From Aromatoleum toluclasticum ATCC 700605 (GTDB taxonomy: Bacteria > Pseudomonadota > Gammaproteobacteria > Burkholderiales > Rhodocyclaceae), in the NCBI RefSeq assembly GCF_000378245.1, contig NZ_KB899512.1, forward strand, positions 1-64,000: DNA of 64,000 nucleotides, read 5' to 3'. A program made the position numbers and the translations under genes. This document shows, one piece after another, positions 1 to 64,000 of this stretch. The notes below the pieces were generated by a model, which searched no databases, was not told the DNA's origin, and saw only the letters and a list, made by a program, of their open reading frames with translations. The stretch's first letter is position 1. Each line of letters opens with the position of its first letter.

Positions 1-2508
1 GTCCTCGGCCGCTACGACAGCGACGGCAATGGTTCCCTCGACGCCACCGCATTCACCGTCACGATCAGCGACACCGGCGTACTCAGCGTCACCCAGAACG
101 TCGCCCTGCACCATCCCGACGACACCAACCCCGATGACCCGGTCACCCTCGCCGGCAAGCTCTCGCTCTCCGTCACCACCACCGACGGCGACGGCGATCA
201 GGCCTCCGACACCCTCGCCATCGGCAACCTCGTTACCTTCGAGGACGACGGACCGACCGCCGCGATCGCCGTCAAGAGCACCGCCAGCCTCGTCGTCGAC
301 GAAACCGCCGGGGTGAACACCCCCGATACCGCGGCCCCCGCCGGCACCCTTGGCCAGGCCACCATCACGGCCGGCAACCTCTTCACCAACACGTCCACCT
401 TCGGCTCTGATGGGGCGGCCACCTCCGGCGCCACCACCTACTCGCTGGTGTTCAATCCGGCCAACACCGCCACCGGCCTCACCGACACGCTGTCCGGCCA
501 GGCCATCGTCCTCGTCGATAACGGAGGCGTGATCGAAGGTCGCACCACCGGCGGCGCGCTCGTCTTCACCGTCAGCGTCAATGCTTCCGGCGATGTCACT
601 CTTACCCAGTATCGCGCGGTCGTCCATAACGATCCGAACGATGCCGACGAGAGCGGCATTTCCGCGGCCTTCCTCACCGGCAGCAGCCTCGCCGTGCAGG
701 TGACCGTCACCGATGGTGACGGCGACCACAGCTCCGCCAGCGCCTCGCTCAACGGCGTCATCGCCTTCGAGGACGACGGACCGAAAGCCTTCATTCCCGA
801 AGCCACAGCCATCATGAACGAGGGTGGATCGAGTTTCACCGGAGCGCTCGATCTCGATACGAACATCACCAACAACTACGGCACCGATGGCGGCTCGATC
901 CGTTTCGCCCCGAGCCTCGCAGGCGCCACCACGCTGACGTCGGGCGGGCTGCCGATCACCTATCAGATCTCGGGTGACGGGCTCACGCTGACTGCCTCGA
1001 CTGACGCCGGTACCGTATTCACCGTCACACTCAACCCGGCAACGGGCGAGTACCAGGTTTCCATGGTCGGTCCGGTCGATGGCGGCGCGAGCACTATTGA
1101 CTTCAACGGTGGCGGCTACAACTTCGTCGGCGGCAACGGAAACTGGGCTGGCTTCCTCAGCCCTGGAGACAACGATAGCTCCGACTTGCTGATCACCCCG
1201 ATGATCAAGAGCGCCGGCGGCGAGTACGTCAGCGGCGGCACCGTGAACACCAACGCGAATGAAGGAGGGGTTGGCAGCGGGAATAGTGTCGGTGCGGGCG
1301 AGGCGATCCGGATCGATTTCGTGACCGATCTCAGCGGTGCGCCCAAGAACGGTCAGTCCTATGTTACGGGCGATTCGACGCACTCCTTCGACAGTCATTA
1401 CACAACAAACGGCGCGTCGGCGCTCTTCACCGCGATCACGGGCGGCACCGCGAAGTCCGACGTCCTTATTCGCGCATTCGACGATGACGACTCCGGCAAC
1501 AAGAACATCGTCGGCAACGGGACGCAAGACTCGATCACCGCGGTGGCGATCAAGTTCGGCGGCGTGACGAAGATCGTCTCCGTTCAAACTGCCGGCACCA
1601 ATCCGTACGCCGTTACGGTCGGGGGCATAACATTCACCGTCCTCTTCACCGACAACCTCGCTACTGCTGCCCTCGATTATGACGTCAAGGTTTCAGGCGT
1701 CGTGTCGAACACGCAGATCGCGGTATACACCGCCGATGGCTTTGACAGCGTCGAGTACCAGTATGCCGGCGGGCAGGACTTCAAGATCGGTGACTTCGGC
1801 GCGAGCGATCTCACGCAAGGCGACCCGGTGAACCTCGACTTCCCGCTCCAGGTTATTGACGGTGACGGTGACAGCGTGAGCGCATCGTTGTCGCTGACAC
1901 TTCTCCCCGACGATCTGACGACACAGGACTTTTCTGCCGCAGGCTCCGGTGTAACGGCAACCGCAACTACCGACTCTCCGCACATCATCGGCTCCGGGTT
2001 CGCCGACACCCTGAACGGCAACGGCGGGGACAACGTGCTGTACGGTGGCGCCGGCAACGATACCCTCGACGGCAAGGCAGGCAACGACACCTTGAATGGC
2101 GGCGCAGGTAACGACACGCTGATCGGCGGTTCGGGCAGCGACACGATGTGGGGCGGCCTCGGAGCCGACACCTTCAAGTGGGCGCTGACGGACGCGAGCA
2201 GTTCTTCAGTCCCGACCGACACGATCAAGGACTTCAACACCGAGGCCTTTGCGAGCGGTGGCGACCGCCTCGATCTGAAGGACCTGCTCGAGGGCTCGTC
2301 CGCGCCTACCGATCCGCTGAGCGACTACCTGCACTTCAGCTACAACGCCGGCACGAACTCGACGACGATCGAGGTGCACTCGGGCGGCACGGGAGCGCCG
2401 GTCGATCAGCTCATCGTGATCGAAAACGTCGATCTGGTCACAGGCTTCGCGAACGACGCGGCGATCATCACCGACCTCATGACCAAGGGCAAGCTCATCA
2501 CCGACTGA
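1..2508 (+). CDS. Large RTX adhesin, type I secreted (C-terminal part, 5' end outside window)
   Basis: The reading frame is open from base 1, so the gene begins upstream; 835 residues are visible. EDDGP motifs at residues 81 and 257 mark T1SS-143-type repeats about 176 residues long. A less repetitive block follows to about residue 640. Glycine/aspartate nonapeptides of the GGAGNDTL type (about residues 682-717) are RTX calcium-binding repeats. The last ~115 residues (GADTFKW, DTIKDFN, GDRLDLKDLL, DQLIVIENVD) match the VCA0849-type C-terminal target of type I secretion. Known for the family: Ca-dependent folding outside the cell and a role in adhesion or biofilm. The transporter genes are not in view. 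Asp, Gly and Thr are abundant and Cys absent, as usual for such proteins. Ligand unknown. Confidence 0.9.
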   Translation, partial: VLGRYDSDGNGSLDATAFTVTISDTGVLSVTQNVALHHPDDTNPDDPVTLAGKLSLSVTTTDGDGDQASDTLAIGNLVTFEDDGPTAAIAVKSTASLVVDETAGVNTPDTAAPAGTLGQATITAGNLFTNTSTFGSDGAATSGATTYSLVFNPANTATGLTDTLSGQAIVLVDNGGVIEGRTTGGALVFTVSVNASGDVTLTQYRAVVHNDPNDADESGISAAFLTGSSLAVQVTVTDGDGDHSSASASLNGVIAFEDDGPKAFIPEATAIMNEGGSSFTGALDLDTNITNNYGTDGGSIRFAPSLAGATTLTSGGLPITYQISGDGLTLTASTDAGTVFTVTLNPATGEYQVSMVGPVDGGASTIDFNGGGYNFVGGNGNWAGFLSPGDNDSSDLLITPMIKSAGGEYVSGGTVNTNANEGGVGSGNSVGAGEAIRIDFVTDLSGAPKNGQSYVTGDSTHSFDSHYTTNGASALFTAITGGTAKSDVLIRAFDDDDSGNKNIVGNGTQDSITAVAIKFGGVTKIVSVQTAGTNPYAVTVGGITFTVLFTDNLATAALDYDVKVSGVVSNTQIAVYTADGFDSVEYQYAGGQDFKIGDFGASDLTQGDPVNLDFPLQVIDGDGDSVSASLSLTLLPDDLTTQDFSAAGSGVTATATTDSPHIIGSGFADTLNGNGGDNVLYGGAGNDTLDGKAGNDTLNGGAGNDTLIGGSGSDTMWGGLGADTFKWALTDASSSSVPTDTIKDFNTEAFASGGDRLDLKDLLEGSSAPTDPLSDYLHFSYNAGTNSTTIEVHSGGTGAPVDQLIVIENVDLVTGFANDAAIITDLMTKGKLITD

Positions 2509-2522
2509 TGCCCTGACGGTTC

Positions 2523-2554
2523 GCCCGGCGGCTCACGGCCGCCGGGCTTTTTTT
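2523..2554 (+). terminator. Rho-independent terminator of the adhesin gene
   Basis: A perfect 10-bp GC-rich stem (2523-2532 with 2538-2547, loop TCACG) is followed by seven T residues, 15 bases after the adhesin stop codon. There is no T tract on the minus strand, so it should stop only plus-strand transcription before it meets the convergent glutamate dehydrogenase gene. Confidence 0.92.
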
Positions 2555-2570
2555 CGTCCGTGCGCTGCGC

Positions 2571-5500
2571 TCACGCCATCCCGCGCAGCTCCCGCAGCAG
2601 CACCGACAGCATCGGCATCTCGATCGCCTGCGCCGTCTTCACGTCGGCGAGCAGGTGGCGGTAGCGGTCGATCTGCGGCATGCGGCGCGCTTCCCACGCG
2701 GCGATGAGGTCGTCGGGCTGGCCGAGGTCGGGCGAGGTTTTGAGGATGTCCGCCGCCAGACTGCGAGCGAGGTTCGACAGGTCGACGCGCAGCGCACCGC
2801 GCGCGAGGTTCTGCCAGCGTGTGTCGGCGGGCAGCGCGGCGATCTGGGCGCCGAGCCAGTACAGGTCGAGGTGTCCGCCGAGGGTGAAGTACACGGCGGC
2901 CACCGTTCCCTCGGGCCGGCCGGTGTCGGCGACGATCTCGACGAGATCGAGCGCCGAATACAGCTCGTCGAGCAGGGCGATGCGCAGCGCGAGATCCCCG
3001 GGCACGCCGCGCTCGACGTAGCGCGCGGTCACGGCGTCGAGCTGTGCGCGGTAGTCGTCCGACACCAGGCGGTACAGGTGCTCGGTCAAGGCTTCGACGC
3101 CGGGCGTGAAGCGCGCGAGCGTGGCCTGCAGGTCGGCGAGCCATTCGCGGTGACGCAGGAACCATGTCGTGCCGCGCTGCACGAGGCGGCCGCAGTCGAT
3201 GATCATCGCGGTCTGCACCGCGTCTTCAACGCGGTTGTCGAGTTCCTCGATCGCGTGCCAGATCGGCACCAGACCGAAGATTTCGCGCGTAGCCATGTAG
3301 GCGCGCACGATCTCCGCCGGCGTCGCACCGACTTCGCCCTGCAGCCGCCCGACGAAGGTGGGGCCGACGCGGTTGATCATGCTGTTGATGACGTGCGTCG
3401 AGATGATCTCGCGGCGCAGCGGATGCTTCGCGATGTGCGCGGCGAAGCGTTCGCGCAGCGGCGCCGGGAAGTAGCGCGACAGTGCGCTGCCGAGGTAGGG
3501 GTCTTCGGGCACGTCGGACGCGAGCACCTCGTCGTAGAGCTCGATCTTGCTGTAAGCGAGCAGCACCGCCAGCTCCGGCGCGACGAGGCCGGTGCGCGCG
3601 GCGGCGCGTTCGGCGATCTCGTCGTCGAGCGGCAGGAACTCGAGCTTGCGGTTGAGCCGCCCGGCGAAGCTCAGGCGGCGGATGAACTCGGCCTGCTCGT
3701 CGAGCAGCGCGACGCCGCGCGCGCGCGTCACCGACAGCACCTGCGTCTGCGCGTAGTTGTCGCGCAGCACGAGCGCGGCGACCTCGTCGGTCATCTCGAC
3801 GAGCAGGGCGTCGCGCTGCTTGCCGGTGAGCTCGCCTTCGGCAATCACGCTGTTGAGCAGGATCTTGATGTTCACCTCGTGGTCGGAGCAATCCACGCCG
3901 CCCGAGTTGTCGATCGCGTCGGTGTACAGCTTGCCGCCCTTCAGCGCGTACTCGATGCGCCCGAGCTGCGTCATGCCGAGGTTGCCGCCTTCACCGATCA
4001 CGCGGCAGCGCAGCTCGGCGCCGTTCACGCGTACCGCATCGTTGGCGCGGTCGCCGACCGAGGCATCGGTCTCGCTCGTCGCCTTCACGTAGGTGCCGAT
4101 GCCGCCGTTGTAGAGCAGATCGACCGGCGCGCACAGGATCGCGTGAATCAGTTCGGACGGCGGCAGCGACTCGGCCTCGATGCCGAGCACCGCCTGCATC
4201 TGCGGCGACAGCGGAATCGACTTGGCGCTGCGCGGCCACACCCCGCCACCCGCAGAAATCTTCGTGCGGTCGTAATCGTTCCAGGAGGAGCGCGGCAGCG
4301 CGAAGAGCCGCTCACGCTCGTCGAAGGACGATTCCGGATCGGGATCCGGGTCGATGAAGATGTGGCGATGGTCGAAGGCCGCGATGAGGCGGGTCTTGCG
4401 CGAGCGCAGCATGCCGTTGCCGAACACGTCGCCCGACATGTCGCCGATACCGACTGCCGTGAAGGGCTGCTCCTGCGCGTCGATGCCGAGTTCGCGGAAG
4501 TGGCGCTTCACCGATTCCCACGCGCCGCGCGCGGTGATCGCCATCTTCTTGTGGTCGTAGCCGGCCGAGCCGCCGGACGCGAAGGCGTCGCCCAGCCAGA
4601 AGCCGTATTCGGCCGCGACGCCGTTCGCGTAATCGGAGAAGCTCGCGGTGCCCTTGTCCGCGGCTACAACCAGGTAGGGGTCGTCGCCGTCGTGGCGCAC
4701 CACGTCGGGCGGTGGCATGACGCGGCCCTGCACGAGGTTGTCGGTGAGATCGAGCAGGCCGTGCAGGTACAGGCGGTAGCACGCGATGCCTTCGGCGAGC
4801 ACGGCTTCGCGGTCGCCCGCGGGAGGCGGATTCCTGACGACGAAGCCGCCCTTGGAGCCGACCGGCACGATCACCGCGTTCTTGACGATCTGCGCCTTCA
4901 CCAGGCCCAGCACCTCGGTGCGGTAGTCCTCCATGCGGTCCGACCAGCGCAGGCCGCCGCGCGCGACCTTGCCGCCGCGCAGGTGCACGCCCTCGAAACG
5001 CGGCGCGTAGACGAAGATCTCGAACATCGGCAGCGGCTGCGGCAGGTTCGGGATGCGCTTCGGATCGAGCTTGAAGGACAGGTAGGGCTTGAAGCCGCCG
5101 TCGGCGTCGCGCTGGTAGTAGTTCGTGCGCAGCGTCGCCCTCACCATCGCGAGGAACTGGCGCAGGATGCGGTCCTCGTCGAGGTTCGCGACGTCGTTGA
5201 GGGCGTCATCGATGCCGGCAAGCACCGTCGCCTCGTGTCGCACGCGCTCGGCTGCGCGTGCGGGGTCGAGGCGCAGCGAGAAGAGCTCGACGAGCTGGCG
5301 CGCGAGCTGCGGATGGGCCGCGAGCGTCTGCTGCATGTAGGTCTGACTGAAGGTGAAGGCCGCCTGCTTCATGTGTTTCGCGTAGGCGCGCAGCACCGTG
5401 ATCTCGCGCCAGGTCAGGCCGGCGAGGAGCGTCAGGCGGTTGAAGTCGTCGCTCTCGATCTCGCCGCGCCACGCGCGCAGGAACGCGTCGTGGAAGAGCG

Positions 5501-7388
5501 GGCGCAGGGTGTCGATGTCGAGTTCCTCGGCCCCCACGTAGGCCAGCCCGAAGTCGTGGACCCACACGCAGCGGCCGTCCTGGCGCGCGATCTCGGACGG
5601 GTGCTCGTCAATCACCTTGACGCCCATGCGTTCGAGCATCGGCAGGCTCTGCGACAGCGGCACCGGCGCGCCGACGCGGTAGATCTTGAAGTTGAGCCGC
5701 CCCGCGGGCGCCTCGAGCGGGATGTAGAGGCTCATCGCCAGCCCCTCGCCGGCGATCGACTCCATCTGCTCGATGTCGAACACCGCCACGCGCGGCGAGT
5801 ATTCCTCGCGATAGCCGGCAGGGAAGGCGCTGCCGTAGCGGCGCAGCAGGATCATTCCGCGCTCCTCGCCGCAATGCTCGAGCAGCACGCGCTGCAGCTC
5901 GTCCTCCCAGCGCCGTGTCGCCCGAACGATGCGCTGCTCCAGCTCATGCACCTCGAAGGGCGGGATAGACGAGCCGCGCGTGCGCACGATGATCAGCACG
6001 CGCGCGAGCGCCGACTCGAAGAACTGCACGTCGAAGTCCGAGCTCGCGCCGTTGAAGGCTTCCATCAGCACGGCCTGCATGCGCAGGCGCTGATCGGTGT
6101 TGTAGTGCTCGCGCGGCACGTAGATCAGGCAGGAGACGAAGCGCGCGAACGGGTCGCAGCGCACGAAGAGCCGCGTGCGCTGGCGCTCGCCCAGGTGCAG
6201 GATGCCGATCGCCTGGTGGTAGAGCTCCTCGGCCTCGATCTGGAAGAGTTCGTCGCGCGGATAGCGTTCGAGGATGGTCAGCAACGCCTTGGCCGCATGG
6301 CTCCTGGGCATCAGGCCGGCGCGCGCGATCACCGCATCGACCTTGCGGCGCAGGAAGGGGATCAGCTTGGGACTGGCGCTGTAGGCGGTGGAGGCGAGCA
6401 GACCGATCACGCGGTGCTCGCCGCACACATGTCCGTTCGCGTCGAAGCGCTTGATGCTGAAGCGGTCGATGTAGCCGACGCGATGCACGGTCGAGCGCGT
6501 GTTCGACTTGGTGACGGTGAGCAGGATCGGCAGGTTGGGCAATGTGGATTTCAGCTCGGCCGGCAAGGCACCGAACGAGCGCGACTGCTTGTCGCCGTCT
6601 TTCTCGCGCAGCAGTCCGAGCCCCGAGCCCGCGACGATGGACAGTTCCGGCGTGCCGCCGTCGGCCGCGGCCAGCTCGTAGTCGCGGCAGCCCAGCAGCA
6701 CGAGGTTGTCATCCATCAGCCACCTGAGGAAGGCGACGCTCTCGTCGATTTCCTCCGCCGCGACGGGCGGCGGATTGTGCTCGATCTCGCTCATGACGTC
6801 GGCGACGCGCTGCTGCATCGCCGGCCAGTCGGCAACCGCCACACGCACGTCGGCGAGCACACGCTCCAGCCCCGCACGCAGCGCATCGAGGTCGGCCGCA
6901 TCGGTGCGCCGGTCCACTTCGACGTGGATGACTGATTCGTAGCCGCCCGCCCCTGCCTCGTCGGCAACGCGCTGGTAGATGCCCTCGGCGTCGCGCACGA
7001 CGCGCATCACCGGGTGGATGATCAGGTGCAGCGTGAGCCCCTGACGATTGACCTCCATCGCGATCGAGTCGACGAGGAAGGGCATGTCGTCATTGACGAT
7101 CTCGATCACGGTATGGGTCGATTCCCAGCCGTGCTCCTCGAGCTTCGGGTTATACACCCGCAGGCGCGTCCCGCCGCGGTGCTTGCGCGCGAAGTGCCAG
7201 TGGCTGAGCACCGCGCCGTACAGGTCGTCGACGGTGTAGTCGGCGATATCCTCGGGCGCGACCTGACCGAACCAGCGCCGGGCGAAGGCACCTACGGACG
7301 CTGCCTGATCGGCGGGCAGCTTGAGTTCGATCTGCTCCAGGATCGCTTCGAAACTTGCGGCACCGCTTTCTATGTGGCGTGTCTGCAT
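2571..7388 (-). CDS. gdhB: NAD-specific glutamate dehydrogenase, large (180-kDa class) form
   Basis: Oxidatively deaminates L-glutamate to 2-oxoglutarate and ammonia with NAD+. The 1605 residues match the large bacterial NAD-GDH class (about 1600), with long N-terminal regulatory regions and a C-terminal helical domain around the catalytic core. The core shows GGLRWSDRMEDYRTEVLGL, VPVGSKGGF (substrate-binding lysine, near residue 840) and the Rossmann segment VIGEGGNLGMTQLGR (near residue 1129), followed by IDNSGGVDCSDHEVN. I chose the ATG at 7388 because GGGAG lies a few bases upstream and the protein starts MQTRHIE; an in-frame ATG at 7442 would add 18 unlike residues. It is last in a minus-strand series after argS, SPOR, dsbA and SDR, but the gap to the SDR gene suggests its own promoter. 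In related organisms this class serves amino-acid catabolism. Confidence 0.95.
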   Translation of the reverse strand: MQTRHIESGAASFEAILEQIELKLPADQAASVGAFARRWFGQVAPEDIADYTVDDLYGAVLSHWHFARKHRGGTRLRVYNPKLEEHGWESTHTVIEIVNDDMPFLVDSIAMEVNRQGLTLHLIIHPVMRVVRDAEGIYQRVADEAGAGGYESVIHVEVDRRTDAADLDALRAGLERVLADVRVAVADWPAMQQRVADVMSEIEHNPPPVAAEEIDESVAFLRWLMDDNLVLLGCRDYELAAADGGTPELSIVAGSGLGLLREKDGDKQSRSFGALPAELKSTLPNLPILLTVTKSNTRSTVHRVGYIDRFSIKRFDANGHVCGEHRVIGLLASTAYSASPKLIPFLRRKVDAVIARAGLMPRSHAAKALLTILERYPRDELFQIEAEELYHQAIGILHLGERQRTRLFVRCDPFARFVSCLIYVPREHYNTDQRLRMQAVLMEAFNGASSDFDVQFFESALARVLIIVRTRGSSIPPFEVHELEQRIVRATRRWEDELQRVLLEHCGEERGMILLRRYGSAFPAGYREEYSPRVAVFDIEQMESIAGEGLAMSLYIPLEAPAGRLNFKIYRVGAPVPLSQSLPMLERMGVKVIDEHPSEIARQDGRCVWVHDFGLAYVGAEELDIDTLRPLFHDAFLRAWRGEIESDDFNRLTLLAGLTWREITVLRAYAKHMKQAAFTFSQTYMQQTLAAHPQLARQLVELFSLRLDPARAAERVRHEATVLAGIDDALNDVANLDEDRILRQFLAMVRATLRTNYYQRDADGGFKPYLSFKLDPKRIPNLPQPLPMFEIFVYAPRFEGVHLRGGKVARGGLRWSDRMEDYRTEVLGLVKAQIVKNAVIVPVGSKGGFVVRNPPPAGDREAVLAEGIACYRLYLHGLLDLTDNLVQGRVMPPPDVVRHDGDDPYLVVAADKGTASFSDYANGVAAEYGFWLGDAFASGGSAGYDHKKMAITARGAWESVKRHFRELGIDAQEQPFTAVGIGDMSGDVFGNGMLRSRKTRLIAAFDHRHIFIDPDPDPESSFDERERLFALPRSSWNDYDRTKISAGGGVWPRSAKSIPLSPQMQAVLGIEAESLPPSELIHAILCAPVDLLYNGGIGTYVKATSETDASVGDRANDAVRVNGAELRCRVIGEGGNLGMTQLGRIEYALKGGKLYTDAIDNSGGVDCSDHEVNIKILLNSVIAEGELTGKQRDALLVEMTDEVAALVLRDNYAQTQVLSVTRARGVALLDEQAEFIRRLSFAGRLNRKLEFLPLDDEIAERAAARTGLVAPELAVLLAYSKIELYDEVLASDVPEDPYLGSALSRYFPAPLRERFAAHIAKHPLRREIISTHVINSMINRVGPTFVGRLQGEVGATPAEIVRAYMATREIFGLVPIWHAIEELDNRVEDAVQTAMIIDCGRLVQRGTTWFLRHREWLADLQATLARFTPGVEALTEHLYRLVSDDYRAQLDAVTARYVERGVPGDLALRIALLDELYSALDLVEIVADTGRPEGTVAAVYFTLGGHLDLYWLGAQIAALPADTRWQNLARGALRVDLSNLARSLAADILKTSPDLGQPDDLIAAWEARRMPQIDRYRHLLADVKTAQAIEMPMLSVLLRELRGMA

Positions 7389-7507
7389 CGCTGTCTCCCG
7401 CGTGACGGGGGCTGCGCCGCGACAAGCCGACCAGTCAGGCAACCGCCCACCTTATCGGATCAACCATACCCGCATCGCGTGCCACGGGGAAGGGGCAGGC
7501 AGCGACG

Positions 7508-8320
7508 CTACAGCGGCAGCCCTCGCGGCTTGCGTCCGGCGCGGGCGAACAGGGCGTCGAACACCGGATTCGGCAGCGCCCGCAGCACGCGCGCGACGAC
7601 ACCCATCTGCCAGGGCACGACGGCGTAGCCGCGGCCCGCTTCGATGACCTTCGCCATACGCCGTGCGGCCTCGTCGGCTTGCAGCATGAAGGGCATCGGA
7701 TACGTGTTCACGGCCGTCATCGGCGTCGCGATGTAACCGGGCGCGAGCGTGACGACGCGCACGCCGCTGCCGCGCAGTTCGACGCGCAGGCTCTCGAGGT
7801 AGGCGATCGCGGCGGCCTTGGATGCGCTGTACGCGCCCGCTCCGGGCAGGCCGCGGATACCGGCGACCGAGGCGATGCCGACGAGCCGCCCGGAGCCGCG
7901 CCGGCGCATCGCTTCGACGAAGGGCTGGAAGCTCGCGACCATACCGTTCACATTGGTGCGCATGACGCGCTCGAAGGCCGGCAGGTCTTCGGAGCATTCG
8001 GTGAGTGTGCCGACCGACACGCCCGCATTCGCGATGACGATGTCGGGCACGCCGAAACGCGCCAGGTAGGCTTCGGCCGCCCGCGCGAGGGCGTCCGCGT
8101 CGCCAACGTCGGCCGGCAAGGGGAGATGTTCGCCCGGCAGCTCGGCCGCGAACGCCGCCAGTGCCTCGCCGCGTCGCGCGACCAGTCCGATGTTGGCGCC
8201 GCGACCGGCGTAATGGCGCGCGAAGGCCTGGCCGAGGCCGCTCGAGGCGCCGGTCAGGAAAACACGAAGTCCGGCCGGAGCCGGACTTGCATGGGAAGCA
8301 GGGCGGGGATCGTGCTTCAC
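7508..8320 (-). CDS. Short-chain dehydrogenase/reductase (SDR)
   Basis: 270 residues of classical SDR type. The NAD(P)-binding motif TGASSGLG spans residues 23-30, NAG is at 98-100, and the catalytic Ser151, Tyr164 and Lys168 sit in the YSASK arrangement. The start codon is GTG at 8320; a Pro/Ala-rich stretch of about 16 residues precedes the Rossmann fold, so a later start is possible. It follows dsbA in the same direction with about 106 bases between, which hold a partial dispersed repeat. The substrate cannot be read from sequence. Confidence 0.88.
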   Translation of the reverse strand: MKHDPRPASHASPAPAGLRVFLTGASSGLGQAFARHYAGRGANIGLVARRGEALAAFAAELPGEHLPLPADVGDADALARAAEAYLARFGVPDIVIANAGVSVGTLTECSEDLPAFERVMRTNVNGMVASFQPFVEAMRRRGSGRLVGIASVAGIRGLPGAGAYSASKAAAIAYLESLRVELRGSGVRVVTLAPGYIATPMTAVNTYPMPFMLQADEAARRMAKVIEAGRGYAVVPWQMGVVARVLRALPNPVFDALFARAGRKPRGLPL

Positions 8321-8391
8321 GAAAACAGGAATCGCAGGAATGGCGCGCTAAAGTGTCGGGGTGGGAGCTTAAGCGAAAACCGCCCGTCGAA

Positions 8392-8404
8392 CCTGTGGGA
8401 GCGG
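8392..8404. repeat. Half copy of a dispersed REP-like element
   Basis: CCTGTGGGAGCGG is identical to one arm of the full hairpin at 31162-31193. The second arm is replaced by unrelated GC-rich sequence, so this is a degenerate copy between dsbA and the SDR gene. Confidence 0.5.
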
Positions 8405-8426
8405 CGGCGCCCCGCTGCGCGGCCGA

Positions 8427-9068
8427 TCAGCTCTTGCCCTTCTCCGAGCGCGCGCGCGCGACCAGTTCGTTGACGGTCTTGAGCATGCCCTCGTGGCTGC
8501 CGGCGGTCGAGGCCGAGACGATGAAGCGGCCATCGACGGCCATCATCGGCACGCCGCTGACGCGATAGGCCGCAGCGATCTGGTTCGAGCGCTGCACGCG
8601 CGACTGCACACCGAAGGACTTCCACGTGTCGCTGAAGCGCTTGGAGTCGGTGACGCTGCCGGCCCATTCGAGCAGCACGTCTTCCTTCTGCAGCTGGCGC
8701 CTCTGCTCGTGGATCGCGGCGAACACGGCCGGGCCCAGCTTCGCCGACTCACCCATCGCTTCGAGCGTGTAATAGATGCGCGCGAGGTTGGTCCACTCGG
8801 GACGGTTGAAGGTGATGGGCACCTTCACGAAATTCACGTCGGCCGGCAGCGTCTTCGTCCAGTTGTTGAGCAGCGGCTCGAAGTCGTTGCAGTGCGGGCA
8901 ACCGTAGGAGAAGAACTCGATCACCTCGATCTTGCCGGCAACCTCGGTCGGCACCTTGGTGGCCAGGGTCTGGAAAGGCTGGCCGGCCTTCTGGGCCTGT
9001 ACTGCGCCACCCAGGACGGAAAGTGCGGTCAGGGCGGACAGTTGCTTGAGTGCGGCACGACGATTCAT
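8427..9068 (-). CDS. dsbA: Periplasmic thiol:disulfide interchange protein DsbA
   Basis: 213 residues. An N-terminal export signal (positively charged start, hydrophobic stretch, likely cut after Ala25 in AVQA) leads into a thioredoxin-type fold with active site CPHC at Cys57-Cys60, preceded by EFFSYG, which is characteristic of DsbA. A VSGVP segment supplies the cis-proline loop. Known role: oxidises cysteine pairs of exported proteins and is recycled by DsbB. It follows the SPOR-domain gene on the same strand, an order I know from other betaproteobacteria (argS-SPOR-dsbA). A second, different CPFC thioredoxin protein is encoded at 55765-56547. Confidence 0.95.
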   Translation of the reverse strand: MNRRAALKQLSALTALSVLGGAVQAQKAGQPFQTLATKVPTEVAGKIEVIEFFSYGCPHCNDFEPLLNNWTKTLPADVNFVKVPITFNRPEWTNLARIYYTLEAMGESAKLGPAVFAAIHEQRRQLQKEDVLLEWAGSVTDSKRFSDTWKSFGVQSRVQRSNQIAAAYRVSGVPMMAVDGRFIVSASTAGSHEGMLKTVNELVARARSEKGKS

Positions 9069-9152
9069 TCAATACTCCCGAGTTGATGACAGGGCTTCAG
9101 ACGGCACACCCTGCGAGTTGTTCCCGAAATCTTTGCAGCATATCGACCCGGC

Positions 9153-9207
9153 ACCGTTCGGGCTGAGCCTGGCGACCCCCTGGCAATGCCCGTCGACAGG
9201 CTCAGGG
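9153..9207. repeat. Dispersed inverted-repeat element (copy 1)
   Basis: ACCGTTCGGGCTGAGCC (from 9153) and GTCGACAGGCTCAGGG (to 9207) resemble the arms of the elements at 15566-15607 and 40536-40625. The right end overlaps the stop codon of the SPOR gene (TGA, minus strand 9204-9202), so the element forms the end of that gene. Confidence 0.55.
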
Positions 9208-9783
9208 ATTGCCCTTCACCACCGTGCCGGTGAAGCCGGCCTCGGACAGGCGCGCGCGTACCGGATTCATGTCTTCCGGCTTCGCGAAGGGGCCGATGCG
9301 CACGCGGTGCATCGTGCGGCCGTCGGGCAGCTGCGCGCGCTGCGCGCTCGCCTCGATGCCGCTCAGCGCGAGCTTGGCCTTCAGGTTGTCGGCCTCGGCC
9401 GGGTTTTCGAACGCACCGATCTGCAGGTAGAGCTTCTCGGGCGCGGCCGACGCCGCGGCGGCGGGTGCGGCGGGCTTGCTCTCGGTCGGCGCGCCCTCGC
9501 CCTGCGGCAGGATCTTGTAGAACTCGAAATCCGGCTTCACCACCGGACGGTCGCCCGGCTTGCCCGGCAGCGAGGCCGGCGGCTGATCGGCCACCGGCGG
9601 CCGTGCCACGGCGGGGGCCGGCGCGGCGGGCGTCTGGAAGGGCGAATTGCGGGTGAAATACCAGGCGGCGCCGGCGGCGAACAATGCACCGAGCACCAGT
9701 CCGATGAAGATGCCGACGATCACACCGCCGCGGCTCTTCGACGGCCGGCTGGCTTTCCTGCTGGGCTTGCGGTCACGACTCAC
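9202..9783 (-). CDS. SPOR-domain membrane protein (FtsN/DedD-like)
   Basis: 193 residues: a basic cytoplasmic tail of about 20 residues, one transmembrane helix (about 20-42), a Pro/Ala-rich periplasmic linker, and a C-terminal SPOR domain from about residue 115 (LYLQIGAFENPAEADNLKAK and VRIGPFAKPEDMNPVR). SPOR domains bind septal peptidoglycan stripped of stem peptides, so a role at the division site is likely. The gene begins 15 bases after argS and is probably cotranscribed with it. The last codons and the stop lie inside a dispersed repeat. Confidence 0.88.
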   Translation of the reverse strand: MSRDRKPSRKASRPSKSRGGVIVGIFIGLVLGALFAAGAAWYFTRNSPFQTPAAPAPAVARPPVADQPPASLPGKPGDRPVVKPDFEFYKILPQGEGAPTESKPAAPAAAASAAPEKLYLQIGAFENPAEADNLKAKLALSGIEASAQRAQLPDGRTMHRVRIGPFAKPEDMNPVRARLSEAGFTGTVVKGNP

Positions 9784-9798
9784 TAAACTCTCCGGCGA

Positions 9799-11562
9799 TT
9801 ACATCGACTGCGGCGCCGACACGCCCAGCAGCGCGAGGCCGTTGGCGAGCACCTGGCGCACGGCGGCGGCGAGCGCCAGGCGCGCGAGCTTCAATGCCTC
9901 GTCGTCGACCAGCATGCGCTCGGCGTTGTACCAGCTGTGGAACTCGCCGGCGAGATCCTTGAGGTAGAAGGCGATCTGGTGCGGCGCGTAGTCGGCCGCG
10001 GCGCTCTGGATCAGCTCGGCGAAGGCACCCAGGCGCGCGCACAGCGCCAGTTCGCGCTCGTTCTCGAGGCGCGCGAGATCGGCCGCGGCCAGCTCGCCGG
10101 CTTCGCCGCCCCACTGCTGCAGCACCGAGCACACGCGCGCGTGGGCGTACTGCACGTAATAGACCGGATTCTCGTTGCTCTGGCTCTTGGCGAGGTCGAG
10201 GTCGAAGTCGAGGTGCTGGTCGCTTTTCCTCAGCACATAGAAGAAGCGGCACGCATCGTTGCCGACTTCGCGGCGCAGCTCGCGCAGCGTCACGAACTCG
10301 CCCGAACGCGTCGACATCGCGGCCTTCTGACCGTTGCGGTACAGCACCGCGAACTGCACCAGCGACACTTCGAGCTTCTCCGGCGGCAGGCCGAGCGCGG
10401 CGATCGCACCCTTCACGCGCGGGATGTAGCCGTGGTGGTCGGCGCCCCAGATGTCGATGACGCGATCGAAGCCGCGCTCGTACTTGTTCAGGTGGTAGGC
10501 GATGTCGGACGCGAAGTATGTATACAGGCCGTTGTCGCGCTGCACGACGCGGTCCTTCTCGTCGCCGAAGGCGGTCGAGCGGAACCACTTGGCGCCGTCC
10601 TGCACGTAGATGTGGCCGCGCTTTTCCAGGTCGGTCACGACGCGCTCGACCAGGCCGGTGTCGAACAGGCTCTTCTCCGAGAACCACTTGTCGAAATGCA
10701 CGCCGAACTCGTGCAGGTCGTCGCGGCCGTCGCCGAGCTGCTCGTTGAGCGCGAAGCCATGCACGAAGGGGTAGTCTTCGCCGAGCAGGCTCTTGGCGTT
10801 GGCGATCAGCACGTCGAGGTGCTCCTCGCGCTGGTTCTTCGCCTCGTCGTCCTTGCGCTCGGCCGCGGGCAGGCCCGGCGCGCCGTCGAGGATCTGCGCG
10901 ACGGTGACCTTGGCGAAACGATCCTGGTGGCCCTCGCGCATTTCGCGCGCCATCTCGATGACGTAGTCGCCCTGGTAGGCGTTGGGCGGGAAGTCGATCT
11001 CGATGCCGTGGAAGGCGAGGTAGCGCAGCCAGGTGGACAGCGCGAGGATGTCCATCTGCCGGCCGGCGTCGTTGATGTAGTACTCGCGCGTGACGTCGTA
11101 GCCGGCGAAGTCGAGCACCGCGGAGAGCGACGCCCCGTAGGCCGCACCGCGGCCGTGCCCGACGTGCAGCGGGCCGGTCGGGTTGGCCGAGACGAACTCG
11201 ACCTGCACCTTGGTGCCGCTCCGCGCGCCGCGGCCGAATTCCTCGCCGCGTGCGAGCACCTCGGCGACGACCGAGGTCTTCGCACCGGAATTCAGCGTGA
11301 AGTTGATGAAGCCGGCGCCGGCCACCTCGGTCTTCGCAACCAGCGGCGATGCCGGCAGCTCGGCCAGCAGCATGTTCGCCAGATCGCGCGGGCTGCGGCG
11401 CAGCGGCTTGGCGAGCTGCAGCGCGAGGTTGGTGGCGAAGTCGCCGTGACCGGCCTGCTTGGGGCGTTCCAGCTGGATCGGGGTTTCGGTCAGATCGGGG
11501 GCGACGCTCTTCAGCGCGGCACGCAGCAGGTCGGCAAGTTGGACTTTCGGATCGGCGCTCAT
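9799..11562 (-). CDS. argS: Arginyl-tRNA synthetase
   Basis: 587 residues, normal for the family. Class I synthetase charging tRNA-Arg in the cytoplasm. The N-terminal additional domain includes the HGDFATN segment. The HIGH-type signature is HVGHGR at residues 133-138 within ANPTGPLHVGHGRG, and the KMSKS-equivalent is AAMSTRSGEFVTL. The C-terminal DALR anticodon-binding domain contains YYVQYAHAR and ends with a typical helical bundle. Divergent from ubiB, with about 150 bases between the chosen starts. Confidence 0.97.
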   Translation of the reverse strand: MSADPKVQLADLLRAALKSVAPDLTETPIQLERPKQAGHGDFATNLALQLAKPLRRSPRDLANMLLAELPASPLVAKTEVAGAGFINFTLNSGAKTSVVAEVLARGEEFGRGARSGTKVQVEFVSANPTGPLHVGHGRGAAYGASLSAVLDFAGYDVTREYYINDAGRQMDILALSTWLRYLAFHGIEIDFPPNAYQGDYVIEMAREMREGHQDRFAKVTVAQILDGAPGLPAAERKDDEAKNQREEHLDVLIANAKSLLGEDYPFVHGFALNEQLGDGRDDLHEFGVHFDKWFSEKSLFDTGLVERVVTDLEKRGHIYVQDGAKWFRSTAFGDEKDRVVQRDNGLYTYFASDIAYHLNKYERGFDRVIDIWGADHHGYIPRVKGAIAALGLPPEKLEVSLVQFAVLYRNGQKAAMSTRSGEFVTLRELRREVGNDACRFFYVLRKSDQHLDFDLDLAKSQSNENPVYYVQYAHARVCSVLQQWGGEAGELAAADLARLENERELALCARLGAFAELIQSAAADYAPHQIAFYLKDLAGEFHSWYNAERMLVDDEALKLARLALAAAVRQVLANGLALLGVSAPQSM

Positions 11563-11709
11563 GGCACTCGGAGTTGCGTAAAAGGGCTGAATTATAGCGG
11601 ATAGCCGGGGTCCGGCCCGTACGCGTCGCTCATGTCATGCCGAAGACCGGCTTTCGCGGCGCGGCCTTTCGGGCTAAAGTCCGCCCTTTCCCCCGCCCGG
11701 CAATCCAAA

Positions 11710-13239
11710 GTGCGTCTCTTCCGCCTCGCCAAGATCATCACCGTCGGCCTGCGCTTCGGCCTCGACCAGATGGTGCTCGAAGCCGACTCGAGCGGGCGCC
11801 TGGGCAAGCTGTGGCACGTGGTGTTTTTCTGGCGCCACCCCAAGGCGCCGCGCGGCGAGCGCCTGCGGCGGGCGCTGGAATCGCTGGGCCCGATCTTCGT
11901 CAAGTTCGGCCAGATGCTGTCGACGCGCCGCGACCTGCTGCCGCCCGACCTCGCCGACGAACTCGCGCTGCTGCAGGACCGCGTCCCGCCCTTCCCGAGC
12001 GAGCAGGCGCTGAAGGTGCTGGAGGACCTCTACGGCAAGCCGGTCGACGAGGTCTTCGTAGACTTCGAACGCACGCCGGTCGCCTCGGCATCGGTCGCGC
12101 AGGTGCATTTCGCGCGCCTGCCCGACGGCACCGAGGTCGCGGTGAAGATCCTGCGCCCGGGCATCGAGCCGGTGATCGTGCACGACCTCGCGCTGCTCGA
12201 CACCGCGGCGGCGCTGCTCGAGAAGCTATGGCCCGAGGCGCGGCGCCTGAAACCGCGCGAAGTGGTCGCCGAGTTCAGCAAGTACCTGCACGACGAGCTC
12301 GACCTGATGCGCGAGGCGTCGAACTGCTCGCAGCTGCGGCGCAACTTCACCAGCTCCAAACTGCTGCAGGTGCCCGAGGTGTATTGGGACTGGTGCGGCA
12401 AGTCGGTGATGGTGATGGAGCGCATGCGCGGCGTGCCGATCTCGCAGCTCGACGCGCTGCGCGCGCAGGGCACGGACCTGAGGGCGCTGTCGCGCGCAGG
12501 CGTGGAGATCTTCTTCACGCAGGTGTTCCGCGACGGCTTCTTTCATGCCGACATGCACCCCGGCAACATCTTCGTGCATGCCGACGGACGCTACATCGCG
12601 CTCGACTTCGGCATCGTCGGCACGCTCACCGAGGTCGACAAGAGCTACCTCGCGCAGAACTTCCTCGGCTTCTTCAAGCGCGACTACAACCGCGTCGCGC
12701 GCGCCCACATCGAGGCCGGCTGGGTGCCGGCGCACACCCGCGTGGACGAGTTCGAGAGCGCGATCCGTGCGGTGTGCGAGCCGATCTTCGACCGCCCGCT
12801 GAAGGACATCTCCTTCGGCAAGACGCTGCTGCGCCTCTTCCAGACCGCGCGCCGCTTCGAGATGGAAGTGCAGCCGCAGCTCGTGCTGCTGCAGAAGACG
12901 CTGCTCAACATCGAGGGACTCGGCCGCCAGCTCGACCCCGAGCTCGACCTGTGGAAGACCGCCAAGCCCTTCCTCGAGCGCTGGATGGACGAGCAGATGG
13001 GCTGGCGCGGCCTGCTGCGCAACCTCAAGGACGAGGCGCCGTCCTGGGCCGGCACGCTGCCGCAGATCCCCCGCCTCGTGCATCGCGTGCTCGACTCGAC
13101 GGCCCACCGCCACGAAGTGCAGAGCGGCGAGCTGGAGCGCCTCGCCCGTGCGCAGCGCACGCAGGGGCGCGTGCTGTGGCTCATCGGTGCGCTGCTCGCG
13201 ACGCTGGTCGGGCTGGAGCTGTACCGCATCTTCGGCTGA
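11710..13239 (+). CDS. ubiB: UbiB, ubiquinone biosynthesis atypical kinase/ATPase
   Basis: Member of the ABC1/ADCK/UbiB family needed for ubiquinone biosynthesis. It shows the KxGQ motif ([15 protein letters not shown]), the alanine-rich loop ([13 protein letters not shown]), an HxDxHPGN catalytic segment ([13 protein letters not shown]) and the metal-binding ALDFGIVG. C-terminal hydrophobic residues ([15 protein letters not shown]) fit membrane anchoring. I place the start at the GTG at 11710, giving 509 residues beginning VRLFRLAKI, which is how UbiB proteins usually begin. An in-frame ATG at 11632 would add 26 unlike residues. No strong Shine-Dalgarno sequence is visible at either start. 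UbiB and the anaerobic ubiUVT genes occur in the same window. Confidence 0.93.
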
Positions 13240-13381
13240 TCGGACTGCGCGGCAGACGCGCAATACGTCACGCGCCGGATCGCGCGCGCCGGCAGCGCCT
13301 GAACGAATCCCTGCCTCCTGCGTCGAACGCATAAGCGCATCGACTATTCGCCCGCACCCGCCGCGGGCAGGGAGGATGGCC

Positions 13382-15538
13382 ATGACTCACTCCGCGCCGC
13401 TTCACGTCCCGCCGCATGCCGAGCTGCGCGCCGTCGTGCAGGTCATCGGTGTCGCCTCCGCGCTGGGGGCGCCCGGCCACGGGCCGGCGGCCGGCCCGGC
13501 CGCCCTCCAGCACCACGGCCTGCTGCAGCGGCTCAAGGGAACCGGCATTGCCGCGAGCTGGCAGGAAACCCTCATCCCGCTCACGGAGCCTCCTCCCGGC
13601 GCGCAGATGCGCGAACGCCTGGATGCGGTCGGCGGACTCGCGCAGCGCGTCGCGGACCACCTCACCGCCCTCGCGCCCGGCGTATTCCCGCTCGTGATCG
13701 GCGGCGACCACGCCGTGGGCATCGGCACCTGGCGCGGCATCGCCACCCGCCTGGCGCCGCGCGGCGCACTGGGCCTGATCTGGATCGACGCGCACCTCGA
13801 CAGCCACACCGAGCGCAGCACGCACTCGGGCAACATCCACGGCATGCCGCTCGCGGCCCTGCTGGGTGAAGGCGACGCGGCGCTGACGGGCGTCAGCGGG
13901 CCGAAGCTCGCCCCGGCCAACGTCGTGATCATCGGCGCGCGCGCGTGGGAGCACGAGGAACATGAACGCCTGACGCGGCTCGGCGTGCAGGTCTTCGACA
14001 TGGCGGAAGTGCGCGAGCGCGGCATGGCCGCCGTGTTCTGCGACGCGCTGAGCGTCGTGCGCGAGCGCACGGCGGGCTTCGGTGTCAGCATTGATCTCGA
14101 CGCGCTCGACGCCGCCGCCTTCCCCGCCGTGACCTGCCCGGAAACGGAGGGCATCGCGCCCGACGAGCTGTGCGCGGCGCTGCTCGCGCTGCGTGGCTGC
14201 GGCGATTTCGTCGCGATGGAGATCGTCGAGTACCTGCCCGAGCGCGACCCCGGCGGAATGTGCGCGGACTGGGTCGCGAACCTCGCCGGCGCGGCGCTGG
14301 GCCCCTCGACCTATCTGCTGCGTGCGAAGGAGCGCGAGTTCGGCGCGCACAACTATGCGCCGCTGCCGGTCGTGTTCCACCACGGCAAGGGCATCTGGCT
14401 GTGGGACGTCGAGGGGCGGCGCTACCTCGACATGATGAGCGCCTACTCGGCGGTGAGCTTCGGCCACGCCAACCCGCGCCTGCTGCGCGCGCTCAACGAC
14501 CAGGCGCAGCGCCTCGCGCTGACTTCGCGCGCGTACTCCAACGACCGCCTGCCGCTGCTGATGGAGCGCCTGTGCGGCCTGCTCGGCTACGAGCGCGTGC
14601 TACCGGTGAATACCGGCCTGGAGGCGGTCGAGACGGCGCTCAAAACCGCGCGCAAGTGGGGCTACAAGGTCAAGGGCATCGCCGCCGACAAGGCGGAGAT
14701 CATCGCCTGCGAAGGCAACTTCCACGGCCGCTCGATCACCATCGTCGGCATGTCGTCGGAAGAACAGTATCGCGACGGCTTCGGCCCCTTCCCCGCCGGC
14801 TTCAGACGCATACCCTACGGCGACGCGGACGCGCTCGAAGCGGCGATCACGCCCGACACCGCCGCCTTCCTCGTCGAACCGGTGCAGGGCGAAGGCGGCA
14901 TCATCGTGCCGCCGACCGGCTACCTCGCGCGCTGCGCCGAGATCTGCCGGCGCCACAACGTGCTGCTGATCGCCGACGAAGTCCAGACCGGCCTCGGCCG
15001 CACCGGGCGTCTGCTCGGCTGCGACCACGAGGGCGTGCATCCGGACGGGCTGATCCTCGGCAAGGCGTTGGGCGGCGGCCTGCTGCCGGTGTCGGCCTTC
15101 CTCGCCGACGCCACGGTGATGGACGTGCTCCATCCGGGCGACCACGGCTCGACCTTCGGCGGCAACCCGCTGGGCGCGGCCGTCGCGCTGGAAGTGCTCG
15201 CGATCCTCGAAGAGACGCGCCCCTGGGAACATGCCGCGCGCCTTGGCGAACGCCTCATGGCCCGCTTCCGCGACGCGCGCCTGCCGTGCATTCGCGAGGT
15301 GCGCGGGCGCGGCCTGCTGGTCGGCCTCGAACTCGATCCGGCGCGGCTGCGCGCCCCCGTCGCGGCAGAGCTGCTGCTCGCGCGCGGCATCGCCACCAAG
15401 GATACGCACAACACCGTGATTCGCTTCGCGCCGCCGCTGGTGATTACCGAGGCCGAACTCGACGCGGCCGCGGAGCTCGTCATCGATACGCTCGCCGCCG
15501 CCGGCGCGCATCGCGGACAGGAACCGCTGCAGCCCTGA
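13382..15538 (+). CDS. Fused arginase - ornithine aminotransferase
   Basis: One uninterrupted frame of 718 residues. Residues 1 to about 305 are an arginase/ureohydrolase with all six manganese ligands (His110 in GGDH; Asp136, His138, Asp140 in DAHLDSHT; Asp238 and Asp240 in SIDLDALD) plus SGNIHGMP. Residues from about 315 are a class III PLP aminotransferase of ornithine aminotransferase type (AHNYAPLPVVFHHGKGIWLW, Asp532 in ADEVQTGLGRTG, PLP lysine Lys561 in LGKALGGGLLP). Expected chemistry: arginine to ornithine plus urea, then ornithine to glutamate semialdehyde. The ATG at 13382 has GGGAGG at the right distance; the ATG at 13376 is too close. The segment after the last metal ligands, DAAAFPAVTCPETEG, departs from the usual DPxxxPGxGTPxxGG, so agmatine or another guanidine compound is possible. 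A transporter gene follows. Confidence 0.92.
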   Translation: MTHSAPLHVPPHAELRAVVQVIGVASALGAPGHGPAAGPAALQHHGLLQRLKGTGIAASWQETLIPLTEPPPGAQMRERLDAVGGLAQRVADHLTALAPGVFPLVIGGDHAVGIGTWRGIATRLAPRGALGLIWIDAHLDSHTERSTHSGNIHGMPLAALLGEGDAALTGVSGPKLAPANVVIIGARAWEHEEHERLTRLGVQVFDMAEVRERGMAAVFCDALSVVRERTAGFGVSIDLDALDAAAFPAVTCPETEGIAPDELCAALLALRGCGDFVAMEIVEYLPERDPGGMCADWVANLAGAALGPSTYLLRAKEREFGAHNYAPLPVVFHHGKGIWLWDVEGRRYLDMMSAYSAVSFGHANPRLLRALNDQAQRLALTSRAYSNDRLPLLMERLCGLLGYERVLPVNTGLEAVETALKTARKWGYKVKGIAADKAEIIACEGNFHGRSITIVGMSSEEQYRDGFGPFPAGFRRIPYGDADALEAAITPDTAAFLVEPVQGEGGIIVPPTGYLARCAEICRRHNVLLIADEVQTGLGRTGRLLGCDHEGVHPDGLILGKALGGGLLPVSAFLADATVMDVLHPGDHGSTFGGNPLGAAVALEVLAILEETRPWEHAARLGERLMARFRDARLPCIREVRGRGLLVGLELDPARLRAPVAAELLLARGIATKDTHNTVIRFAPPLVITEAELDAAAELVIDTLAAAGAHRGQEPLQP

Positions 15539-15565
15539 AGCGTACCAAGCCGGCAGTCAGATACA

Positions 15566-15607
15566 ACCGTTCGCCCGGAGCATGTCAAAGGGCTCGGCCC
15601 GAACGGT
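15566..15607. repeat. Dispersed inverted-repeat element (copy 2)
   Basis: ACCGTTCG at 15566-15573 and CGAACGGT at 15600-15607 form a perfect 8-bp inverted repeat that continues imperfectly inward (CCGGAGC / GGCTCGG). The same outer arms flank the element at 40536-40625. It lies in the gap between the arginase-OAT fusion and the symporter and may act as a transcription terminator. Confidence 0.55.
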
Positions 15608-15791
15608 GCTTGGTTGCCGGCGGGATAAGCGGTCTGCGGCGCTGCGGCCGGCCCGACCGCCGCACCAGAAAGGTGCATAAAGGCCGCGCCGCGCAAGGGA
15701 TTCAAGCCTCCCGCACGGCTGGATTCGTTGCTAAACTTTGCGCCCGCCGTTTTTGTTCCATCTCCACCTGTCACCGCGCAAAGGTCCAAGC

Positions 15792-17261
15792 ATGCTGGTC
15801 GGCTTCGTCATCGCTTATCTCCTGGTCTCGATCGGCGTCGGCCTGTATGCCGCCACCAAGGTCAAGAACACATCGGACTACGTCGCGGCCGGCCGCCACC
15901 TGCCGCTGTATATCGTCACCGCGACGGTGTTCGCGACCTGGTTCGGCGCCGAGACCGTGCTCGGCATCTCGGCCACCTTCCTCGACGAAGGCCTGCGCGG
16001 CCTGTGGTCCGACCCCTTCGGCGCCTCGCTGTGCCTGATCCTCGTCGGCCTGTTCTTCGCCCGGCCGTTGTACCGCCTGAACCTGCTGACCTTGGGTGAC
16101 TACTACCGCATGCGCTACGGCCGCACGGTCGAGGTGCTGTGCTCGAGCGCGATCGTGCTGTCCTACCTCGGCTGGGTCGCGGCCCAGATCACGGCACTGG
16201 GCCTGGTGTTCAACATCCTGTCCGCCGGCTCGATCTCGAACGAACAGGGGATGCTGATCGGAGCGAGCATCGTGCTCGTGTATACGCTGTTCGGCGGCAT
16301 GTGGTCAGTGGCGCTCACCGACTTCATGCAGATGACGATCATCATCATCGGCCTCTTCTACATCGCCTGGCTGGTCGGGGACATGGCGGGCGGCGTGGGC
16401 ACAGTCGTCGCCCATGCGAACGAGGCGGGCAAGCTCAACTTCCTGCCTGAATTCGATGCGAAGGACATGATCGCCTTCGTCGCCGGGATCCTGACCATGG
16501 GCTTCGGCTCGATCCCGCAGCAGGACGTGTTCCAGCGCGTGAACTCGGCGCGCAACGAGCGGACCGCCGTGACCGGCACGCTGCTCGGCGGTTCGGGCTA
16601 CTTCCTGTTCGCCTTCGTGCCGCTCTTCATCGCCTACTCGGCGACGCTGATCGATCCCGCGCTGGTTGCGCAATACCAGGAAAGCGACAGCCAGCAGGTT
16701 CTGCCGCAGCTGATCCTGCAGCGCACGCCGATCTTCGCGCAGGTGATGTTCTTCGGCGCGCTGCTGTCGGCGATCATGAGTACCGCCTCGGGCACGCTGC
16801 TTGCGCCTTCCGTGACCTTCTCCGAGAACATCCTGCGCGGCACCTTCCCGAAGATGAGCGACCACAAATTCCTGTGGCTCACCCGCTCCATCGTCGTCGT
16901 GTTCGCGCTGCTGATCACGTGGTACGCGACGCACACCGACGAAAGCATCCACGGCATGGTCGAGAACGCCTACAAGGTGACCCTCGCAACCGCCTTCGTG
17001 CCGCTCGCCTTCGGCCTGTACTGGAAGCGCGCAACGACACAAGGCGCGCTGGCGTCGATCTTCGTCGGCCTCGTGAGCTGGGTGCTGCTCGAGATCGTCG
17101 CCCCGGAAGCCGGCGTGCCGCCGCACTTCGCCGGCATGCTGGCGGGCATCGCCGCGATGCTCGCCGGCTCGCTGCTGCCGCAGACCCTCGTCAAGCCGAC
17201 CCACGGCCACGTCGCCGAGCACCTGCACACCGCGCACTCGACCACGCACGCAGGACGCTGA
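15792..17261 (+). CDS. Sodium:solute symporter family protein
   Basis: 489 residues with about 12-13 hydrophobic helices. The N-terminus (MLVGFVIAYLLVSIGVGLY, then SDYVAAGRHLP and TVFATWFGAETVLGIS) is typical of the SSS/PutP superfamily, which couples Na+ entry to uptake of amino acids, sugars or other solutes. I chose the ATG at 15792 (AAAGG upstream); an earlier in-frame ATG at 15738 lacks support. The C-terminus is cytoplasmic and His-rich. It follows the arginase-OAT gene by about 250 bases, so an amino-acid substrate such as arginine or ornithine is attractive, but this rests only on position. Confidence 0.85.
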   Translation: MLVGFVIAYLLVSIGVGLYAATKVKNTSDYVAAGRHLPLYIVTATVFATWFGAETVLGISATFLDEGLRGLWSDPFGASLCLILVGLFFARPLYRLNLLTLGDYYRMRYGRTVEVLCSSAIVLSYLGWVAAQITALGLVFNILSAGSISNEQGMLIGASIVLVYTLFGGMWSVALTDFMQMTIIIIGLFYIAWLVGDMAGGVGTVVAHANEAGKLNFLPEFDAKDMIAFVAGILTMGFGSIPQQDVFQRVNSARNERTAVTGTLLGGSGYFLFAFVPLFIAYSATLIDPALVAQYQESDSQQVLPQLILQRTPIFAQVMFFGALLSAIMSTASGTLLAPSVTFSENILRGTFPKMSDHKFLWLTRSIVVVFALLITWYATHTDESIHGMVENAYKVTLATAFVPLAFGLYWKRATTQGALASIFVGLVSWVLLEIVAPEAGVPPHFAGMLAGIAAMLAGSLLPQTLVKPTHGHVAEHLHTAHSTTHAGR

Positions 17262-17357
17262 CGCGCTTCGGCACTGCAAAACGGTTCGCACCTCGCGCCG
17301 CCAATGCCTATGCTTCGTGCAGGGGCATTCGCGCGCGGCAGCATCGCGGCAACACCT

Positions 17358-17392
17358 CCGGCGTAGGTACCGGCGTATTACCCGTACGCCGG
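17358..17392. repeat. Repeated CCGGCGTA motif and hairpin upstream of the GMC operon
   Basis: CCGGCGTA occurs at 17358-17365 and 17370-17377 (12-base period), and its reverse complement TACGCCGG at 17385-17392. The second and third form a hairpin with a 7-base spacer. No T tract follows. It lies 65 bases before the Tat-subunit start codon and could be an operator or a weak terminator for the symporter gene. Confidence 0.45.
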
Positions 17393-17456
17393 AGCGCGAT
17401 GGAATACTGCTTCGCAGTCAGGGCACCCAGACCCCGATGCAACGAGGAGACGAACC

Positions 17457-18071
17457 ATGCAAGCAATCCGGATCGCCACGGCGAGCCGCGGTGCAGCGTC
17501 GGCCGCGACCAACGGGCATCAAGTGCCGCTGACGCGGCGCGAGTTCCTTAAAGGCACGGGCATCCTGCTCGGCACCTTGGTGATCGGCACCCCGATCGCC
17601 GCGCTGGCGCCCTCGCGGGCCTGGGCGCTCGAGCTCAAGGCGCTCGACACGGCCACCGGCGACGCCCTGCTCAAGTTCGGCCGCGTGCTCTATCCGCACC
17701 CGAACCTCCCCGACGCCGTATACGCCCTGCTCGTCAAGGACCTCGACGCGATGGCCGCAGCCGACCCGAAGCTGGCCGGGCAACTGCGCGACGGCGTCGC
17801 AGGCCTCGACCGCGCGACCGGTGGCGCGTTCGCCAAGGCCAAGCCCGCCGCACAACTGGCCGCCGTGAAGGCGATCGAAGGCAAACCCTTCTTCGCGACG
17901 GTGCGCGGCAAGTGCGTGACCGCCCTGTACGACAACGAGATGACGTGGACGGCCTTCGGCTACCCCGGCGAGTCCTTCAGCAAGGGGGGCTACATCCGGC
18001 GCGGCTTCCAGGATCTGAAGTGGCTGCCCGACCCGCCCGAGGGCGCGAGCCCGCCGCCCTTCCTGGGCTGA
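17457..18071 (+). CDS. Tat-exported small subunit, gluconate 2-dehydrogenase subunit 3-like
   Basis: 204 residues. The twin-arginine signal TRREFLKGTG (Arg27-Arg28), a hydrophobic stretch and an AWA-type cleavage region show export of a folded protein or complex. The mature part carries no cofactor motif. Its size and its place just before a GMC flavoprotein match the small subunit of membrane-bound FAD-dependent sugar-acid or alcohol dehydrogenases. GAGGAG precedes the ATG at 17457. The flavoprotein gene starts 37 bases downstream, so the two are probably one operon. Inference: this subunit carries the signal-less flavoprotein through the Tat system. Confidence 0.72.
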   Translation: MQAIRIATASRGAASAATNGHQVPLTRREFLKGTGILLGTLVIGTPIAALAPSRAWALELKALDTATGDALLKFGRVLYPHPNLPDAVYALLVKDLDAMAAADPKLAGQLRDGVAGLDRATGGAFAKAKPAAQLAAVKAIEGKPFFATVRGKCVTALYDNEMTWTAFGYPGESFSKGGYIRRGFQDLKWLPDPPEGASPPPFLG

Positions 18072-18108
18072 TCGACACCTCGCAAATCACGGCATCCGGA
18101 GGCAGGAC

Positions 18109-19677
18109 ATGGCGAAGATCGCATTCGACGACGACTCCGCGGTCGTCATCATCGGTTCAGGCGCGGGCGGCGGCACATTGGCGAACGAGTTGTGCCAGAA
18201 AGGCATCAAGGTGGTCGTGCTCGAGGCGGGCGCGACGCAGTCCGTCGCGAGTTTCATCAACGACGAGTGGAAGTCCTTCTCGCAGCTCGCGTGGCTCGAC
18301 GCGCGCACGACCTCGGGCAACTGGCGCATCGCGAAGGACTTTCCGGGTCTGCCGGCGTGGATCTGCAAGACCGTCGGCGGCACGACGACGCACTGGGCGG
18401 GCGCATCGCTGCGCCTCCAGGAACACGAGTTCAAGGTCCGCACGCATTACGGCGCGATCAAGGGTGCAAACCTGATGGACTGGCCGCTGACACTGAAGGA
18501 CATGGAGCCCTGGTACGACAAGGCCGAGGACAAGATGGGCGTGACCCGCACCCACGGCATTCCGGGCCTGCCGGGCAACAACAACTTCAAGGTGATGCAC
18601 GCCGGGGCGACGAAGCTCGGCTACAAGGAGGTGCACACCGGACGCATGGCGATCAACAGCAAGCCGCGCGACGGCCGCGGCAGCTGCCAGCAGATCGGTT
18701 TCTGCTTCCAGGGCTGCAAGAGCGGCGCGAAGTGGTCCACGCTGTACACCGAGCTGCCCAAGGCCGAGGCGACCGGCAACCTCGATCTTCGCCCCGAGTC
18801 CCACGTCACCCGCATCGAGCACAATGCGGCCGGCAAGGTCAGCGGCGTCGTGTATGTCGACAAGGCCGGTCAGGAGCAGCGGCAGAAGGCGCGCATCGTG
18901 TGCGTCGCCGGCAACTCGATCGAGACGCCGCGCCTGCTGCTGATGTCGGCGAGCGACAAGTTCCGCGACGGCCTCGCGAACTCCTCGGACCAGGTCGGAC
19001 GCAACTACATGCGCCACATGACGGGCTCGGTGTACGCAGCCTTCAAGGAGCCGGTGCATATGTTCCGCGGCACGACGATGGCCGGCATCGTGGGCGACGA
19101 GGCGCGCAACAACCCGAAGCGCGGCTTCGTCGGCGGCTACGAGATGGAGACGCTGTCGCTGGGCGTGCCCTTCATGGCGGCCTTCCTCAACCCCGGCGGC
19201 TGGGGCGAGGAGTTCGCGTGGTGGATGGAACACTACAGCCAGCTCGCCGGCATGTGGCTGGTCGGCGAGGACATGCCGCGCGAGAGCAATCGCGTCACGC
19301 TGAACGCGAAGGTCAAGGACAAGTACGGCAATCCGGTGCCCAATGTGCACTTCGACGATCACGCCAACGACATCGCGATGCGCAGCCACGCCTACACGCA
19401 GGGCGAGCGCATCTACAAGGCCGCCGGCGCGATCCGCACCTTCCGCACGCCGCCCTACCCCTCGACGCACAACCTCGGCACCTGCCGCATGGGGACCTCG
19501 GCGGCCGACAGCGTGTGCAACGCGTACGGGCAGACGCACGACATCCCCAACCTGTTCATCTCCGACGGCAGCCAGTTCACCACCGGCGGCGCGGAGAATC
19601 CGACGCTGACGATCGTCGCCCTCGCGATCCGCCAGGCCGATCACATCGCCACCCTGATGAACCAGCGGGCGCTCTGA
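18109..19677 (+). CDS. GMC-family FAD-dependent oxidoreductase
   Basis: 522 residues. The FAD-binding motif IIGSGAGGGTLA (residues 14-25) and LEAG lie at the N-terminus. The C-terminal GMC block includes HNLGTCRMG and SDGSQFTTGGAENPTLTIVA. It has no export signal of its own. Members oxidise alcohols, sugars or sugar acids; the substrate here cannot be named. The paired Tat subunit lies directly upstream. The cytochrome c subunit commonly encoded beside such enzymes is missing here, so electrons must leave by another route or the cytochrome is encoded elsewhere. Confidence 0.85.
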   Translation: MAKIAFDDDSAVVIIGSGAGGGTLANELCQKGIKVVVLEAGATQSVASFINDEWKSFSQLAWLDARTTSGNWRIAKDFPGLPAWICKTVGGTTTHWAGASLRLQEHEFKVRTHYGAIKGANLMDWPLTLKDMEPWYDKAEDKMGVTRTHGIPGLPGNNNFKVMHAGATKLGYKEVHTGRMAINSKPRDGRGSCQQIGFCFQGCKSGAKWSTLYTELPKAEATGNLDLRPESHVTRIEHNAAGKVSGVVYVDKAGQEQRQKARIVCVAGNSIETPRLLLMSASDKFRDGLANSSDQVGRNYMRHMTGSVYAAFKEPVHMFRGTTMAGIVGDEARNNPKRGFVGGYEMETLSLGVPFMAAFLNPGGWGEEFAWWMEHYSQLAGMWLVGEDMPRESNRVTLNAKVKDKYGNPVPNVHFDDHANDIAMRSHAYTQGERIYKAAGAIRTFRTPPYPSTHNLGTCRMGTSAADSVCNAYGQTHDIPNLFISDGSQFTTGGAENPTLTIVALAIRQADHIATLMNQRAL

Positions 19678-19696
19678 GCCCACGGGGGAACGAAAC

Positions 19697-20047
19697 ATGT
19701 GCGAATACTTCGTCAAGGCCGACCCGATCCAGTACGAGCAGCGCACCCGCACGATCCGCATCCACGGCGTGCTCACCAGCATCCGGCTGGAGAACATGGT
19801 GTGGGACATCCTCGCCGAGATGGCCGAGGAAGAGCGCTGCACCACCAATCATCTCGTCGTGACCTTCCACGACGAGATCCTCGCGCACCGGGGGGAGGTG
19901 CCGAACTTCGCCTCCTTTCTGCGCGTGACCTGCATGCGCTATCTGCGGCGCAGGCTCATCGCGGCGGAGCGCGCACTCCCAAACGCACCGTCGCCGGCGC
20001 TCCCGGCGGCAGCTCCGAAGATCGTCGCGATGGCGGCCAGGACCTAA
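19697..20047 (+). CDS. Ribbon-helix-helix (RHH_4-like) protein
   Basis: 116 residues. The segment RTIRIHGVLTSIRLENMVWDIL followed by ...AEEERCTTNHLVVTFHDEI fits the RHH_4-type ribbon-helix-helix fold: a short beta strand, then two helices. The tail is Ala/Pro-rich and basic in part. It begins 19 bases after the GMC gene, so it is probably the third gene of that operon. RHH proteins bind DNA as dimers, which would make this a candidate autoregulator of the operon; that role is inference. Confidence 0.6.
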   Translation: MCEYFVKADPIQYEQRTRTIRIHGVLTSIRLENMVWDILAEMAEEERCTTNHLVVTFHDEILAHRGEVPNFASFLRVTCMRYLRRRLIAAERALPNAPSPALPAAAPKIVAMAART

Positions 20048-20104
20048 GTCCGAGCGCGCCCGCGACACCATCGACTGAACAATCCCCCAACTAACGGAGC
20101 GTCC

Positions 20105-20500
20105 ATGGCCAAGATCATCCACAGCATGATCCGCGTGCTCGACCTCGACAAATCGATGCGCTTCTATGAAGACGTGCTCGACCTGCGCGAAGCGCATCGC
20201 CTCGACTTTCCCGAGTTCACGCTCGTCTACCTGCGCAACGCGGAGAACGACTACGAACTCGAACTGACGCTCAACAAGGGCCGCGAAGAGGCCTACACGC
20301 ACGGCACCGGCTACGGCCACATCGCCGTCGTCGAACCGGACGTCACCGCGCGCCACGCCGAACTCACGGCCAAGGGCTACGAGCCGGCGCCGGTGAAGGA
20401 ATTCAAGCGCGGCGACGAACTGCTCGCACGCTTCTTCTTCATCCAGGACCCGGACGGCTACAAGATCGAGGTGCTCGAGCGCCACGGCCACTACCGGTGA
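20105..20500 (+). CDS. gloA: Lactoylglutathione lyase (glyoxalase I), VOC family
   Basis: 131 residues, normal for bacterial glyoxalase I. The two beta-alpha-beta-beta-beta units give the expected metal ligands His6 (IHSMIRV), Glu53 (LELTLN), His72 (GYGHIAV) and Glu122 (KIEVLE), which align with His5, Glu56, His74 and Glu122 of the E. coli enzyme. Converts the methylglyoxal-glutathione hemithioacetal to S-lactoylglutathione. GGAGCG precedes the start codon. It follows the RHH gene by 57 bases. A likely terminator lies downstream. Confidence 0.9.
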   Translation: MAKIIHSMIRVLDLDKSMRFYEDVLDLREAHRLDFPEFTLVYLRNAENDYELELTLNKGREEAYTHGTGYGHIAVVEPDVTARHAELTAKGYEPAPVKEFKRGDELLARFFFIQDPDGYKIEVLERHGHYR

Positions 20501-20550
20501 CAACGCAGCGCCGCTGAACCCGCCACCACAATCCCTTGCCCGACCCGTGC

Positions 20551-20589
20551 CGGACGCCCCCCGCCGGCGCGGAGGGTTTTCTGCGTCCG
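20551..20589 (+). terminator. Probable terminator of the gloA transcript
   Basis: A GC-rich stem (CCCCCGC / GCGGAGGG around a CGGC loop) is followed by TTTT at 20577-20580. The whole is enclosed by CGGACGC at 20551-20557 pairing with GCGTCCG at 20583-20589. Confidence 0.6.
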
Positions 20590-20649
20590 TCATTCCACGC
20601 CGATCGAAGTCACGCCCCTCCCCGCCCTTGCGACGATCTGCCGGGCAAT

Positions 20650-20679
20650 GGTTCAGGGCGCCCCACGTCGCCCTGAACC
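20650..20679. repeat. Perfect 11-bp inverted repeat
   Basis: GGTTCAGGGCG at 20650-20660 pairs with CGCCCTGAACC at 20669-20679 around an 8-base loop. The arm resembles the GCCCTGAGC core of the dispersed repeats at 9153, 15566 and 40536, so it may be a relic of the same family. Confidence 0.5.
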
Positions 20680-20899
20680 CGAATGGCAGTGCCTTGTCGG
20701 GTCGATAGTTCGATATGCGGTGACGAATGGCAGTCGGGCTGCAAGATCCTGGCCGCCGCGTTGCCCGGAGCGAGGCCGACGGAGCGCTCCCCTCGCAGCG
20801 AAACCCCGTATTTTCAATAGCATGCCAGCGCAGAAGAGCATGCCCGGTATGCATTCACCTTCATATTTTCCTTTGCGCCGGACGGTGCTAGCATCGCTC

Positions 20900-20925
20900 C
20901 ATCAAATTGTTTGATGTCACACAAT
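20900..20925. promoter_or_regulatory. Candidate operator of the molybdoenzyme operon
   Basis: Two overlapping palindromes: CATCAAA-TTG-TTTGATG (20900-20916, perfect) and ATTGTTTGATGTCACACAAT (20906-20925, arms matching at 8 of 9 positions around a TG centre). Size and symmetry suit a dimeric MarR- or GntR-type regulator. The site lies about 40 bases before the start of the 2Fe-2S subunit gene. The protein that would bind it is unknown. Confidence 0.5.
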
Positions 20926-20961
20926 CAATCCGCCAGACCTTCCCGCGGAACAGGAGGCGAC

Positions 20962-21447
20962 ATGAAGGAACTGCTGACACTGACGGTGAATGGCCGGCTG
21001 CGCGAGGACGCGGTCGCCGGGAACGCGCTGCTGATCGACTACCTGCGCGACACGCTGGGCCTGACGGGTACCAAACAGGGCTGCGACGGCGGCGAGTGCG
21101 GTGCGTGCACGGTGCTGGTGGACGGCGAGCCGCGGCTCGCGTGCAGCACGCTCGCGCACGGCGTCGCCGGGCGGCACATCGAGACGATAGAAGGCCTGAG
21201 CACCGCCGGCAACCTGTCGCGCCTGCAGCGCGCCTTCCACGAACATCTGGGCGCCCAGTGCGGCTTCTGCACGCCGGGCATGATCATGGCCGCCGACGCG
21301 CTGCTGCGGCGCAATCCGCAGCCCTCGCGCGACGAGATCCGCGCGGCGCTCGCCGGCAATCTGTGCCGCTGCACCGGCTACGTGAAGATCCTCGATTCCG
21401 TCGAGGCCGCGGCGCGCTGCGGGGACGTCGCGGGGGTGGCGGCATGA
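20962..21447 (+). CDS. Molybdoenzyme 2Fe-2S subunit, 4-hydroxybenzoyl-CoA reductase gamma type
   Basis: 161 residues, the length I recall for Thauera HcrC. Two [2Fe-2S] clusters are predicted: the plant-type one on Cys41, Cys46, Cys49, Cys61 and the second on Cys100, Cys103, Cys135, Cys137 (CGFC...CRC). It passes electrons between the FAD and molybdenum subunits. The ATG at 20962 has AGGAGG upstream and is preferred over an ATG at 20911. The stop overlaps the next start as ATGA, so the subunits are translationally coupled. Candidate operator sequences lie just upstream. Confidence 0.88.
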
Positions 21448-23837
21448 ACGCGCCCGAACGCACCTTGCCGCGCCCCCTCACGCACGTTGGGCAGGCGGGC
21501 GACGCGCCCGGCGGGGTCGGCGCCCGCATGCCGCTGATCGACGGCGTCGACAAGGTCACCGGCAATGCCCGCTACACCGCCGACCTGCCCGCGCAGGGCG
21601 CTCTCGTCGGCCGCCTCCTGCGCAGCCCCTGGGCGCATGCCGAGATCGTCTCGGTCGATATCGCCGACGCGCTCGGGCTGCCGGGCGTGCGTGCGGTGAT
21701 CACGGGTGAGGAATGCGACACCCCTTACGGCGTGATCCCCATCGCGCAGAACGAATTCCCCCTCGCGCGCGGCCGCATCCGTTACATCGGCGAACCGCTC
21801 GCAGCCGTCGCGGCGGTCGACGAGGCGACGGCCGACGCGGCAATCGCGCTGATCCGCTTCGAGGTGCGCGAGCTGCCCGCGTACTTCGAGGCCGCGGACG
21901 CGCGCAAGCCCGACGCGGTACTGCTGCACGACAACAAGAAGGGCAACATCGAGCGCGAGGTGCATAACGAGTTCGGCGACACCGCCGCGGGCTTCGCCGC
22001 GGCCGACCTGATCCGCGAGGACGTCTTCGAGTGCGCCGAGGTCCATCACGCGATGATGGAGCCCAACGCCGCGCTCGCCGCGTGGGACGCAGAGCGCGGC
22101 CACCTGACCTTGTGGTCGGTCACGCAGGTGCCCTACTACGTCCATGAATCGCTCTCCCGCTGCATGAACCTCGACGCGGCCTACATCCGCGTGATCAAAC
22201 CCTTCGTCGGCGGCGGCTTCGGCCACCGCGTCGAGACGCTGAACTTCGAGATCATCTGTGCGCTGCTCGCCCGCGCCGCGCGCGGCACCGTGCGCCTGCT
22301 GCAGAGCCGCGAGGAGGCCTTCCTGACCCACCGCGGCCGGCCCCAGACCCACATCCGCATGAAGCTCGGCCTCACCCGTGAAGGCCGCATGACCGCCTGC
22401 GAAGCCGAGGTCGTGCAGCGCGGCGGCGCCTACGGCGGCTACGGCCTCGTCACGATCCTGTATTCAGGCGCGCTGCTCAACGGCCTGTACGACCTGCCCG
22501 CGGTGAAATACAACGGCTACCGCGTGTATACGAACACCCCGCCCTGCGGCGCGATGCGCGGCCACGGCACCGTCAACGTGCGCTTCGCGTTCGAATCCTT
22601 GCTCGACTCGATGGCCGCCGAGCTGGGTCTCGACGCCTTCGCGGTGCGCCGGCGCAACCTGCTCGCCGCACCGGCCGAGACGATCAACGGGCTGAAGGTG
22701 ATGAGCTACGGCCTGCCCGAATGCCTCGACTGGGTGGAAGAAGCGTCGGGCTGGCGCGAGCGCGCCGCGCGGCTGTGCGACGACGGCCCGATCCGCCGCG
22801 GCATCGGCATCGCCTGCTCGCACTTCGTCAGCGGCTCGGCCAAGCCGGTGCATTTCACCGGCCAGCCGCACGCGACGATCGCGCTGCGCGTGGACTTCGA
22901 CGCCGCGATCACGATCCTGACCGGCGCCTCCGACATCGGCCAGGGCTCGTCGACGATCATCAGCCAGGTCGTCGCCGAAGTGCTGGGCGTCGCCCAGCGC
23001 CGCCTGCGCCTCATCGCCACCGACTCCGCGCTCACGCCCAAGGACAACGGCTCGTATTCCTCGCGCGTGACCTTCATGGTCGGCAACGCCGCGGCCGACG
23101 CCGCGCACAATCTCAAGCGCGTGCTCGTCGCCGCGGCGGCGAAGCGGCTCGGCGTGAGCGAGGGGGAAGTCGACTGGCTCGGCGAAGCGGCCGCGGTCGT
23201 CGGCGATCCCGCGCACCAGATCGGCTTCCACGAGATCGTCGAGGAAGCGCTGGTCGACACCGGCATGCTCACCGTCAAGGGCACCTTCACCTGCCCGATC
23301 GAGTTCCAGGGCGGCAAGCAGCGCGGCGGCGCGGTCGGCTCGACGATGGGTTTCTCCTACGCCGCACAGGCGGTGCAGGTCGCGGTCGATACCGAGCTCG
23401 GCACCGTCACCGTCGAGAAGGTCTGGGCCGCCATCGACTGCGGTTTCGCGATCAACCCGATGTCGGTCGAAGGCCAGGTGCAGGGCGCCGTGTGGATGGG
23501 CATGGGCCAGGCGCTGTCCGAGGAGACGGTGTACGAGAACGGCCGCCACAAGGCGGTCAGCCTGCTCGACTACCGCGTGCCGACGATGGCCGAATCGCCC
23601 GAGATCGACGTGCATATCGTCGAGAGCATGGACCCCAACGGCCCCTTCGGCGCCAAGGAAGCGAGCGAAGGCCCGCTCGCCGGCGTCATGCCCGCGATCG
23701 CCGCGGCGATCGAGGATGCGACCGGCCGCCGCATCCGCCAGCTCCCCTTCACCCCGGACCGCGTCTTCGACGCGCTCAACCGCAAACCCCGCCCCGGCGC
23801 CGTCGCGCCGGCGGCCACCCGGCGAGGAGAGGCATGA
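21444..23837 (+). CDS. Molybdenum-cofactor subunit, 4-hydroxybenzoyl-CoA reductase alpha type
   Basis: 797 residues of the xanthine oxidase family. The N-terminus ([20 protein letters not shown]) is the usual hammerhead domain entry. The cofactor-binding part contains [62 protein letters not shown] and the C-terminal [15 protein letters not shown], whose Glu in GAKE is the family's catalytic residue. From memory, long blocks resemble Thauera aromatica HcrA, which removes the phenolic hydroxyl of 4-hydroxybenzoyl-CoA. A paralogue with another aromatic-CoA or heterocyclic substrate is possible. The start at 21444 overlaps the preceding stop (ATGA), and the end overlaps the next start in the same way. 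Confidence 0.87.
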
Positions 23838-24826
23838 TGGGCACCCTGTCCGAATTCCGTCTGATGCGTGCGGCGAGTGCCGCGGACGCGGTGCGCCTGC
23901 GCGCCGAATTCCCGGCCAGCCGCTTCATCGCCGGCGGCACCGACCTGCTGCCTAACATGCGCCGCGGGCTGGTCGGCGCCGAGGTCCTGATCGACCTCGG
24001 TGGCGTCGGCGAGATACGGGAGATGCGCCGCGACGGCGACACCCTGCGCATCGGCGCCGGCGTCACGCTCGCGACGCTCGCGGCCGACCCGCCCGTCGTC
24101 GCCCACCTGCCCGCGCTCGCCCAGGCCGCGCTGGCCGTCGCCGGCCCCACGCACCGCCGCGCCGCGACGCTGGGCGGCAACCTGTGCCTCGACACCCGCT
24201 GCCAGTACTACAACCAGAGCGAGGACTGGCGTCGCGGCAACGACTTCTGCATGAAGCGTTCCGGCGACGTCTGCCGCGTCGCGCCGAAATCGAGCCGCTG
24301 CTACGCGGCCTTCAGCGGCGACGTCGCACCGGCGCTGCTCGCGCTCGGCGCCGAAGTCGAGCTCCTCGGCCCGCAGGGACTGCGCCGCCTGCCGCTCGCG
24401 GACTTCTACGTCGATGACGGCATGAACTGGCTCGCGCTCGGCCCCGACGAGCTGCTCGTCGCGGTGACGGTGCCGCTCGTTTCGGGCCGTGCGAGTGCCT
24501 ACGAAAAGATCCGCGTGCGCGGCGCGATCGACTTCCCGCTCGCGGGCGTCGCCGTGGCGCTGCGCCGCGACGGCGAGCTGATCGGCGAGCTGCGCGTCGC
24601 CTGCACCGGCGTATCCTCGCGCCCAGAGTTCATCGCCGGGCTGGACGAACTCGTCGGCAAGCCGCTCGACGACGCCGCACTGGCTACAATGGAGCGTCAC
24701 CTCAAGCGCGGCATCCAGCCGATGGAGACGACGCTCGTGAGCGTCCCGTACCGTCGCCGCGCGACGCCGGCGCTGGCGAAGCGGCTCGTGCGCCGGCTGT
24801 GGGATGAAGCCCGACAAGGAGCCTGA
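23834..24826 (+). CDS. FAD subunit with extra [4Fe-4S] site, 4-hydroxybenzoyl-CoA reductase beta type
   Basis: 330 residues of the CO-dehydrogenase flavoprotein fold: [15 protein letters not shown] (FAD pyrophosphate loop) and [13 protein letters not shown]. Between these and the C-terminal domain lies a cysteine-containing insertion with DTRC, NDFC, GDVC and SSRC. In 4-hydroxybenzoyl-CoA reductase four cysteines at such positions bind an additional [4Fe-4S] cluster that ordinary xanthine dehydrogenases lack. This is the best evidence for the HCR subfamily. The start (23834, or ATG at 23837) overlaps the alpha-subunit stop; GAGGAGAGG is upstream. The gene order here is gamma-alpha-beta. Confidence 0.9.
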
Positions 24827-24827
24827 C

Positions 24828-25820
24828 ATGGACAGTGTCAACCTCGAAGTGCTGCGCCAGGCCGTCGCGTGGAGCGAAGCCGGCGTCCCGGTCACGCTCG
24901 CGACCGTGGTGCGCACCTGGGGCTCGTCCCCGCGCCCCGAAGGCGCGCTGCTCGCGATCGCCGGCGACGGGCGGCTGGTCGGTTCCGTGTCCGGCGGCTG
25001 CATCGAGGACGACCTCCTCGACCGCCTGCGCACCGAACGCCCCGCGCGGCCCGAGCACGTCACCTACGGCATCACCGCCGACCAGACGCGCCGCTTCGGC
25101 CTGCCCTGCGGCGGCAAGCTGGAACTGGTGCTGGAGCCGGTCGCCGCCGGCAACCGCCTCGCCGACACGCTCGCCGCAATCGAACACGGCGAGATGGTCG
25201 CGCGCCGCCTCGACCTCACGAGCGGCGCCGTCGACCTCCTCGGCGACGTCCCCGACAGCGCCGTCGTGTTCGACGGCCGCACGCTGGTGTCCGCCTTCGG
25301 CCCGCGCTGGCGCATGCTGATCATCGGCGCCGGCCAGCTGTCGCGCTATCTCGCCGAATTCGCGCTGGCGCTCGACTACCAGGTCACGATCTGCGAGCCG
25401 CGCGAGGAATACCGCGAAAGCTGGGCCGTGCCCGGCGCGGCGATCACGACCGAGATGCCCGACGACGCGGTGACGGCGCTGCGCCCCGACCGCCGCACCG
25501 TGATCATCGGCGGCACCCACGACCCCAAGCTCGACGACCTCGCGCTGATCGACGCGCTCAAGACCAACGCCTTCTACGTCGGCGCGATCGGCTCGCGCGC
25601 CAACAGCGAACGGCGGCGCGAGCGGCTCAAGCTCTTCGACCTCACCGATGCCGACGTCGACCGCCTGCACGGGCCGGTCGGCCTGCCGCTGGGCAGCCGC
25701 ACCCCGCCCGAGATCGCGCTGGCGATCCTCGCCGACATCACCGCTCGCCGCAACGGCGTCACGCTGGTCGCCACCGAATCACGCCAAGCTTCGGTCGGCG
25801 ACGCCTGCCCGGCGCTCTGA
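24828..25820 (+). CDS. XdhC-family molybdenum cofactor insertion protein
   Basis: 330 residues. The N-terminal XdhC/CoxI domain contains LATVVRTWGSSPRPEGALLAI and SVSGGCIEDDLL; the C-terminal Rossmann-like domain contains LIIGAGQLSRYLAEFA and AIGSRANSERRRERL. XdhC proteins bind and protect molybdenum cofactor, help its sulfuration and deliver it to xanthine-oxidase-family enzymes. AAGGAG precedes the ATG at 24828, one base after the stop of the FAD subunit gene, so it is cotranscribed and probably dedicated to this enzyme. Confidence 0.9.
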   Translation: MDSVNLEVLRQAVAWSEAGVPVTLATVVRTWGSSPRPEGALLAIAGDGRLVGSVSGGCIEDDLLDRLRTERPARPEHVTYGITADQTRRFGLPCGGKLELVLEPVAAGNRLADTLAAIEHGEMVARRLDLTSGAVDLLGDVPDSAVVFDGRTLVSAFGPRWRMLIIGAGQLSRYLAEFALALDYQVTICEPREEYRESWAVPGAAITTEMPDDAVTALRPDRRTVIIGGTHDPKLDDLALIDALKTNAFYVGAIGSRANSERRRERLKLFDLTDADVDRLHGPVGLPLGSRTPPEIALAILADITARRNGVTLVATESRQASVGDACPAL

Positions 25821-25989
25821 GCGGGCCTTCGCGGAACCCGGACGCAGCCATGCGTTGCGGGTTCCGCCTTGCGCCCGTCGTGCGGAATTGCCCAAAAAGC
25901 GTAAATTTCATCCACCGGACGGTGACGTTTTCAGCGGATGAGATCAAAGTAGGCACTCGCCGGCGGCAATGCGACCGAGGGAGGGGCAC

Positions 25990-26334
25990 ATGGGCACGGA
26001 GATCGACGGGCGCAGCGCGGCGCCATCCTTCCCATACCTGCTTTACCGCTACCTGTGGCCCTTCCAGTACTTCCGCGACGTCACCCGCGGCGGCCGCATG
26101 GAGCGCCAGCAGAACTACCGCCACAACCGCGCGATGCGCCGCTACCTCCCCGGTTTCATCGCGAAATGGAGCTTCCTGACGGTCCTCGCGATGTCCTCCG
26201 GCGGCGCGCTGGAACGGTTCGGCCTCGCCGTGCCGGCGGCAGGCTGCTTCATCTTCGCCACCTGGACGCTTCTCGTCGCGCTCGTGCTCGCCGTCGACTG
26301 GCTGTGGCTCGAACGCTTCCCGGAGCTTTACTAG
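25990..26334 (+). CDS. Small membrane protein of unknown function
   Basis: 114 residues. Aromatic, basic N-terminal half (LLYRYLWPFQYFRDVTRGG, RQQNYRHNRAMRRYLPGF), then two hydrophobic helices (about 57-75 and 83-104). I do not recognise the family. GGGAGGGG precedes the ATG at 25990. It lies about 170 bases after xdhC and converges on the ModE-type regulator gene, with only 4 bases between their ends. A link to the molybdoenzyme, such as membrane attachment or electron transfer, is possible from position only. Confidence 0.6.
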   Translation: MGTEIDGRSAAPSFPYLLYRYLWPFQYFRDVTRGGRMERQQNYRHNRAMRRYLPGFIAKWSFLTVLAMSSGGALERFGLAVPAAGCFIFATWTLLVALVLAVDWLWLERFPELY

Positions 26335-26338
26335 CCCC

Positions 26339-27442
26339 CTACTTGTACCAGGGCAGCGTGCGCCGCAGCGACACGATCTCGCCCGCACCGGCCGCGTCGT
26401 AGCCCGGCTGCGCCTCCGCCAGACGGCAGAAGGCGTCGCTGCGCAGGGCGTCGAGCACCGCGCGCATGCCCGGCCGCTCCAGCCCGTCCTTGAGACACAC
26501 GAGAAAATACTGTTCGTGCGCCAGCGGCACGAAGTCGAGGCCGAAGCGCCGTGCCGCCGCACGCAGCCCGAAGCCGCAGTCGGCACTGCCAGCCGCCACA
26601 TGCGCCGCGACCGACAGATGCGTGTGCTCTTCGGTCCCATACCCCGCGATCGCCGCCGGCGACATGCGCGCGCGCGCCAGCAGTTCGTCGAATACGAGGC
26701 GCGTGCCGGAGCCCTTCAGCCGGTTCACGAAAACGATGTCCGCCCGTGCGAGGTCCTCGAGCGCCGTCAGCCCGCGCGGGTTGCCGGACGCCACGATCAG
26801 GCCCTGCTCGCGCCGCGCGAAACGGATCAGCTTATGCACGCCCAGACGCAACTCACGCCCGATCGCGGCGTGGATCCCGGACCCGCGTCGGCACAGCCTT
26901 TCGTCGTCGAGCGGCAGATGGATGCCGGCGAGCACGCAACCGCCCGCGTTGAGCCGCTGCAGCGCCTGCGTACTGCCGACGTATTCCACGTCCAGCAGCA
27001 CGCGCGCCTCGCGCAACATCGCGTCGCGCAGCCCGCCGAACAGCAGGTCGTGGCTCGCAGCGGTCGGCAGCACGTCGAGCCCCGGATCCACCGCCAGCAG
27101 CAGCTCCCGGTCCAGCAGGCCGGCGAGGGTTTCCGCCTGCGGCAGCAGGCGCGCCAGCGCGCGCTTCTCGGCCCACAACAGCCTTTCCCCGAACTCCGAC
27201 AGCCGCGCCGCGCGCCCCTGCCCGCCGGCGATCAGCGCTTGGCCGAACGCCGCCTCGTGCCGCCGCAACTCGCCCCACAGATGGCGGTAGGACACTCCGA
27301 GCAACTCCGCCGCCTTCGCGATCGAGCCCTGCACGCGGATCGCGTCGAGCATCGCCGTCAGCGGATTGCCCAGCTGCAAGGGGCCGCCCGGCGGCGCATC
27401 CTCGCTGCCGGCGACGAAACGGTAATCGAGTGTCACGCCCAT
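26339..27442 (-). CDS. ModE-type HTH regulator fused to a periplasmic-binding-protein-like domain
   Basis: 367 residues. Residues about 20-110 form a winged helix-turn-helix like the N-terminus of ModE (LTAMLDAIRVQGSIAKAAELLGVSYRHLWGELRR). From about residue 115 comes a PBP-like domain (VLPTAASHDLLFGGLRDAM, VYVGSTQALQRLNAGGC-like region, IVFVNRLKGSGTRLVFDELL, YLVCLKD-type end) as found in molybdate- or tungstate-sensing regulators. It probably senses an oxyanion and controls nearby genes. It is divergent from the tungstate-type binding protein gene across a 291-base gap and convergent with the molybdoenzyme operon. Confidence 0.82.
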   Translation of the reverse strand: MGVTLDYRFVAGSEDAPPGGPLQLGNPLTAMLDAIRVQGSIAKAAELLGVSYRHLWGELRRHEAAFGQALIAGGQGRAARLSEFGERLLWAEKRALARLLPQAETLAGLLDRELLLAVDPGLDVLPTAASHDLLFGGLRDAMLREARVLLDVEYVGSTQALQRLNAGGCVLAGIHLPLDDERLCRRGSGIHAAIGRELRLGVHKLIRFARREQGLIVASGNPRGLTALEDLARADIVFVNRLKGSGTRLVFDELLARARMSPAAIAGYGTEEHTHLSVAAHVAAGSADCGFGLRAAARRFGLDFVPLAHEQYFLVCLKDGLERPGMRAVLDALRSDAFCRLAEAQPGYDAAGAGEIVSLRRTLPWYK

Positions 27443-27625
27443 GCATCGAGCTTAACCGAATTTCGCCCCGCCCTTGCCTGCGGCCCCGCGCGCGCCCTTG
27501 CGCGCCGCCGCACCTGCACAAAAAGCAACACGGGTTTCTGCCGCGGCGCTCCGCGAGCGCAGCTTGATCCGACGCGACTCCCGCGTCATGGCGGCTGTCA
27601 CGCCGCGGGGAGGCGCAACGCAACC

Positions 27626-27643
27626 TATGCAATCCCGTGCATA
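27626..27643. promoter_or_regulatory. Candidate operator between the ModE-like regulator and the tungstate-binding protein
   Basis: TATGCA-ATCCCG-TGCATA is a perfect inverted repeat with 6-base arms and a 6-base spacer, about 90 bases before the binding-protein start and about 185 bases before the regulator start. It does not resemble the E. coli ModE box. The rest of the 291-base divergent gap (27443-27733) shows no gene. Confidence 0.4.
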
Positions 27644-27733
27644 AGCCACTCTAGCCCGCCCGACACAGTCCGGGCGCCCCCCTGCGGGTTTTGATACAAA
27701 CAAGCACCAACAACACCACCACGGAGACCCGTA

Positions 27734-28555
27734 ATGGCCAGTCTGTTCCGCCCCCTGCTGCTCGCCTGCGCCTGCCTGCTGGGCATCGCCGGCGTGCACG
27801 CCGAAGACAGGTTCATCACCGTCGCGTCGACCACCTCCACCGAACAGTCGGGCCTCTTCGGCCACCTGCTGCCGCGTTTCGAGCAGCAGGCGGGCTTCAA
27901 GGTGCGCGTCGTCGCGCTCGGCACCGGCCAGGCGCTCGACACCGCGCGCCGCGGCGACGCCGACGTCGTGTTCGTGCACGATCGCGCCGCGGAGGAGAAA
28001 TTCGTCAGCGACGGTTTCGGCGTCGAGCGCAAGGAAGTGATGTACAACGACTTCATCCTCGTCGGGCCGAAGGCCGACCCGGCCAAGGTCGCCGGCGGGC
28101 ACGACATCGTCGAGGCGCTGAAGAAGGTCGAGGCCACAAAGGCGCCCTTCGTGTCGCGCGGCGACAAGAGCGGCACGCACGCGGCCGAACTGCGCCTGTG
28201 GAAGCTCACCGGCATCGACCTCGAACAGGCGAAGGGCCCGTGGTACCGCGACTCCGGCTCCGGCATGGGCCCCGCGCTCAACATGGCGGCCTCGCTCGGC
28301 GCCTACATCCTCGCCGATCGCGGCACCTGGCTGTCGTTCAAGAACCGCCAGGACCTCGTGATCGCCGTCGAGGGCGATAAGCGCCTGTTCAACCAGTACG
28401 GCGTGATCCTCGTGAATCCGGCCAGGCACCCGCACGTGAAGCGCGAAATGGGTCAGCAGTTCATCGACTGGATCGTCTCGCCGGCCGGACAGAAGGCCAT
28501 CGCCGACTACAAGATCGACGGCGAACAACTCTTCTTCCCCAACGCAGCGAAGTGA
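27734..28555 (+). CDS. Tungstate/molybdate ABC transporter substrate-binding protein (TupA-like)
   Basis: 273 residues. An N-terminal signal peptide (likely cut after VHA, residue 23) is followed by ITVASTTSTEQSGLFGHLLP. The TTST-SGL pattern, then VGTGQALD-type VALGTGQALDTARRGDADVVFVH and VMYNDFILVGPKADP, is typical of TupA/WtpA-type tungstate-binding proteins. It captures the oxyanion in the periplasm for an ABC importer. The membrane and ATPase genes (tupB, tupC) do not follow; ubiU does, after 140 bases. So it is an orphan binding protein in this window, next to a ModE-type regulator and a molybdoenzyme operon. Confidence 0.88.
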   Translation: MASLFRPLLLACACLLGIAGVHAEDRFITVASTTSTEQSGLFGHLLPRFEQQAGFKVRVVALGTGQALDTARRGDADVVFVHDRAAEEKFVSDGFGVERKEVMYNDFILVGPKADPAKVAGGHDIVEALKKVEATKAPFVSRGDKSGTHAAELRLWKLTGIDLEQAKGPWYRDSGSGMGPALNMAASLGAYILADRGTWLSFKNRQDLVIAVEGDKRLFNQYGVILVNPARHPHVKREMGQQFIDWIVSPAGQKAIADYKIDGEQLFFPNAAK

Positions 28556-28625
28556 TCGCCAATACGCGGCGGGCACGCGCACCGGCCGTGCCCGCCGCGA
28601 TTTGTGCCGCCGACCGGCACACCCC

Positions 28626-28674
28626 TTGATTCGCGTCAACGCGGGCCCGACGCTGCCGAACTATGGTTGCGGAG
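28626..28674 (+). promoter_or_regulatory. FNR/Anr-type promoter of ubiUVT
   Basis: TTGATTCGCGTCAA at 28626-28639 matches the FNR/Anr consensus TTGAT-N4-ATCAA at 9 of 10 positions. A -10-like TATGGT lies at 28662-28667, putting the expected transcription start near 28674. The FNR site would then be centred at -41.5, the class II activator position. This also argues for the ubiU start at 28696 and against the ATG at 28663. Confidence 0.72.
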
Positions 28675-28695
28675 CTTTTTTCCCCAACCCCCGCC

Positions 28696-29709
28696 ATGAC
28701 CTCCAATACGAAAATCGAACTCGTCTGCCCGGCAGGTAGCCTGCCGGCGCTGAAGACGGCCATCGACCATGGAGCCGACTGCGTCTACCTCGGCTTCAAG
28801 GACGCGACCAACGCCCGCAACTTCACCGGCCTGAATTTCGACGCCAAGGCGATGACCGAAGGCGTGCGCTACGCCCACGACCGCAAGCGCAAGGTGCTGG
28901 TCGCTCTCAACACCTACCCGCAGGCCGGCAACTGGTCCGGCTGGACGGCGGCCGTGGACCGCGCCGCCGACCTCGGCATCGACGCGATCATCGTCGCCGA
29001 CCCGGGCCTGATGGCCTACGCACAGAAGAAGCACCCGCAGCTGCGCCTGCACCTGTCCGTGCAAGGCTCGGCGACCACCTACGAGGCGATCAACTTCTAC
29101 GCCGAGCGCTTCGGCATCCAGCGCGCCGTGCTGCCGCGCGTGCTGTCGCTGCCGCAGGTGCAGCACGTCATCGCCAACACCAAGGTCGAGATCGAGGTGT
29201 TCGGCTTCGGCGGCCTGTGCGTGATGGTCGAAGGCCGCTGCGCGCTGTCGGCCTACGCGACCGGCGAATCGCCCAACTGCAACGGAGCCTGTTCGCCCGG
29301 CAAGCACGTGCGCTGGGAACAGACGCCCCAGGGCATGGAAACGCGGCTGAACGGCATCCTCATCGACCGCTTCGACGACGGCGAGCGTGCCGGCTACCCG
29401 ACGCTGTGCAAGGGCCGCTTCGACGTGAACGGCGAGACCTACTACGCGATCGAGGAACCGACCAGCCTCAACACGCTGGAATTGCTGCCCGATCTGGCCC
29501 GTGCCGGCGTGCGCGCGATCAAGATCGAAGGCCGCCAGCGCAGCCCCGCCTACGTCGCGCAGGTCACGCGCGTGTGGCGCGAGGCGATCGACCGCGTGAT
29601 GCGCGACGCCGACAGCTTCGCCGTGCAGCCGGCGTGGATCGCCGAACTCGACAAGGTTTCCGAAGGCCGCAGCCATACGCTCGGCGCGTACTACCGGCCG
29701 TGGAAGTGA
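28696..29709 (+). CDS. ubiU: UbiU, oxygen-independent ubiquinone hydroxylation protein (U32 peptidase family)
   Basis: 337 residues, close to E. coli UbiU. With UbiV it hydroxylates the ubiquinone ring without oxygen. The [4Fe-4S] cysteines fit: Cys175, Cys182, Cys199 and Cys238 have the same spacing (7, 17, 39) as E. coli Cys169, Cys176, Cys193, Cys232. N-terminal ELVCPAGSLPALKTAIDHGA is typical of the U32 family. The start at 28696 is chosen because the predicted promoter places the transcript start at about 28674. UbiV follows after 8 bases. Confidence 0.93.
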   Translation: MTSNTKIELVCPAGSLPALKTAIDHGADCVYLGFKDATNARNFTGLNFDAKAMTEGVRYAHDRKRKVLVALNTYPQAGNWSGWTAAVDRAADLGIDAIIVADPGLMAYAQKKHPQLRLHLSVQGSATTYEAINFYAERFGIQRAVLPRVLSLPQVQHVIANTKVEIEVFGFGGLCVMVEGRCALSAYATGESPNCNGACSPGKHVRWEQTPQGMETRLNGILIDRFDDGERAGYPTLCKGRFDVNGETYYAIEEPTSLNTLELLPDLARAGVRAIKIEGRQRSPAYVAQVTRVWREAIDRVMRDADSFAVQPAWIAELDKVSEGRSHTLGAYYRPWK

Positions 29710-29717
29710 ACACCACC

Positions 29718-30614
29718 ATGAAAATCGCTCTGGGTCCCCTGCTCTACTACTGGTCGCGCCAGCAGACGCTGGAGTTCTACGCACAGGTCGCGGAAAGTCC
29801 CGCCGACATCGTCTATCTCGGCGAGACGGTGTGCTCGCGCCGCCACGAACTGCGCGCCGAAGACTGGCTCGACGTCGCCGCGATGCTCAAGGCTGCCGGC
29901 AAGGAAGCCGTGCTGTCCTCGCAGTCACTGATCGAGTCCGAATCCGACCTCAAGGCCCTGCGCCGCGTCATCGCGCAGGACGAATTCCGCGTCGAGGCCA
30001 ACGACATGTCGGCGGTGAACCTGCTGACCAAGGCCGGCCGCCGCGACTGGATCGCCGGCCCGACGCTCAACATCTTCAACCCGCAGACGCTGTCGATGAT
30101 GGCCGAAGCGGGCGCGACGCGCTGGATGGCGCCGCCCGAGATGTCCGGCGCCGTGCTGGCCGAACTCCTCGCCTCCGGCGCCCCCGCGATCGAGACCGAA
30201 GTGCTCGCCTGGGGGCGGCTACCGCTCGCCCATTCGGCGCGCTGCTTCACCGCCCGCCACTACAACCTGCAGAAGGACACCTGCGAGTTCAAATGCCTGG
30301 GCATGAAGGACGGCCTCGTGCTGCGCACCCGCGAAGGCGAGCCCTTCCTGACCCTCAACGGCGTGCAGACGCAGTCCGCGCGCGTGCACAACCTGCTCGG
30401 CGACCTGCCGACGCTGCGCGACACGGCCCAGGTGCTGCGCGTGAGCCCGCAGGGCGACGACACCGTGCGCGTGCTCGAACTCTTCCGCGACGCGATCACC
30501 GGCACGCTGTCGCCGCAGGACGCCTTCGCCCAGAGCAAGGCGCTGATGGTCGAGGCCCCGTGCAACGGCTTCTGGCACGGCCGCCCCGGCGTCGAACAGT
30601 ACGTCTCCGCCTGA
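29718..30614 (+). CDS. ubiV: UbiV, partner of UbiU in anaerobic ubiquinone synthesis
   Basis: 298 residues. MKIALGPLLYYWSRQQTLEFY is a typical UbiV start. The four cluster cysteines are Cys39, Cys176, Cys189 and Cys193, matching Cys39, Cys180, Cys193 and Cys197 of E. coli UbiV. Forms a heterodimer with UbiU and takes part in O2-independent ring hydroxylation. The gene is 8 bases after ubiU and 25 bases before ubiT, so the three form one operon under the FNR-like promoter. Confidence 0.94.
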   Translation: MKIALGPLLYYWSRQQTLEFYAQVAESPADIVYLGETVCSRRHELRAEDWLDVAAMLKAAGKEAVLSSQSLIESESDLKALRRVIAQDEFRVEANDMSAVNLLTKAGRRDWIAGPTLNIFNPQTLSMMAEAGATRWMAPPEMSGAVLAELLASGAPAIETEVLAWGRLPLAHSARCFTARHYNLQKDTCEFKCLGMKDGLVLRTREGEPFLTLNGVQTQSARVHNLLGDLPTLRDTAQVLRVSPQGDDTVRVLELFRDAITGTLSPQDAFAQSKALMVEAPCNGFWHGRPGVEQYVSA

Positions 30615-30639
30615 ATCCGTTTTCCTGGAGTCACATCCG

Positions 30640-31143
30640 ATGAGCAGCTTCCGCATCCCGGCCTTCACGCTCCCCGCGCCGCTCGCGCGCATCGCGGCTC
30701 ACCTGCCGCAGCGCCCGCCGACCCTCGCGCTGACCACGGCGCTCAACCTCGCGCTCGGCCGCGTGCTGTCGCGCGAGGACCTCGAGCCGCTGAGCGGCCG
30801 CCACCTGCGCATGCGCGTGCGCGACGCCGGCCTGACACTCGACTTCACGCTCGGCCCGCGCGGCTTCGTGCCGCTGTCGAGCGGCGGCGAGCCCGACCTC
30901 ACGCTGACCGCCAACGTGCGCGACTACATCGCGCTCGCGCTGCGCGAGGAAGATCCCGACACGCTGTTCTTCGGCCGCCGCCTGCTGATGGAAGGCGCGA
31001 CCGACCTCGGCCTGCTGGTGAAGAACACGCTCGACGCCGTCGACTGGGACGCCCTGCACGCGGAATATGCACCCTCCAGCGTGCTGCGCCGCCTCAACCC
31101 GCTCACCCGCAGCCGTCCGCAGCAGTCGCTCGGGGCGCACTGA
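30640..31143 (+). CDS. ubiT: UbiT, SCP2-domain lipid carrier for anaerobic ubiquinone synthesis
   Basis: 167 residues with an SCP2 sterol-carrier fold (LRMRVRDAGLTLDFTL, GEPDLTLTANVRDYIALAL, DTLFFGRRLLMEGATDLGLLVKNTLD). UbiT takes the place of UbiJ under anaerobic conditions by binding hydrophobic ubiquinone intermediates. GGAG precedes the ATG at 30640. Third gene of the ubiUVT operon. A perfect REP-like hairpin follows 19 bases after the stop and may end the transcript. Confidence 0.9.
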   Translation: MSSFRIPAFTLPAPLARIAAHLPQRPPTLALTTALNLALGRVLSREDLEPLSGRHLRMRVRDAGLTLDFTLGPRGFVPLSSGGEPDLTLTANVRDYIALALREEDPDTLFFGRRLLMEGATDLGLLVKNTLDAVDWDALHAEYAPSSVLRRLNPLTRSRPQQSLGAH

Positions 31144-31161
31144 GCGGTCTGCGCACACAAT

Positions 31162-31193
31162 CCTGTGGGAGCGGCTTCAGCCGCTCCCACAGG
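31162..31193. repeat. REP-like palindrome after ubiT
   Basis: A perfect 15-bp inverted repeat: 31162-31176 pairs with 31179-31193, leaving a 2-base loop. The sequence CCTGTGGGAGCGGCT is of the GTGGGAGCGGC type dispersed in several proteobacterial genomes, and half of it recurs at 8392-8404. It can stabilise or end the ubiUVT mRNA. Confidence 0.75.
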
Positions 31194-31269
31194 GCGGCTC
31201 CCCCACCGGGCTCATCCACCCGACATCCGCGCTAGAATCGGGGTTCCGAATCACGCCCCGACCCGCCCG

Positions 31270-32349
31270 ATGCCTCTTGCGCGTGCCGTGTCATCCCTGC
31301 CGCGCCACCTCGCCTTCGCGTACGGACTGCTGATCGTCTACGCGTGCCTGCACCCGCTCACCGGCTGGCGGCCGACCGGGCTGCCGCTGCTCGACTTCCT
31401 CGCCGCGCCCTGGCCCAAGTACTACCGCAGTGCCGACATCGTCCTCAACGTGCTCGGCTTCCTGCCCTTCGGCTTCGTCCTCGCGCCCGCCCTGCCGCAG
31501 CGAATCGGGCGCGTCGCGGGCGTCGCGGGAGCCACGCTCATCGCGGCGCTCCTGTCCTTCTCGATGGAAGTGACGCAGAATTTCCTGCCGACGCGCGTCC
31601 CGTCGAACGTCGATCTCGCCTGCAACACCACGGGCGCCCTGCTCGGGGCGCTGGCCGGCGCACGCTGGGGCCACCCGCTGTTCGACCAGAGCGGCTGGCT
31701 GCACCGCTGGCGCTCGGCGCGCATCATCCCCGGACACATGGGCGACCTTGGGCTGATCCTGCTGGGCCTGTGGCTGCTCGCGCAGTTCACGCCCGACCGC
31801 GTACTGTTCGGCAGCGGCGACCTGCGCCAGCTGCTGGGCCTGCCGACGCCGCTGCACTTCGAGCCCGAACGCTACATCCTGCTCGAGACCGTGCAGGTCG
31901 CGATCACGATCGTCGGCGTGGGGCTGTTCGCACGCTGCATGATGCGCAGCGCCTCGCCATGGCCGGTCGCACTGCTCCTGCTGCTGGGCATGGGCGCGAA
32001 ATCGGTCGCGACCGCATCCTTCTACATCCCCGGGGAGGCGCTGCTGTGGCTCACGCCGGGTACGCGCCAGGGGCTGCTGCTGGGCCTGCTCGTGCTCGCC
32101 GCGGCGCTGCTGCTGGCGAGCGTGTTGCAACACGCGCTCGCCGGCGTCGCGCTGCTCGCGGCCACCAGCCTCACCAACCTGCTGCCCGAGAACCCCTACT
32201 TTGAGGTCGGCCACCACATGCTCGGCCAGGGCAACTTCCTCAACTTCCACGGCCTCACCGAACTCAGCGCCAACCTGTGGCCCTTCCTCGCGCTCGCCTA
32301 CCTGTCCGCGGTGGGCCTGTGGCGCGGGGAGCATCTCACGCGGCGCTGA
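31270..32349 (+). CDS. VanZ-like family membrane protein
   Basis: 359 residues with about nine to ten hydrophobic segments. The N-terminal third contains the VanZ-type pattern: SADIVLNVLGFLPFGFVLAP, then a SMEVTQNFLPTRVPSNVDLACNTTGALLG block, where the Glu-x-x-Gln and Arg/Asp residues are conserved. VanZ relatives are poorly understood; VanZ itself lowers teicoplanin binding in Gram-positives. The C-terminal half adds further helices not found in short VanZ proteins. The ATG at 31270 is chosen because an earlier frame start lies within the repeat region. Function unknown. Confidence 0.75.
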   Translation: MPLARAVSSLPRHLAFAYGLLIVYACLHPLTGWRPTGLPLLDFLAAPWPKYYRSADIVLNVLGFLPFGFVLAPALPQRIGRVAGVAGATLIAALLSFSMEVTQNFLPTRVPSNVDLACNTTGALLGALAGARWGHPLFDQSGWLHRWRSARIIPGHMGDLGLILLGLWLLAQFTPDRVLFGSGDLRQLLGLPTPLHFEPERYILLETVQVAITIVGVGLFARCMMRSASPWPVALLLLLGMGAKSVATASFYIPGEALLWLTPGTRQGLLLGLLVLAAALLLASVLQHALAGVALLAATSLTNLLPENPYFEVGHHMLGQGNFLNFHGLTELSANLWPFLALAYLSAVGLWRGEHLTRR

Positions 32350-32422
32350 GCGGCCCGACGGCTATAATCGCTCGCATTGCGGAGCGGCCCGGCGCCGGCG
32401 CCGCCACCTCCCGGAGTCCCCG

Positions 32423-32743
32423 ATGAGTTATTTCAAGCACCACGTTTTCTTCTGCTGCAATCAGCGCGAACCCGGCAACACCTGCTGCAACGACCACAAG
32501 GCGACGGTCATGCAGACCTACGCCAAGGACCGCATCGCCGCGCTGGGGCTCAAGGGCCGCGGCAAGATCCGCATCAACAAGGCCGGCTGTCTCGACCGCT
32601 GCGACGAGGGGCCCGTGCTGGTCGTGTACCCGGACAACGTCTGGTACACCTACATCGACCAGGACGACATCGACGAGATCATCAATGAGCATCTCGTCCA
32701 TGGCCGCGTCGTCGAACGCCTGCGCCTGCCGGATAACGCATGA
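32423..32743 (+). CDS. Thioredoxin-like [2Fe-2S] ferredoxin
   Basis: 106 residues. FFCCNQREPGNTCC near the N-terminus and KAGCLDRCDEGP (Cys56, Cys60) with VYPDNVWYTYI are the hallmarks of the thioredoxin-fold 2Fe-2S ferredoxin family related to NuoE. Cluster ligands are expected among Cys11/12, Cys21/22, Cys56 and Cys60. Its redox partner is unknown. It overlaps the next hydrolase gene by 4 bases (ATGA), so the two are translationally coupled. Confidence 0.87.
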   Translation: MSYFKHHVFFCCNQREPGNTCCNDHKATVMQTYAKDRIAALGLKGRGKIRINKAGCLDRCDEGPVLVVYPDNVWYTYIDQDDIDEIINEHLVHGRVVERLRLPDNA

Positions 32744-33387
32744 CCCGGCCGCAGCCTCCCGAGAGCGTCCTGCTGCGCGGACGCGACGGCGCGATCGAGG
32801 CGCTGATCGACACCCCCGAACGGGTGCGCGGCATCGCGCTGGTGTGCCACCCGCACCCGCTGTTCGGCGGCACCAACACCAACAAGATCGTGCATACGCT
32901 GGCGCGCACGCTGCGCGAGCTGGGCTACGCGGTCGTGCGCCCGAACTTCCGCGGCGTCGGCAAGAGCGAAGGCGAGCACGACCACGGCAGCGCCGAAACC
33001 GAGGACATGCTCTCGGTGATCGCGTGGATGCAGTCGCGCTGGGGCACCCTGCCGCTCGCGCTGGGCGGCTTCTCCTTCGGCGCCCACGTGCAGACGCGCG
33101 TCGCCGCGCGGCTCGCCGACGGCATGACGCCCGCGCACCGCATCGTGCTGGTCGGCACCGCGGCGGGCGACGTGAGCGGCGCACGCAGCTACACCACCGG
33201 CCCCGTACCGAAGGACACGCTGGTGATCCACGGCGAGGAAGACGACACCGTTCCCCTCGCGAACGTGCTCGACTGGGCGCGGCCGCAGAACCTGCCCGTG
33301 GTCGTCGTACCGGGCGCGGACCACTTCTTCCACGCCCGCCTCACCCTCATCCACGACATCATCCTGCGCAACTGGGCGCCGCTGTGA
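32740..33387 (+). CDS. Alpha/beta-fold hydrolase
   Basis: 215 residues. GIALVCHPHPLFGGTNTNKIVHTLA and VVRPNFRGVGKSEGEHDHG are typical of a small dienelactone-hydrolase-like family. The nucleophile elbow is GFSFGA (Ser), an Asp follows in EEDDTVP, and the catalytic His is in GADHFFH. No signal peptide, so cytoplasmic. Translationally coupled to the ferredoxin gene upstream and followed after 28 bases by a GST gene. Substrate unknown. Confidence 0.82.
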   Translation: MTRPQPPESVLLRGRDGAIEALIDTPERVRGIALVCHPHPLFGGTNTNKIVHTLARTLRELGYAVVRPNFRGVGKSEGEHDHGSAETEDMLSVIAWMQSRWGTLPLALGGFSFGAHVQTRVAARLADGMTPAHRIVLVGTAAGDVSGARSYTTGPVPKDTLVIHGEEDDTVPLANVLDWARPQNLPVVVVPGADHFFHARLTLIHDIILRNWAPL

Positions 33388-33415
33388 GCGGCGCGCCACT
33401 TCACCGGAGAACGCC

Positions 33416-34027
33416 ATGAAGCTCTTCGCCTCGCTGACCAGCCCCTACGCACGCAAGATCCGCATCATCCTCGCGGAAAAGTCCCTGCCTTACGAGCTGA
33501 TCGTCGATTCGCCGTGGGAGGCGAACACGCGCATCCCCGACGTGAATCCGCTGGGCAAGGTGCCCGCACTCGAGACCGACGACGGCGAGGTGTTCTTCGA
33601 TTCGCCGGTGATCGCGGGCTATCTCGAGATCATCGCCGGCGCCCCGAAACTCCTGCCGGCCGACCCGCTCGAAGCGCTCCGCGTGCGCCAGATCGAGGCG
33701 CTCGCCGACGGCGTGACCGACGCCGCGGTGCTCGCGCTGCTCGAATCGCGCCGCCCCGAGGGCCTGCGCAGCGAACCCGAGATCGACCGCCAGATCGACA
33801 AGGTCGACCGCGCGCTCGACGCGCTCGAAACGCGCGCGAGCGGACGCGACTGGATGTACGGCAACGCGATAAGCCTGGGCGACATCGCCGTCGCCGTCGC
33901 GCTCGGCTACCTCGACCTGCGCTTCCCGCAGCATGAATGGCGCCGCGAGCACCCCTCGCTGGCCGCCCTTGCACGGCGCATGTTCGCGCGTCCGAGCTTC
34001 ACCACGACGAAGCCGCCGGTCGGCTGA
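33416..34027 (+). CDS. Glutathione S-transferase family protein
   Basis: 203 residues. N-terminal thioredoxin-like domain ([42 protein letters not shown]) contains the conserved cis-proline VPAL and the Asp-Ser glutathione-binding pair; the C-terminal helical domain has the [18 protein letters not shown] motif. It resembles the YibF branch of bacterial GSTs. Cytoplasmic. Follows the hydrolase gene by 28 bases and is followed after 4 bases by an ABC exporter ATPase gene. Substrate not predictable. Confidence 0.85.
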
Positions 34028-34031
34028 TGCC

Positions 34032-35012
34032 GTGACGGGAGTGCCCGCTGCAATCCGTGACCTCGCCCTCGCCAGCCCGCTGGAGATCCGCGGGCTGCGC
34101 AAGCGCTACGGCGACAACGAGGTCGTCGCCGGCATCGACCTCCGCCTGCGCGCAGGCGAATGCTTCACGCTGCTGGGCCCCAACGGCGCAGGCAAGACCA
34201 CGACGCTGCGCTGCGCGCTGGGCCTCACCCGCCCCTCGGGCGGCGAGATCTTACTCGCCGGCCTGCCGGTGCCCGAGCGTGCGCGCGAGGCGCGCATGCG
34301 GGTGGGCGTGGTGCCGCAGCAGGACAACCTGGACCCCGACTTCACCTGCGCCGAGAACCTCCTCGTGTATGGCCGCTACTTCGGCCTCGACGACGCGACG
34401 ATCACGGCACGCATCCCCGAACTGCTGGCCTTCGCCGGTCTGGAAAGCAAGCGCGACGCGCGCATCCAGTCGCTGTCGGGCGGCATGAAGCGGCGCCTGA
34501 CGCTCGCGCGCGCGCTCGTGAACCGCCCCGACCTGCTGATCCTCGACGAGCCGACGACCGGCCTCGATCCGCAGGCACGCCACCTGATCTGGGAGCGCCT
34601 CAAGCAGCTGACCCGCAACGGCACGACCGTGCTGCTGACGACGCACTTCATGGACGAGGCCGAGCGCCTCGCCGACCGGCTCGCGATCCTCGACGCCGGG
34701 CGCATGCTCACCGAGGGCAGCCCGCGCGAAGTGATCGCGGCGCAGATCGAGGCGCAGGTCGTCGAGGTGTATGGCGACTGGAACGGTGCCGCGCGCAACG
34801 GTACGAGCGGCGCACAGGCCTGGGCGGAGGCGCACGCGGGTGCGTTCGCGCGCCGCTACGAAGTGAGCGGCGAGACCGCCTTCTGCTACCTCGACGACGC
34901 GGCGCCGCTGATGGCCCACCTCGCGGAGCAGCAGGGGCTGCGCTACCTGCGCCGGCCGGCGAACCTCGAGGATGTGTTCCTCAAGCTCACCGGCCGCGAC
35001 CTGCGCGACTGA
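34032..35012 (+). CDS. ABC transporter ATP-binding protein, NodI/DrrA-like exporter
   Basis: About 326 residues. Walker [12 protein letters not shown]-loop [13 protein letters not shown], signature [15 protein letters not shown], Walker [14 protein letters not shown] and the switch His ([14 protein letters not shown]) are all present. A C-terminal extension of about 80 residues is normal for NodI/DrrA proteins. The start is uncertain: GTG at 34032 or at 34041, neither with a strong Shine-Dalgarno sequence. Paired with the NodJ-like permease 13 bases downstream. These exporters move lipids, oligosaccharides or drugs out; the substrate here is unknown, and no nodulation genes are near. Confidence 0.87.
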
Positions 35013-35025
35013 AGAGACCGCTCCG

Positions 35026-35823
35026 ATGGCGACCATCCCCCTCCGCTCGACCTTCCGCGCCCCGCGCCTGTCGCGCCGCTTCGTGCCGGTGTGGCAGCGC
35101 AACTTCCTCGTGTGGCGCAAGCTCGCGCTGCCCTCGGTGCTGGGCAACCTCGCCGACCCGATGATCTACCTCTTCGGCCTCGGCTTCGGCATCGGCATGC
35201 TGGTGCCCGAGATCGGCGGCGTGTCCTACATCAGCTTTCTCGCCGCCGGCATGGTGTGCTCGTCGACGATGAACAGCGCATCCTTCGAGGTGCTGTACTC
35301 GTCCTTCTCGCGGATGCACGTGCAGCGGACCTGGGACGCGATCATGAACGCACCGGTGGAGCTCGACGACATCGTGTTCGCGGAGCTGGTGTGGGCGGCG
35401 TCGAAGGCACTGCTGTCGGGCGTCGCGATCCTCGGCGTGATCGTCGTGTTCGGCCTCGTCGACAGCCGCTACGTGCTGTGGCTGCTGCCGCTGATCTTCC
35501 TGATCGGGCTGAGCTTCGGCGCGCTCGGTCTGGTGATGACCTCGGTCGCGCCGAGCTATGACTTTTTCATGTACTACTTCACCCTCTTCATCACGCCGAT
35601 GACGCTGTTGTCCGGCGTGTTCTTCCCCGCCGAACAGCTACCGGCCGCGGTGCAGGCCGCCGCTTCGCTGCTGCCGCTCGCGCACGCGGTCGAACTCGCG
35701 CGCCCGCTGCTGCTGGGGAAACTGCCCGACGACATCCTGCTGCATCTGGCCGTGCTCGCAGCCTACGGCGTCGGTGGTTTCTGGGTCGCGCTGGGGCTGA
35801 CGCGGCGGCGGCTGCTCGGCTGA
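35026..35823 (+). CDS. ABC-2 type permease, NodJ-like
   Basis: 265 residues with six predicted transmembrane helices. Contains the ABC-2 family sequences VWRKLALPSVLGNLADPMIYLFGLG and YFTLFITPMTLLSGVFFPAEQLP. Forms the membrane part of the exporter with the preceding ATPase. The ATG at 35026 is favoured because the protein then begins with a basic N-terminus before the amphipathic entry helix; an earlier ATG at 34972 lies inside the ATPase gene. Convergent with the DUF1992 gene, with 13 bases between their ends. Confidence 0.86.
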   Translation: MATIPLRSTFRAPRLSRRFVPVWQRNFLVWRKLALPSVLGNLADPMIYLFGLGFGIGMLVPEIGGVSYISFLAAGMVCSSTMNSASFEVLYSSFSRMHVQRTWDAIMNAPVELDDIVFAELVWAASKALLSGVAILGVIVVFGLVDSRYVLWLLPLIFLIGLSFGALGLVMTSVAPSYDFFMYYFTLFITPMTLLSGVFFPAEQLPAAVQAAASLLPLAHAVELARPLLLGKLPDDILLHLAVLAAYGVGGFWVALGLTRRRLLG

Positions 35824-35836
35824 GGACCGGGCTGCG

Positions 35837-36172
35837 TCAGCGGCGCAACAGCGTCCCGAGGGTCACCACGAGCATGCCGAGGCGGCGCCGGATGTGCGCC
35901 TTTTCGGCCTCGTCGCCCCCCTCGCCTTCCTCGCCTTCCCCGGCTTCGGCGAGCGCCTTGCGCAACGCCGCGATCTCCCGCCGCAGCAGCACCTCCTGCG
36001 GCACGAAGCCGGCGTTCTTCAGGATGCGGTTGACCATCCTCTGCTCGGGCGACTGGAAGGGCTCGTCGTCGAACACGAGCGGCCTGCCCGCCCCCGGCAG
36101 ATGATCGAGCTCGCCGCGCCGGATCGCGTCGGCGATGCGCTGCTCGGCAAGGATGTCGAAGATCGATGCCAT
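35837..36172 (-). CDS. DUF1992 (DnaJ-homologue C28-like) protein
   Basis: 111 residues. MASIFDILAEQRIADAIRRGELDHLPGAGRPL followed by PEQRMVNRILKNAGFVPQEVLLRREIAALR is the conserved DUF1992 domain. The C-terminus has an acidic stretch (EAGEGEEGEGGDEAE) and a basic end. Function unknown. The frame continues upstream without a stop, but the domain begins exactly at the ATG at 36172. Divergent from the TetR gene. Confidence 0.82.
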   Translation of the reverse strand: MASIFDILAEQRIADAIRRGELDHLPGAGRPLVFDDEPFQSPEQRMVNRILKNAGFVPQEVLLRREIAALRKALAEAGEGEEGEGGDEAEKAHIRRRLGMLVVTLGTLLRR

Positions 36173-36363
36173 GTCGCTCGTATCGGTAGAGTCCCGTCTT
36201 CCGCAACCCGATTCTTCAATGATAGCGCCCGGCGGGGCCGGCGACCGAGCTGCAAGCGGACGAGTTGCCGATGGCGTCCCCGCGCGAACGCGCGATCGTC
36301 GGTGCGATCGGATAACTGAAAGGGACAACTGAAAACCACAACCGAAATGTCGGTTGAGATTTC

Positions 36364-36378
36364 TAGGCATGCGGTCTA
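36364..36378. promoter_or_regulatory. TetR/AcuR operator candidate in front of acuR
   Basis: TAGGCATGCGGTCTA is a 15-bp pseudo-palindrome (TAG-N-C, 5 bases, GTCTA), 10 bases before the regulator start codon. It matches the arrangement of TAGTCGTTTAGTCTA at 37042-37056 before acuI. Similar TAGAC/GTCTA boxes are bound by the TetR-family NemR. Confidence 0.6.
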
Positions 36379-36388
36379 ATATTCGGAC

Positions 36389-37024
36389 ATGGATCCTGCC
36401 GCCTCCCTCCCCCGTCGCCCTCGCGGCCGCCCGACGCGCCACGGGCACAACTATGCGGACACACGCGAACTGCTGATCCGGCGCGGCACGGAACTGCTGA
36501 CCGAGCGCGGCGTCAGCGCGACGGCGCTCGACGAGGTGCTGAAGTCGGTCGGCGTGCCGAAAGGGTCTTTCTATCACTACTTCCCGAGCAAGGACGCCTT
36601 CGTCCTCGCGACGCTGGATTCCTATGCCGCCTACCTGCTGCGCAAGCTCGACCGCCACCTCGGCGACACGAGCCTCGCTGCGCTTGCGCGCCTGCAGTCT
36701 TTCGTTGACGACGCCTGCCGGGGCGTGGAGCGCTTCGACTTCACGCGCGGCTGCCTCGTGGGCAATCTCGGTCAGGAAGTCAGCTGTCTGGACGCGGAGA
36801 TCCGGCGGCGGCTGGAGGAAATTTTCCTGGCCTGGGAAGCGCGCGTCGCCGACTGCCTGCAGGACGCCGTCACCGCCGGCGAACTGCCCGCAGGCACCGA
36901 TTGCGCGGGCCTGTCGCACGCATTCTGGATCGGCTGGGAAGGCGCGATCCTGCGCGCTCGGCTGATGCGTTCGACCGAGCCGATGCGCGCGTTCTTCCGT
37001 CTTTTCAGGGCCGCACTGCGGTGA
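36389..37024 (+). CDS. acuR: TetR-family regulator, AcuR-like
   Basis: 211 residues. The N-terminal helix-turn-helix is ADTRELLIRRGTELLTERG, then TALDEVLKSVGVPKGSFYHYF. The ligand domain contains FTRGCLVGNLGQEVS, the cysteine-bearing motif typical of AcuR and NemR relatives, which respond to acrylate or electrophiles. It stands 57 bases before acuI in the same direction, as in the acuR-acuI unit of Rhodobacter. Two matching 15-bp sites, one before each gene, suggest that it represses both. The ligand is inferred, not shown. Confidence 0.82.
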   Translation: MDPAASLPRRPRGRPTRHGHNYADTRELLIRRGTELLTERGVSATALDEVLKSVGVPKGSFYHYFPSKDAFVLATLDSYAAYLLRKLDRHLGDTSLAALARLQSFVDDACRGVERFDFTRGCLVGNLGQEVSCLDAEIRRRLEEIFLAWEARVADCLQDAVTAGELPAGTDCAGLSHAFWIGWEGAILRARLMRSTEPMRAFFRLFRAALR

Positions 37025-37041
37025 TTTTTTGCGTCTATTTG

Positions 37042-37056
37042 TAGTCGTTTAGTCTA
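37042..37056. promoter_or_regulatory. TetR/AcuR operator candidate in front of acuI
   Basis: TAGTCGTTTAGTCTA repeats the layout of the site before acuR (TAG-N-C, 5 bases, GTCTA). An extra half-site GTCTATTT occurs at 37033-37040 and again at 37052-37059, 19 bases apart. The site is 26 bases before the acuI start codon and overlaps the likely promoter, which fits repression. Confidence 0.62.
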
Positions 37057-37081
37057 TTTATTCCGACAAGGAGCGAACACG

Positions 37082-38065
37082 ATGTTCCAGGGCATTCTGA
37101 TCACCAAGGACGATGCGGGGTACCGCGCCGGGCTGCAGGCCATCGACGAGGCCGTGCTGCCCGAGGGAGACGTGACGGTGCGTGTCGCATGGTCGACGCT
37201 GAACTACAAGGACGGGCTTGCGATCACCGGGCGCTCGCCGGTCGTGCGCCGCTTTCCGATGGTTCCCGGCATCGACTTCGCCGGCACGGTCGAGAGCAGT
37301 TCGCATCCCGCATGGAAGGCGGGCGACCAGGTCGTGCTCAACGGCTGGGGCGTCGGCGAAGTGCATTGCGGCGGCCTCGCCGAGGTGGCGCGCGTGAAGG
37401 GCGACTGGCTCGTGCGCCTGCCGGCGGCCTTCACGACCCGCCAGGCGATGGCGATCGGCACCGCCGGCTACACCGCGATGCTGTGCGTGCTCGCACTCGA
37501 AAAGCACGGCATCACGCCGGGCGACGGCGAGATCCTCGTGACCGGCGCGAATGGCGGCGTCGGCAGCGTCGCGATCGCGCTGCTCGCGCGCCTCGGCTAC
37601 ACCGTGGTCGCCTCGACCGGCCGCGTCGCCGAATCCGACTACCTGACCGGTCTCGGCGCCGCGAGCGTGATCGACCGCAAGGAACTGTCGGAACCCGGCA
37701 AGCCGCTCGGCAAGGAGCGCTGGGCGGGGGTCATCGACACCGTCGGCAGCCACACGCTCGCGAACGCCTGCGCGACCACGCGCTACCGCGGCGCGGTAGC
37801 GGCCTGCGGGCTCGCGGGTGGCATGGACTTCCCCGCGACCGTCGCGCCCTTCATCCTGCGTGGCGTCACGCTCTACGGCATCGACAGCGTGATGGCGCCG
37901 CAGGCGGTGCGCGTCGAGGCCTGGGAACGTCTCGCGCGCGACCTCGACGTCGCGAAGCTCGAAACGATCACGAGCGAGATCGCGCTCGCCGACGCACCAG
38001 CCGTCGCCGCCAAGCTGCTCGCCGGGCAGTTGCGCGGGCGCGTCGTGGTGAAGGTCGGCGGCTGA
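37082..38065 (+). CDS. acuI: Acrylyl-CoA reductase AcuI (YhdH-type quinone-oxidoreductase-like)
   Basis: 327 residues of the medium-chain dehydrogenase family without the structural zinc lobe. [33 protein letters not shown] is the conserved AcuI/YhdH signature; the NADPH-binding motif is [20 protein letters not shown]. AcuI reduces toxic acrylyl-CoA to propionyl-CoA. AAGGAG precedes the ATG at 37082. The AcuR-like regulator lies directly upstream with shared operators, and an alpha/beta hydrolase gene starts 7 bases downstream. Confidence 0.9.
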
Positions 38066-38072
38066 TCCGGCC

Positions 38073-38981
38073 ATGGACGCCGTCCTCCGGTCGCAGCAGC
38101 GCAGCGTCGAGTTCCCGGCCGCGGACGGCTATCCGCTGCGCGGCACCTACTGGCCCGGCCCGGACGCGCCGCGCGGGGCGCTCCTCATCAACGCTGCGAC
38201 CGGGGTCGCCGCACGCTACTACACGCGCTTCGGCGACGCGATGGCCGAGCGCGGCTTTCGCGTGCTCGCCTATGATTACCGCGGCATCGGCGAATCCCGG
38301 CCCGCTCGGCTGCGCGGCTTTCGCGCGACCAAGCTCGACTGGGGCGCACTCGACTGCGAAGGGGCGCTGCGCCTGCTGCGCGCACGTGCCGACGGCCTCC
38401 CCCTCTACGCCGCGTGCCACAGCATCGGCGGCTTCGCGCTGGGCCTCGCGGAGAGCGCGGCCCACGTCGAGCGCGCGCTCTTCGTCGGCTGCCAGTACGC
38501 CTACTGGCGCGACTATGCGCCCCACGTGCGCCTGCCCTACCTGCTGCGCTGGCATGCCTTCATGCCGGCGGTCGCCGGGCTCCTGGGCTACTTCCCCGGC
38601 AAGCGCCTCGGCTGGCTCGAAGACCTGCCGAAGGGGGTCGCGCTCGAATGGGCCTTCCGCTTCCACCCGCGCTTTCACCGCTTCTACCGCCTGCTGCCGC
38701 ATGCGAGCAAGGCGGTAGACGGTCACGCGCTCGAACGCCGCATGGCGGCCTTCCGCGGCGAGATCCTGTCGCTCGCCGACACGCACGACGAATACGCGAC
38801 GCCCGCCGCGTGCCGGCGCCTGCTCGACCACTTCCCGCACGCGCAGCGCCGCTTCGTGCAGCTCGACCTGGAACGCGAAGGACTGCCGCCGATGGGGCAC
38901 TTCGGGTTCTTCCATGCCCGCTACCGCGACAGCCTGTGGCAGCGGGCGGCCGATTGGCTGGAGACGGGTCGACAGCCGTGA
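38073..38981 (+). CDS. Alpha/beta hydrolase (serine aminopeptidase S33-like)
   Basis: 302 residues. RVLAYDYRGIGES is the oxyanion-side motif, and the nucleophile elbow is CHSIGG (Ser) after LYAA. A His near the C-terminus (GLPPMGHFGFF) completes the expected triad. A hydrophobic central region (about 150-180) forms the lid. It starts 7 bases after acuI, so it is probably in the same transcript. Possible role: an esterase or lipase-like enzyme acting on an ester linked to the AcuI pathway; inferred from position only. Confidence 0.78.
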   Translation: MDAVLRSQQRSVEFPAADGYPLRGTYWPGPDAPRGALLINAATGVAARYYTRFGDAMAERGFRVLAYDYRGIGESRPARLRGFRATKLDWGALDCEGALRLLRARADGLPLYAACHSIGGFALGLAESAAHVERALFVGCQYAYWRDYAPHVRLPYLLRWHAFMPAVAGLLGYFPGKRLGWLEDLPKGVALEWAFRFHPRFHRFYRLLPHASKAVDGHALERRMAAFRGEILSLADTHDEYATPAACRRLLDHFPHAQRRFVQLDLEREGLPPMGHFGFFHARYRDSLWQRAADWLETGRQP

Positions 38982-39009
38982 ACACACCCGCGCGTCCTCG
39001 GGCGCGCGC

Positions 39010-40401
39010 TCACGGCAGGATGAAGCGGCTCGGCTCCAGCACCTTGCGCGTCGCGTCGTGCGTCGCCGCGATGCGGAAGGTGATCGGCCGCACCCCCGAC
39101 AGCGCCGTGTCGCCGGGCGCGGAGAGGGTCAGCGACACGGGTCGCACGCTGCCCGCCGCGACCGCGAAGACCCGTTCGCCGACGACCTCGATGCCCGGCA
39201 CGCCGCTCGCCTCGACGATGAACTCGCGCGGCGCGTCGTCGAGGTTCTTCAGCTTCAGCGTGTAGGCGTTCTCGATCCGTCCGGCGGGCGTCTCGCGCAG
39301 CAAGGCGCCGCGGTCGCGCAGCACGTCGACCTGCAGCAGCGCGCGGTGGCCCAGCGACCACACCCCGAGCGCGACGACCGCCAGCAGCAGGCCGCCATAC
39401 ACGGCGAGGCGCGGCCGCCCGGCCGGCGCGGGCGGCACCTGAGCGGCAAGCTCACGCTCCGAGGCGAAGCGGATCAGGCCGGTGGGCGTACCGACGCGCG
39501 TCATCACCGTGTCGCACGCATCGATGCACAGGCCGCAGTTGATGCAGCCGAGCTGCAGGCCCTCGCGGATGTCGACGCCGGTGGGACAGACTTCGACGCA
39601 GATGCCGCAATCGATGCAGTCGCCGCCGCTGCGCCCGGCCTGGCCGCGCGCCTGTCGCGGCTCGCCGCGCCGCAGGTCGTAGCTGACGGTCGCGGTATTG
39701 CGGTCGAACATCACGCCCTGGAAGCGCGAGTACGGGCACATGTGCTGGCACACGGCCTCGCGCGCGAAGCCCGCCTGCACGTAGGCGAACAGGCCGTAGA
39801 AGATCAGCCAGAAGCTCTCCCACGGGCCGGTGCCGCCGACTGCGAGCGCCGGCAGCAGCTCGCGGATCGGCGTGAAGTAGCCGACGAAAGTGATCGCCGT
39901 CCACGCCGCGATCAGCAACCACAGGCCGTGCTTGACGCCCTTGAGCGTGAGCTTGCGCGCACTCATCGGGCTCTGGTCGAGCTTCAGGCGTTCGAGGTGG
40001 TCGCCCTCGACCTTCGCCTCGACCCACGCGAAGATCGTCGTATACACCGTCTGCGGACAGGCAAAGCCGCAGAAGAGGCGCCCGGCGAGCGCGGTGACGA
40101 GGAACAGCGCGGTCGCCGCGAGGATCAGGGCCAGCGCCAGCAGCAGCGCGTCCTGCGGCCACAGCACGAGGCCGAAGAGGTAGAGCTTCTCGTGCACGAT
40201 GTCGAAGAGCACGGCCTGCCGCAGCGCGCCGTTACTCTCCCACGTCAGCCAGCCGCCACCGTAGAAGACGATCTGCGTGAGCCACACGATCTCCCAGCGC
40301 AGCGTGTTGAAGCGCCCCGCGACGGCCCGCGCGTGGATCTTGCCCTGCTTGCGGTACAGCTCCAGCTTCGCCTCGCGCACCTTGCTGACGGACTTGCCCA
40401 T
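39010..40401 (-). CDS. ccoG: CcoG, Cu(II) reductase/assembly factor for cbb3-type oxidase
   Basis: 463 residues (FixG/RdxA family). Several N-terminal transmembrane helices, CGFACPQTVYTTIFAW, CQHMCPYSRFQG, then two ferredoxin-type cysteine motifs (CIDCGICVEVCP and CINCGLCIDACD) and a C-terminal Ig-like FixG domain. CcoG reduces copper for CuB insertion into cbb3 oxidase. The ATG at 40401 has a GGAGGAAGG ribosome site; an ATG at 40437 would add 12 residues. The cbb3 structural genes (ccoNOQP) are not in view; the gene sits beside norEF instead. Confidence 0.92.
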   Translation of the reverse strand: MGKSVSKVREAKLELYRKQGKIHARAVAGRFNTLRWEIVWLTQIVFYGGGWLTWESNGALRQAVLFDIVHEKLYLFGLVLWPQDALLLALALILAATALFLVTALAGRLFCGFACPQTVYTTIFAWVEAKVEGDHLERLKLDQSPMSARKLTLKGVKHGLWLLIAAWTAITFVGYFTPIRELLPALAVGGTGPWESFWLIFYGLFAYVQAGFAREAVCQHMCPYSRFQGVMFDRNTATVSYDLRRGEPRQARGQAGRSGGDCIDCGICVEVCPTGVDIREGLQLGCINCGLCIDACDTVMTRVGTPTGLIRFASERELAAQVPPAPAGRPRLAVYGGLLLAVVALGVWSLGHRALLQVDVLRDRGALLRETPAGRIENAYTLKLKNLDDAPREFIVEASGVPGIEVVGERVFAVAAGSVRPVSLTLSAPGDTALSGVRPITFRIAATHDATRKVLEPSRFILP

Positions 40402-40715
40402 TCCTGCCTTCCTCCGGATGCGGACCGGGGGAGACAATTTCCCCGGTCGACGCCGGTGGCGAGTACATCATCGCGCGGCAGACAGGAACAGTTTCAGAAA
40501 AACACATTTCCGACAGGAACAGATCTTGAGTAGCTCCGTTCGCCCTGAGCTTGTCGCAGGGCGGAAGCTCCGCGAGGCTTCGACAGGCCTGTACTGAGCG
40601 AAGTCGAAGGGCTCAGCCCGAACGGCATCTGCTTGCCGGCTTGATGAACGCCTGAACTGTGCCGATCGGAAACCCGATAGGCTGTATCTGTGATCACCGG
40701 GCGGATCGGACGACA
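40402..40715. other. Divergent gene-free interval between ccoG and norE
   Basis: About 314 bases without a convincing gene. It contains a direct repeat GACAGGAACAG (40481-40491 and 40512-40522, 31 bases apart, about three helical turns) and a dispersed inverted-repeat element (40536-40625). I found no convincing FNR site for either gene. Promoters for both should lie here. Confidence 0.65.
40536..40625. repeat. Dispersed inverted-repeat element (copy 3, longest)
   Basis: Starts CCGTTCGCCCTGAGCTTGTC and ends GGGCTCAGCCCGAACGG; the outer arms pair almost completely. The interior has further complementary blocks (CGAGGCTTCGACAGGCCTG; GAGCGAAGTCGAAGGGC). Shorter relatives lie at 9153-9207 and 15566-15607. 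This GAGCTTGTCGAAGGGC style of repeat is known from many GC-rich proteobacteria. Confidence 0.7.
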
Positions 40716-41351
40716 ATGATCGAATCGAACAATGGGCGCATCGGCATGACGACAATCGCAATTCCCGCCCCCCCGCCGCGGCGAGAGGCCGCGCAGGCGG
40801 GGCGGGTTCCCGGCAACAGCGGCATCTGGGTCGGCATCACCTGCGAATTCGTCGAATTCGCCGTGCTCTTCATCGTCTATTTCGTCGCCCGCGCGCATTT
40901 CCCCGAAGCCTTCGAGCATGGTTCGGAGCGCCTGTCGCGGGTCTCGGGCACCATCATCACGCTGCTGATGGTGACGAGCAGCTTCTTCATCGCCGCGTCG
41001 GTCGTGACGATGCGCGCGGGCCAGCGCGGGCGCTCGCTGGGGTGGCTGGTCGCCGGGCTGGTCGTCGCGCTGGGCTATCCGCTCGCGAAGTTCCTCGAGA
41101 TCCGCTGGAACCTCGCGCACGGCATCGACGGCGAAGCGGGCATCTTCTTCACCGTCTACTACTACCTGACGATCAACCACCTGGTGCACGCGACCTGGGG
41201 CATCCTCGGCATCCTGTGGGTGCTCGCGCGCCACGTCGCCGGCGCCTATTCGGCCGAGGAGCACAGCGGGCTGGAAGCGCTGGCGAGCTACTGGCACGCC
41301 ACCGACATCATCTGGCTGGTCCTCTTCCCCTTCTTCTACGTGCTGGCCTGA
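40716..41351 (+). CDS. norE: NorE-like cytochrome c oxidase subunit III family protein
   Basis: About 211 residues with five to six transmembrane helices of the cytochrome oxidase subunit III family (GIWVGITCEFVEFAVLFIVYF, TINHLVHATWGILGILWVLA, YWHATDIIWLVLFPFFYVLA). NorE assists nitric oxide reductase, although its exact role is unclear. The start could be the ATG at 40716 or at 40746. norF follows after 3 bases. The catalytic norCB genes are not in this window. Confidence 0.82.
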   Translation: MIESNNGRIGMTTIAIPAPPPRREAAQAGRVPGNSGIWVGITCEFVEFAVLFIVYFVARAHFPEAFEHGSERLSRVSGTIITLLMVTSSFFIAASVVTMRAGQRGRSLGWLVAGLVVALGYPLAKFLEIRWNLAHGIDGEAGIFFTVYYYLTINHLVHATWGILGILWVLARHVAGAYSAEEHSGLEALASYWHATDIIWLVLFPFFYVLA

Positions 41352-41354
41352 CCC

Positions 41355-41663
41355 ATGCGCCCGACCGAACGGAAACCCGCCACCGCGCTCGCCGCGCTGA
41401 CCGCCGCCTGGCTGATTCTCGTCGCGTTGACGCTGCTGAGCCTCGGCCTGGGAAAGTGGTTCCACGGCGCAGCGTGGCTGCCCGTGGTGGTTGCGGCCAT
41501 CGTGTGGGCCAAGGGCATGCTGGTCGCGCAGCGCTTCATCGAGGCCGAGCTCGCCCACCCCTTCATCCGCCGCGTGCTGAAGGTCTTCGTCGCCTTCGCA
41601 CCGCTCGCGCTGGTGCTGATCGCCTTCTTCGGGCGCGAATTCGCGCGCTGGGCAACGTTATAA
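41355..41663 (+). CDS. norF: NorF-like small membrane protein (oxidase subunit IV family)
   Basis: 102 residues with three hydrophobic helices. Length, helix pattern and position directly behind norE fit NorF, a small protein of nitric oxide reductase clusters. WAKGMLVAQRFIEAELAHPFIRRVL matches the subunit IV family pattern. The gene overlaps the convergent MocR gene by 6 bases at their 3' ends. Confidence 0.78.
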   Translation: MRPTERKPATALAALTAAWLILVALTLLSLGLGKWFHGAAWLPVVVAAIVWAKGMLVAQRFIEAELAHPFIRRVLKVFVAFAPLALVLIAFFGREFARWATL

Positions 41664-43070
41664 CTGACGCGCGAGGAGCTGACCGAGCGTCGCCATCGCC
41701 GCCTGCTGACGCTCCGAGTCGGGGTGGCCGAAGTTGAGCCTCAGCCAGTGGCCGAATTCGCGCTTCGCGGAAAAGATCGGCCCCGGCGCGATGCTGATGC
41801 CGTGCGCGAGCGCTTGCTGGTGCAGCAGCAGCGTATCCACCTGGCGCGGCAGTTCCAGCCACACGAAATAGCCGCCCTGCGGCCGCGCGAGCCGCACTCC
41901 GGGCGGGAAATGCCGCTCGATCGCGGCGATCAGCGCGACCTCCTGTTCCGCGAGCTTGCGCCGCAGCTGGCGCAGGTGGTTCTCGTAGCCGCCCTGTTTC
42001 AGGTAGTCCGCCAGCGCGATCTGCACCGGCACCGTCGTCGCGAGGCTGGTTGCGAGCTTCAGGCGCTGGATGCGGTCCGCGTAGCGCCCGGCCGCGACCC
42101 AGCCGACGCGGTAGCCGGGCGCGAGGCACTTCGAGAACGAGGAGACGTGCATCACGAGGCCGTCCGCATCCACCGCCTTGGTGCACAGCGGCGCCTGCCG
42201 GCCGAAGTACAGCTCGGCATAGACGTCGTCCTCGATCAACGGCACCTCGAAGCGGCGCAAGAGTTCGACCAGCGCCTTGCGGCGCTCGTCCGGCACGAGG
42301 CTGCCGGTCGGGTTGGCGAAGTTCAGCATGAACAGGCAGGCCTTCACCGGGTGGTGGCGCAGCGCGTCCTCCAGCGCCGGCAGGCTCACGCCTTCGCGCG
42401 GGTGGGTCGGGATCTCGATGACCTTGAGCCCCAGCCGCTCGCTCGCCTGCAGGCCGGCGTAGAAGGTCGGCGACTCGATCGCGATCAGGTCGCCGGGGCG
42501 CGTGACGGCCTGCAGGCACAGGTTGAGCGCCTCCATCGCGCCCGAAGTGATCACGATCTCCTGCGGCGACACGGGGGCGCCGTGCGCGAGGTAGCGCAGC
42601 GCGAGCTGCCGGCGCAGCTCCTCATTGCCCGGCGGCAGGTCGGTCACCGTCGCGAGCGGGTCGAGCCGGCGTGCCGCATTCGCGAGGAAGCGCCCTAGCT
42701 TGTCGAGCGGATACAGGTAGGGGCTGGGGAAGCTCGACCCCAGCGGGACGACCGCGGGGTCGCGCACGCTGTCGAGGATCTGGAAGATGAAGTCGCTCAC
42801 CTCGAGCTGCGTCGAGCCGCCGACCGGGCGCGTCATGTCCGGCTCGGGCAGGTTGCGGCCGAGGCGGGCGCGCACGAAGTAGCCCGACTTCGGCCTTGCC
42901 TCGATCAGGCCGCGCCCTTCCAGCAGGTAGTAGGCCTGCGTGACGGTGATCGGGCTGACCTTGTGCGTATGGCAGGCCTGGCGTACCGACGGCAGCCGGT
43001 CGCCGGCGCGCAACACGCCGTCGGCGATGAGCTTTTCCGTCTGCTCGGCGAGATCCTGGTAGCGGCTCAT
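41658..43070 (-). CDS. MocR-type regulator: GntR helix-turn-helix fused to PLP aminotransferase domain
   Basis: 470 residues. Residues 1 to about 70 are a GntR winged helix (LIADGVLRAGDRLPSVRQACHTHKVS, TVTQAYYLLEGRGLIEARPKSGYFV). The rest is a class I aminotransferase-like domain with NFANPTGSLV, DDVYAEL and the PLP lysine in SSFSKCLAPGYRVGW. MocR proteins use PLP as a sensing cofactor and often regulate PLP, GABA or amino-acid pathways. The target is unknown; the gene is divergent from terC and convergent with norF. Confidence 0.9.
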   Translation of the reverse strand: MSRYQDLAEQTEKLIADGVLRAGDRLPSVRQACHTHKVSPITVTQAYYLLEGRGLIEARPKSGYFVRARLGRNLPEPDMTRPVGGSTQLEVSDFIFQILDSVRDPAVVPLGSSFPSPYLYPLDKLGRFLANAARRLDPLATVTDLPPGNEELRRQLALRYLAHGAPVSPQEIVITSGAMEALNLCLQAVTRPGDLIAIESPTFYAGLQASERLGLKVIEIPTHPREGVSLPALEDALRHHPVKACLFMLNFANPTGSLVPDERRKALVELLRRFEVPLIEDDVYAELYFGRQAPLCTKAVDADGLVMHVSSFSKCLAPGYRVGWVAAGRYADRIQRLKLATSLATTVPVQIALADYLKQGGYENHLRQLRRKLAEQEVALIAAIERHFPPGVRLARPQGGYFVWLELPRQVDTLLLHQQALAHGISIAPGPIFSAKREFGHWLRLNFGHPDSERQQAAMATLGQLLARQL

Positions 43071-43246
43071 GGGGCCATGTTAGCAGGGGCAACTCGCTGC
43101 GGCAGGCGCTGAAAGCGGGCCGCAAGGGCGCCGCCGTATCGTCCGCGTCGTCGGATCCCGGCTGCCGCCCCTGTCGCGCGATCGTTTTCTTGGCGACAAT
43201 GACGGCCTTCGGCCCCACCATCCGTGCTTGAAAAGGAGAACGAGCA

Positions 43247-43993
43247 GTGCTCGAAACAATGATGACCGGCACCTTCTGGATCTCGGTGCTGCAGATCATC
43301 GCCATCGACATCCTGCTGGGCGGCGACAACGCGGTCGTGATCGCGCTCGCTTGTCGCAAGCTGCCCGAACACCAGCGCAACAAGGGCATCGCGTGGGGCG
43401 TCGTCGGCGCGATCGCGCTGCGCATCGTGCTGATCTTCTTCGCGCTGCAACTCCTCGCGCTGCCTTTCCTGAAGGTCGTCGGCGCGCTGCTGCTGCTGTG
43501 GATCGGCGTGAAGCTGATGCAGCCGGAAGACGAGGACGGCCACGGCAACGTCGAGGGATCGACGCATCTGCTCGGCGCGATCAAGACCATCGTCGTCGCC
43601 GACGCGGTGATGAGCCTCGACAACGTGATCGCGGTCGCCGGCGCGGCCAAGGGCGATCTCGCGCTGGTGGTCTTCGGTATCGTCGTCAGCATCCCGATCA
43701 TCGTGTGGGGCAGCAAGTTCGTGCTGAAGCTCATGGACCGCTTCCCGGTCGTGATCACGCTGGGCGCCGCGTTGCTCGGCTGGATCGCCGGCGGCATGCT
43801 GGTCGGTGACGTGGTCGTGCAGCCCTACGTCGAGCACCTGCCGGGCTGGCTGCACTACCTGACCTCGGTCGCGGGCGCCCTGCTCGTCGTCGGCGTGGGC
43901 ACGTGGCTCGCCCGACGCCAGGGCGGTGAAGAGACGCCGCTCGTCGAACTCGCGGTCGAAGAGACCGGCGACAGCGGCGCCCGCCGCCACTGA
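43247..43993 (+). CDS. TerC-family integral membrane protein
   Basis: 248 residues, about seven helices. Two internally related halves carry acidic motifs: AIDILLGGDNAVVIALA near the N-terminus and VVADAVMSLDNVIAVAGAA in the middle, as in TerC/YjbE proteins. Members export manganese or metallate exoenzymes. The start is GTG at 43247 with AAAAGGAG upstream; an ATG at 43259 is the alternative. The Usp gene follows after 22 bases. I looked for a yybP-ykoY manganese riboswitch in the 176-base leader and did not see one. Confidence 0.86.
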   Translation: MLETMMTGTFWISVLQIIAIDILLGGDNAVVIALACRKLPEHQRNKGIAWGVVGAIALRIVLIFFALQLLALPFLKVVGALLLLWIGVKLMQPEDEDGHGNVEGSTHLLGAIKTIVVADAVMSLDNVIAVAGAAKGDLALVVFGIVVSIPIIVWGSKFVLKLMDRFPVVITLGAALLGWIAGGMLVGDVVVQPYVEHLPGWLHYLTSVAGALLVVGVGTWLARRQGGEETPLVELAVEETGDSGARRH

Positions 43994-44015
43994 CCGCGCT
44001 GACAAGGAGATCGTG

Positions 44016-44453
44016 ATGCTCAAGGTGCTCGTCCCCCTCGACGGCTCGGAAAACGCCAACCGCGTGCTGGATCACGTCATGAAGCTGCGCGCGGTGAGCG
44101 GTGGGCTCGACATCCACCTGCTCAACGTACAGATTCCCGTCGACGGCCACGCCCGCAGCTTCGTCAGCCACGACGACCTCGAAACCTGGCACCGCGAGGA
44201 AGGCCTCGCCGCGCTGGCCACGGCGCGGGCGGCGCTCGACGCGGCCGGCGTGCCCTACACCCACCACATCGCGCTCGGCCATGTCGCCGACACCATCGTC
44301 CGCTACGCAACCGAGCACCGCTTCGACAAGATCGTCATGGGCACGCACGGCCGCGGCGCGCTGCTGCAAGCGCTGCTCGGCTCCGTCGCCCACGCGGTGC
44401 TGGAACGTTCGCCCGTCCCCGTGACCCTCGTGAAGCCCCAGCCGCCGGGCTGA
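44016..44453 (+). CDS. Universal stress protein (UspA family)
   Basis: 145 residues, one Usp domain. MLKVLVPLDGSENANRVLDH is the typical start, and the ATP-binding motif is GTHGRGALLQALLGSVAHAV (G-2x-G-9x-G-S/T), so it belongs to the ATP-binding Usp group. AAGGAG lies upstream. Probably in one transcript with terC. Usp proteins help cells through starvation and stress. Confidence 0.9.
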   Translation: MLKVLVPLDGSENANRVLDHVMKLRAVSGGLDIHLLNVQIPVDGHARSFVSHDDLETWHREEGLAALATARAALDAAGVPYTHHIALGHVADTIVRYATEHRFDKIVMGTHGRGALLQALLGSVAHAVLERSPVPVTLVKPQPPG

Positions 44454-44557
44454 GCCGCCTTTCCCCTCCCCGCCCTGCGGCCGCGGTCGCGGTGGTCTAG
44501 AGTGGGGTAGCGACGCCGAGCCGACAGCGCACGGCGCCGCGCACAGGAGAGCACATC

Positions 44558-45025
44558 ATGGCGGAACTCGACAAGGAAGCGGTGGTTGCGGCACTGAACC
44601 GGATCCTCGAGGCGGAACTCGCCGGAGTCGTGCGCTACACGCATTACTCCTTTCTCGTCTTCGGCTTCGGGCGCATTCCCATCGTCTCGTGGCTGAACGC
44701 GCAGGCCGACGAATCGCTGCAGCACGCGCGCATGGCCGGCGAATGGATCACCACGCTGGGGGCGCACCCCTCGCTCGCGATCGGTCCGCTGCTCGACTCG
44801 CACCAGCACGACATCGGCGCGATGCTGCGCGAATCGCACGAATCCGAGCGCGGCGCGCTGAAGCTCTATCACGAGCTGCTCGCGCTGGTCGCGGACCGCT
44901 CGGTGGCGCTCGAGGAATATGCGCGCCAGATGGTCCAGACCGAGGAGCTGCACCTCGCGGAAGTCGACAAGATGCTGCGCAAGCCGGGGGACCTGTCTGC
45001 CTTCGCCCCGGCGCGGTCGAGCTAG
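44558..45025 (+). CDS. Ferritin-like/bacterioferritin-type protein
   Basis: 155 residues of four-helix-bundle type: LNRILEAELAGVVRYTHYSF (Glu18 plus a later Glu as iron ligands), DESLQHARMAGEW with the Glu-x-x-His pair, ESHESERGALKLYHELL and TEELHLAEVD. This carboxylate-rich pattern fits iron binding as in bacterioferritin. A heme methionine is not obvious. GGAGAG precedes the start. It overlaps the convergent oxidase subunit IV gene by 4 bases. Confidence 0.83.
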   Translation: MAELDKEAVVAALNRILEAELAGVVRYTHYSFLVFGFGRIPIVSWLNAQADESLQHARMAGEWITTLGAHPSLAIGPLLDSHQHDIGAMLRESHESERGALKLYHELLALVADRSVALEEYARQMVQTEELHLAEVDKMLRKPGDLSAFAPARSS

Positions 45026-45342
45026 AGCGCGCCGAAGAACGCGCTGCGCGTGACGAAGACGTAGTCGCCTTCGAGCACCATCAAGGCGACGAGCACCAGC
45101 ACGCACAGCGGCGGCAGCAGGATCGCATAGACCAGCGCCCGCCGCTCCCAGCGCAGGTGCATGAAGACGGCGACGATCAGGCCGGCTTTCATCAGCATGA
45201 AAGTGACGATGAGGCCCCAGCGCAGCAGCCCCTGGGCGTGGAAGAAGTCGACGAGGTAGGACATCGTGCTGAGCATGAAGAGCAGGCCCCACACCTTCAG
45301 GTACAGGCCGATGGGGTGCTGCTGGCCGGATGCGTGGCTCAT
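45022..45342 (-). CDS. Cytochrome c oxidase subunit IV family protein
   Basis: 106 residues with three transmembrane helices. YLKVWGLLFMLSTMSYLVDFF and LIVTFMLMKAGLIVAVFMHLRWE are typical of the caa3/aa3 subunit IV (CtaF/CyoD-like) family. Last gene of the oxidase operon, 9 bases after the second subunit III gene. Helps stability and assembly of the complex. Confidence 0.87.
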   Translation of the reverse strand: MSHASGQQHPIGLYLKVWGLLFMLSTMSYLVDFFHAQGLLRWGLIVTFMLMKAGLIVAVFMHLRWERRALVYAILLPPLCVLVLVALMVLEGDYVFVTRSAFFGAL

Positions 45343-45351
45343 GGCGCCTCC

Positions 45352-46050
45352 TCACCAAAGGTAGAACAGCGCGAAGATGAACACCCACACGAGGTCGACG
45401 AAGTGCCAGTACAGGCCCGCGATCTCGACATTGCCGTACTTGCCGCCATCTTCGCCGCGCGCCTCGTAGCACCCCGCGAGCACGCGCGCGGCGATGCTCA
45501 GCAGGTAGATCACGCCGACGCTCACGTGCAGGCCGTGGAAACCGGTAATCATGAAGAAGCTCGCGCCGAACTGCGCCGCCCCCATCGGGTTGCCCCACGG
45601 CCGCACGCCCTCGGCGATGAGCTTGCTCCACTCGAAGGCCTGCATCGCGACGAAGCTCGCGCCGAGCAGCGCGGTCGCAGCGAGCAGCGCCGCGCAGCGC
45701 ACGCGGTCGCGGCGATAGGCGCAGTTGACCGCCATCGCCATCGTGCCGCTGCTCGTGATCAGCACGAAGGTCATGATCGCGATCAGGATCAGCGGCAGGG
45801 TCTGGCCGCCTATCGTCAGCGCAAACACCTCCGACGCATTCGGCCACGGCTCGGTGGTGGCGATGCGCACCGTCATGTAGCCGGTGAGGAAGCTGCCGAA
45901 GACGAAGGTGTCCGAGATCAGGAAGATCCACATCATCGCCTTGCCCCACGGCACCGCGAAGGCCTGCCGGTCGCCGGACCAGTCGGCGACGAGGCCGCGC
46001 CAGCCGCCGGCGGGCGCCGAGTTCGGGACGGGTGCGGCAGTCGTAACCAT
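45352..46050 (-). CDS. ctaE: Cytochrome c oxidase subunit III (second copy, conserved type)
   Basis: 232 residues, about six to seven helices. It keeps the family residues: MQAFEWSKL with the conserved Glu, MITGFHGLHVSVG, and the end YWHFVDLVWVFIFALFYL with the HFVD motif. It lies 19 bases after the first, divergent subunit III copy and 9 bases before subunit IV. Stabilises subunit I and proton uptake. Confidence 0.88.
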   Translation of the reverse strand: MVTTAAPVPNSAPAGGWRGLVADWSGDRQAFAVPWGKAMMWIFLISDTFVFGSFLTGYMTVRIATTEPWPNASEVFALTIGGQTLPLILIAIMTFVLITSSGTMAMAVNCAYRRDRVRCAALLAATALLGASFVAMQAFEWSKLIAEGVRPWGNPMGAAQFGASFFMITGFHGLHVSVGVIYLLSIAARVLAGCYEARGEDGGKYGNVEIAGLYWHFVDLVWVFIFALFYLW

Positions 46051-46069
46051 CGCGCAAAACCTCCGTGAG

Positions 46070-46723
46070 TCAGTGGCTGTGCATGCCCACGGCGCTGCCG
46101 AGCGCCACGAGCGTGCCCGGCGAACTCGCGAGCAGTGCGAACAGCACCAGCCACACCGCGAAGAGGAAGTGCCAGTACGTCGCGCACAGCGCCACGCGAC
46201 GCGCCGAGCGCTCGCCCGGCCCCTCCCGCGCGAGGCCGGCCGCAGCCCAGCCGAGCGCGACCAGGCCGCCCGCGAGGTGCAGGCCGTGCAGCCCAGTGAG
46301 CAGGTAGAAGAAGCTCGCCGCGGGGTGGCTCGCGACGAAGTGGCCGGCCGCGACGAACTGCGCCCACACCCAGCCCTGGCCAGCGAGGAAGCCCAGCGCG
46401 AGCGCCGCGGCGGCGGCCAGCGCGCCGCGCAGGCCGCGCTCTCGCCCGTGCCGCGCGGAGCCGCTCGCGAACTGCAGCGCGACGCTGCTCGCCGCGAGCA
46501 GCCCGGTGTTCAGCCACAGCGTCGCCGGCCAGGGCAGGGCCTGCCAGTCGGGCAAGCGCGCACGCACCAGCAGCGCGATCGCGAACAGCGCGAACAACAT
46601 CGCGATCACGCCCAGCAGCACGCGCAGTCCCACGGCCGCGGCCGGCGCACGCGGCGCGGCGCGCCCGGGATCCGGCGGCTGCGGGAGCCAGGGCTTGACG
46701 GCGAGCGCGGCAAGCAAACTCAT
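46070..46723 (-). CDS. Cytochrome c oxidase subunit III-like protein (first copy, divergent)
   Basis: 217 residues, about six to seven helices. Homology to subunit III is visible in FFYLLTGLHGLHLAGGLVAL and in YWHFLFAVWLVLF near the end. It lacks residues kept in the second copy: HFVD is HFLF here, and the Glu-containing segment before helix 4 is replaced by GWVWAQ. The start overlaps the subunit I stop as ATGA, so translation is coupled to subunit I. It could be a structural paralogue or an assembly factor. Confidence 0.8.
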   Translation of the reverse strand: MSLLAALAVKPWLPQPPDPGRAAPRAPAAAVGLRVLLGVIAMLFALFAIALLVRARLPDWQALPWPATLWLNTGLLAASSVALQFASGSARHGRERGLRGALAAAAALALGFLAGQGWVWAQFVAAGHFVASHPAASFFYLLTGLHGLHLAGGLVALGWAAAGLAREGPGERSARRVALCATYWHFLFAVWLVLFALLASSPGTLVALGSAVGMHSH

Positions 46724-48465
46724 ACTTGGCCCCCCCACACAGGTCCTTCGCCCCCCGCGCCGGCCTCTTGCGGCACGTTCTGCGGGATGAAGTCGCGCGC
46801 CGCGCCCGGCACGCTGTAGTCGTAGGCCCAGCGGTGCACCTCGGGCATGGTTGCGCCCCAGTTGCCGTGGCGCGGCGGGGTGTGCGGCGTCTGCCATTCG
46901 AGCGTCGTCGCGCCCCACGGGTTGGCGCCGGCGGGCCGGCCGTGTCGCACGCTCCACGCGAGGTTGAACAGGAACACCAACTGCGTGACACCAACCACGA
47001 GCGCCGCGACGGTGATGAAGGCGTTGAGATCCTGCGCCGAGGCCGGGATGAACTCGTAGCCCTCGTACGCGTAGTAGCGCCGCGGCATACCGAGGAATCC
47101 GAGGTAGTGCATGGGCATGTAGATCGCGTAGGTGCCGAGGAAGGTCACCCAGAAGTGGAGCTTGCCCAGTCGCTCGTCGAGCAGGCGCCCGGTGATCTTC
47201 GGGTACCAGTGGTAGAGGCCGCCGAAGATCGCGAGGATGGGCGACACGCCCATCACCATGTGGAAATGCGCGACGACGAAGTAGGTGTCGGACAGCGGAA
47301 TATCGACGCTGACGTTGCCGAGGAAGAGCCCGGTGAGCCCGCCGATCACGAAGGTGCTGATGAAGCCGATCGCGAACAGCATCGGCACGCGCAGGTGGAT
47401 GTCGCCGCGCCACAGCGTCAGCGTCCAGTTGTACACCTTGATCGCGGTCGGCACCGCGATGATCAGCGTTGTCGTCGCGAAGAAGTAGCCGAAGTACGGG
47501 TTCATACCCGAGACGTACATGTGGTGCGCCCACACGACGAAGGACAGCCCGCCGATCGCGACGATGGCCCACACCATCATGCGGTAGCCGAAGATGTTCT
47601 TGCGCGCATGGGTGCTTATGAGGTCCGAGATGATGCCGAAGGCGGGCAGCGCGACGATGTACACCTCGGGGTGACCGAAGAACCAGAACAGGTGCTGGAA
47701 CAGCACCGGGCTGCCGCCGCCATGCGCGAGCGGCTGACCCATCGACACGATCGCCGGCATGAAGAAGCTGGTGCCGAGCAGCTTGTCGCACAGCATCATC
47801 ACGCCGCTCACGAACAGCGCCGGAAACGCGAACAGCGCGAGGATGGACGCGACGAAGATGCCCCACACCGAGAGCGGCATGCGCAGCAGGGTCATGCCGC
47901 GCGTGCGCGCCTGCAGCACGGTGGTGACGTAGTTGAGGCCGCCCATCGTCGCCGCAACGATGAAGATCACCAGCGACACCAGCATCAGCACGATGCCCCA
48001 CTCGGTGCCCGGCGTACCGGGCAGGATCGCCTGCGGCGGGTACAGCGTCCAGCCCGCGCCGGTCGGCCCGCCGGGCACGAAGAAGCTCGCGACCAGCACC
48101 AGCACCGCGAGCAGGTACATCCAGTACGACAGCATGTTGAGGAAGGGGAACACCATATCGCGCGCGCCGACCATCAGCGGGATCAGGTAGTTGCCGAAGC
48201 CGCCGAGGAATAGCGCGGTGAGCAGATACACGACCATGATCATCCCGTGCATCGTCACGTACTGGTAATACCTGCCCGGGTCGATGAAGTCGAATGCGCC
48301 GGGAAAGCCCAACTGCAAGCGCATCAGGTTCGACAGCACCAGCGCGACCAGGCCGATCGCGATCGCGGTGAGGCTGTACTGGATCGCGATCACCTTGTGA
48401 TCCTGGCTCCACACGTACTTCGTCCAGAAACTGTGCGGCTCCGTGTGCAGATCACGATCGCTCAT
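46720..48465 (-). CDS. ctaD: Cytochrome c oxidase subunit I (aa3 type)
   Basis: 581 residues, twelve helices. All catalytic features are present: HGMIMVVYLL (heme a His), GNYLIPLMVGARDMVFPFLN, WFFGHPEVYIVALPAFG (CuB His with cross-linked Tyr, plus Glu of the D-channel, so A1 type), WAHHMYVSGM (CuB His-His) and VAHFHMVMG (heme ligands). Reduces O2 to water and pumps protons. The ATG at 48465 has GAGGAGGG upstream and begins MSDRDLHTEPHSFW. It lies 10 bases after subunit II. Confidence 0.96.
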   Translation of the reverse strand: MSDRDLHTEPHSFWTKYVWSQDHKVIAIQYSLTAIAIGLVALVLSNLMRLQLGFPGAFDFIDPGRYYQYVTMHGMIMVVYLLTALFLGGFGNYLIPLMVGARDMVFPFLNMLSYWMYLLAVLVLVASFFVPGGPTGAGWTLYPPQAILPGTPGTEWGIVLMLVSLVIFIVAATMGGLNYVTTVLQARTRGMTLLRMPLSVWGIFVASILALFAFPALFVSGVMMLCDKLLGTSFFMPAIVSMGQPLAHGGGSPVLFQHLFWFFGHPEVYIVALPAFGIISDLISTHARKNIFGYRMMVWAIVAIGGLSFVVWAHHMYVSGMNPYFGYFFATTTLIIAVPTAIKVYNWTLTLWRGDIHLRVPMLFAIGFISTFVIGGLTGLFLGNVSVDIPLSDTYFVVAHFHMVMGVSPILAIFGGLYHWYPKITGRLLDERLGKLHFWVTFLGTYAIYMPMHYLGFLGMPRRYYAYEGYEFIPASAQDLNAFITVAALVVGVTQLVFLFNLAWSVRHGRPAGANPWGATTLEWQTPHTPPRHGNWGATMPEVHRWAYDYSVPGAARDFIPQNVPQEAGAGGEGPVWGGQV

Positions 48466-48475
48466 CGCGCCCTCC

Positions 48476-49264
48476 TCATCGCAGCGCGGCGAAGGTCGGC
48501 TGCGCCGCGAGCCAGGCGCGGAACGCCGCCTCGTCCTCGACGACGACATGGCCGCGCATGTTGTAGTGCGCCAGCCCGCACAGCTCGGCGCACAGGATCT
48601 CGAAGCGGCCGGCACGCGTCGGCGTGAGCCAGAAGCGCGACACCAGCCCCGGCACGAGGTCCATCTTCACGCGGAACTGCGGCACGTAGAAGTTGTGCAG
48701 CACGTCGTGCGAGCGCAGCAGCAGCGCGACGGGACGGCCGAGCGGCAGGTGCAGCTCGGGGCTCGCGACGAGCACGTCGTCGCGCCCGTGCGGGTCGTCG
48801 GGGTTCACGCCGAAGGGGTTGTCGGCGCTCACGTAGCGCACGTCGGTGCGTCCGAGGCGGCCGTCCGCGCCGGGAAAGCGGAAGCGCCACTGCCACTGCC
48901 GGCCCAGCACCTCGACCTGCGCCGCGTCGTCCGGGGCGGCGATCATCTGCGAATACACGTACAGGCCCGGCGCCAGCATCGCGACGATGCCTGCTGTCGT
49001 AAGCAGCGTGAGCCGGCCTTCCAGGCGCCGGTTCTCCGGTTCGAAGGCCGCGCGGTGGCCGGCGCGATGACGGAAACGCACGATCGCAAGCGCAATGAAG
49101 AGATTCACCGCGACGAACACCGCCCCCGTGATCACCAGCGTGATCAGGATGGTGTCGTCGACCAGGCCCCAGTTCGACGCGATCGGGGTGAACCACCACG
49201 GACTGGCGAAGTGGAATGCCACCGTCGCGACGACGATCACGACCAGCGCGATTGCCAGTGCCAT
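48476..49264 (-). CDS. ctaC: Cytochrome c oxidase subunit II (CuA)
   Basis: 262 residues. Two N-terminal transmembrane helices, then the periplasmic CuA domain: SHDVLHNFYVPQFRVKMDLVPG (His) and CAELCGLAHYNM (Cys, Glu, Cys, His, Met ligands). No CxxCH heme motif, so it is not a caa3-type fused subunit. First gene of the operon subunit II-I-III-III-IV. GAGGGAGGG lies upstream of the ATG at 49264. The first helix also serves as export signal. Assembly genes such as cox11 or cox15 are not in view. Confidence 0.94.
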   Translation of the reverse strand: MALAIALVVIVVATVAFHFASPWWFTPIASNWGLVDDTILITLVITGAVFVAVNLFIALAIVRFRHRAGHRAAFEPENRRLEGRLTLLTTAGIVAMLAPGLYVYSQMIAAPDDAAQVEVLGRQWQWRFRFPGADGRLGRTDVRYVSADNPFGVNPDDPHGRDDVLVASPELHLPLGRPVALLLRSHDVLHNFYVPQFRVKMDLVPGLVSRFWLTPTRAGRFEILCAELCGLAHYNMRGHVVVEDEAAFRAWLAAQPTFAALR

Positions 49265-49310
49265 GGCTGCCCTGCCCTCCCTCGCGTGACTCCCGGCTAC
49301 CCGCCGATGC

Positions 49311-49829
49311 TCACGGGAACGCCGGGATCGTCGGCTCGGTACCCTCGATATCGACTTCCGGATGATGCTGCCGGATCAGATCCTCGAACTCCTCGACACG
49401 GTCCTTGGGCACGTCGACCATCATCAGCAGCATGCCCTGCTCAATGGCCTCCGCGAAGCGCTCGAGGCGGGAGTTCGGCACGCTCACGCCGACCATCGCC
49501 GACACCCACGCACCGAAGCCGGCGCCGCCCAGCGCACCGAACAGGATCGCGCCGCCGGCCGCCACCACGCCCGCCGGCGGGAAGACCAGCGCCACCAGCC
49601 CGGCGAGCGCGCCCACGCTGCCGCCGACCGCCAGCCCGCGCTCGATCGCCGGCACGAGGTCGGTCTTCTGCGCGACGCCAGCTTCGGGCAATGCCTCCAA
49701 CGGCGTGTTGCGGCGGGCCAGCACATGGATGTGCTCGTAGGGAACGTGCGCAAGCAGCAGTTCATCGACGATCCGGCGCGCGGTATCGACGTCCGGAAGC
49801 AGGAAATACAACCGCTTCACGCCCAGCAT
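49311..49829 (-). CDS. DUF1269-like protein with glycine-rich membrane-like centre
   Basis: 172 residues. N-terminal part (VKRLYFLLPDVDTARRIVDELLLAHVPYEHIHVLA) resembles general-stress-protein 17M-like folds. The centre (VGGSVGALAGLVALVFPPAG, then AGGAILFGALGGAGFG) is Gly/Ala-rich and could form two membrane helices or a glycine-zipper hairpin. The C-terminus predicts a mixed alpha/beta domain with VDVPKDRVEEFEDLI. Function unknown; may be linked to stress. Confidence 0.7.
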   Translation of the reverse strand: MLGVKRLYFLLPDVDTARRIVDELLLAHVPYEHIHVLARRNTPLEALPEAGVAQKTDLVPAIERGLAVGGSVGALAGLVALVFPPAGVVAAGGAILFGALGGAGFGAWVSAMVGVSVPNSRLERFAEAIEQGMLLMMVDVPKDRVEEFEDLIRQHHPEVDIEGTEPTIPAFP

Positions 49830-49946
49830 GACGACCTCCTTGCCGGATCACTCACGGCAGCATGCGCGGCCTCCCCGCTCTTGCCTCGCTCTCGCACCGA
49901 CCCCCACAAGACTGTGACCGCCGGGCGGTCGTCAAGTTTTCGGCGT

Positions 49947-51614
49947 CTATGCGCGCCGGGCGGCGCCATACGGCGGCAGCGAACTGAGGCGCGCATCCTC
50001 GACCGGCCCGCCGACGGTGAAGTGGTAGAGACTCTGCCATTCGCCACCGGCGAGGCCCAGCAATTCGTGCATCGTGTCGTCGAAGAAGCAGCCGATACCG
50101 GTACCGCGCAGCCCCGCCGCCTCGGCCTCCAGGTACAGCATGTGGCCGAGCAGGCCGCATTCGCGGAAGAGCTGCGCATAGCGCCACGGCTCGCGCGCGA
50201 CGAGCCCCGTGTGCGCGAGCATGCCCAACGCGAAGCACGAATCGGCAGCGATCTCCTGATGACAGCTGACGAGCTGCGCCGTCGCACGCAGGTCGTAGGG
50301 AATCAGCAGGTAAAGCGGCAGCGGCGCGGGGCCCGTCTTGCGCCACAGCCAGTCCTCGCGCATCGCCCCGCGCAGTTCGGCGAGCGCCGCCGGATCGCGC
50401 ACCAGCACGTAGAGCCCCGGTTCCAGCCCGTCGACGCGATGCACGAAGATCGCCGGATGCACTTGCGCCGGCCACGGCCAGCCCGACCACGGCGGCACGC
50501 CGGCGCGCGGCAGCAGCGCATCGAGCACGGCGAAGAAGGTTTCGGCTGCCATCGTCGTCACGCCGTCGAAAGCGACCGCACTGCGGCGCCGGCGCGCGAG
50601 CGTCGCGAACGGAGGATCGAGGGCCGCGGGCGCGGGCAGCGCTGGCGTCGGAAGCGAAAGTGCCGGTGCGGCGGAGGTGCGCGGCTTGCGCGCGGCGGCA
50701 TCGACGACGGCGATGTCCGGCCAGTCGACATGCGCGGAACTCAGGCGGTTGGCGTGTCCGTGCCAGCCGGCCTGCCCTGCGAGGGCGAGCAGCGCATCGA
50801 CGTCGATCCCGCCCTCCGTCGCACCGAGCTGCAGCAGCACCTCGGGCGCCTCGCGCTCGGCGCCGTCGAAGTCCGCCGCGCGATCCAGCCCCGCGAGGCG
50901 CGCGATGTCCTCGTCGCCGGCACGGTCGAGCACGCGCGCCGGCCAGCCGAGCGCCGCGGCGGCAAGCGTCACCGCGGCCACCGCATGGCCGCAGTCGTGC
51001 TGGCAATAGCGCCATGCGCGCATGCCGTACTTCCACGCCTCGCGCCAGTGGATCGAACTCAGCGCGACCAGCACCCCCTGCCCGCCGAAGGCCCTGGTCC
51101 AGTCCACCTCCCAGCCCGCCTCCCTGCCCGCATTTGCGTCGTCCGGCGGCGCTGCGCGCTGCTCCAGCACGTGGTCCCGGCTCAGATAGTGATGCACGCC
51201 GGCCGGGATGCCGGGCAGCGCCGGCGCGATCAGGTAGCCCTCGGTCGGATGCAGGTTGCCGCTCGACGGATTGCAGCGCAGCGCCCAGCGCGAGCCGCCG
51301 AACGACTTCCATGCCGACAGCGCGAGCGAAAGCTCGAACAGGATGCCCACGTGCTCGCGGTCGAAGGGCGCGGGCGGCGGCAGCTCGCCGCGGCGCAGGG
51401 CGGCGTAGCGCGTCGCGAGCCCATCCGCCGCGAGCGGCAGGATCGTGCGCACGGCCCCCTCCCAGCAGCGCCACGGATCCGGCTGGTTCGCCCAGTCGAG
51501 GCGCCCCGGCCCCGGCGCGTAGCGCTCCGGCCGATGCTTGCTATGCTCATGGTAGGCTTGCACGGCGGCGGCCTGCCCGCCCTCCCGTGACGCGGTTTCC
51601 GGTTCTTGCGCCAT
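49947..51614 (-). CDS. SagB/ThcOx-family protein with two nitroreductase-like domains
   Basis: 555 residues from the ATG at 51614 (GAGGGGG upstream); an ATG at 51635 would add 7. Two flavin-dependent nitroreductase-like domains occur in tandem: the first contains LSLALSAWKSFGGSRWALRC and NPSSGNLHPTEGYLI, which is the SagB/ThcOx signature; the second starts near residue 345 with LARRRRSAVAFDGV and has HQEIAADSCFALGMLAHTG and GTGIGCFFDDTMHELLGL. SagB-type enzymes oxidise azolines to azoles in ribosomal peptide toxins. No cyclodehydratase, precursor peptide or exporter gene is near. Divergent from the DM13 gene. Confidence 0.85.
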   Translation of the reverse strand: MAQEPETASREGGQAAAVQAYHEHSKHRPERYAPGPGRLDWANQPDPWRCWEGAVRTILPLAADGLATRYAALRRGELPPPAPFDREHVGILFELSLALSAWKSFGGSRWALRCNPSSGNLHPTEGYLIAPALPGIPAGVHHYLSRDHVLEQRAAPPDDANAGREAGWEVDWTRAFGGQGVLVALSSIHWREAWKYGMRAWRYCQHDCGHAVAAVTLAAAALGWPARVLDRAGDEDIARLAGLDRAADFDGAEREAPEVLLQLGATEGGIDVDALLALAGQAGWHGHANRLSSAHVDWPDIAVVDAAARKPRTSAAPALSLPTPALPAPAALDPPFATLARRRRSAVAFDGVTTMAAETFFAVLDALLPRAGVPPWSGWPWPAQVHPAIFVHRVDGLEPGLYVLVRDPAALAELRGAMREDWLWRKTGPAPLPLYLLIPYDLRATAQLVSCHQEIAADSCFALGMLAHTGLVAREPWRYAQLFRECGLLGHMLYLEAEAAGLRGTGIGCFFDDTMHELLGLAGGEWQSLYHFTVGGPVEDARLSSLPPYGAARRA

Positions 51615-51669
51615 CCCGTCCCCCTCGCGACTCATCGCGCCACCGCCTCAGCACAGGAGCCCGATAGCG

Positions 51670-52170
51670 ATGAAACGGTCCATCCTCGTCTTCGTCCTCG
51701 GTGGCCTGCTCGGCTCCGCCGCCGGCTTTGCGCTGGGCATCTTCGTCTACCCCTTCATCTTCCTCGCCGACATCACCGCGAACGAGCGCATCGACGACCC
51801 GTCGGCGCTGACCCTCGTCGCGCGCGGGACCTTCATCCACGCGAACCCCGCAGACCCGATCCACTACGGCCGCGGCGGCGTACGCGTGTATGACGGAGTC
51901 GTGCACCTGGAGCAAGACTTTCAGGTGGGCCCCGGCCCGAAATTCCACGTTTACCTCGTGCCGGACAAGCAGGTCACGCCCGATACCGACGTCGGCGGCA
52001 GCATGTTCATCGACCTCGGCCGGCTCAAGGCGTTCAAGGGCGGCCAGAACTATCCCGTCCCGGCCGGCGTGGATCTGGCTGCCTATGGCAGCGTCGTCAT
52101 CTGGTGCGAGCAGTTCGGCGTGCTGATCTCGCCCGCACAGTTGGTCGCAGCGAAAGAGGGCGCAGGATGA
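51670..52170 (+). CDS. DM13-domain membrane-anchored protein
   Basis: 166 residues. One N-terminal transmembrane helix (about 5-30), then a DM13 domain: GTFIHANPADPIHYGRGGVRVYDG..., LEQDFQVGPGPKFHVYLVP, LKAFKGGQNYPVPAGVDL and SVVIWCEQFGVLISPAQL, including the conserved single Cys. DM13 is thought to be a redox-active or heme-binding domain related to DOMON. Periplasmic. Divergent from the SagB-like gene, about 55 bases apart. Confidence 0.85.
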   Translation: MKRSILVFVLGGLLGSAAGFALGIFVYPFIFLADITANERIDDPSALTLVARGTFIHANPADPIHYGRGGVRVYDGVVHLEQDFQVGPGPKFHVYLVPDKQVTPDTDVGGSMFIDLGRLKAFKGGQNYPVPAGVDLAAYGSVVIWCEQFGVLISPAQLVAAKEGAG

Positions 52171-52323
52171 GCCCGGCGACTTCCGCAACCGACCGCATTA
52201 ACCTTTCTTAATCAGGGGCTTCTCGCCGCATTCATATAACTTTTTCGTAGCAGCTTATGGCCCCGCACGCTGCAGTGCAGCAGTACAATTCGCGCCTTGC
52301 AACGAAGAACCAAAACACCGGAC

Positions 52324-53100
52324 ATGGCCGCCTTCATCACCGAAAAGATCGTCAGCGTGCATCACTGGAACGACACGCTGTTCTCCTTCACCACGACGCG
52401 CGACCGCGCGCTGCGCTACGAGAACGGCCAGTTCGTGATGATCGGCCTGGAGGTCGAAGGCCGCCCGCTGATGCGCGCCTATTCGATCGCTAGTGCGAAC
52501 TACGAGGAGAACCTCGAGTTCTTCAGCATCAAGGTGGCCGACGGCCCGCTCACCTCTCGCCTGCAGAAGGTGCAACCGGGCGACGACATCCTCATGTCGC
52601 GCAAGCCGACCGGCACGCTGGTGCTGCACGACCTGCTGCCCGGCAAACACCTGTACCTGTTCTCGACCGGCACGGGCCTCGCGCCCTTCATGAGCGTGAT
52701 CCGCGACCTCGACGTGTATGAGCGCTTCGAAAAGATCATCCTGATCCACGGCGTGCGCCACGTCAGCGAAGTCGCCTACGAACACTACATCACGCACGAA
52801 CTGCCGCAGCACGAATTCCTCGGCGAGGCGGTGCGCGAGAAGCTCATCTACTACCCGACCGTGACGCGCGAGCCCTTCCGCAACCAGGGCCGCTTCACCG
52901 ACCTGATCGAAAGCGGCAAGCTGTTCGAGGATATCGGCCTGCCCCCGCTCGACCCCGCCGTCGACCGCGTGATGATCTGCGGCAGCGCGGCGATGCTCAA
53001 GAGCTCGCGCGAACTGCTCGACCGCCGCGGCTTCAAGATGTCCAAGCGCATCGGCGAGCCGGGCGACTACGTCATCGAGCACGCCTTCGTCGACAAGTAA
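52324..53100 (+). CDS. fpr: Ferredoxin-NADP+ reductase
   Basis: 258 residues, the usual length of bacterial Fpr. FAD-binding RAYSIAS (RxYS), NADP-binding STGTGLAPFMSVIRD, and the C-terminal segment VIEHAFVDK, typical of the subfamily with an aromatic residue plus short extension. Transfers electrons between NADPH and ferredoxin or flavodoxin. The ATG at 52324 is preferred over one at 52297. The 153-base leader holds a palindrome GCTGCAGTGCAGC. A clear terminator follows. Confidence 0.93.
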   Translation: MAAFITEKIVSVHHWNDTLFSFTTTRDRALRYENGQFVMIGLEVEGRPLMRAYSIASANYEENLEFFSIKVADGPLTSRLQKVQPGDDILMSRKPTGTLVLHDLLPGKHLYLFSTGTGLAPFMSVIRDLDVYERFEKIILIHGVRHVSEVAYEHYITHELPQHEFLGEAVREKLIYYPTVTREPFRNQGRFTDLIESGKLFEDIGLPPLDPAVDRVMICGSAAMLKSSRELLDRRGFKMSKRIGEPGDYVIEHAFVDK

Positions 53101-53124
53101 GCGGCTCCCGCACCCCGACGAATT

Positions 53125-53148
53125 GCCGGCCCCAGGGCCGGCATTTTT
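53125..53148 (+). terminator. Rho-independent terminator of fpr
   Basis: GCCGGCCC at 53125-53132 pairs with GGGCCGGC at 53135-53142 and is followed by ATTTTT. It lies 25 bases after the fpr stop. Confidence 0.85.
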
Positions 53149-53473
53149 CGTTTACGCCCGCCCCGATCCCCTGCGGCCGATCCGGCCACGGCCCGACCAG
53201 ACGCGCCGGAAAAAGTAAGCAGATGTATCAACGCACTCCCAGACGCGGCCAAGTGTCGCCATACGGCGACACTTGGTGACTTTCCGATTGCCACCTGCAT
53301 CGCATGATCACGTCGTAGAAGACCACCCTGCGGGCCTCCGGACAATGCCATTGCAATAGAATGGTTATTCTGTAAAAAACCTTTGCATATTAAGCACATC
53401 CCGTCGTCAAAGGCTAAAGTTCAGCCCTATTTTGCCGTAACTGCTCACATGGTCGGCGCACGTCCCCGACCGT

Positions 53474-53563
53474 ACTGAAAAGGGCAAACCCGTCGAAAGA
53501 CGGGGACGCAAAGTCACCGGTTTAAAAGGCTTAGGCCTCATGACAGCGGGACTGCCAGGTTAC
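53474..53563 (+). ncRNA. Cyclic-di-GMP-I (GEMM-I) riboswitch aptamer
   Basis: The conserved core reads AGGGCAAACC (53481-53490); a 6-bp stem CCCGTC/GACGGG (53489-53494 with 53499-53504) is capped by the GAAA tetraloop (53495-53498); then GGACGCAAAG (53504-53513), the ligand-contacting element; a second arm (53514-53552); and the closing GCCAGGTTAC (53554-53563). These blocks appear in the order and spacing of the Vc2-type aptamer. It is oriented toward the metalloprotease gene, whose start codon is 110 bases after the aptamer. Confidence 0.93.
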
Positions 53564-53607
53564 GAGAATCCGGATGGATCGAAAGGTCCCGCCATCTCAC
53601 CTGTTCG

Positions 53608-53670
53608 CCGCGCCTTGGCGCGGGATCCGCAGTACTCCCTGTCGTTGTTGAAAGTTTTACGGGGAGTATT
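53608..53670 (+). promoter_or_regulatory. Expression platform candidate: hairpin plus SD-sequestering stem
   Basis: A 7-bp hairpin CCGCGCC-TT-GGCGCGG spans 53608-53623; no U tract follows, so it is not an ordinary terminator. Then AGTACTCCC (53631-53639) can pair with GGGAGTATT (53662-53670), a 9-bp stem with one G-U pair. The second arm contains the Shine-Dalgarno GGGGAG (53661-53666) just before the ATG at 53674. Translation control is therefore the natural reading. Confidence 0.6.
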
Positions 53671-53673
53671 GCA

Positions 53674-55656
53674 ATGAAATCGAACACCACCACCAACGCG
53701 CTGCGCCACCGTGCAACCCGCCTTGCGCGCCTGGCCGGAACCGGCCTCTTCACGGCGCTGCTCGCGTTTTCGTCCGCAACGACGGTTTCGGCCGCACCTG
53801 TACCGGCGGCTGACGGCAGCGAAGCCGCCCTCGGCACCACCCTGGCCTCCAAGGCGGCACGCGCGGAGCAGCTGACCCAGTCCCTCGCGGATCTGCACGC
53901 CCAGTACCGCGCCGCGCCCACCCACCAGCAGCCCGCACGGCTCGATGAGCTGGCCGCCGCGATTGCGGAACGCAAAGCCCTCCTCGCCGAACTCATCAAG
54001 AACGACCCCGCCTCCGCGCTGCGGCTCGCCCTTTCACCCAGCGTGCGCGCCGGCATGCCCGCTCAGGTACGCAACGCCCTCGAACAGCATGTGGACGTCG
54101 CCGGCGAACTCGAGGTGTTCTACGAAGAGTATCCGAACAAGAAGGCACGCCTGGTTCACTACCTGCGCACCCCTCAGGGCCAGCGCATTTCCCTGCACTT
54201 CAAGACCCAGCCTCCCAGCCTGCTCACCGGTACCCAGGTGCGCGCCAAGGGCGTCCAGCTGGACAGCTCGATGGCCCTCGAGTCGGGCGAAACCAGCCTG
54301 ACCCTGGCCGCCAAGGGCGGCGCCACCGGCGGCAGCAACGGTGGAACGCCGGCCCCGGGCCCCAGCGCCACGGGCGAACACAGGACCCTGGTTGTGCTGG
54401 TCAATTTCCAGGACAACCCGATCCAGCCCTACACCCCGGATTTCGCGAAGTCCGTCCTGACCACGACCAACGACTATTTCCTCGAGAACTCGCACCAGCA
54501 GATGTGGCTGAACGCCGACGTCGCGGGCTGGTTCACGATCGCCAACAGCTCCAGCGTGTGCGATACCAATGCGATCGGCACCCAGGCCCAGGCGGCAGCG
54601 TCGGCAGCGGGATACAACCTGTCCGCTTACACCCATCTCGTCTATGCCTTCCCGCAGATCGCCTGCGGCTGGTGGGGACTGTCGTCCGTGGGTGGCAGTC
54701 CGTCGAACACGTGGATTACCGGCGAACTCAAGATCGGCGTGACGGCGCACGAACTCGGACATGCCATTGGCCTGTTCCACTCGCATTCGAATGACTGCGG
54801 CGCCGACACCCTCGGGGCGACCTGCACGACGTATGAGTACGGCGACCAGTTCGACATGATGGGCTCCTCGAGCACCGGCCACTACAATGCCTTCCAGAAG
54901 GAGCGCCTGGGCTGGCTGAATACGTCCTCCACCGCGCCGATCACTACCGTCACGAGCGACGGCGTCTTCACCCTCGAACCGTACGCCGCCAGCGGGACGG
55001 GCCCGAAAGCCCTGAAGATTCCGAAAGGCATCGACCCGCTCACCGGACAGCAAGCCTGGTACTACGTCGAATTTCGCCAGGCAGTGGGCTTCGACAGCGT
55101 GCTCGCGGGCAACACGAACGTGCTCAACGGCGTGCTGATCCATACCGCCACCAGCTTCAATGGCAACAGCGCGAACCTCCTCGACATGACGCCCAACAGC
55201 GGTACCTCGCTGTATCTGGACTGGAAGGATCCCGCGCTGGTGGTCGGCGGAACTTTCACGGATCCGGCTTCGGGCGTGAGCATCACGTCGGATGTGGTGT
55301 CCGCAACGCAGGCTGTGGTCACAGTGCGGTTCGGTTCAGGCGGCTCCACCTCCTCCGCGCTGCTGAGCGCGACCGGTTCGACCAGCCAGACCACCTACAC
55401 CCGTGGCCAGACGGTCTATCTGACGGCGAACGTGAATGCCGGCGGCGTGCCGGTGGCCGGCGCCACGGTGTCCTTCACGGTGACCAAGGCCAACGGTTCG
55501 CAGGTCAAAGGCAGCGCGACGACCGGAAGCGACGGCAAGGCCCTGTACCAGTTCCAGCTCAAGAAGCCCGACCCCGTCGGCACCTATCAGACCGGAATGG
55601 TCGCGGCCTTCAACGGGCAGTCCGCAACCACCGCCGTCTCATTCAACGTGCAGTAA
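53674..55656 (+). CDS. Secreted M11 (gametolysin)-like zinc metalloprotease with C-terminal Ig-like domain
   Basis: 660 residues. Signal peptide (hydrophobic stretch about 20-40, SA-AP cleavage). A pro-region of about 200 residues contains a coiled coil. The catalytic domain has HELGHAIGLFH (His359, Glu360, His363, His369), then YEYGDQFDMMGSS with the Met-turn and GHYNAFQKERLGWL, which fits the M11 family. A Ser/Gly-rich linker leads to a C-terminal bacterial Ig-like domain (TRGQTVYLTANVNAGGVPVAGA) of about 95 residues. It is expected to be exported and to cut extracellular or surface proteins. Expression is under a c-di-GMP riboswitch. A bidirectional terminator follows. Confidence 0.87.
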   Translation: MKSNTTTNALRHRATRLARLAGTGLFTALLAFSSATTVSAAPVPAADGSEAALGTTLASKAARAEQLTQSLADLHAQYRAAPTHQQPARLDELAAAIAERKALLAELIKNDPASALRLALSPSVRAGMPAQVRNALEQHVDVAGELEVFYEEYPNKKARLVHYLRTPQGQRISLHFKTQPPSLLTGTQVRAKGVQLDSSMALESGETSLTLAAKGGATGGSNGGTPAPGPSATGEHRTLVVLVNFQDNPIQPYTPDFAKSVLTTTNDYFLENSHQQMWLNADVAGWFTIANSSSVCDTNAIGTQAQAAASAAGYNLSAYTHLVYAFPQIACGWWGLSSVGGSPSNTWITGELKIGVTAHELGHAIGLFHSHSNDCGADTLGATCTTYEYGDQFDMMGSSSTGHYNAFQKERLGWLNTSSTAPITTVTSDGVFTLEPYAASGTGPKALKIPKGIDPLTGQQAWYYVEFRQAVGFDSVLAGNTNVLNGVLIHTATSFNGNSANLLDMTPNSGTSLYLDWKDPALVVGGTFTDPASGVSITSDVVSATQAVVTVRFGSGGSTSSALLSATGSTSQTTYTRGQTVYLTANVNAGGVPVAGATVSFTVTKANGSQVKGSATTGSDGKALYQFQLKKPDPVGTYQTGMVAAFNGQSATTAVSFNVQ

Positions 55657-55697
55657 GCTTCGCGCGCCCGACCTCCCCGTGGGTCGCGCCAGGCAAA

Positions 55698-55733
55698 AAC
55701 TCCCGCTGGTTCCGGCAACCAGCGGGAGTTTCC
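55698..55733. terminator. Bidirectional terminator between the protease and DsbA-like genes
   Basis: A perfect 14-bp stem AACTCCCGCTGGTT (55698-55711) with AACCAGCGGGAGTT (55717-55730), loop of 5, flanked by A residues on one side and T residues on the other. It can serve both convergent genes. Confidence 0.9.
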
Positions 55734-55764
55734 ATTTAGCACTTCCCCGCCTGCGAGCGACGAC

Positions 55765-56547
55765 CTACTGCTTGCTCTCCGTGAGCAGCTTGTCGAGCTC
55801 CTGCTTGAGCAGCGCGTAGGCTTGCGCCCCCCGCATGATGCGCACGTTCTTCATGTTGCCGTCGACGCTCATCCCCAACAGCAGGGTCGGTGTTCCGGTC
55901 ACGCTCAACTTGCGGCCCTCGGCGATATCGCCGCGAATGCGTTCGACGTACTTGCCGCTCTCCAGGCATTGCTTGAACGATCCCGCATTCATGTCCAGGG
56001 CCGTGGCGTGGTCCACGAGCCGCTCGACTGCGAGCGCCTGCTGGTTGGCGAAGAGGCGGTCGTGCATTTCCCAGTACCGCCCCTGGTCCCCCGCGCAGTG
56101 CGCCGCCTCGGCGGCCTTCAGAGCCTGCGGGTGGATGGACTCAAGGGGGAAGTCACGAAATACGTAACGCACCTTGCCGGTGGCGATAAAGTCCTTGTCG
56201 ATCTGCGGCAGCGAATTGTCGGCATGGCGCTTGCAGAACGGGCACTGGTAATCGGAAAACTCCATCACGGTGAGCTGCGCGTCCCGCACCCCCTTGAGCG
56301 GTGCGTCGCCGATCGCGACGACGGCATCGATGGATTGCACGAGCGGCGGCGGCGGTGGCGGCATGCGCGCCTGGAGCTGCTTTTTGATTTCGTCGAGATC
56401 CTTGCGCAGGGCGTCCTGGCTCTGCCTGACGGCATCCACGTCGCGGCGCAACTTTTCCATCTCGCCTGCCTTCTGCGCCACGGCTGGCGCAGACAAACCC
56501 GCAAGCGACAAACCCGTTATCGCCGCGCATAGCGTCATTCGATTCAT
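55765..56547 (-). CDS. Exported DsbA/Com1-like thioredoxin with N-terminal coiled coil
   Basis: 260 residues. A signal peptide (cut near AVA-Q, residue 24) is followed by a helical coiled-coil segment (EKLRRDVDAVRQSQDALRKD...), a proline run PPPPPP at 63-68 and a DsbA-like thioredoxin domain: MEFSDYQCPFCKRH with CPFC at Cys102-Cys105 and the cis-proline in TGTPTLLLG. The coiled coil suggests it works as a dimer or trimer, as in DsbG or suppressor of copper sensitivity proteins. It is encoded between two genes for secreted proteins, one of them cysteine-rich; it may fold that protein (inference). The start is the ATG at 56547. Confidence 0.87.
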   Translation of the reverse strand: MNRMTLCAAITGLSLAGLSAPAVAQKAGEMEKLRRDVDAVRQSQDALRKDLDEIKKQLQARMPPPPPPLVQSIDAVVAIGDAPLKGVRDAQLTVMEFSDYQCPFCKRHADNSLPQIDKDFIATGKVRYVFRDFPLESIHPQALKAAEAAHCAGDQGRYWEMHDRLFANQQALAVERLVDHATALDMNAGSFKQCLESGKYVERIRGDIAEGRKLSVTGTPTLLLGMSVDGNMKNVRIMRGAQAYALLKQELDKLLTESKQ

Positions 56548-56600
56548 GGCATCACTTCCGTGTGTGTGATCAAGCGGCTTGAATTGCCGGTATGTGCGAA

Positions 56601-56711
56601 CCCCCTCGATCAGTTGCCCGATCAAGGGGGTCCGAACGCTTTTGCATTTATTCCAAGTCCCCCCCCACGGGGGGGCCCGCCGGGTCTCTTCCAGGCTTAA
56701 GGAAGAGACCC
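56601..56711. repeat. Three consecutive hairpins in the gap between the DsbA-like and DUF11-like genes
   Basis: 1) CCCCCTCGATC (56601-56611) with GATCAAGGGGG (56620-56630), one mismatch. 2) A run of C then G (56659-56676) able to form a 7-bp stem. 3) A perfect 11-bp stem GGGTCTCTTCC (56682-56692) with GGAAGAGACCC (56701-56711). None has an obvious U tract on the minus strand. They lie after the DUF11-like stop and before the DsbA-like start and may stop read-through or protect mRNA ends. Confidence 0.6.
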
Positions 56712-56747
56712 TTGGGCTACCCCCGAAAGGGCCGGTGCATGCAACTG

Positions 56748-58214
56748 TTACGGGAACGTCACGCTGATATTGACTTGCGCGCTGTCCTGCAGCGGCGGCG
56801 CGCCGTAATTCACGCCATCATCGTCGCTCGCAGCGCCGTCGAGAACGTTCGTATGCAAGCCGGTGGTAGTGATCCGGCCAACGAACGAGCACGTGTAGTT
56901 GCCACCCGCAGCGATGTTCTGCGGTACCGCACACGTCGTGCTTTGGACGTTGCCAGCCACCGCGGTGATGTCGCCGAACTTGTCGTCAATGAGCGAATTC
57001 AGCGTCAGCGTATCGACGGTGGAGTTGTTGCTCACCGAGACGCTGTACTGCACGTCCACTGCAACGGCCTGCGTTGCGGTCGCGGTCTTGGCGAGTGACG
57101 GCGGGGTCGACACGTCGATGTAGGTTACTACGGCGGGGTCGTCGTCACACAGGTTCGAATGACCGAAATCGTCGGTTCCGCAAGCAGTCACGGTGTCCGT
57201 GATCGTGTCACCCGTGTCGCCCGCTCCCACTGTCACCGTGAATTGACACGTATACGGGTTCAGCCCACCCGGATCGTTGCTCTCGGCCGGGATCGTCGCC
57301 AGCGTGCAAGTAGTGGCCGTGATGCCATTGTGGCCGGTCGTCGTGATGTCGCCGTACAGGTTATCCACCAGACTATCCAGGTCCACGTCCGACACTTGCG
57401 CATTGTTGGTCACCGCGACGCTGTATGTCACGGAACCGCCGGTCTCGAGCACCGTCGGCGTCACCGCCTCCTTCACGACGGTAATGCTCGCCGTCTCGAG
57501 GAACACGTCGATGTCGAGAGTGCCGCAATTACACTTGGACGGCGATCCGGGGTAGGCGTCGAAGGTGCCTGCCGTCGTGAACGTGCCGGAGTCGCACGCC
57601 TCGTTCGCACCCGGCTGACGCCAAGTCGTACACCAAGGCAGATTCACCTTGTTGTCGCCATTGGTGTCACTACACGTCGTGGTGATGGTCTGATGAATCA
57701 CCTGCGGATTGTGCGCGTCGTCGATGTCGCCGCAGATGTCCGGGGGCGAATCCTTGTTGATGAAGGTCGACGAATTCGCAGCGGTTACCACATTCGGCGC
57801 GCACAGCCCCGTCAATGCCCCGTCATTGCCGCCGCCGTCCGTCGCGATGTAGAGACCGAGGTCGTAACGGGCCTGCGCCGTCAGAGGCATCGTGAAGTCG
57901 GCGGTGAAGGTGAAGGGTTGGCCGGAGACACACGTGAGCTGCCCTTGCAGGTTCGGGTCCTGGCAGCCGTCGTTGTTCAGGTCCCGTGGTCCTCCGGGCG
58001 GGGAAACAACGATACAGAGGTTGGTGGCCGAGGACAGCGTGACGTCATTGGCGGTACAAGTAAGGCTCTGGGTATTGCCGTGCGCCTGCCACACATCCTG
58101 GATACAACTCTGCGCCGACGCAGGCGGGGCCCCCAGCAGCAGCCCTCCCACTACAAGCGTCGCCGCGCCTATATAGCGCGCACACGAGCGCAGCCATCTC
58201 GTAAACGTTTTCAT
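56748..58214 (-). CDS. Secreted cysteine-containing protein with two DUF11-like repeats
   Basis: 488 residues. Signal peptide cut near PASA (residue 34). The N-terminal half (about 35-240) is rich in Cys, Asn and Asp (NLNNDGCQDPN-like segment, DICGDIDDAHNPQ, CSDTNGDNKVNLPWC) and may be disulfide-bonded and calcium-binding; I recognise no family. The C-terminal half contains two related modules of about 115 residues starting near ITVVKEAVTPTVLETGGSVTY and SLAKTATATQAVAVDVQYSVS, of the DUF11/conserved repeat type found in surface proteins. No sorting signal at the C-terminus. A long structured leader and three GGCCTAGGC(C) boxes precede it. The exported DsbA-like protein follows about 200 bases downstream. 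Confidence 0.75.
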   Translation of the reverse strand: MKTFTRWLRSCARYIGAATLVVGGLLLGAPPASAQSCIQDVWQAHGNTQSLTCTANDVTLSSATNLCIVVSPPGGPRDLNNDGCQDPNLQGQLTCVSGQPFTFTADFTMPLTAQARYDLGLYIATDGGGNDGALTGLCAPNVVTAANSSTFINKDSPPDICGDIDDAHNPQVIHQTITTTCSDTNGDNKVNLPWCTTWRQPGANEACDSGTFTTAGTFDAYPGSPSKCNCGTLDIDVFLETASITVVKEAVTPTVLETGGSVTYSVAVTNNAQVSDVDLDSLVDNLYGDITTTGHNGITATTCTLATIPAESNDPGGLNPYTCQFTVTVGAGDTGDTITDTVTACGTDDFGHSNLCDDDPAVVTYIDVSTPPSLAKTATATQAVAVDVQYSVSVSNNSTVDTLTLNSLIDDKFGDITAVAGNVQSTTCAVPQNIAAGGNYTCSFVGRITTTGLHTNVLDGAASDDDGVNYGAPPLQDSAQVNISVTFP

Positions 58215-58378
58215 GAAGTCCTCCTATCCGATTCGGGCAAGCTTCGCCCGGTCAGGGGCCAGCGCGGCCCTGGCAGGGGAAATGCCGTCCTTCTCAGGAC
58301 GCCCCCATCTGTCATCGGTGCAAAGTCATCCCTCCTTGCGGACCGATGTTCAGTGCTTTAGGAATAGCAGAGGAATGC
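58215..58378 (-). promoter_or_regulatory. Highly structured leader of the DUF11-like gene, class not recognised
   Basis: Four hairpins in a row on the minus-strand mRNA. From far to near: CATCGGT/ACCGATG (58313-58319 with 58342-58348) extended inside by GCAA/TTGC; CGTCC/GGACG (58286-58290 with 58297-58301); GGGCC/GGCCC (58256-58260 with 58266-58270); CGGGC/GCCCG (58234-58238 with 58246-58250). A good ribosome site (AGGAGG) lies just before the start codon. I see no GEMM core or other known riboswitch motif. The wider gene-free gap is 58215-58550. Confidence 0.6.
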
Positions 58379-58398
58379 GGCCGGAATTGCGCTGCGGT

Positions 58399-58436
58399 GG
58401 CCTAGGCTCTGCGGCCTAGGCCCGACGGCCTAGGCC
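58399..58436. repeat. Three 14-base-spaced palindromes GGCCTAGGC(C)
   Basis: GGCCTAGGC at 58399, GGCCTAGGCC at 58413 and GGCCTAGGCC at 58427: starts exactly 14 bases apart, with unlike 4-5-base spacers. Each is a near-perfect palindrome. They lie upstream of the structured leader and downstream of the NarL-type gene, where a promoter of the DUF11-like gene is expected. Confidence 0.8.
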
Positions 58437-58550
58437 ATTGCAAAATGACAAATGATTTGTCTGCCGAGCACCACAAAGCTTGCGCGGCGGCATCCGCAAG
58501 GCGCTGAGGTGACGCGGAAGCTGGCGCAGCGGCGGCGCGGATGCACCGTG

Positions 58551-59222
58551 TCAATTGACCATCGGCGCGCCGGAAGGGATGCGCGGCTGGGTCAGCTGGG
58601 CGCGGCGGGTAATGCCGAGCTTGGCGAAGATATGGCTCAGATGCGCCTTGACGGTCTTGTCGCTCATGCCAAGCGCCCTGGCGATCTCCTTGTTCGTGCA
58701 GCCGCGCGAAATCAGCTGGACGATTTCCTCTTCCCGGGGGCTGAGCTTCTCCACAATGGCGATAGGCTCTCGAGCGTGGCCCGGCAGGTTGATCGCGTCG
58801 ATGAGGCTGGTCAGCGCATGGGCAAGTTTCTCGCGCCCGAGCCAGATCTCCCCGCGCCGGATCGCACGCATGGCATCTGCGTATTCACGACTGTCACAGC
58901 TCTTTGCCACGAAGCCGCTGACGCCCTGTAGCAGAGCATTCTCGACGCGCTTGTCGGTCAGCGCGCTGGCTGCCATCAGGATCGCTGTTCCGGGGTGCGA
59001 ACGACGGAGCGACGCGAGCACCCTTCCCGGTTCCGCTCCCGGCGGATCCGCATCGAACACCAGGATGTCCGGCTGCAGGGCATCAAGCAACGCAGGCAGC
59101 TGATTGTAGCCGGCCACTCGGGCCGCCAACTGGACGCCCGCCAATTCTGCAGCCGCACCGACCTTGTCGCAGAAGCCGCTGTCCGGACTTACGACAAGGA
59201 CGGACGGAGCCATATATTCCAT
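58551..59222 (-). CDS. NarL/FixJ-type (LuxR helix-turn-helix) response regulator
   Basis: 223 residues. An N-terminal receiver-like domain (VLVVSPDSGFCDKVGAA, ILVFDADPPG as the site of the phospho-Asp, ILMAASALT, GVSGFVAKS) and a C-terminal LuxR domain (LSPREEEIVQLISRGCTNKEIARALGMSDKTVKAHLSHIFAKLG). The first acidic residues of the receiver pocket are replaced (VSPDS instead of a DD pair), so normal phosphorylation is uncertain. No kinase gene is near. It lies directly upstream of the DUF11-like gene, and the repeated palindromes in between are candidate targets. Start at 59222; an ATG at 59213 is also possible. Confidence 0.85.
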   Translation of the reverse strand: MEYMAPSVLVVSPDSGFCDKVGAAAELAGVQLAARVAGYNQLPALLDALQPDILVFDADPPGAEPGRVLASLRRSHPGTAILMAASALTDKRVENALLQGVSGFVAKSCDSREYADAMRAIRRGEIWLGREKLAHALTSLIDAINLPGHAREPIAIVEKLSPREEEIVQLISRGCTNKEIARALGMSDKTVKAHLSHIFAKLGITRRAQLTQPRIPSGAPMVN

Positions 59223-59495
59223 TGCGCTCGCCCCCCTGCCTGACCTTGTCTGTCGACGCTCGCATGGGGTATTTGCCCCATTAGATTTAAGTGATTTATA
59301 GACCGATTGTTACCAAGTGTCACGCACTGGACTACCCGCTGCGGGGCGGTCTGGGTAACAGAAAATTCGCCTGCACACGACGCCCCCCGACACCCGAAAC
59401 GCATGATCGGAGCGTATATTGGCGAACGCAACTTGCAGACTGCATTCCCTAACCTTCGGACGGCGTCGCCGCCCGGTCAACCTGGAGATACGCGC

Positions 59496-59786
59496 ATGTC
59501 CCGCCTGATCGCTACCCTCGTCGCCCCCGTCCTCGCAAGCCTGTTCCTCGCCGGCCCGGTATTCGCCCAATCGCCCGACGCCGCCTGCGAGGCCAAGGCC
59601 ATCGACAAGAACGGCAAGCCGCTCGTCGGCGCCGCCAAGTCGTCCTTCATGAAGAAGTGCCACGGCGACGCCGTGAATATGGAGTGCTCGGCGAAGGCCC
59701 TCGACAAGAACGGCAAGCCGCTCGCCGGCGCGGCGAAGAATTCCTTCATGAAGAAGTGCCAGGCCGACATGAAGGCAGCCAAGTAA
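59496..59786 (+). CDS. PsiF-repeat small exported protein
   Basis: 96 residues. Signal peptide ending VFA-Q (about residue 24), then two near-identical PsiF repeats of about 33 residues, each with Cys-x-AKA-x-DKNGKPL-x-GAAK-x-SFMKKC. The paired Cys in each repeat may form disulfides. PsiF is known as a phosphate-starvation-induced gene in E. coli, but function is unknown. A pho box is not convincing here. The start at 59496 has a GGAG-like site upstream. A strong terminator follows. Confidence 0.86.
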   Translation: MSRLIATLVAPVLASLFLAGPVFAQSPDAACEAKAIDKNGKPLVGAAKSSFMKKCHGDAVNMECSAKALDKNGKPLAGAAKNSFMKKCQADMKAAK

Positions 59787-59815
59787 CGCGACACGCGCTC
59801 CCGACCCCAACGACA

Positions 59816-59837
59816 GCCGGCCGCAAGGCCGGCTTTT
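59816..59837 (+). terminator. Rho-independent terminator of psiF-like gene
   Basis: GCCGGCC (59816-59822), loop GCAA, GGCCGGC (59827-59833), then TTTT. It lies 29 bases after the stop codon. Confidence 0.88.
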
Positions 59838-59943
59838 CATTTGCGCCGTGCCCGCGACGACAGCGGCACAAATCCCCTAATGCCGACATGCTTGTTTCGC
59901 CTTTCCCAGCGACTATGCTGGAAAGTCGAAGGAGGGCGAGCGC

Positions 59944-61059
59944 ATGGACCAGATCGTATTGCTGATCGGAACGCGCAAGGGTGCGTTCCTCCTGCACACC
60001 GACGCGGCGCGGCGCGAATGGCGCCTCACCGGGCCGCATTTCCTCGGCTCCGCAGTGCATCACATGGTGCTCGACCCGCGCGACCGCCGGACACTGCTGC
60101 TGGGCACGCGTCCGGGCCATCTGGGTCCGACGGTGTTCCGCTCGACCGACCTCGGCGAACACTGGCAGGAGGCGACCAAGCCGCCCGCCTTCGCGCCGTC
60201 CGCGGACACCAGGGCGCCCAGCGTGGACATCGTCTTCTGGCTCGCCCCCGGCCACGCCGCTGAGCCGGACGTGTGGTACGCCGGCACCGTGCCGCCGGGG
60301 CTCTTCCGCTCGGAGGACGGCGGCGACACCTGGCAGGAAGTGGCGGGGTTCAACCACGAGCTGCTGCCCAACCTGCGCGAGGTCATCGGCCCCATTCCGG
60401 GCGGGCCGCCGCTCCACTCGATCTGCATCGACCCGCGCGACGCCCGGCACATGTACGTGTCGCTGTCCTCGGGCGGCACTTTCGAGAGCACCGACGCCGG
60501 CGCGAACTGGCGCGCGCTCAATCGTGGCATCGCCGCCGATTTCCTGCCCGACCCGGACGCCGACGTGGGCCACGATCCGCACCGCGTCGCGCTGCATCCG
60601 CTCGCGCCGGACCGCCTGTACCAGCAGAACCACTGCGGCATCTACCGCCTGGACCGCCCCGGCGACCGCTGGCAGCGCATCGGCCGCGCGATGCCTGCCG
60701 AGATCGGCGACATCGGCTTCCCGATCGTGCTGCATCCGCGCGACCCCGACACCCTGTGGGTGTTCCCGATGGACGGCACCGAGAACTGGCCGCGCACCTC
60801 ACCCGACGGCAAGCCCGCCGCGTACCGCAGCCGCGACGGCGGCGAGAGCTGGGAGCGCCAGGACAACGGCCTGCCGCGCGGCCACGCGTGGTGGACGGTG
60901 AAGCGCCAGGCCTTCTGCGCCGACGCCGGCAAGCCGCTCGGGCTGTATTTCGGCACCACCTGCGGCGAGCTGTGGGGCAGCCACGACGAGGGCGACACCT
61001 GGCTGTGCCTCGCCGAGCACCTGCCGGAAATCTTCTCCGTCGAAGCCGCGACACTCTGA
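59944..61059 (+). CDS. BNR/VPS10-repeat beta-propeller protein
   Basis: 371 residues, no signal peptide. Asp-box motifs repeat through the protein: FRSTDLGEHWQE, FRSEDGGDTWQE, FESTDAGANWRAL, YRSRDGGESWERQ and GSHDEGDTWLCL, at intervals of roughly 50-70 residues, so a beta-propeller is expected. Such proteins are often annotated as sialidase-like, but the catalytic residues of a sialidase are not evident. The start has GGAGGGCGAG upstream. The MoaD-like gene begins 2 bases after the stop, which suggests that the two act together. Confidence 0.8.
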   Translation: MDQIVLLIGTRKGAFLLHTDAARREWRLTGPHFLGSAVHHMVLDPRDRRTLLLGTRPGHLGPTVFRSTDLGEHWQEATKPPAFAPSADTRAPSVDIVFWLAPGHAAEPDVWYAGTVPPGLFRSEDGGDTWQEVAGFNHELLPNLREVIGPIPGGPPLHSICIDPRDARHMYVSLSSGGTFESTDAGANWRALNRGIAADFLPDPDADVGHDPHRVALHPLAPDRLYQQNHCGIYRLDRPGDRWQRIGRAMPAEIGDIGFPIVLHPRDPDTLWVFPMDGTENWPRTSPDGKPAAYRSRDGGESWERQDNGLPRGHAWWTVKRQAFCADAGKPLGLYFGTTCGELWGSHDEGDTWLCLAEHLPEIFSVEAATL

Positions 61060-61061
61060 CC

Positions 61062-61328
61062 ATGAGCGTGCGCGCCGTCGTCCCCGGCCAGCTCTTCAGC
61101 TACACCGACGGCCAGTCCCGCCTCGTCGCGGAAGGCACGACCCTCGGCGCGGTGCTCGACGACCTCGACCGCCGCCACCCCGGCGTGCGCTTCCGCGTCA
61201 TCGACGAGCACGGCGCGATCCGCCCGCACGTGCGCTTCTTCATCAACCGCCAGCCCGCCGTCGCACTCTCGCACCCGCTCGCCGACGGCGACGAACTCCT
61301 CGTCGTCGGCGCGCTCAGCGGAGGCTAG
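61062..61328 (+). CDS. MoaD/ThiS-like ubiquitin-fold protein
   Basis: 88 residues, beta-grasp fold pattern: LVAEGTTLGAVLDDLDRRHPGVRFRVIDE, RFFINRQPA, LADGDELLVVGALSGG. It ends in Gly-Gly, as required for adenylation and sulfur transfer in MoaD/ThiS proteins. No moaE, moeB or thiF gene is beside it, so the pathway is open. It is cotranscribed with the BNR-repeat protein. Confidence 0.83.
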   Translation: MSVRAVVPGQLFSYTDGQSRLVAEGTTLGAVLDDLDRRHPGVRFRVIDEHGAIRPHVRFFINRQPAVALSHPLADGDELLVVGALSGG

Positions 61329-61337
61329 CGGGCGCTC

Positions 61338-61976
61338 TCAATAGCCGACCGTGAAGCGCCGCCGCGAGTGCGCCGGGCGCTCCAGCTCGTCGATCATCGC
61401 CACGGCGTAGTCCTCGACCGAGATACGGCTCTCGCCCTGCGCATCGGCCAGCAGCTGGTCGGTGCCCAGGCGGAAGCGGCCGGTGCGCTCGCCCGGTTCC
61501 AGCCAAGCCGAGGGACTCAGCATCGTCCACTCGAGTTCGGGCTCGGCGCGCAGCAGCTTCAGCGCCTCGCGCGCCCCTTCGGCCGTGCCCTTCCACTGCG
61601 CCGGGAATTCGGGTGTATCGACGAGCTGCACGCCTGGCGCCACCTCGAGGCTTCCGGCTCCGCCGACGACCAGCAGGCGCGGCACGCGCGCCTGCTTCGC
61701 CGCGGCGATGATGGAGCGCATGCCCTGCACGTAGTAGCCATACACGTCGGCCTGCGCGTGGCCGCTGAAGGCGCTCACGACCGCATCGTGGCCCGCCAGC
61801 CGGGGCGCGAGCGCCGCACCGTCGAGCACGTCGGCCCCGACGGTTTCGAGGCCCGGTTGCGCCGCCAGCTTCGCGGGATTGGAAACGATGGCCGTGACAC
61901 GATGGCCGCGCGCGAGCGCTTCCTTCAGCAGGGCGGAACCGACGAAACCGGATGCGCCGATGAGAACGATGTTCAT
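61338..61976 (-). CDS. NAD(P)-binding SDR-like protein (YwnB/NmrA type)
   Basis: 212 residues. The Rossmann motif MNIVLIGASGFVGSALLKEAL is at the N-terminus and lacks the SDR catalytic YxxxK; LLVVGGAGSLEV and the C-terminal segment with ISVEDYAVAMIDELERPAHSRRRFTVGY are typical of the NADH-flavin-reductase/YwnB-like NmrA family. Substrate unknown. I start it at the ATG at 61976; the frame extends upstream by 9 residues. Divergent from a LysR gene, which probably regulates it. Confidence 0.85.
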   Translation of the reverse strand: MNIVLIGASGFVGSALLKEALARGHRVTAIVSNPAKLAAQPGLETVGADVLDGAALAPRLAGHDAVVSAFSGHAQADVYGYYVQGMRSIIAAAKQARVPRLLVVGGAGSLEVAPGVQLVDTPEFPAQWKGTAEGAREALKLLRAEPELEWTMLSPSAWLEPGERTGRFRLGTDQLLADAQGESRISVEDYAVAMIDELERPAHSRRRFTVGY

Positions 61977-62053
61977 GGATGTCACCTTTGTCGAGCGATA
62001 CAAGGGGAGGGGAGTTGAGGGGGTGATGTCTGCAACGGCGTCATCATCACACC

Positions 62054-62093
62054 ACTGATTGTTTTCAAAAACGGTTCAGTCCAGAATTCACTG
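62054..62093. promoter_or_regulatory. LysR-type operator candidate in divergent gap
   Basis: Half-sites ACTGA (62054-62058), TCAGT (62076-62080) and ACTG (62090-62093) form inverted repeats; CAGT-N9-ACTG spans 62077-62093. The gap 61977-62123 is AT-rich here and is a natural binding place for the LysR protein. Weak evidence. Confidence 0.35.
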
Positions 62094-62123
62094 TTTTTCA
62101 TACAACGACAAAGAACACCTCCC

Positions 62124-63122
62124 ATGGGCATCGCGGACCGCATCGACCTCAACGGATTGCTGATCTTCGCCGCCGTCGCCGACGCCGGCGGCTTCACGGC
62201 TGCCGCCGATCGCCTGGGCATCGCCAAGGCCAAGGTCAGCATCGAGATCGGCCGCCTCGAGACGCAACTCGGGATCAGCCTGTTCAGCCGCACGACGCGC
62301 CGCGTCGCCCTCACCGACGCCGGCCACACCCTGTACGCCGAGTGCGTGCCGCGGCTGCGCGGCATCGAGGACGCCCTCGCGCAGCTCGGCAGCCCGTCCG
62401 CGGAGCTGAACGGCACGCTGCGCATCGGCTGCACCGTCGATCACGCCGTGCAATCGCTAGGCCGGGTCGTCGCCGAGTTCGCGGCCCGGCACCCGCTCCT
62501 GCAGATCGAGCTGCGCACCAACGACCAGGTCGTCGATCTCGTAGAGGAAGGGCTGGACGTGAGCTTCCGCATGGGCTGGCTGCGCGACTCGTCGATGCGC
62601 GCGCTCAAGCTCTCGGACTTCGCCCAGTACATCGTCGCGTCGCCGGACTACCTGGCGCGCGCCGGACAGCCGCAACACCCCGCAGAGCTTGCGCGGCACG
62701 AATGGGTCGCGCTGACGCTGCTGCCGACGCCGCTGACCTGGAGCTTCACCCATGCCGACGGGGAAAGCTGCTGCGTGCGCACCCGCGGCCACCTGCGCGC
62801 CGATTCCGCGGCGGCGCTGCGCGCCCTGCTCGAAGGCGGCGCCGGGATCTCGGCGCTCGACCAGTTCAGCGCCCGGCCGGCGATCGACAGCGGCCGGCTC
62901 GTACGAGTGCTGTCCGATTGGACGCCGCCCGGCGGCGGCCTGTACGCGGTCTATGCGCCGGGCCGGCACCAGCCCGCCCACGCGCGGCAGTTCGTCGACT
63001 TCTATCGCCGCCGGCTGCACCAGCGCCTCGACGAGTGTTTCGGCGCACCTCCGTCCGCGGGCGCGTCGAATGATGACGGCGAGGCCCCATCCCGGCCGGC
63101 ACGCCCCGCAAACTCACGCTAG
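62124..63122 (+). CDS. LysR-family transcriptional regulator
   Basis: 332 residues. N-terminal helix-turn-helix: DLNGLLIFAAVADAGGFTAAADRLGIAKAKVSIEIGRLE, then LFSRTTRRVALTDAG. The substrate-binding domain begins near residue 95 (GTLRIGCTVDHAVQSLGRVV). The C-terminal tail of about 30 residues after the domain is Ser/Pro/Arg-rich. LysR regulators usually control the divergent neighbour, here the NAD(P)-binding protein. Confidence 0.9.
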   Translation: MGIADRIDLNGLLIFAAVADAGGFTAAADRLGIAKAKVSIEIGRLETQLGISLFSRTTRRVALTDAGHTLYAECVPRLRGIEDALAQLGSPSAELNGTLRIGCTVDHAVQSLGRVVAEFAARHPLLQIELRTNDQVVDLVEEGLDVSFRMGWLRDSSMRALKLSDFAQYIVASPDYLARAGQPQHPAELARHEWVALTLLPTPLTWSFTHADGESCCVRTRGHLRADSAAALRALLEGGAGISALDQFSARPAIDSGRLVRVLSDWTPPGGGLYAVYAPGRHQPAHARQFVDFYRRRLHQRLDECFGAPPSAGASNDDGEAPSRPARPANSR

Positions 63123-63180
63123 AATGGCGCCCGCCTGCCGTTTCGATGCATCCGGCATCCTGCCGCGGCGGCGGATATCC

Positions 63181-64000
63181 ATGACCGAATCGAGCCCCGC
63201 CCCCTCTCCCGTGCTGTCGCGCCCCCTGCTGCTGGGCATCGCGCTGTCGCTCGCGCTGCATCTCGCGGTGCTGATCGGCCCGCAGGTCGATCTGAGCCCC
63301 CTGCCCGACCTGCAGCGCCTCGACGTGACGCTGGTGCGCACGGCGCCGCAGGTCGCGGTGAGCGAGTCGCCCCCGCCCGCGCCGCCGCCCGCAAGGAAGA
63401 AACCGCCGCGCCCGCAGGCGGAGCCGAAGACGGCGCAGGCGAGCATCACCGACAAGCCCCTCGCGCAGCCCGAAACCGCACCCGAGCCGGTCGCGGCAAG
63501 CGAACCGCCCCCCGAGCCTGAACCGGCGCCCGAAGCGCTTGCCGAGCCTGCCCCGGAAAGCGCAGCGGACACCGCGGCGCCCGCAACCGAATCCGCCGCC
63601 ACCGCAGAAGCCGCTCAAGCCGCCGAAGCCACGTCCGTTGCCGGCGGCGGCGGGCAGGCCTGGCCGCGCGCCGGCCGCATCGCCTACATGGCGCTGATGG
63701 GCGAAAAGCAGTTCCCCATGGGCAAGGCGACGCACCAGTGGGAAGTCGCCGGCGACGGCAGCTACCGCATCTCCGAGCTCGTGGAGCCGACCGCCGTGGC
63801 CGCGCTCCCGTGGTTCCGCCCCGGACGCAAGCTCCGCGAAAGCACCGGCCGGCTCACCGAAACCGGCCTGCGTCCCGAACGTTTCACCGAACGCGAGGAC
63901 GGCCGGCCCGGCGAGGTCGTCGCGGAACTCGACCGCACGGCAGGCGAACTCCGCGGCGCCGGCACCACGGAAACCCTGCCCGACAACGCGCAGGACATCC
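63181..64000 (+). CDS. DUF3108-like protein (partial, runs out of window)
   Basis: 273 complete codons are visible, with no stop before the end. N-terminal transmembrane helix (LLLGIALSLALHLAVLIG), then a Pro/Ala/Glu-rich linker (about residues 55-155), then a folded domain beginning near WPRAGRIAYMALMGEKQFPMGKATHQWEVAGDGSYRISE, typical of DUF3108 proteins in betaproteobacteria. The TonB-like layout (N-terminal anchor plus Pro-rich linker) suggests it reaches into the periplasm. The start ATG at 63181 has GGCGGCGGA upstream. Confidence 0.78.
   Translation, partial: MTESSPAPSPVLSRPLLLGIALSLALHLAVLIGPQVDLSPLPDLQRLDVTLVRTAPQVAVSESPPPAPPPARKKPPRPQAEPKTAQASITDKPLAQPETAPEPVAASEPPPEPEPAPEALAEPAPESAADTAAPATESAATAEAAQAAEATSVAGGGGQAWPRAGRIAYMALMGEKQFPMGKATHQWEVAGDGSYRISELVEPTAVAALPWFRPGRKLRESTGRLTETGLRPERFTEREDGRPGEVVAELDRTAGELRGAGTTETLPDNAQDI

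Follow-up and report, generated by a model that had tools for sequence, protein, structure and literature searches.

The second messenger c-di-GMP acts through many proteins to keep swimming and sticking apart. In Clostridium difficile, a c-di-GMP-I switch is reported to exert negative control over the secreted zinc metalloprotease ZmpI (CD2830) (PMC6200980). In Vibrio cholerae, Vc2 on tfoY is reported as a translational OFF switch, which limits translation in its c-di-GMP-bound state (PMC7371385, PMC9262584), and its G20 as the selectivity position against 3',3'-cGAMP (PMC9262584, PMC6274999), while Vc1 on gbpA reportedly mediates positive regulation by c-di-GMP (PMC4744006). In Bdellovibrio, FliA is described as driving many attack-phase genes, including proteases, and merRNA, a c-di-GMP riboswitch RNA, as reaching massive expression during that phase (PMC3627812).

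Here we analysed a window of 64,000 nt from Aromatoleum toluclasticum ATCC 700605 (the window being the whole stretch of DNA examined, to whose coordinates all positions refer) and scanned it in full with cmscan against Rfam 15. The RF01051 (c-di-GMP-I) match was the sole one at or above the gathering score in the window (86.7 bits against 35, E 9.5e-16), with all 87 model positions covered and no non-standard pairs marked. It is also the only copy in the host genome (5,924,795 bases searched, E <= 0.001). An earlier note on this DNA had proposed a c-di-GMP-I riboswitch at 53474-53563, 110 bases ahead of an M11-like secreted protease gene. The Infernal/Rfam result bears out the class; the span was off by no more than four bases, with a final block that extends 4 nt beyond the Rfam model, and the distance from the aptamer end to the protease ATG at 53674 measures 114 nt, which places the aptamer in the protease 5' leader (Table 1). 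An RNA switch ahead of the secreted protease gene is thus real, and its membership of the c-di-GMP-I class is confirmed at the level of sequence; such an aptamer would be expected to bind c-di-GMP. The equivalent of Vc2 G20, which by numbering rather than by an alignment to Vc2 we take to fall at AGGGCAAACC in the window, would be a G.

Table 1. Features of the protease locus, in window coordinates.
Feature	Position	Strand	Basis or remark
Sigma28 (FliA)-type promoter: -35 TAAAGTTC (53415-53422), 11-nt spacer, -10 GCCGTAAC (53434-53441)	53415..53441	+	flagellin-trained matrix
5' hairpin (GGTCGG...CCGACC) between promoter and aptamer	53451..53471	+	present in three orthologues, with a weaker form in G048
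c-di-GMP-I (GEMM-I) riboswitch aptamer	53473..53559	+	RF01051, 86.7 bits, full length
Aptamer P3 3' strand GACAGCGGGACTGC, alternative partner of the anti-RBS strand	53542..53555	+	duplex with 53629-53643, -16.2 kcal/mol
Small GNRA-type hairpin in linker	53576..53589	+	fold; paired in four orthologues
G+C-rich hairpin in linker, no T run behind	53608..53623	+	fold; no terminator-like site there
Anti-RBS strand GCAGTACTCCCTGTC	53629..53643	+	no differences among four orthologues over its first 14 nt
RBS strand, Shine-Dalgarno GGGGAG (53661-53666), in 14-bp sequestor hairpin	53659..53672	+	fold
Secreted M11-type metalloprotease, 660 aa	53674..55656	+	PF05548; signal peptide assigned by visual inspection
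Terminator-like stem-loop and T-rich tail behind the protease gene	55710..55737	+	1 found vs 2.3 expected in shuffles, weak

The protease identified in the earlier note stands as well, with a Peptidase_M11 (PF05548) match over residues 293-492 (37.3 bits, cut-off 21). The zinc motif HExxHxxGxxH is present as HELGHAIGLFH at residues 359-369 (54748-54780), and H359, E360, H363 and H369 are invariant across 14 homologues. The N-terminus is propeptide-like, and an Ig-like stretch occupies residues 571-658 at the C-terminus, where Pfam finds MG2 (22.2 bits) and Big_1, both under cut-off. The predicted structure, examined for a metzincin fold, has a mean pLDDT of 71.1 (below 50 at residues 371-393). 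Its top structural matches in the PDB are to the Amuc_1438 glycopeptidase, whose E of 1.6e-8 goes with a TM-score by query of only 0.17, and the viper venom protease ecarin ranks 32nd; a PDB sequence search returned nothing beyond weak matches to bone morphogenetic protein 1 (E 0.066). The protease gene probably forms a transcription unit of its own, as the next gene (ORF 55765-56625, minus strand) is convergent and follows a terminator-like stem-loop. Elsewhere in the window, a SagB-family peptide dehydrogenase/nitroreductase lies at 49947-51635 on the minus strand (TIGR03605, 84.8 bits, cut-off 78.4).

Aptamer and protease are kept together in all four close orthologues, host included, as are the linker hairpins and the RBS hairpin. 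Within the genus, the protease is present in 3 of 17 genomes (host included), each time with the aptamer directly upstream, and in the family sample a protease match was found in 3 of 150 genomes. The close orthologues comprise A. toluvorans Td21 (Rhodocyclaceae, Betaproteobacteria; 89% protein identity), Azoarcus sp. Aa7 (86%), and a genome of another genus, G048, whose protease is 80% identical and likewise preceded by the aptamer. Only the window's protease was scanned with Pfam, the other three M11 assignments resting on their identity of 81-89% to it. One locus (L031) is matched best by the sister model RF03167 (c-di-GMP-I-GGC), with RF01051 scoring 85 bits at the same site. G003 encodes a 43% homologue without an aptamer nearby, and at 12 more distant homologue loci (L033, L065, L213-L219, L223-L225; homologues at 27-47% identity) Rfam gave no c-di-GMP-I match in the fetched stretch, a scan from which L220-L222 (partial matches, E about 3e-4 to 5e-4) were left out.

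Upstream of the aptamer, the protease leader seems, by its sequence, to be transcribed from a flagellar-type (sigma28) promoter, with a start that we infer to lie near 53448. The site scores 21.8 with a matrix for which flagellin promoters from the family served as training set, within the range of the training sites (7.5-28.1). It is present in all four orthologous leaders, reading TAAGGTTC/GCCGTAAT in G048. The host genome encodes FliA (318.4 bits, cut-off 201) and has two Flagellin_N matches, the stronger of which carries the same promoter type, TAAAGTTT-N11-CCCGTTAA, 90 nt ahead of its ATG. A pattern built from the promoter site itself was dropped because it was circular and, at one mismatch, occurred less often in the genome than its backward control (8 vs 24), a count that goes against the preferred reading below; the flagellin-trained matrix replaced it. 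Between promoter and aptamer lies a further hairpin that is perhaps a 5'-end stabiliser, though statistically weak (z about -1.5). At six other loci (L004, L005, L084, L087, L094, L104) dissimilar sequences each form a hairpin between a sigma28-type promoter and the aptamer. As a common feature of protease leaders the hairpin was set aside as too weak, with a mean z of -1.45 for M11 (n=4) and -1.64 for S8 with sigma28 (n=10) vs -0.56 for 102 others without sigma28.

A sigma70-like site (9/12 matches, 0.3 expected) also occurs at 53540-53569, inside and just past the aptamer, and could bypass it by driving a shorter transcript. Such a bypass would suit an aptamer that is vestigial or whose binding has no effect, with the protease constitutive or otherwise controlled, and regulation of the protease by c-di-GMP is itself read here from sequence and folds. 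Against this stands the retention of aptamer, linker hairpins and RBS hairpin in four of four close orthologues at 80-89% protein identity, and we consider a non-functional aptamer very improbable.

The same matrix was then applied to the 130 nt ahead of 157 distinct c-di-GMP-I aptamers of the Rhodocyclaceae, drawn from the best 132 of 142 family matches (the ten weakest left out) and all 29 genus matches. For training, 31 flagellin upstream regions were tried, two of them without a recognised start, and 20 of the other 29 were kept. To be kept, a site had to agree with an E. coli-like consensus at 9 or more of its 12 positions, so the matrix is not independent of this consensus; the host's own flagellin is among the 20. 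At a threshold of 11 or more, sites were found upstream of 28 of the 157 aptamers, vs 0/157 reverse complements, 1/157 reversed sequences and 2/1228 windows further upstream. A hand-weighted consensus used earlier gave a similar answer (14/157 at score 10 vs 0.2 expected from shuffles). The 28 positive loci span 15 of 41 genera, and since near-copies occur among the 157 (e.g., L045/L046, L084/L087, L096/L138) and related species inflate the counts, the independent events are fewer than 28. Outside the family, where 48 other genomes had a match, 29 loci besides the window were scored; a sigma28-type site occurred at 1/29, equal to the reverse-complement control (1/29), with 0/216 in other windows. 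The link between sigma28 and aptamer is therefore a habit of the Rhodocyclaceae in our sample and not of the riboswitch class. A 4.7-Mb gammaproteobacterial genome (G716) has 15 c-di-GMP-I matches, many of them unusually long aptamers of about 110 nt.

Sorted by downstream gene, sigma28-type sites precede 4/4 M11 proteases, 10/23 S8 subtilases, 7/20 DUF1631 genes and 7/110 of the rest. Downstream reading frames were called by a simple rule, some surely wrongly, and one of the 157 loci had none. The S8 denominator is 23 because the cluster has 24 members, in 23 of which Pfam finds S8, the remaining one being a PilZ protein (L113 by sequence). Pfam searches of 31 selected downstream proteins gave S8 in 23 and Reprolysin_4 in 7, and among the matches listed (25 of 49 families) Reprolysin_3 appeared in 4 of 101 other downstream proteins, which may include further peptidases. 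Peptidase-like genes, the four M11 included, thus stand behind at least 38 of the 156 aptamers that have a reading frame, provided that there is no double counting. DUF1631 proteins stand behind 20/157 (3 of the 20 Pfam-scanned), and this recurrence, in seven cases with a sigma28-type promoter (L146, L163, L006, L134, L080, L096, L089), hints that DUF1631 acts in the motile-sessile switch. Two aptamers, L070 (G003) and L079 (G094), precede short FliE-looking proteins (FliE was counted in 2/101 downstream proteins, the loci being assigned by sequence), because of which a flagellar gene itself may be under a c-di-GMP-I switch. We see an even chance that in the Rhodocyclaceae sigma28 and a c-di-GMP riboswitch are repeatedly wired in series, forming a regulon (secreted M11 and S8 proteases, DUF1631 proteins and others, in 15 genera of our sample) that needs a finished flagellum and low c-di-GMP, i.e., a surface-exit programme. 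If true, this pattern would provide a ready gene set on how matrix or adhesin cutting is timed to departure, and on why a double check is used.

Behind the aptamer, a 14-bp hairpin (53629-53642 / 53659-53672; -23.3 kcal/mol as a duplex) buries the GGGGAG RBS. Among the four orthologues, the loop between its strands drifts and the RBS strand shows one-sided changes, with one mismatch each in Aa7 and G048; covariation was discarded as a proof of the hairpin, no double-sided change having been seen in these four. The only competitor of the RBS strand that we found for the anti-RBS strand is the aptamer's own P3 strand. With the RBS constrained to be unpaired, the lowest-energy fold contains this aptamer:anti-RBS helix, at -98.0 vs -108.5 kcal/mol for the unconstrained fold; the forced alternative fold comes to -101.8 kcal/mol. 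How well the aptamer strand pairs with the leader is only mildly unusual (41, 97, 43 and 141 of 1000 shuffles as good in the four orthologues); in Azoarcus Aa7 its best leader partner is not the anti-RBS strand. Against the window's anti-RBS, the native aptamer strand ranks third among 130 distinct aptamer strands.

In transcripts that stop immediately short of the RBS strand, the aptamer:anti-RBS helix has a mean pair probability of 0.92 (window), 0.59 (A. toluvorans), 0.91 (Aa7) and 0.81 (G048), whereas with the RBS strand included and without ligand the blocked form reaches 0.88-1.00. An OFF switch at equilibrium is not supported, because the blocked form wins without ligand and the forced alternative fold, at -101.8, is 6.7 kcal/mol worse. 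The folding model predicts instead that an OFF decision would be taken during transcription, since the aptamer:anti-RBS helix forms in transcripts that end before the RBS.

The same parts could also make an ON switch, in which c-di-GMP frees the RBS and sessile cells produce the protease, e.g., for matrix remodelling or for digesting surface-bound protein. A ligand-free equilibrium fold that blocks translation is what an ON switch requires, and there is precedent for the sign: Vc1 is reported to raise downstream expression with c-di-GMP (PMC4744006), and one C. difficile class-I switch to accompany increased expression (PMC6200980). However, as the P3 strand is the sole competitor found, ligand binding should free the anti-RBS strand for the RBS rather than occupy it, and the sigma28 promoter agrees with low c-di-GMP. 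We therefore regard an ON switch as unlikely, if the most serious of the alternatives. The sigma28-type promoter and the RBS-burying hairpin together suggest the OFF direction, with the protease withheld at high c-di-GMP, a direction that we infer from fold predictions, promoter logic and precedent.

Control need not fall on translation, as the long leader with its several hairpins might let the switch act on transcription or RNA stability. The RBS hairpin, which is stable with or without the rest of the leader, would then be a constant brake. No intrinsic terminator was found in the leader, so Rho or RNases would be needed, their access being set by the linker hairpins. An invariant anti-RBS strand with two possible partners points to translation instead, and we hold control at the level of transcription or stability to be improbable.

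Our preferred reading, which we consider somewhat probable, is a translational OFF switch behind a flagellar promoter, i.e., a two-level AND-NOT gate on one secreted protease, consisting of transcription by FliA and a c-di-GMP-dependent block of translation. Sigma28 (FliA), active after completion of the hook-basal body, would transcribe the protease gene. With c-di-GMP bound, the P3 strand would be locked in the aptamer, the anti-RBS strand would pair with the RBS strand, and translation would stop; at low c-di-GMP, the aptamer strand could hold the anti-RBS strand during RNA synthesis, so that the RBS stays accessible for the time that ribosomes need to load. The two levels together would leave production of the protease mainly to motile, low-c-di-GMP cells, that is, to swimmers with a low biofilm signal, in which it may cut matrix or adhesins on departure from a surface, or feed the cell. 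One leader would thus read both the state of the flagellum (via FliA) and the level of c-di-GMP (via RNA), with an extracellular protease as the output.

The earlier note had further proposed that the RNA switch acts rather than the LapD/LapG route. This wording is not supported, as the host genome also has a match to C93 (LapG-type) peptidases (PF06035, 45.7 bits, cut-off 27), and because of this match the two routes may, judging from gene content, coexist, with the RNA route as an addition. What that note said of the aptamer class, the gene and their arrangement in cis is retained, the last being conserved in all four close orthologues including the host; it had missed the promoter and the RBS hairpin and had left the direction of control open.

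Among the known systems, Cdi-1-12 on ZmpI/CD2830 of C. difficile is like the present locus in placing the same aptamer class ahead of a secreted metalloprotease. The clostridial switch works by a terminator. In contrast, the platform here looks translational, no intrinsic terminator having been found in the leader, the promoter is sigma28-like, and the protease has an M11 match, a propeptide-like N-terminus and an Ig-like C-terminus. Vc2 is also a class-I switch, but the target, tfoY, is described as a regulator gene with four promoters, and the available portions of PMC7371385 and PMC9262584 make no mention of a sigma28 promoter there. Vc1 shares with our locus a secreted-protein target, gbpA, which differs in being reported as an attachment protein under positive control. 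In Bdellovibrio, merRNA is described as lacking a conserved downstream gene, and its table entry in PMC3627812 gives no FliA promoter, whereas here promoter, aptamer and gene stand in series. Among the matches listed from the open-licence PMC literature, no title or abstract start combined, in cis on a protease gene, a c-di-GMP riboswitch with a sigma28 promoter; PMC3627812 comes nearest. The aptamer class and a metalloprotease under a c-di-GMP-I switch are thus known, while an arrangement that puts a sigma28 promoter, a riboswitch and a secreted protease gene in series seems to be new in the literature searched.
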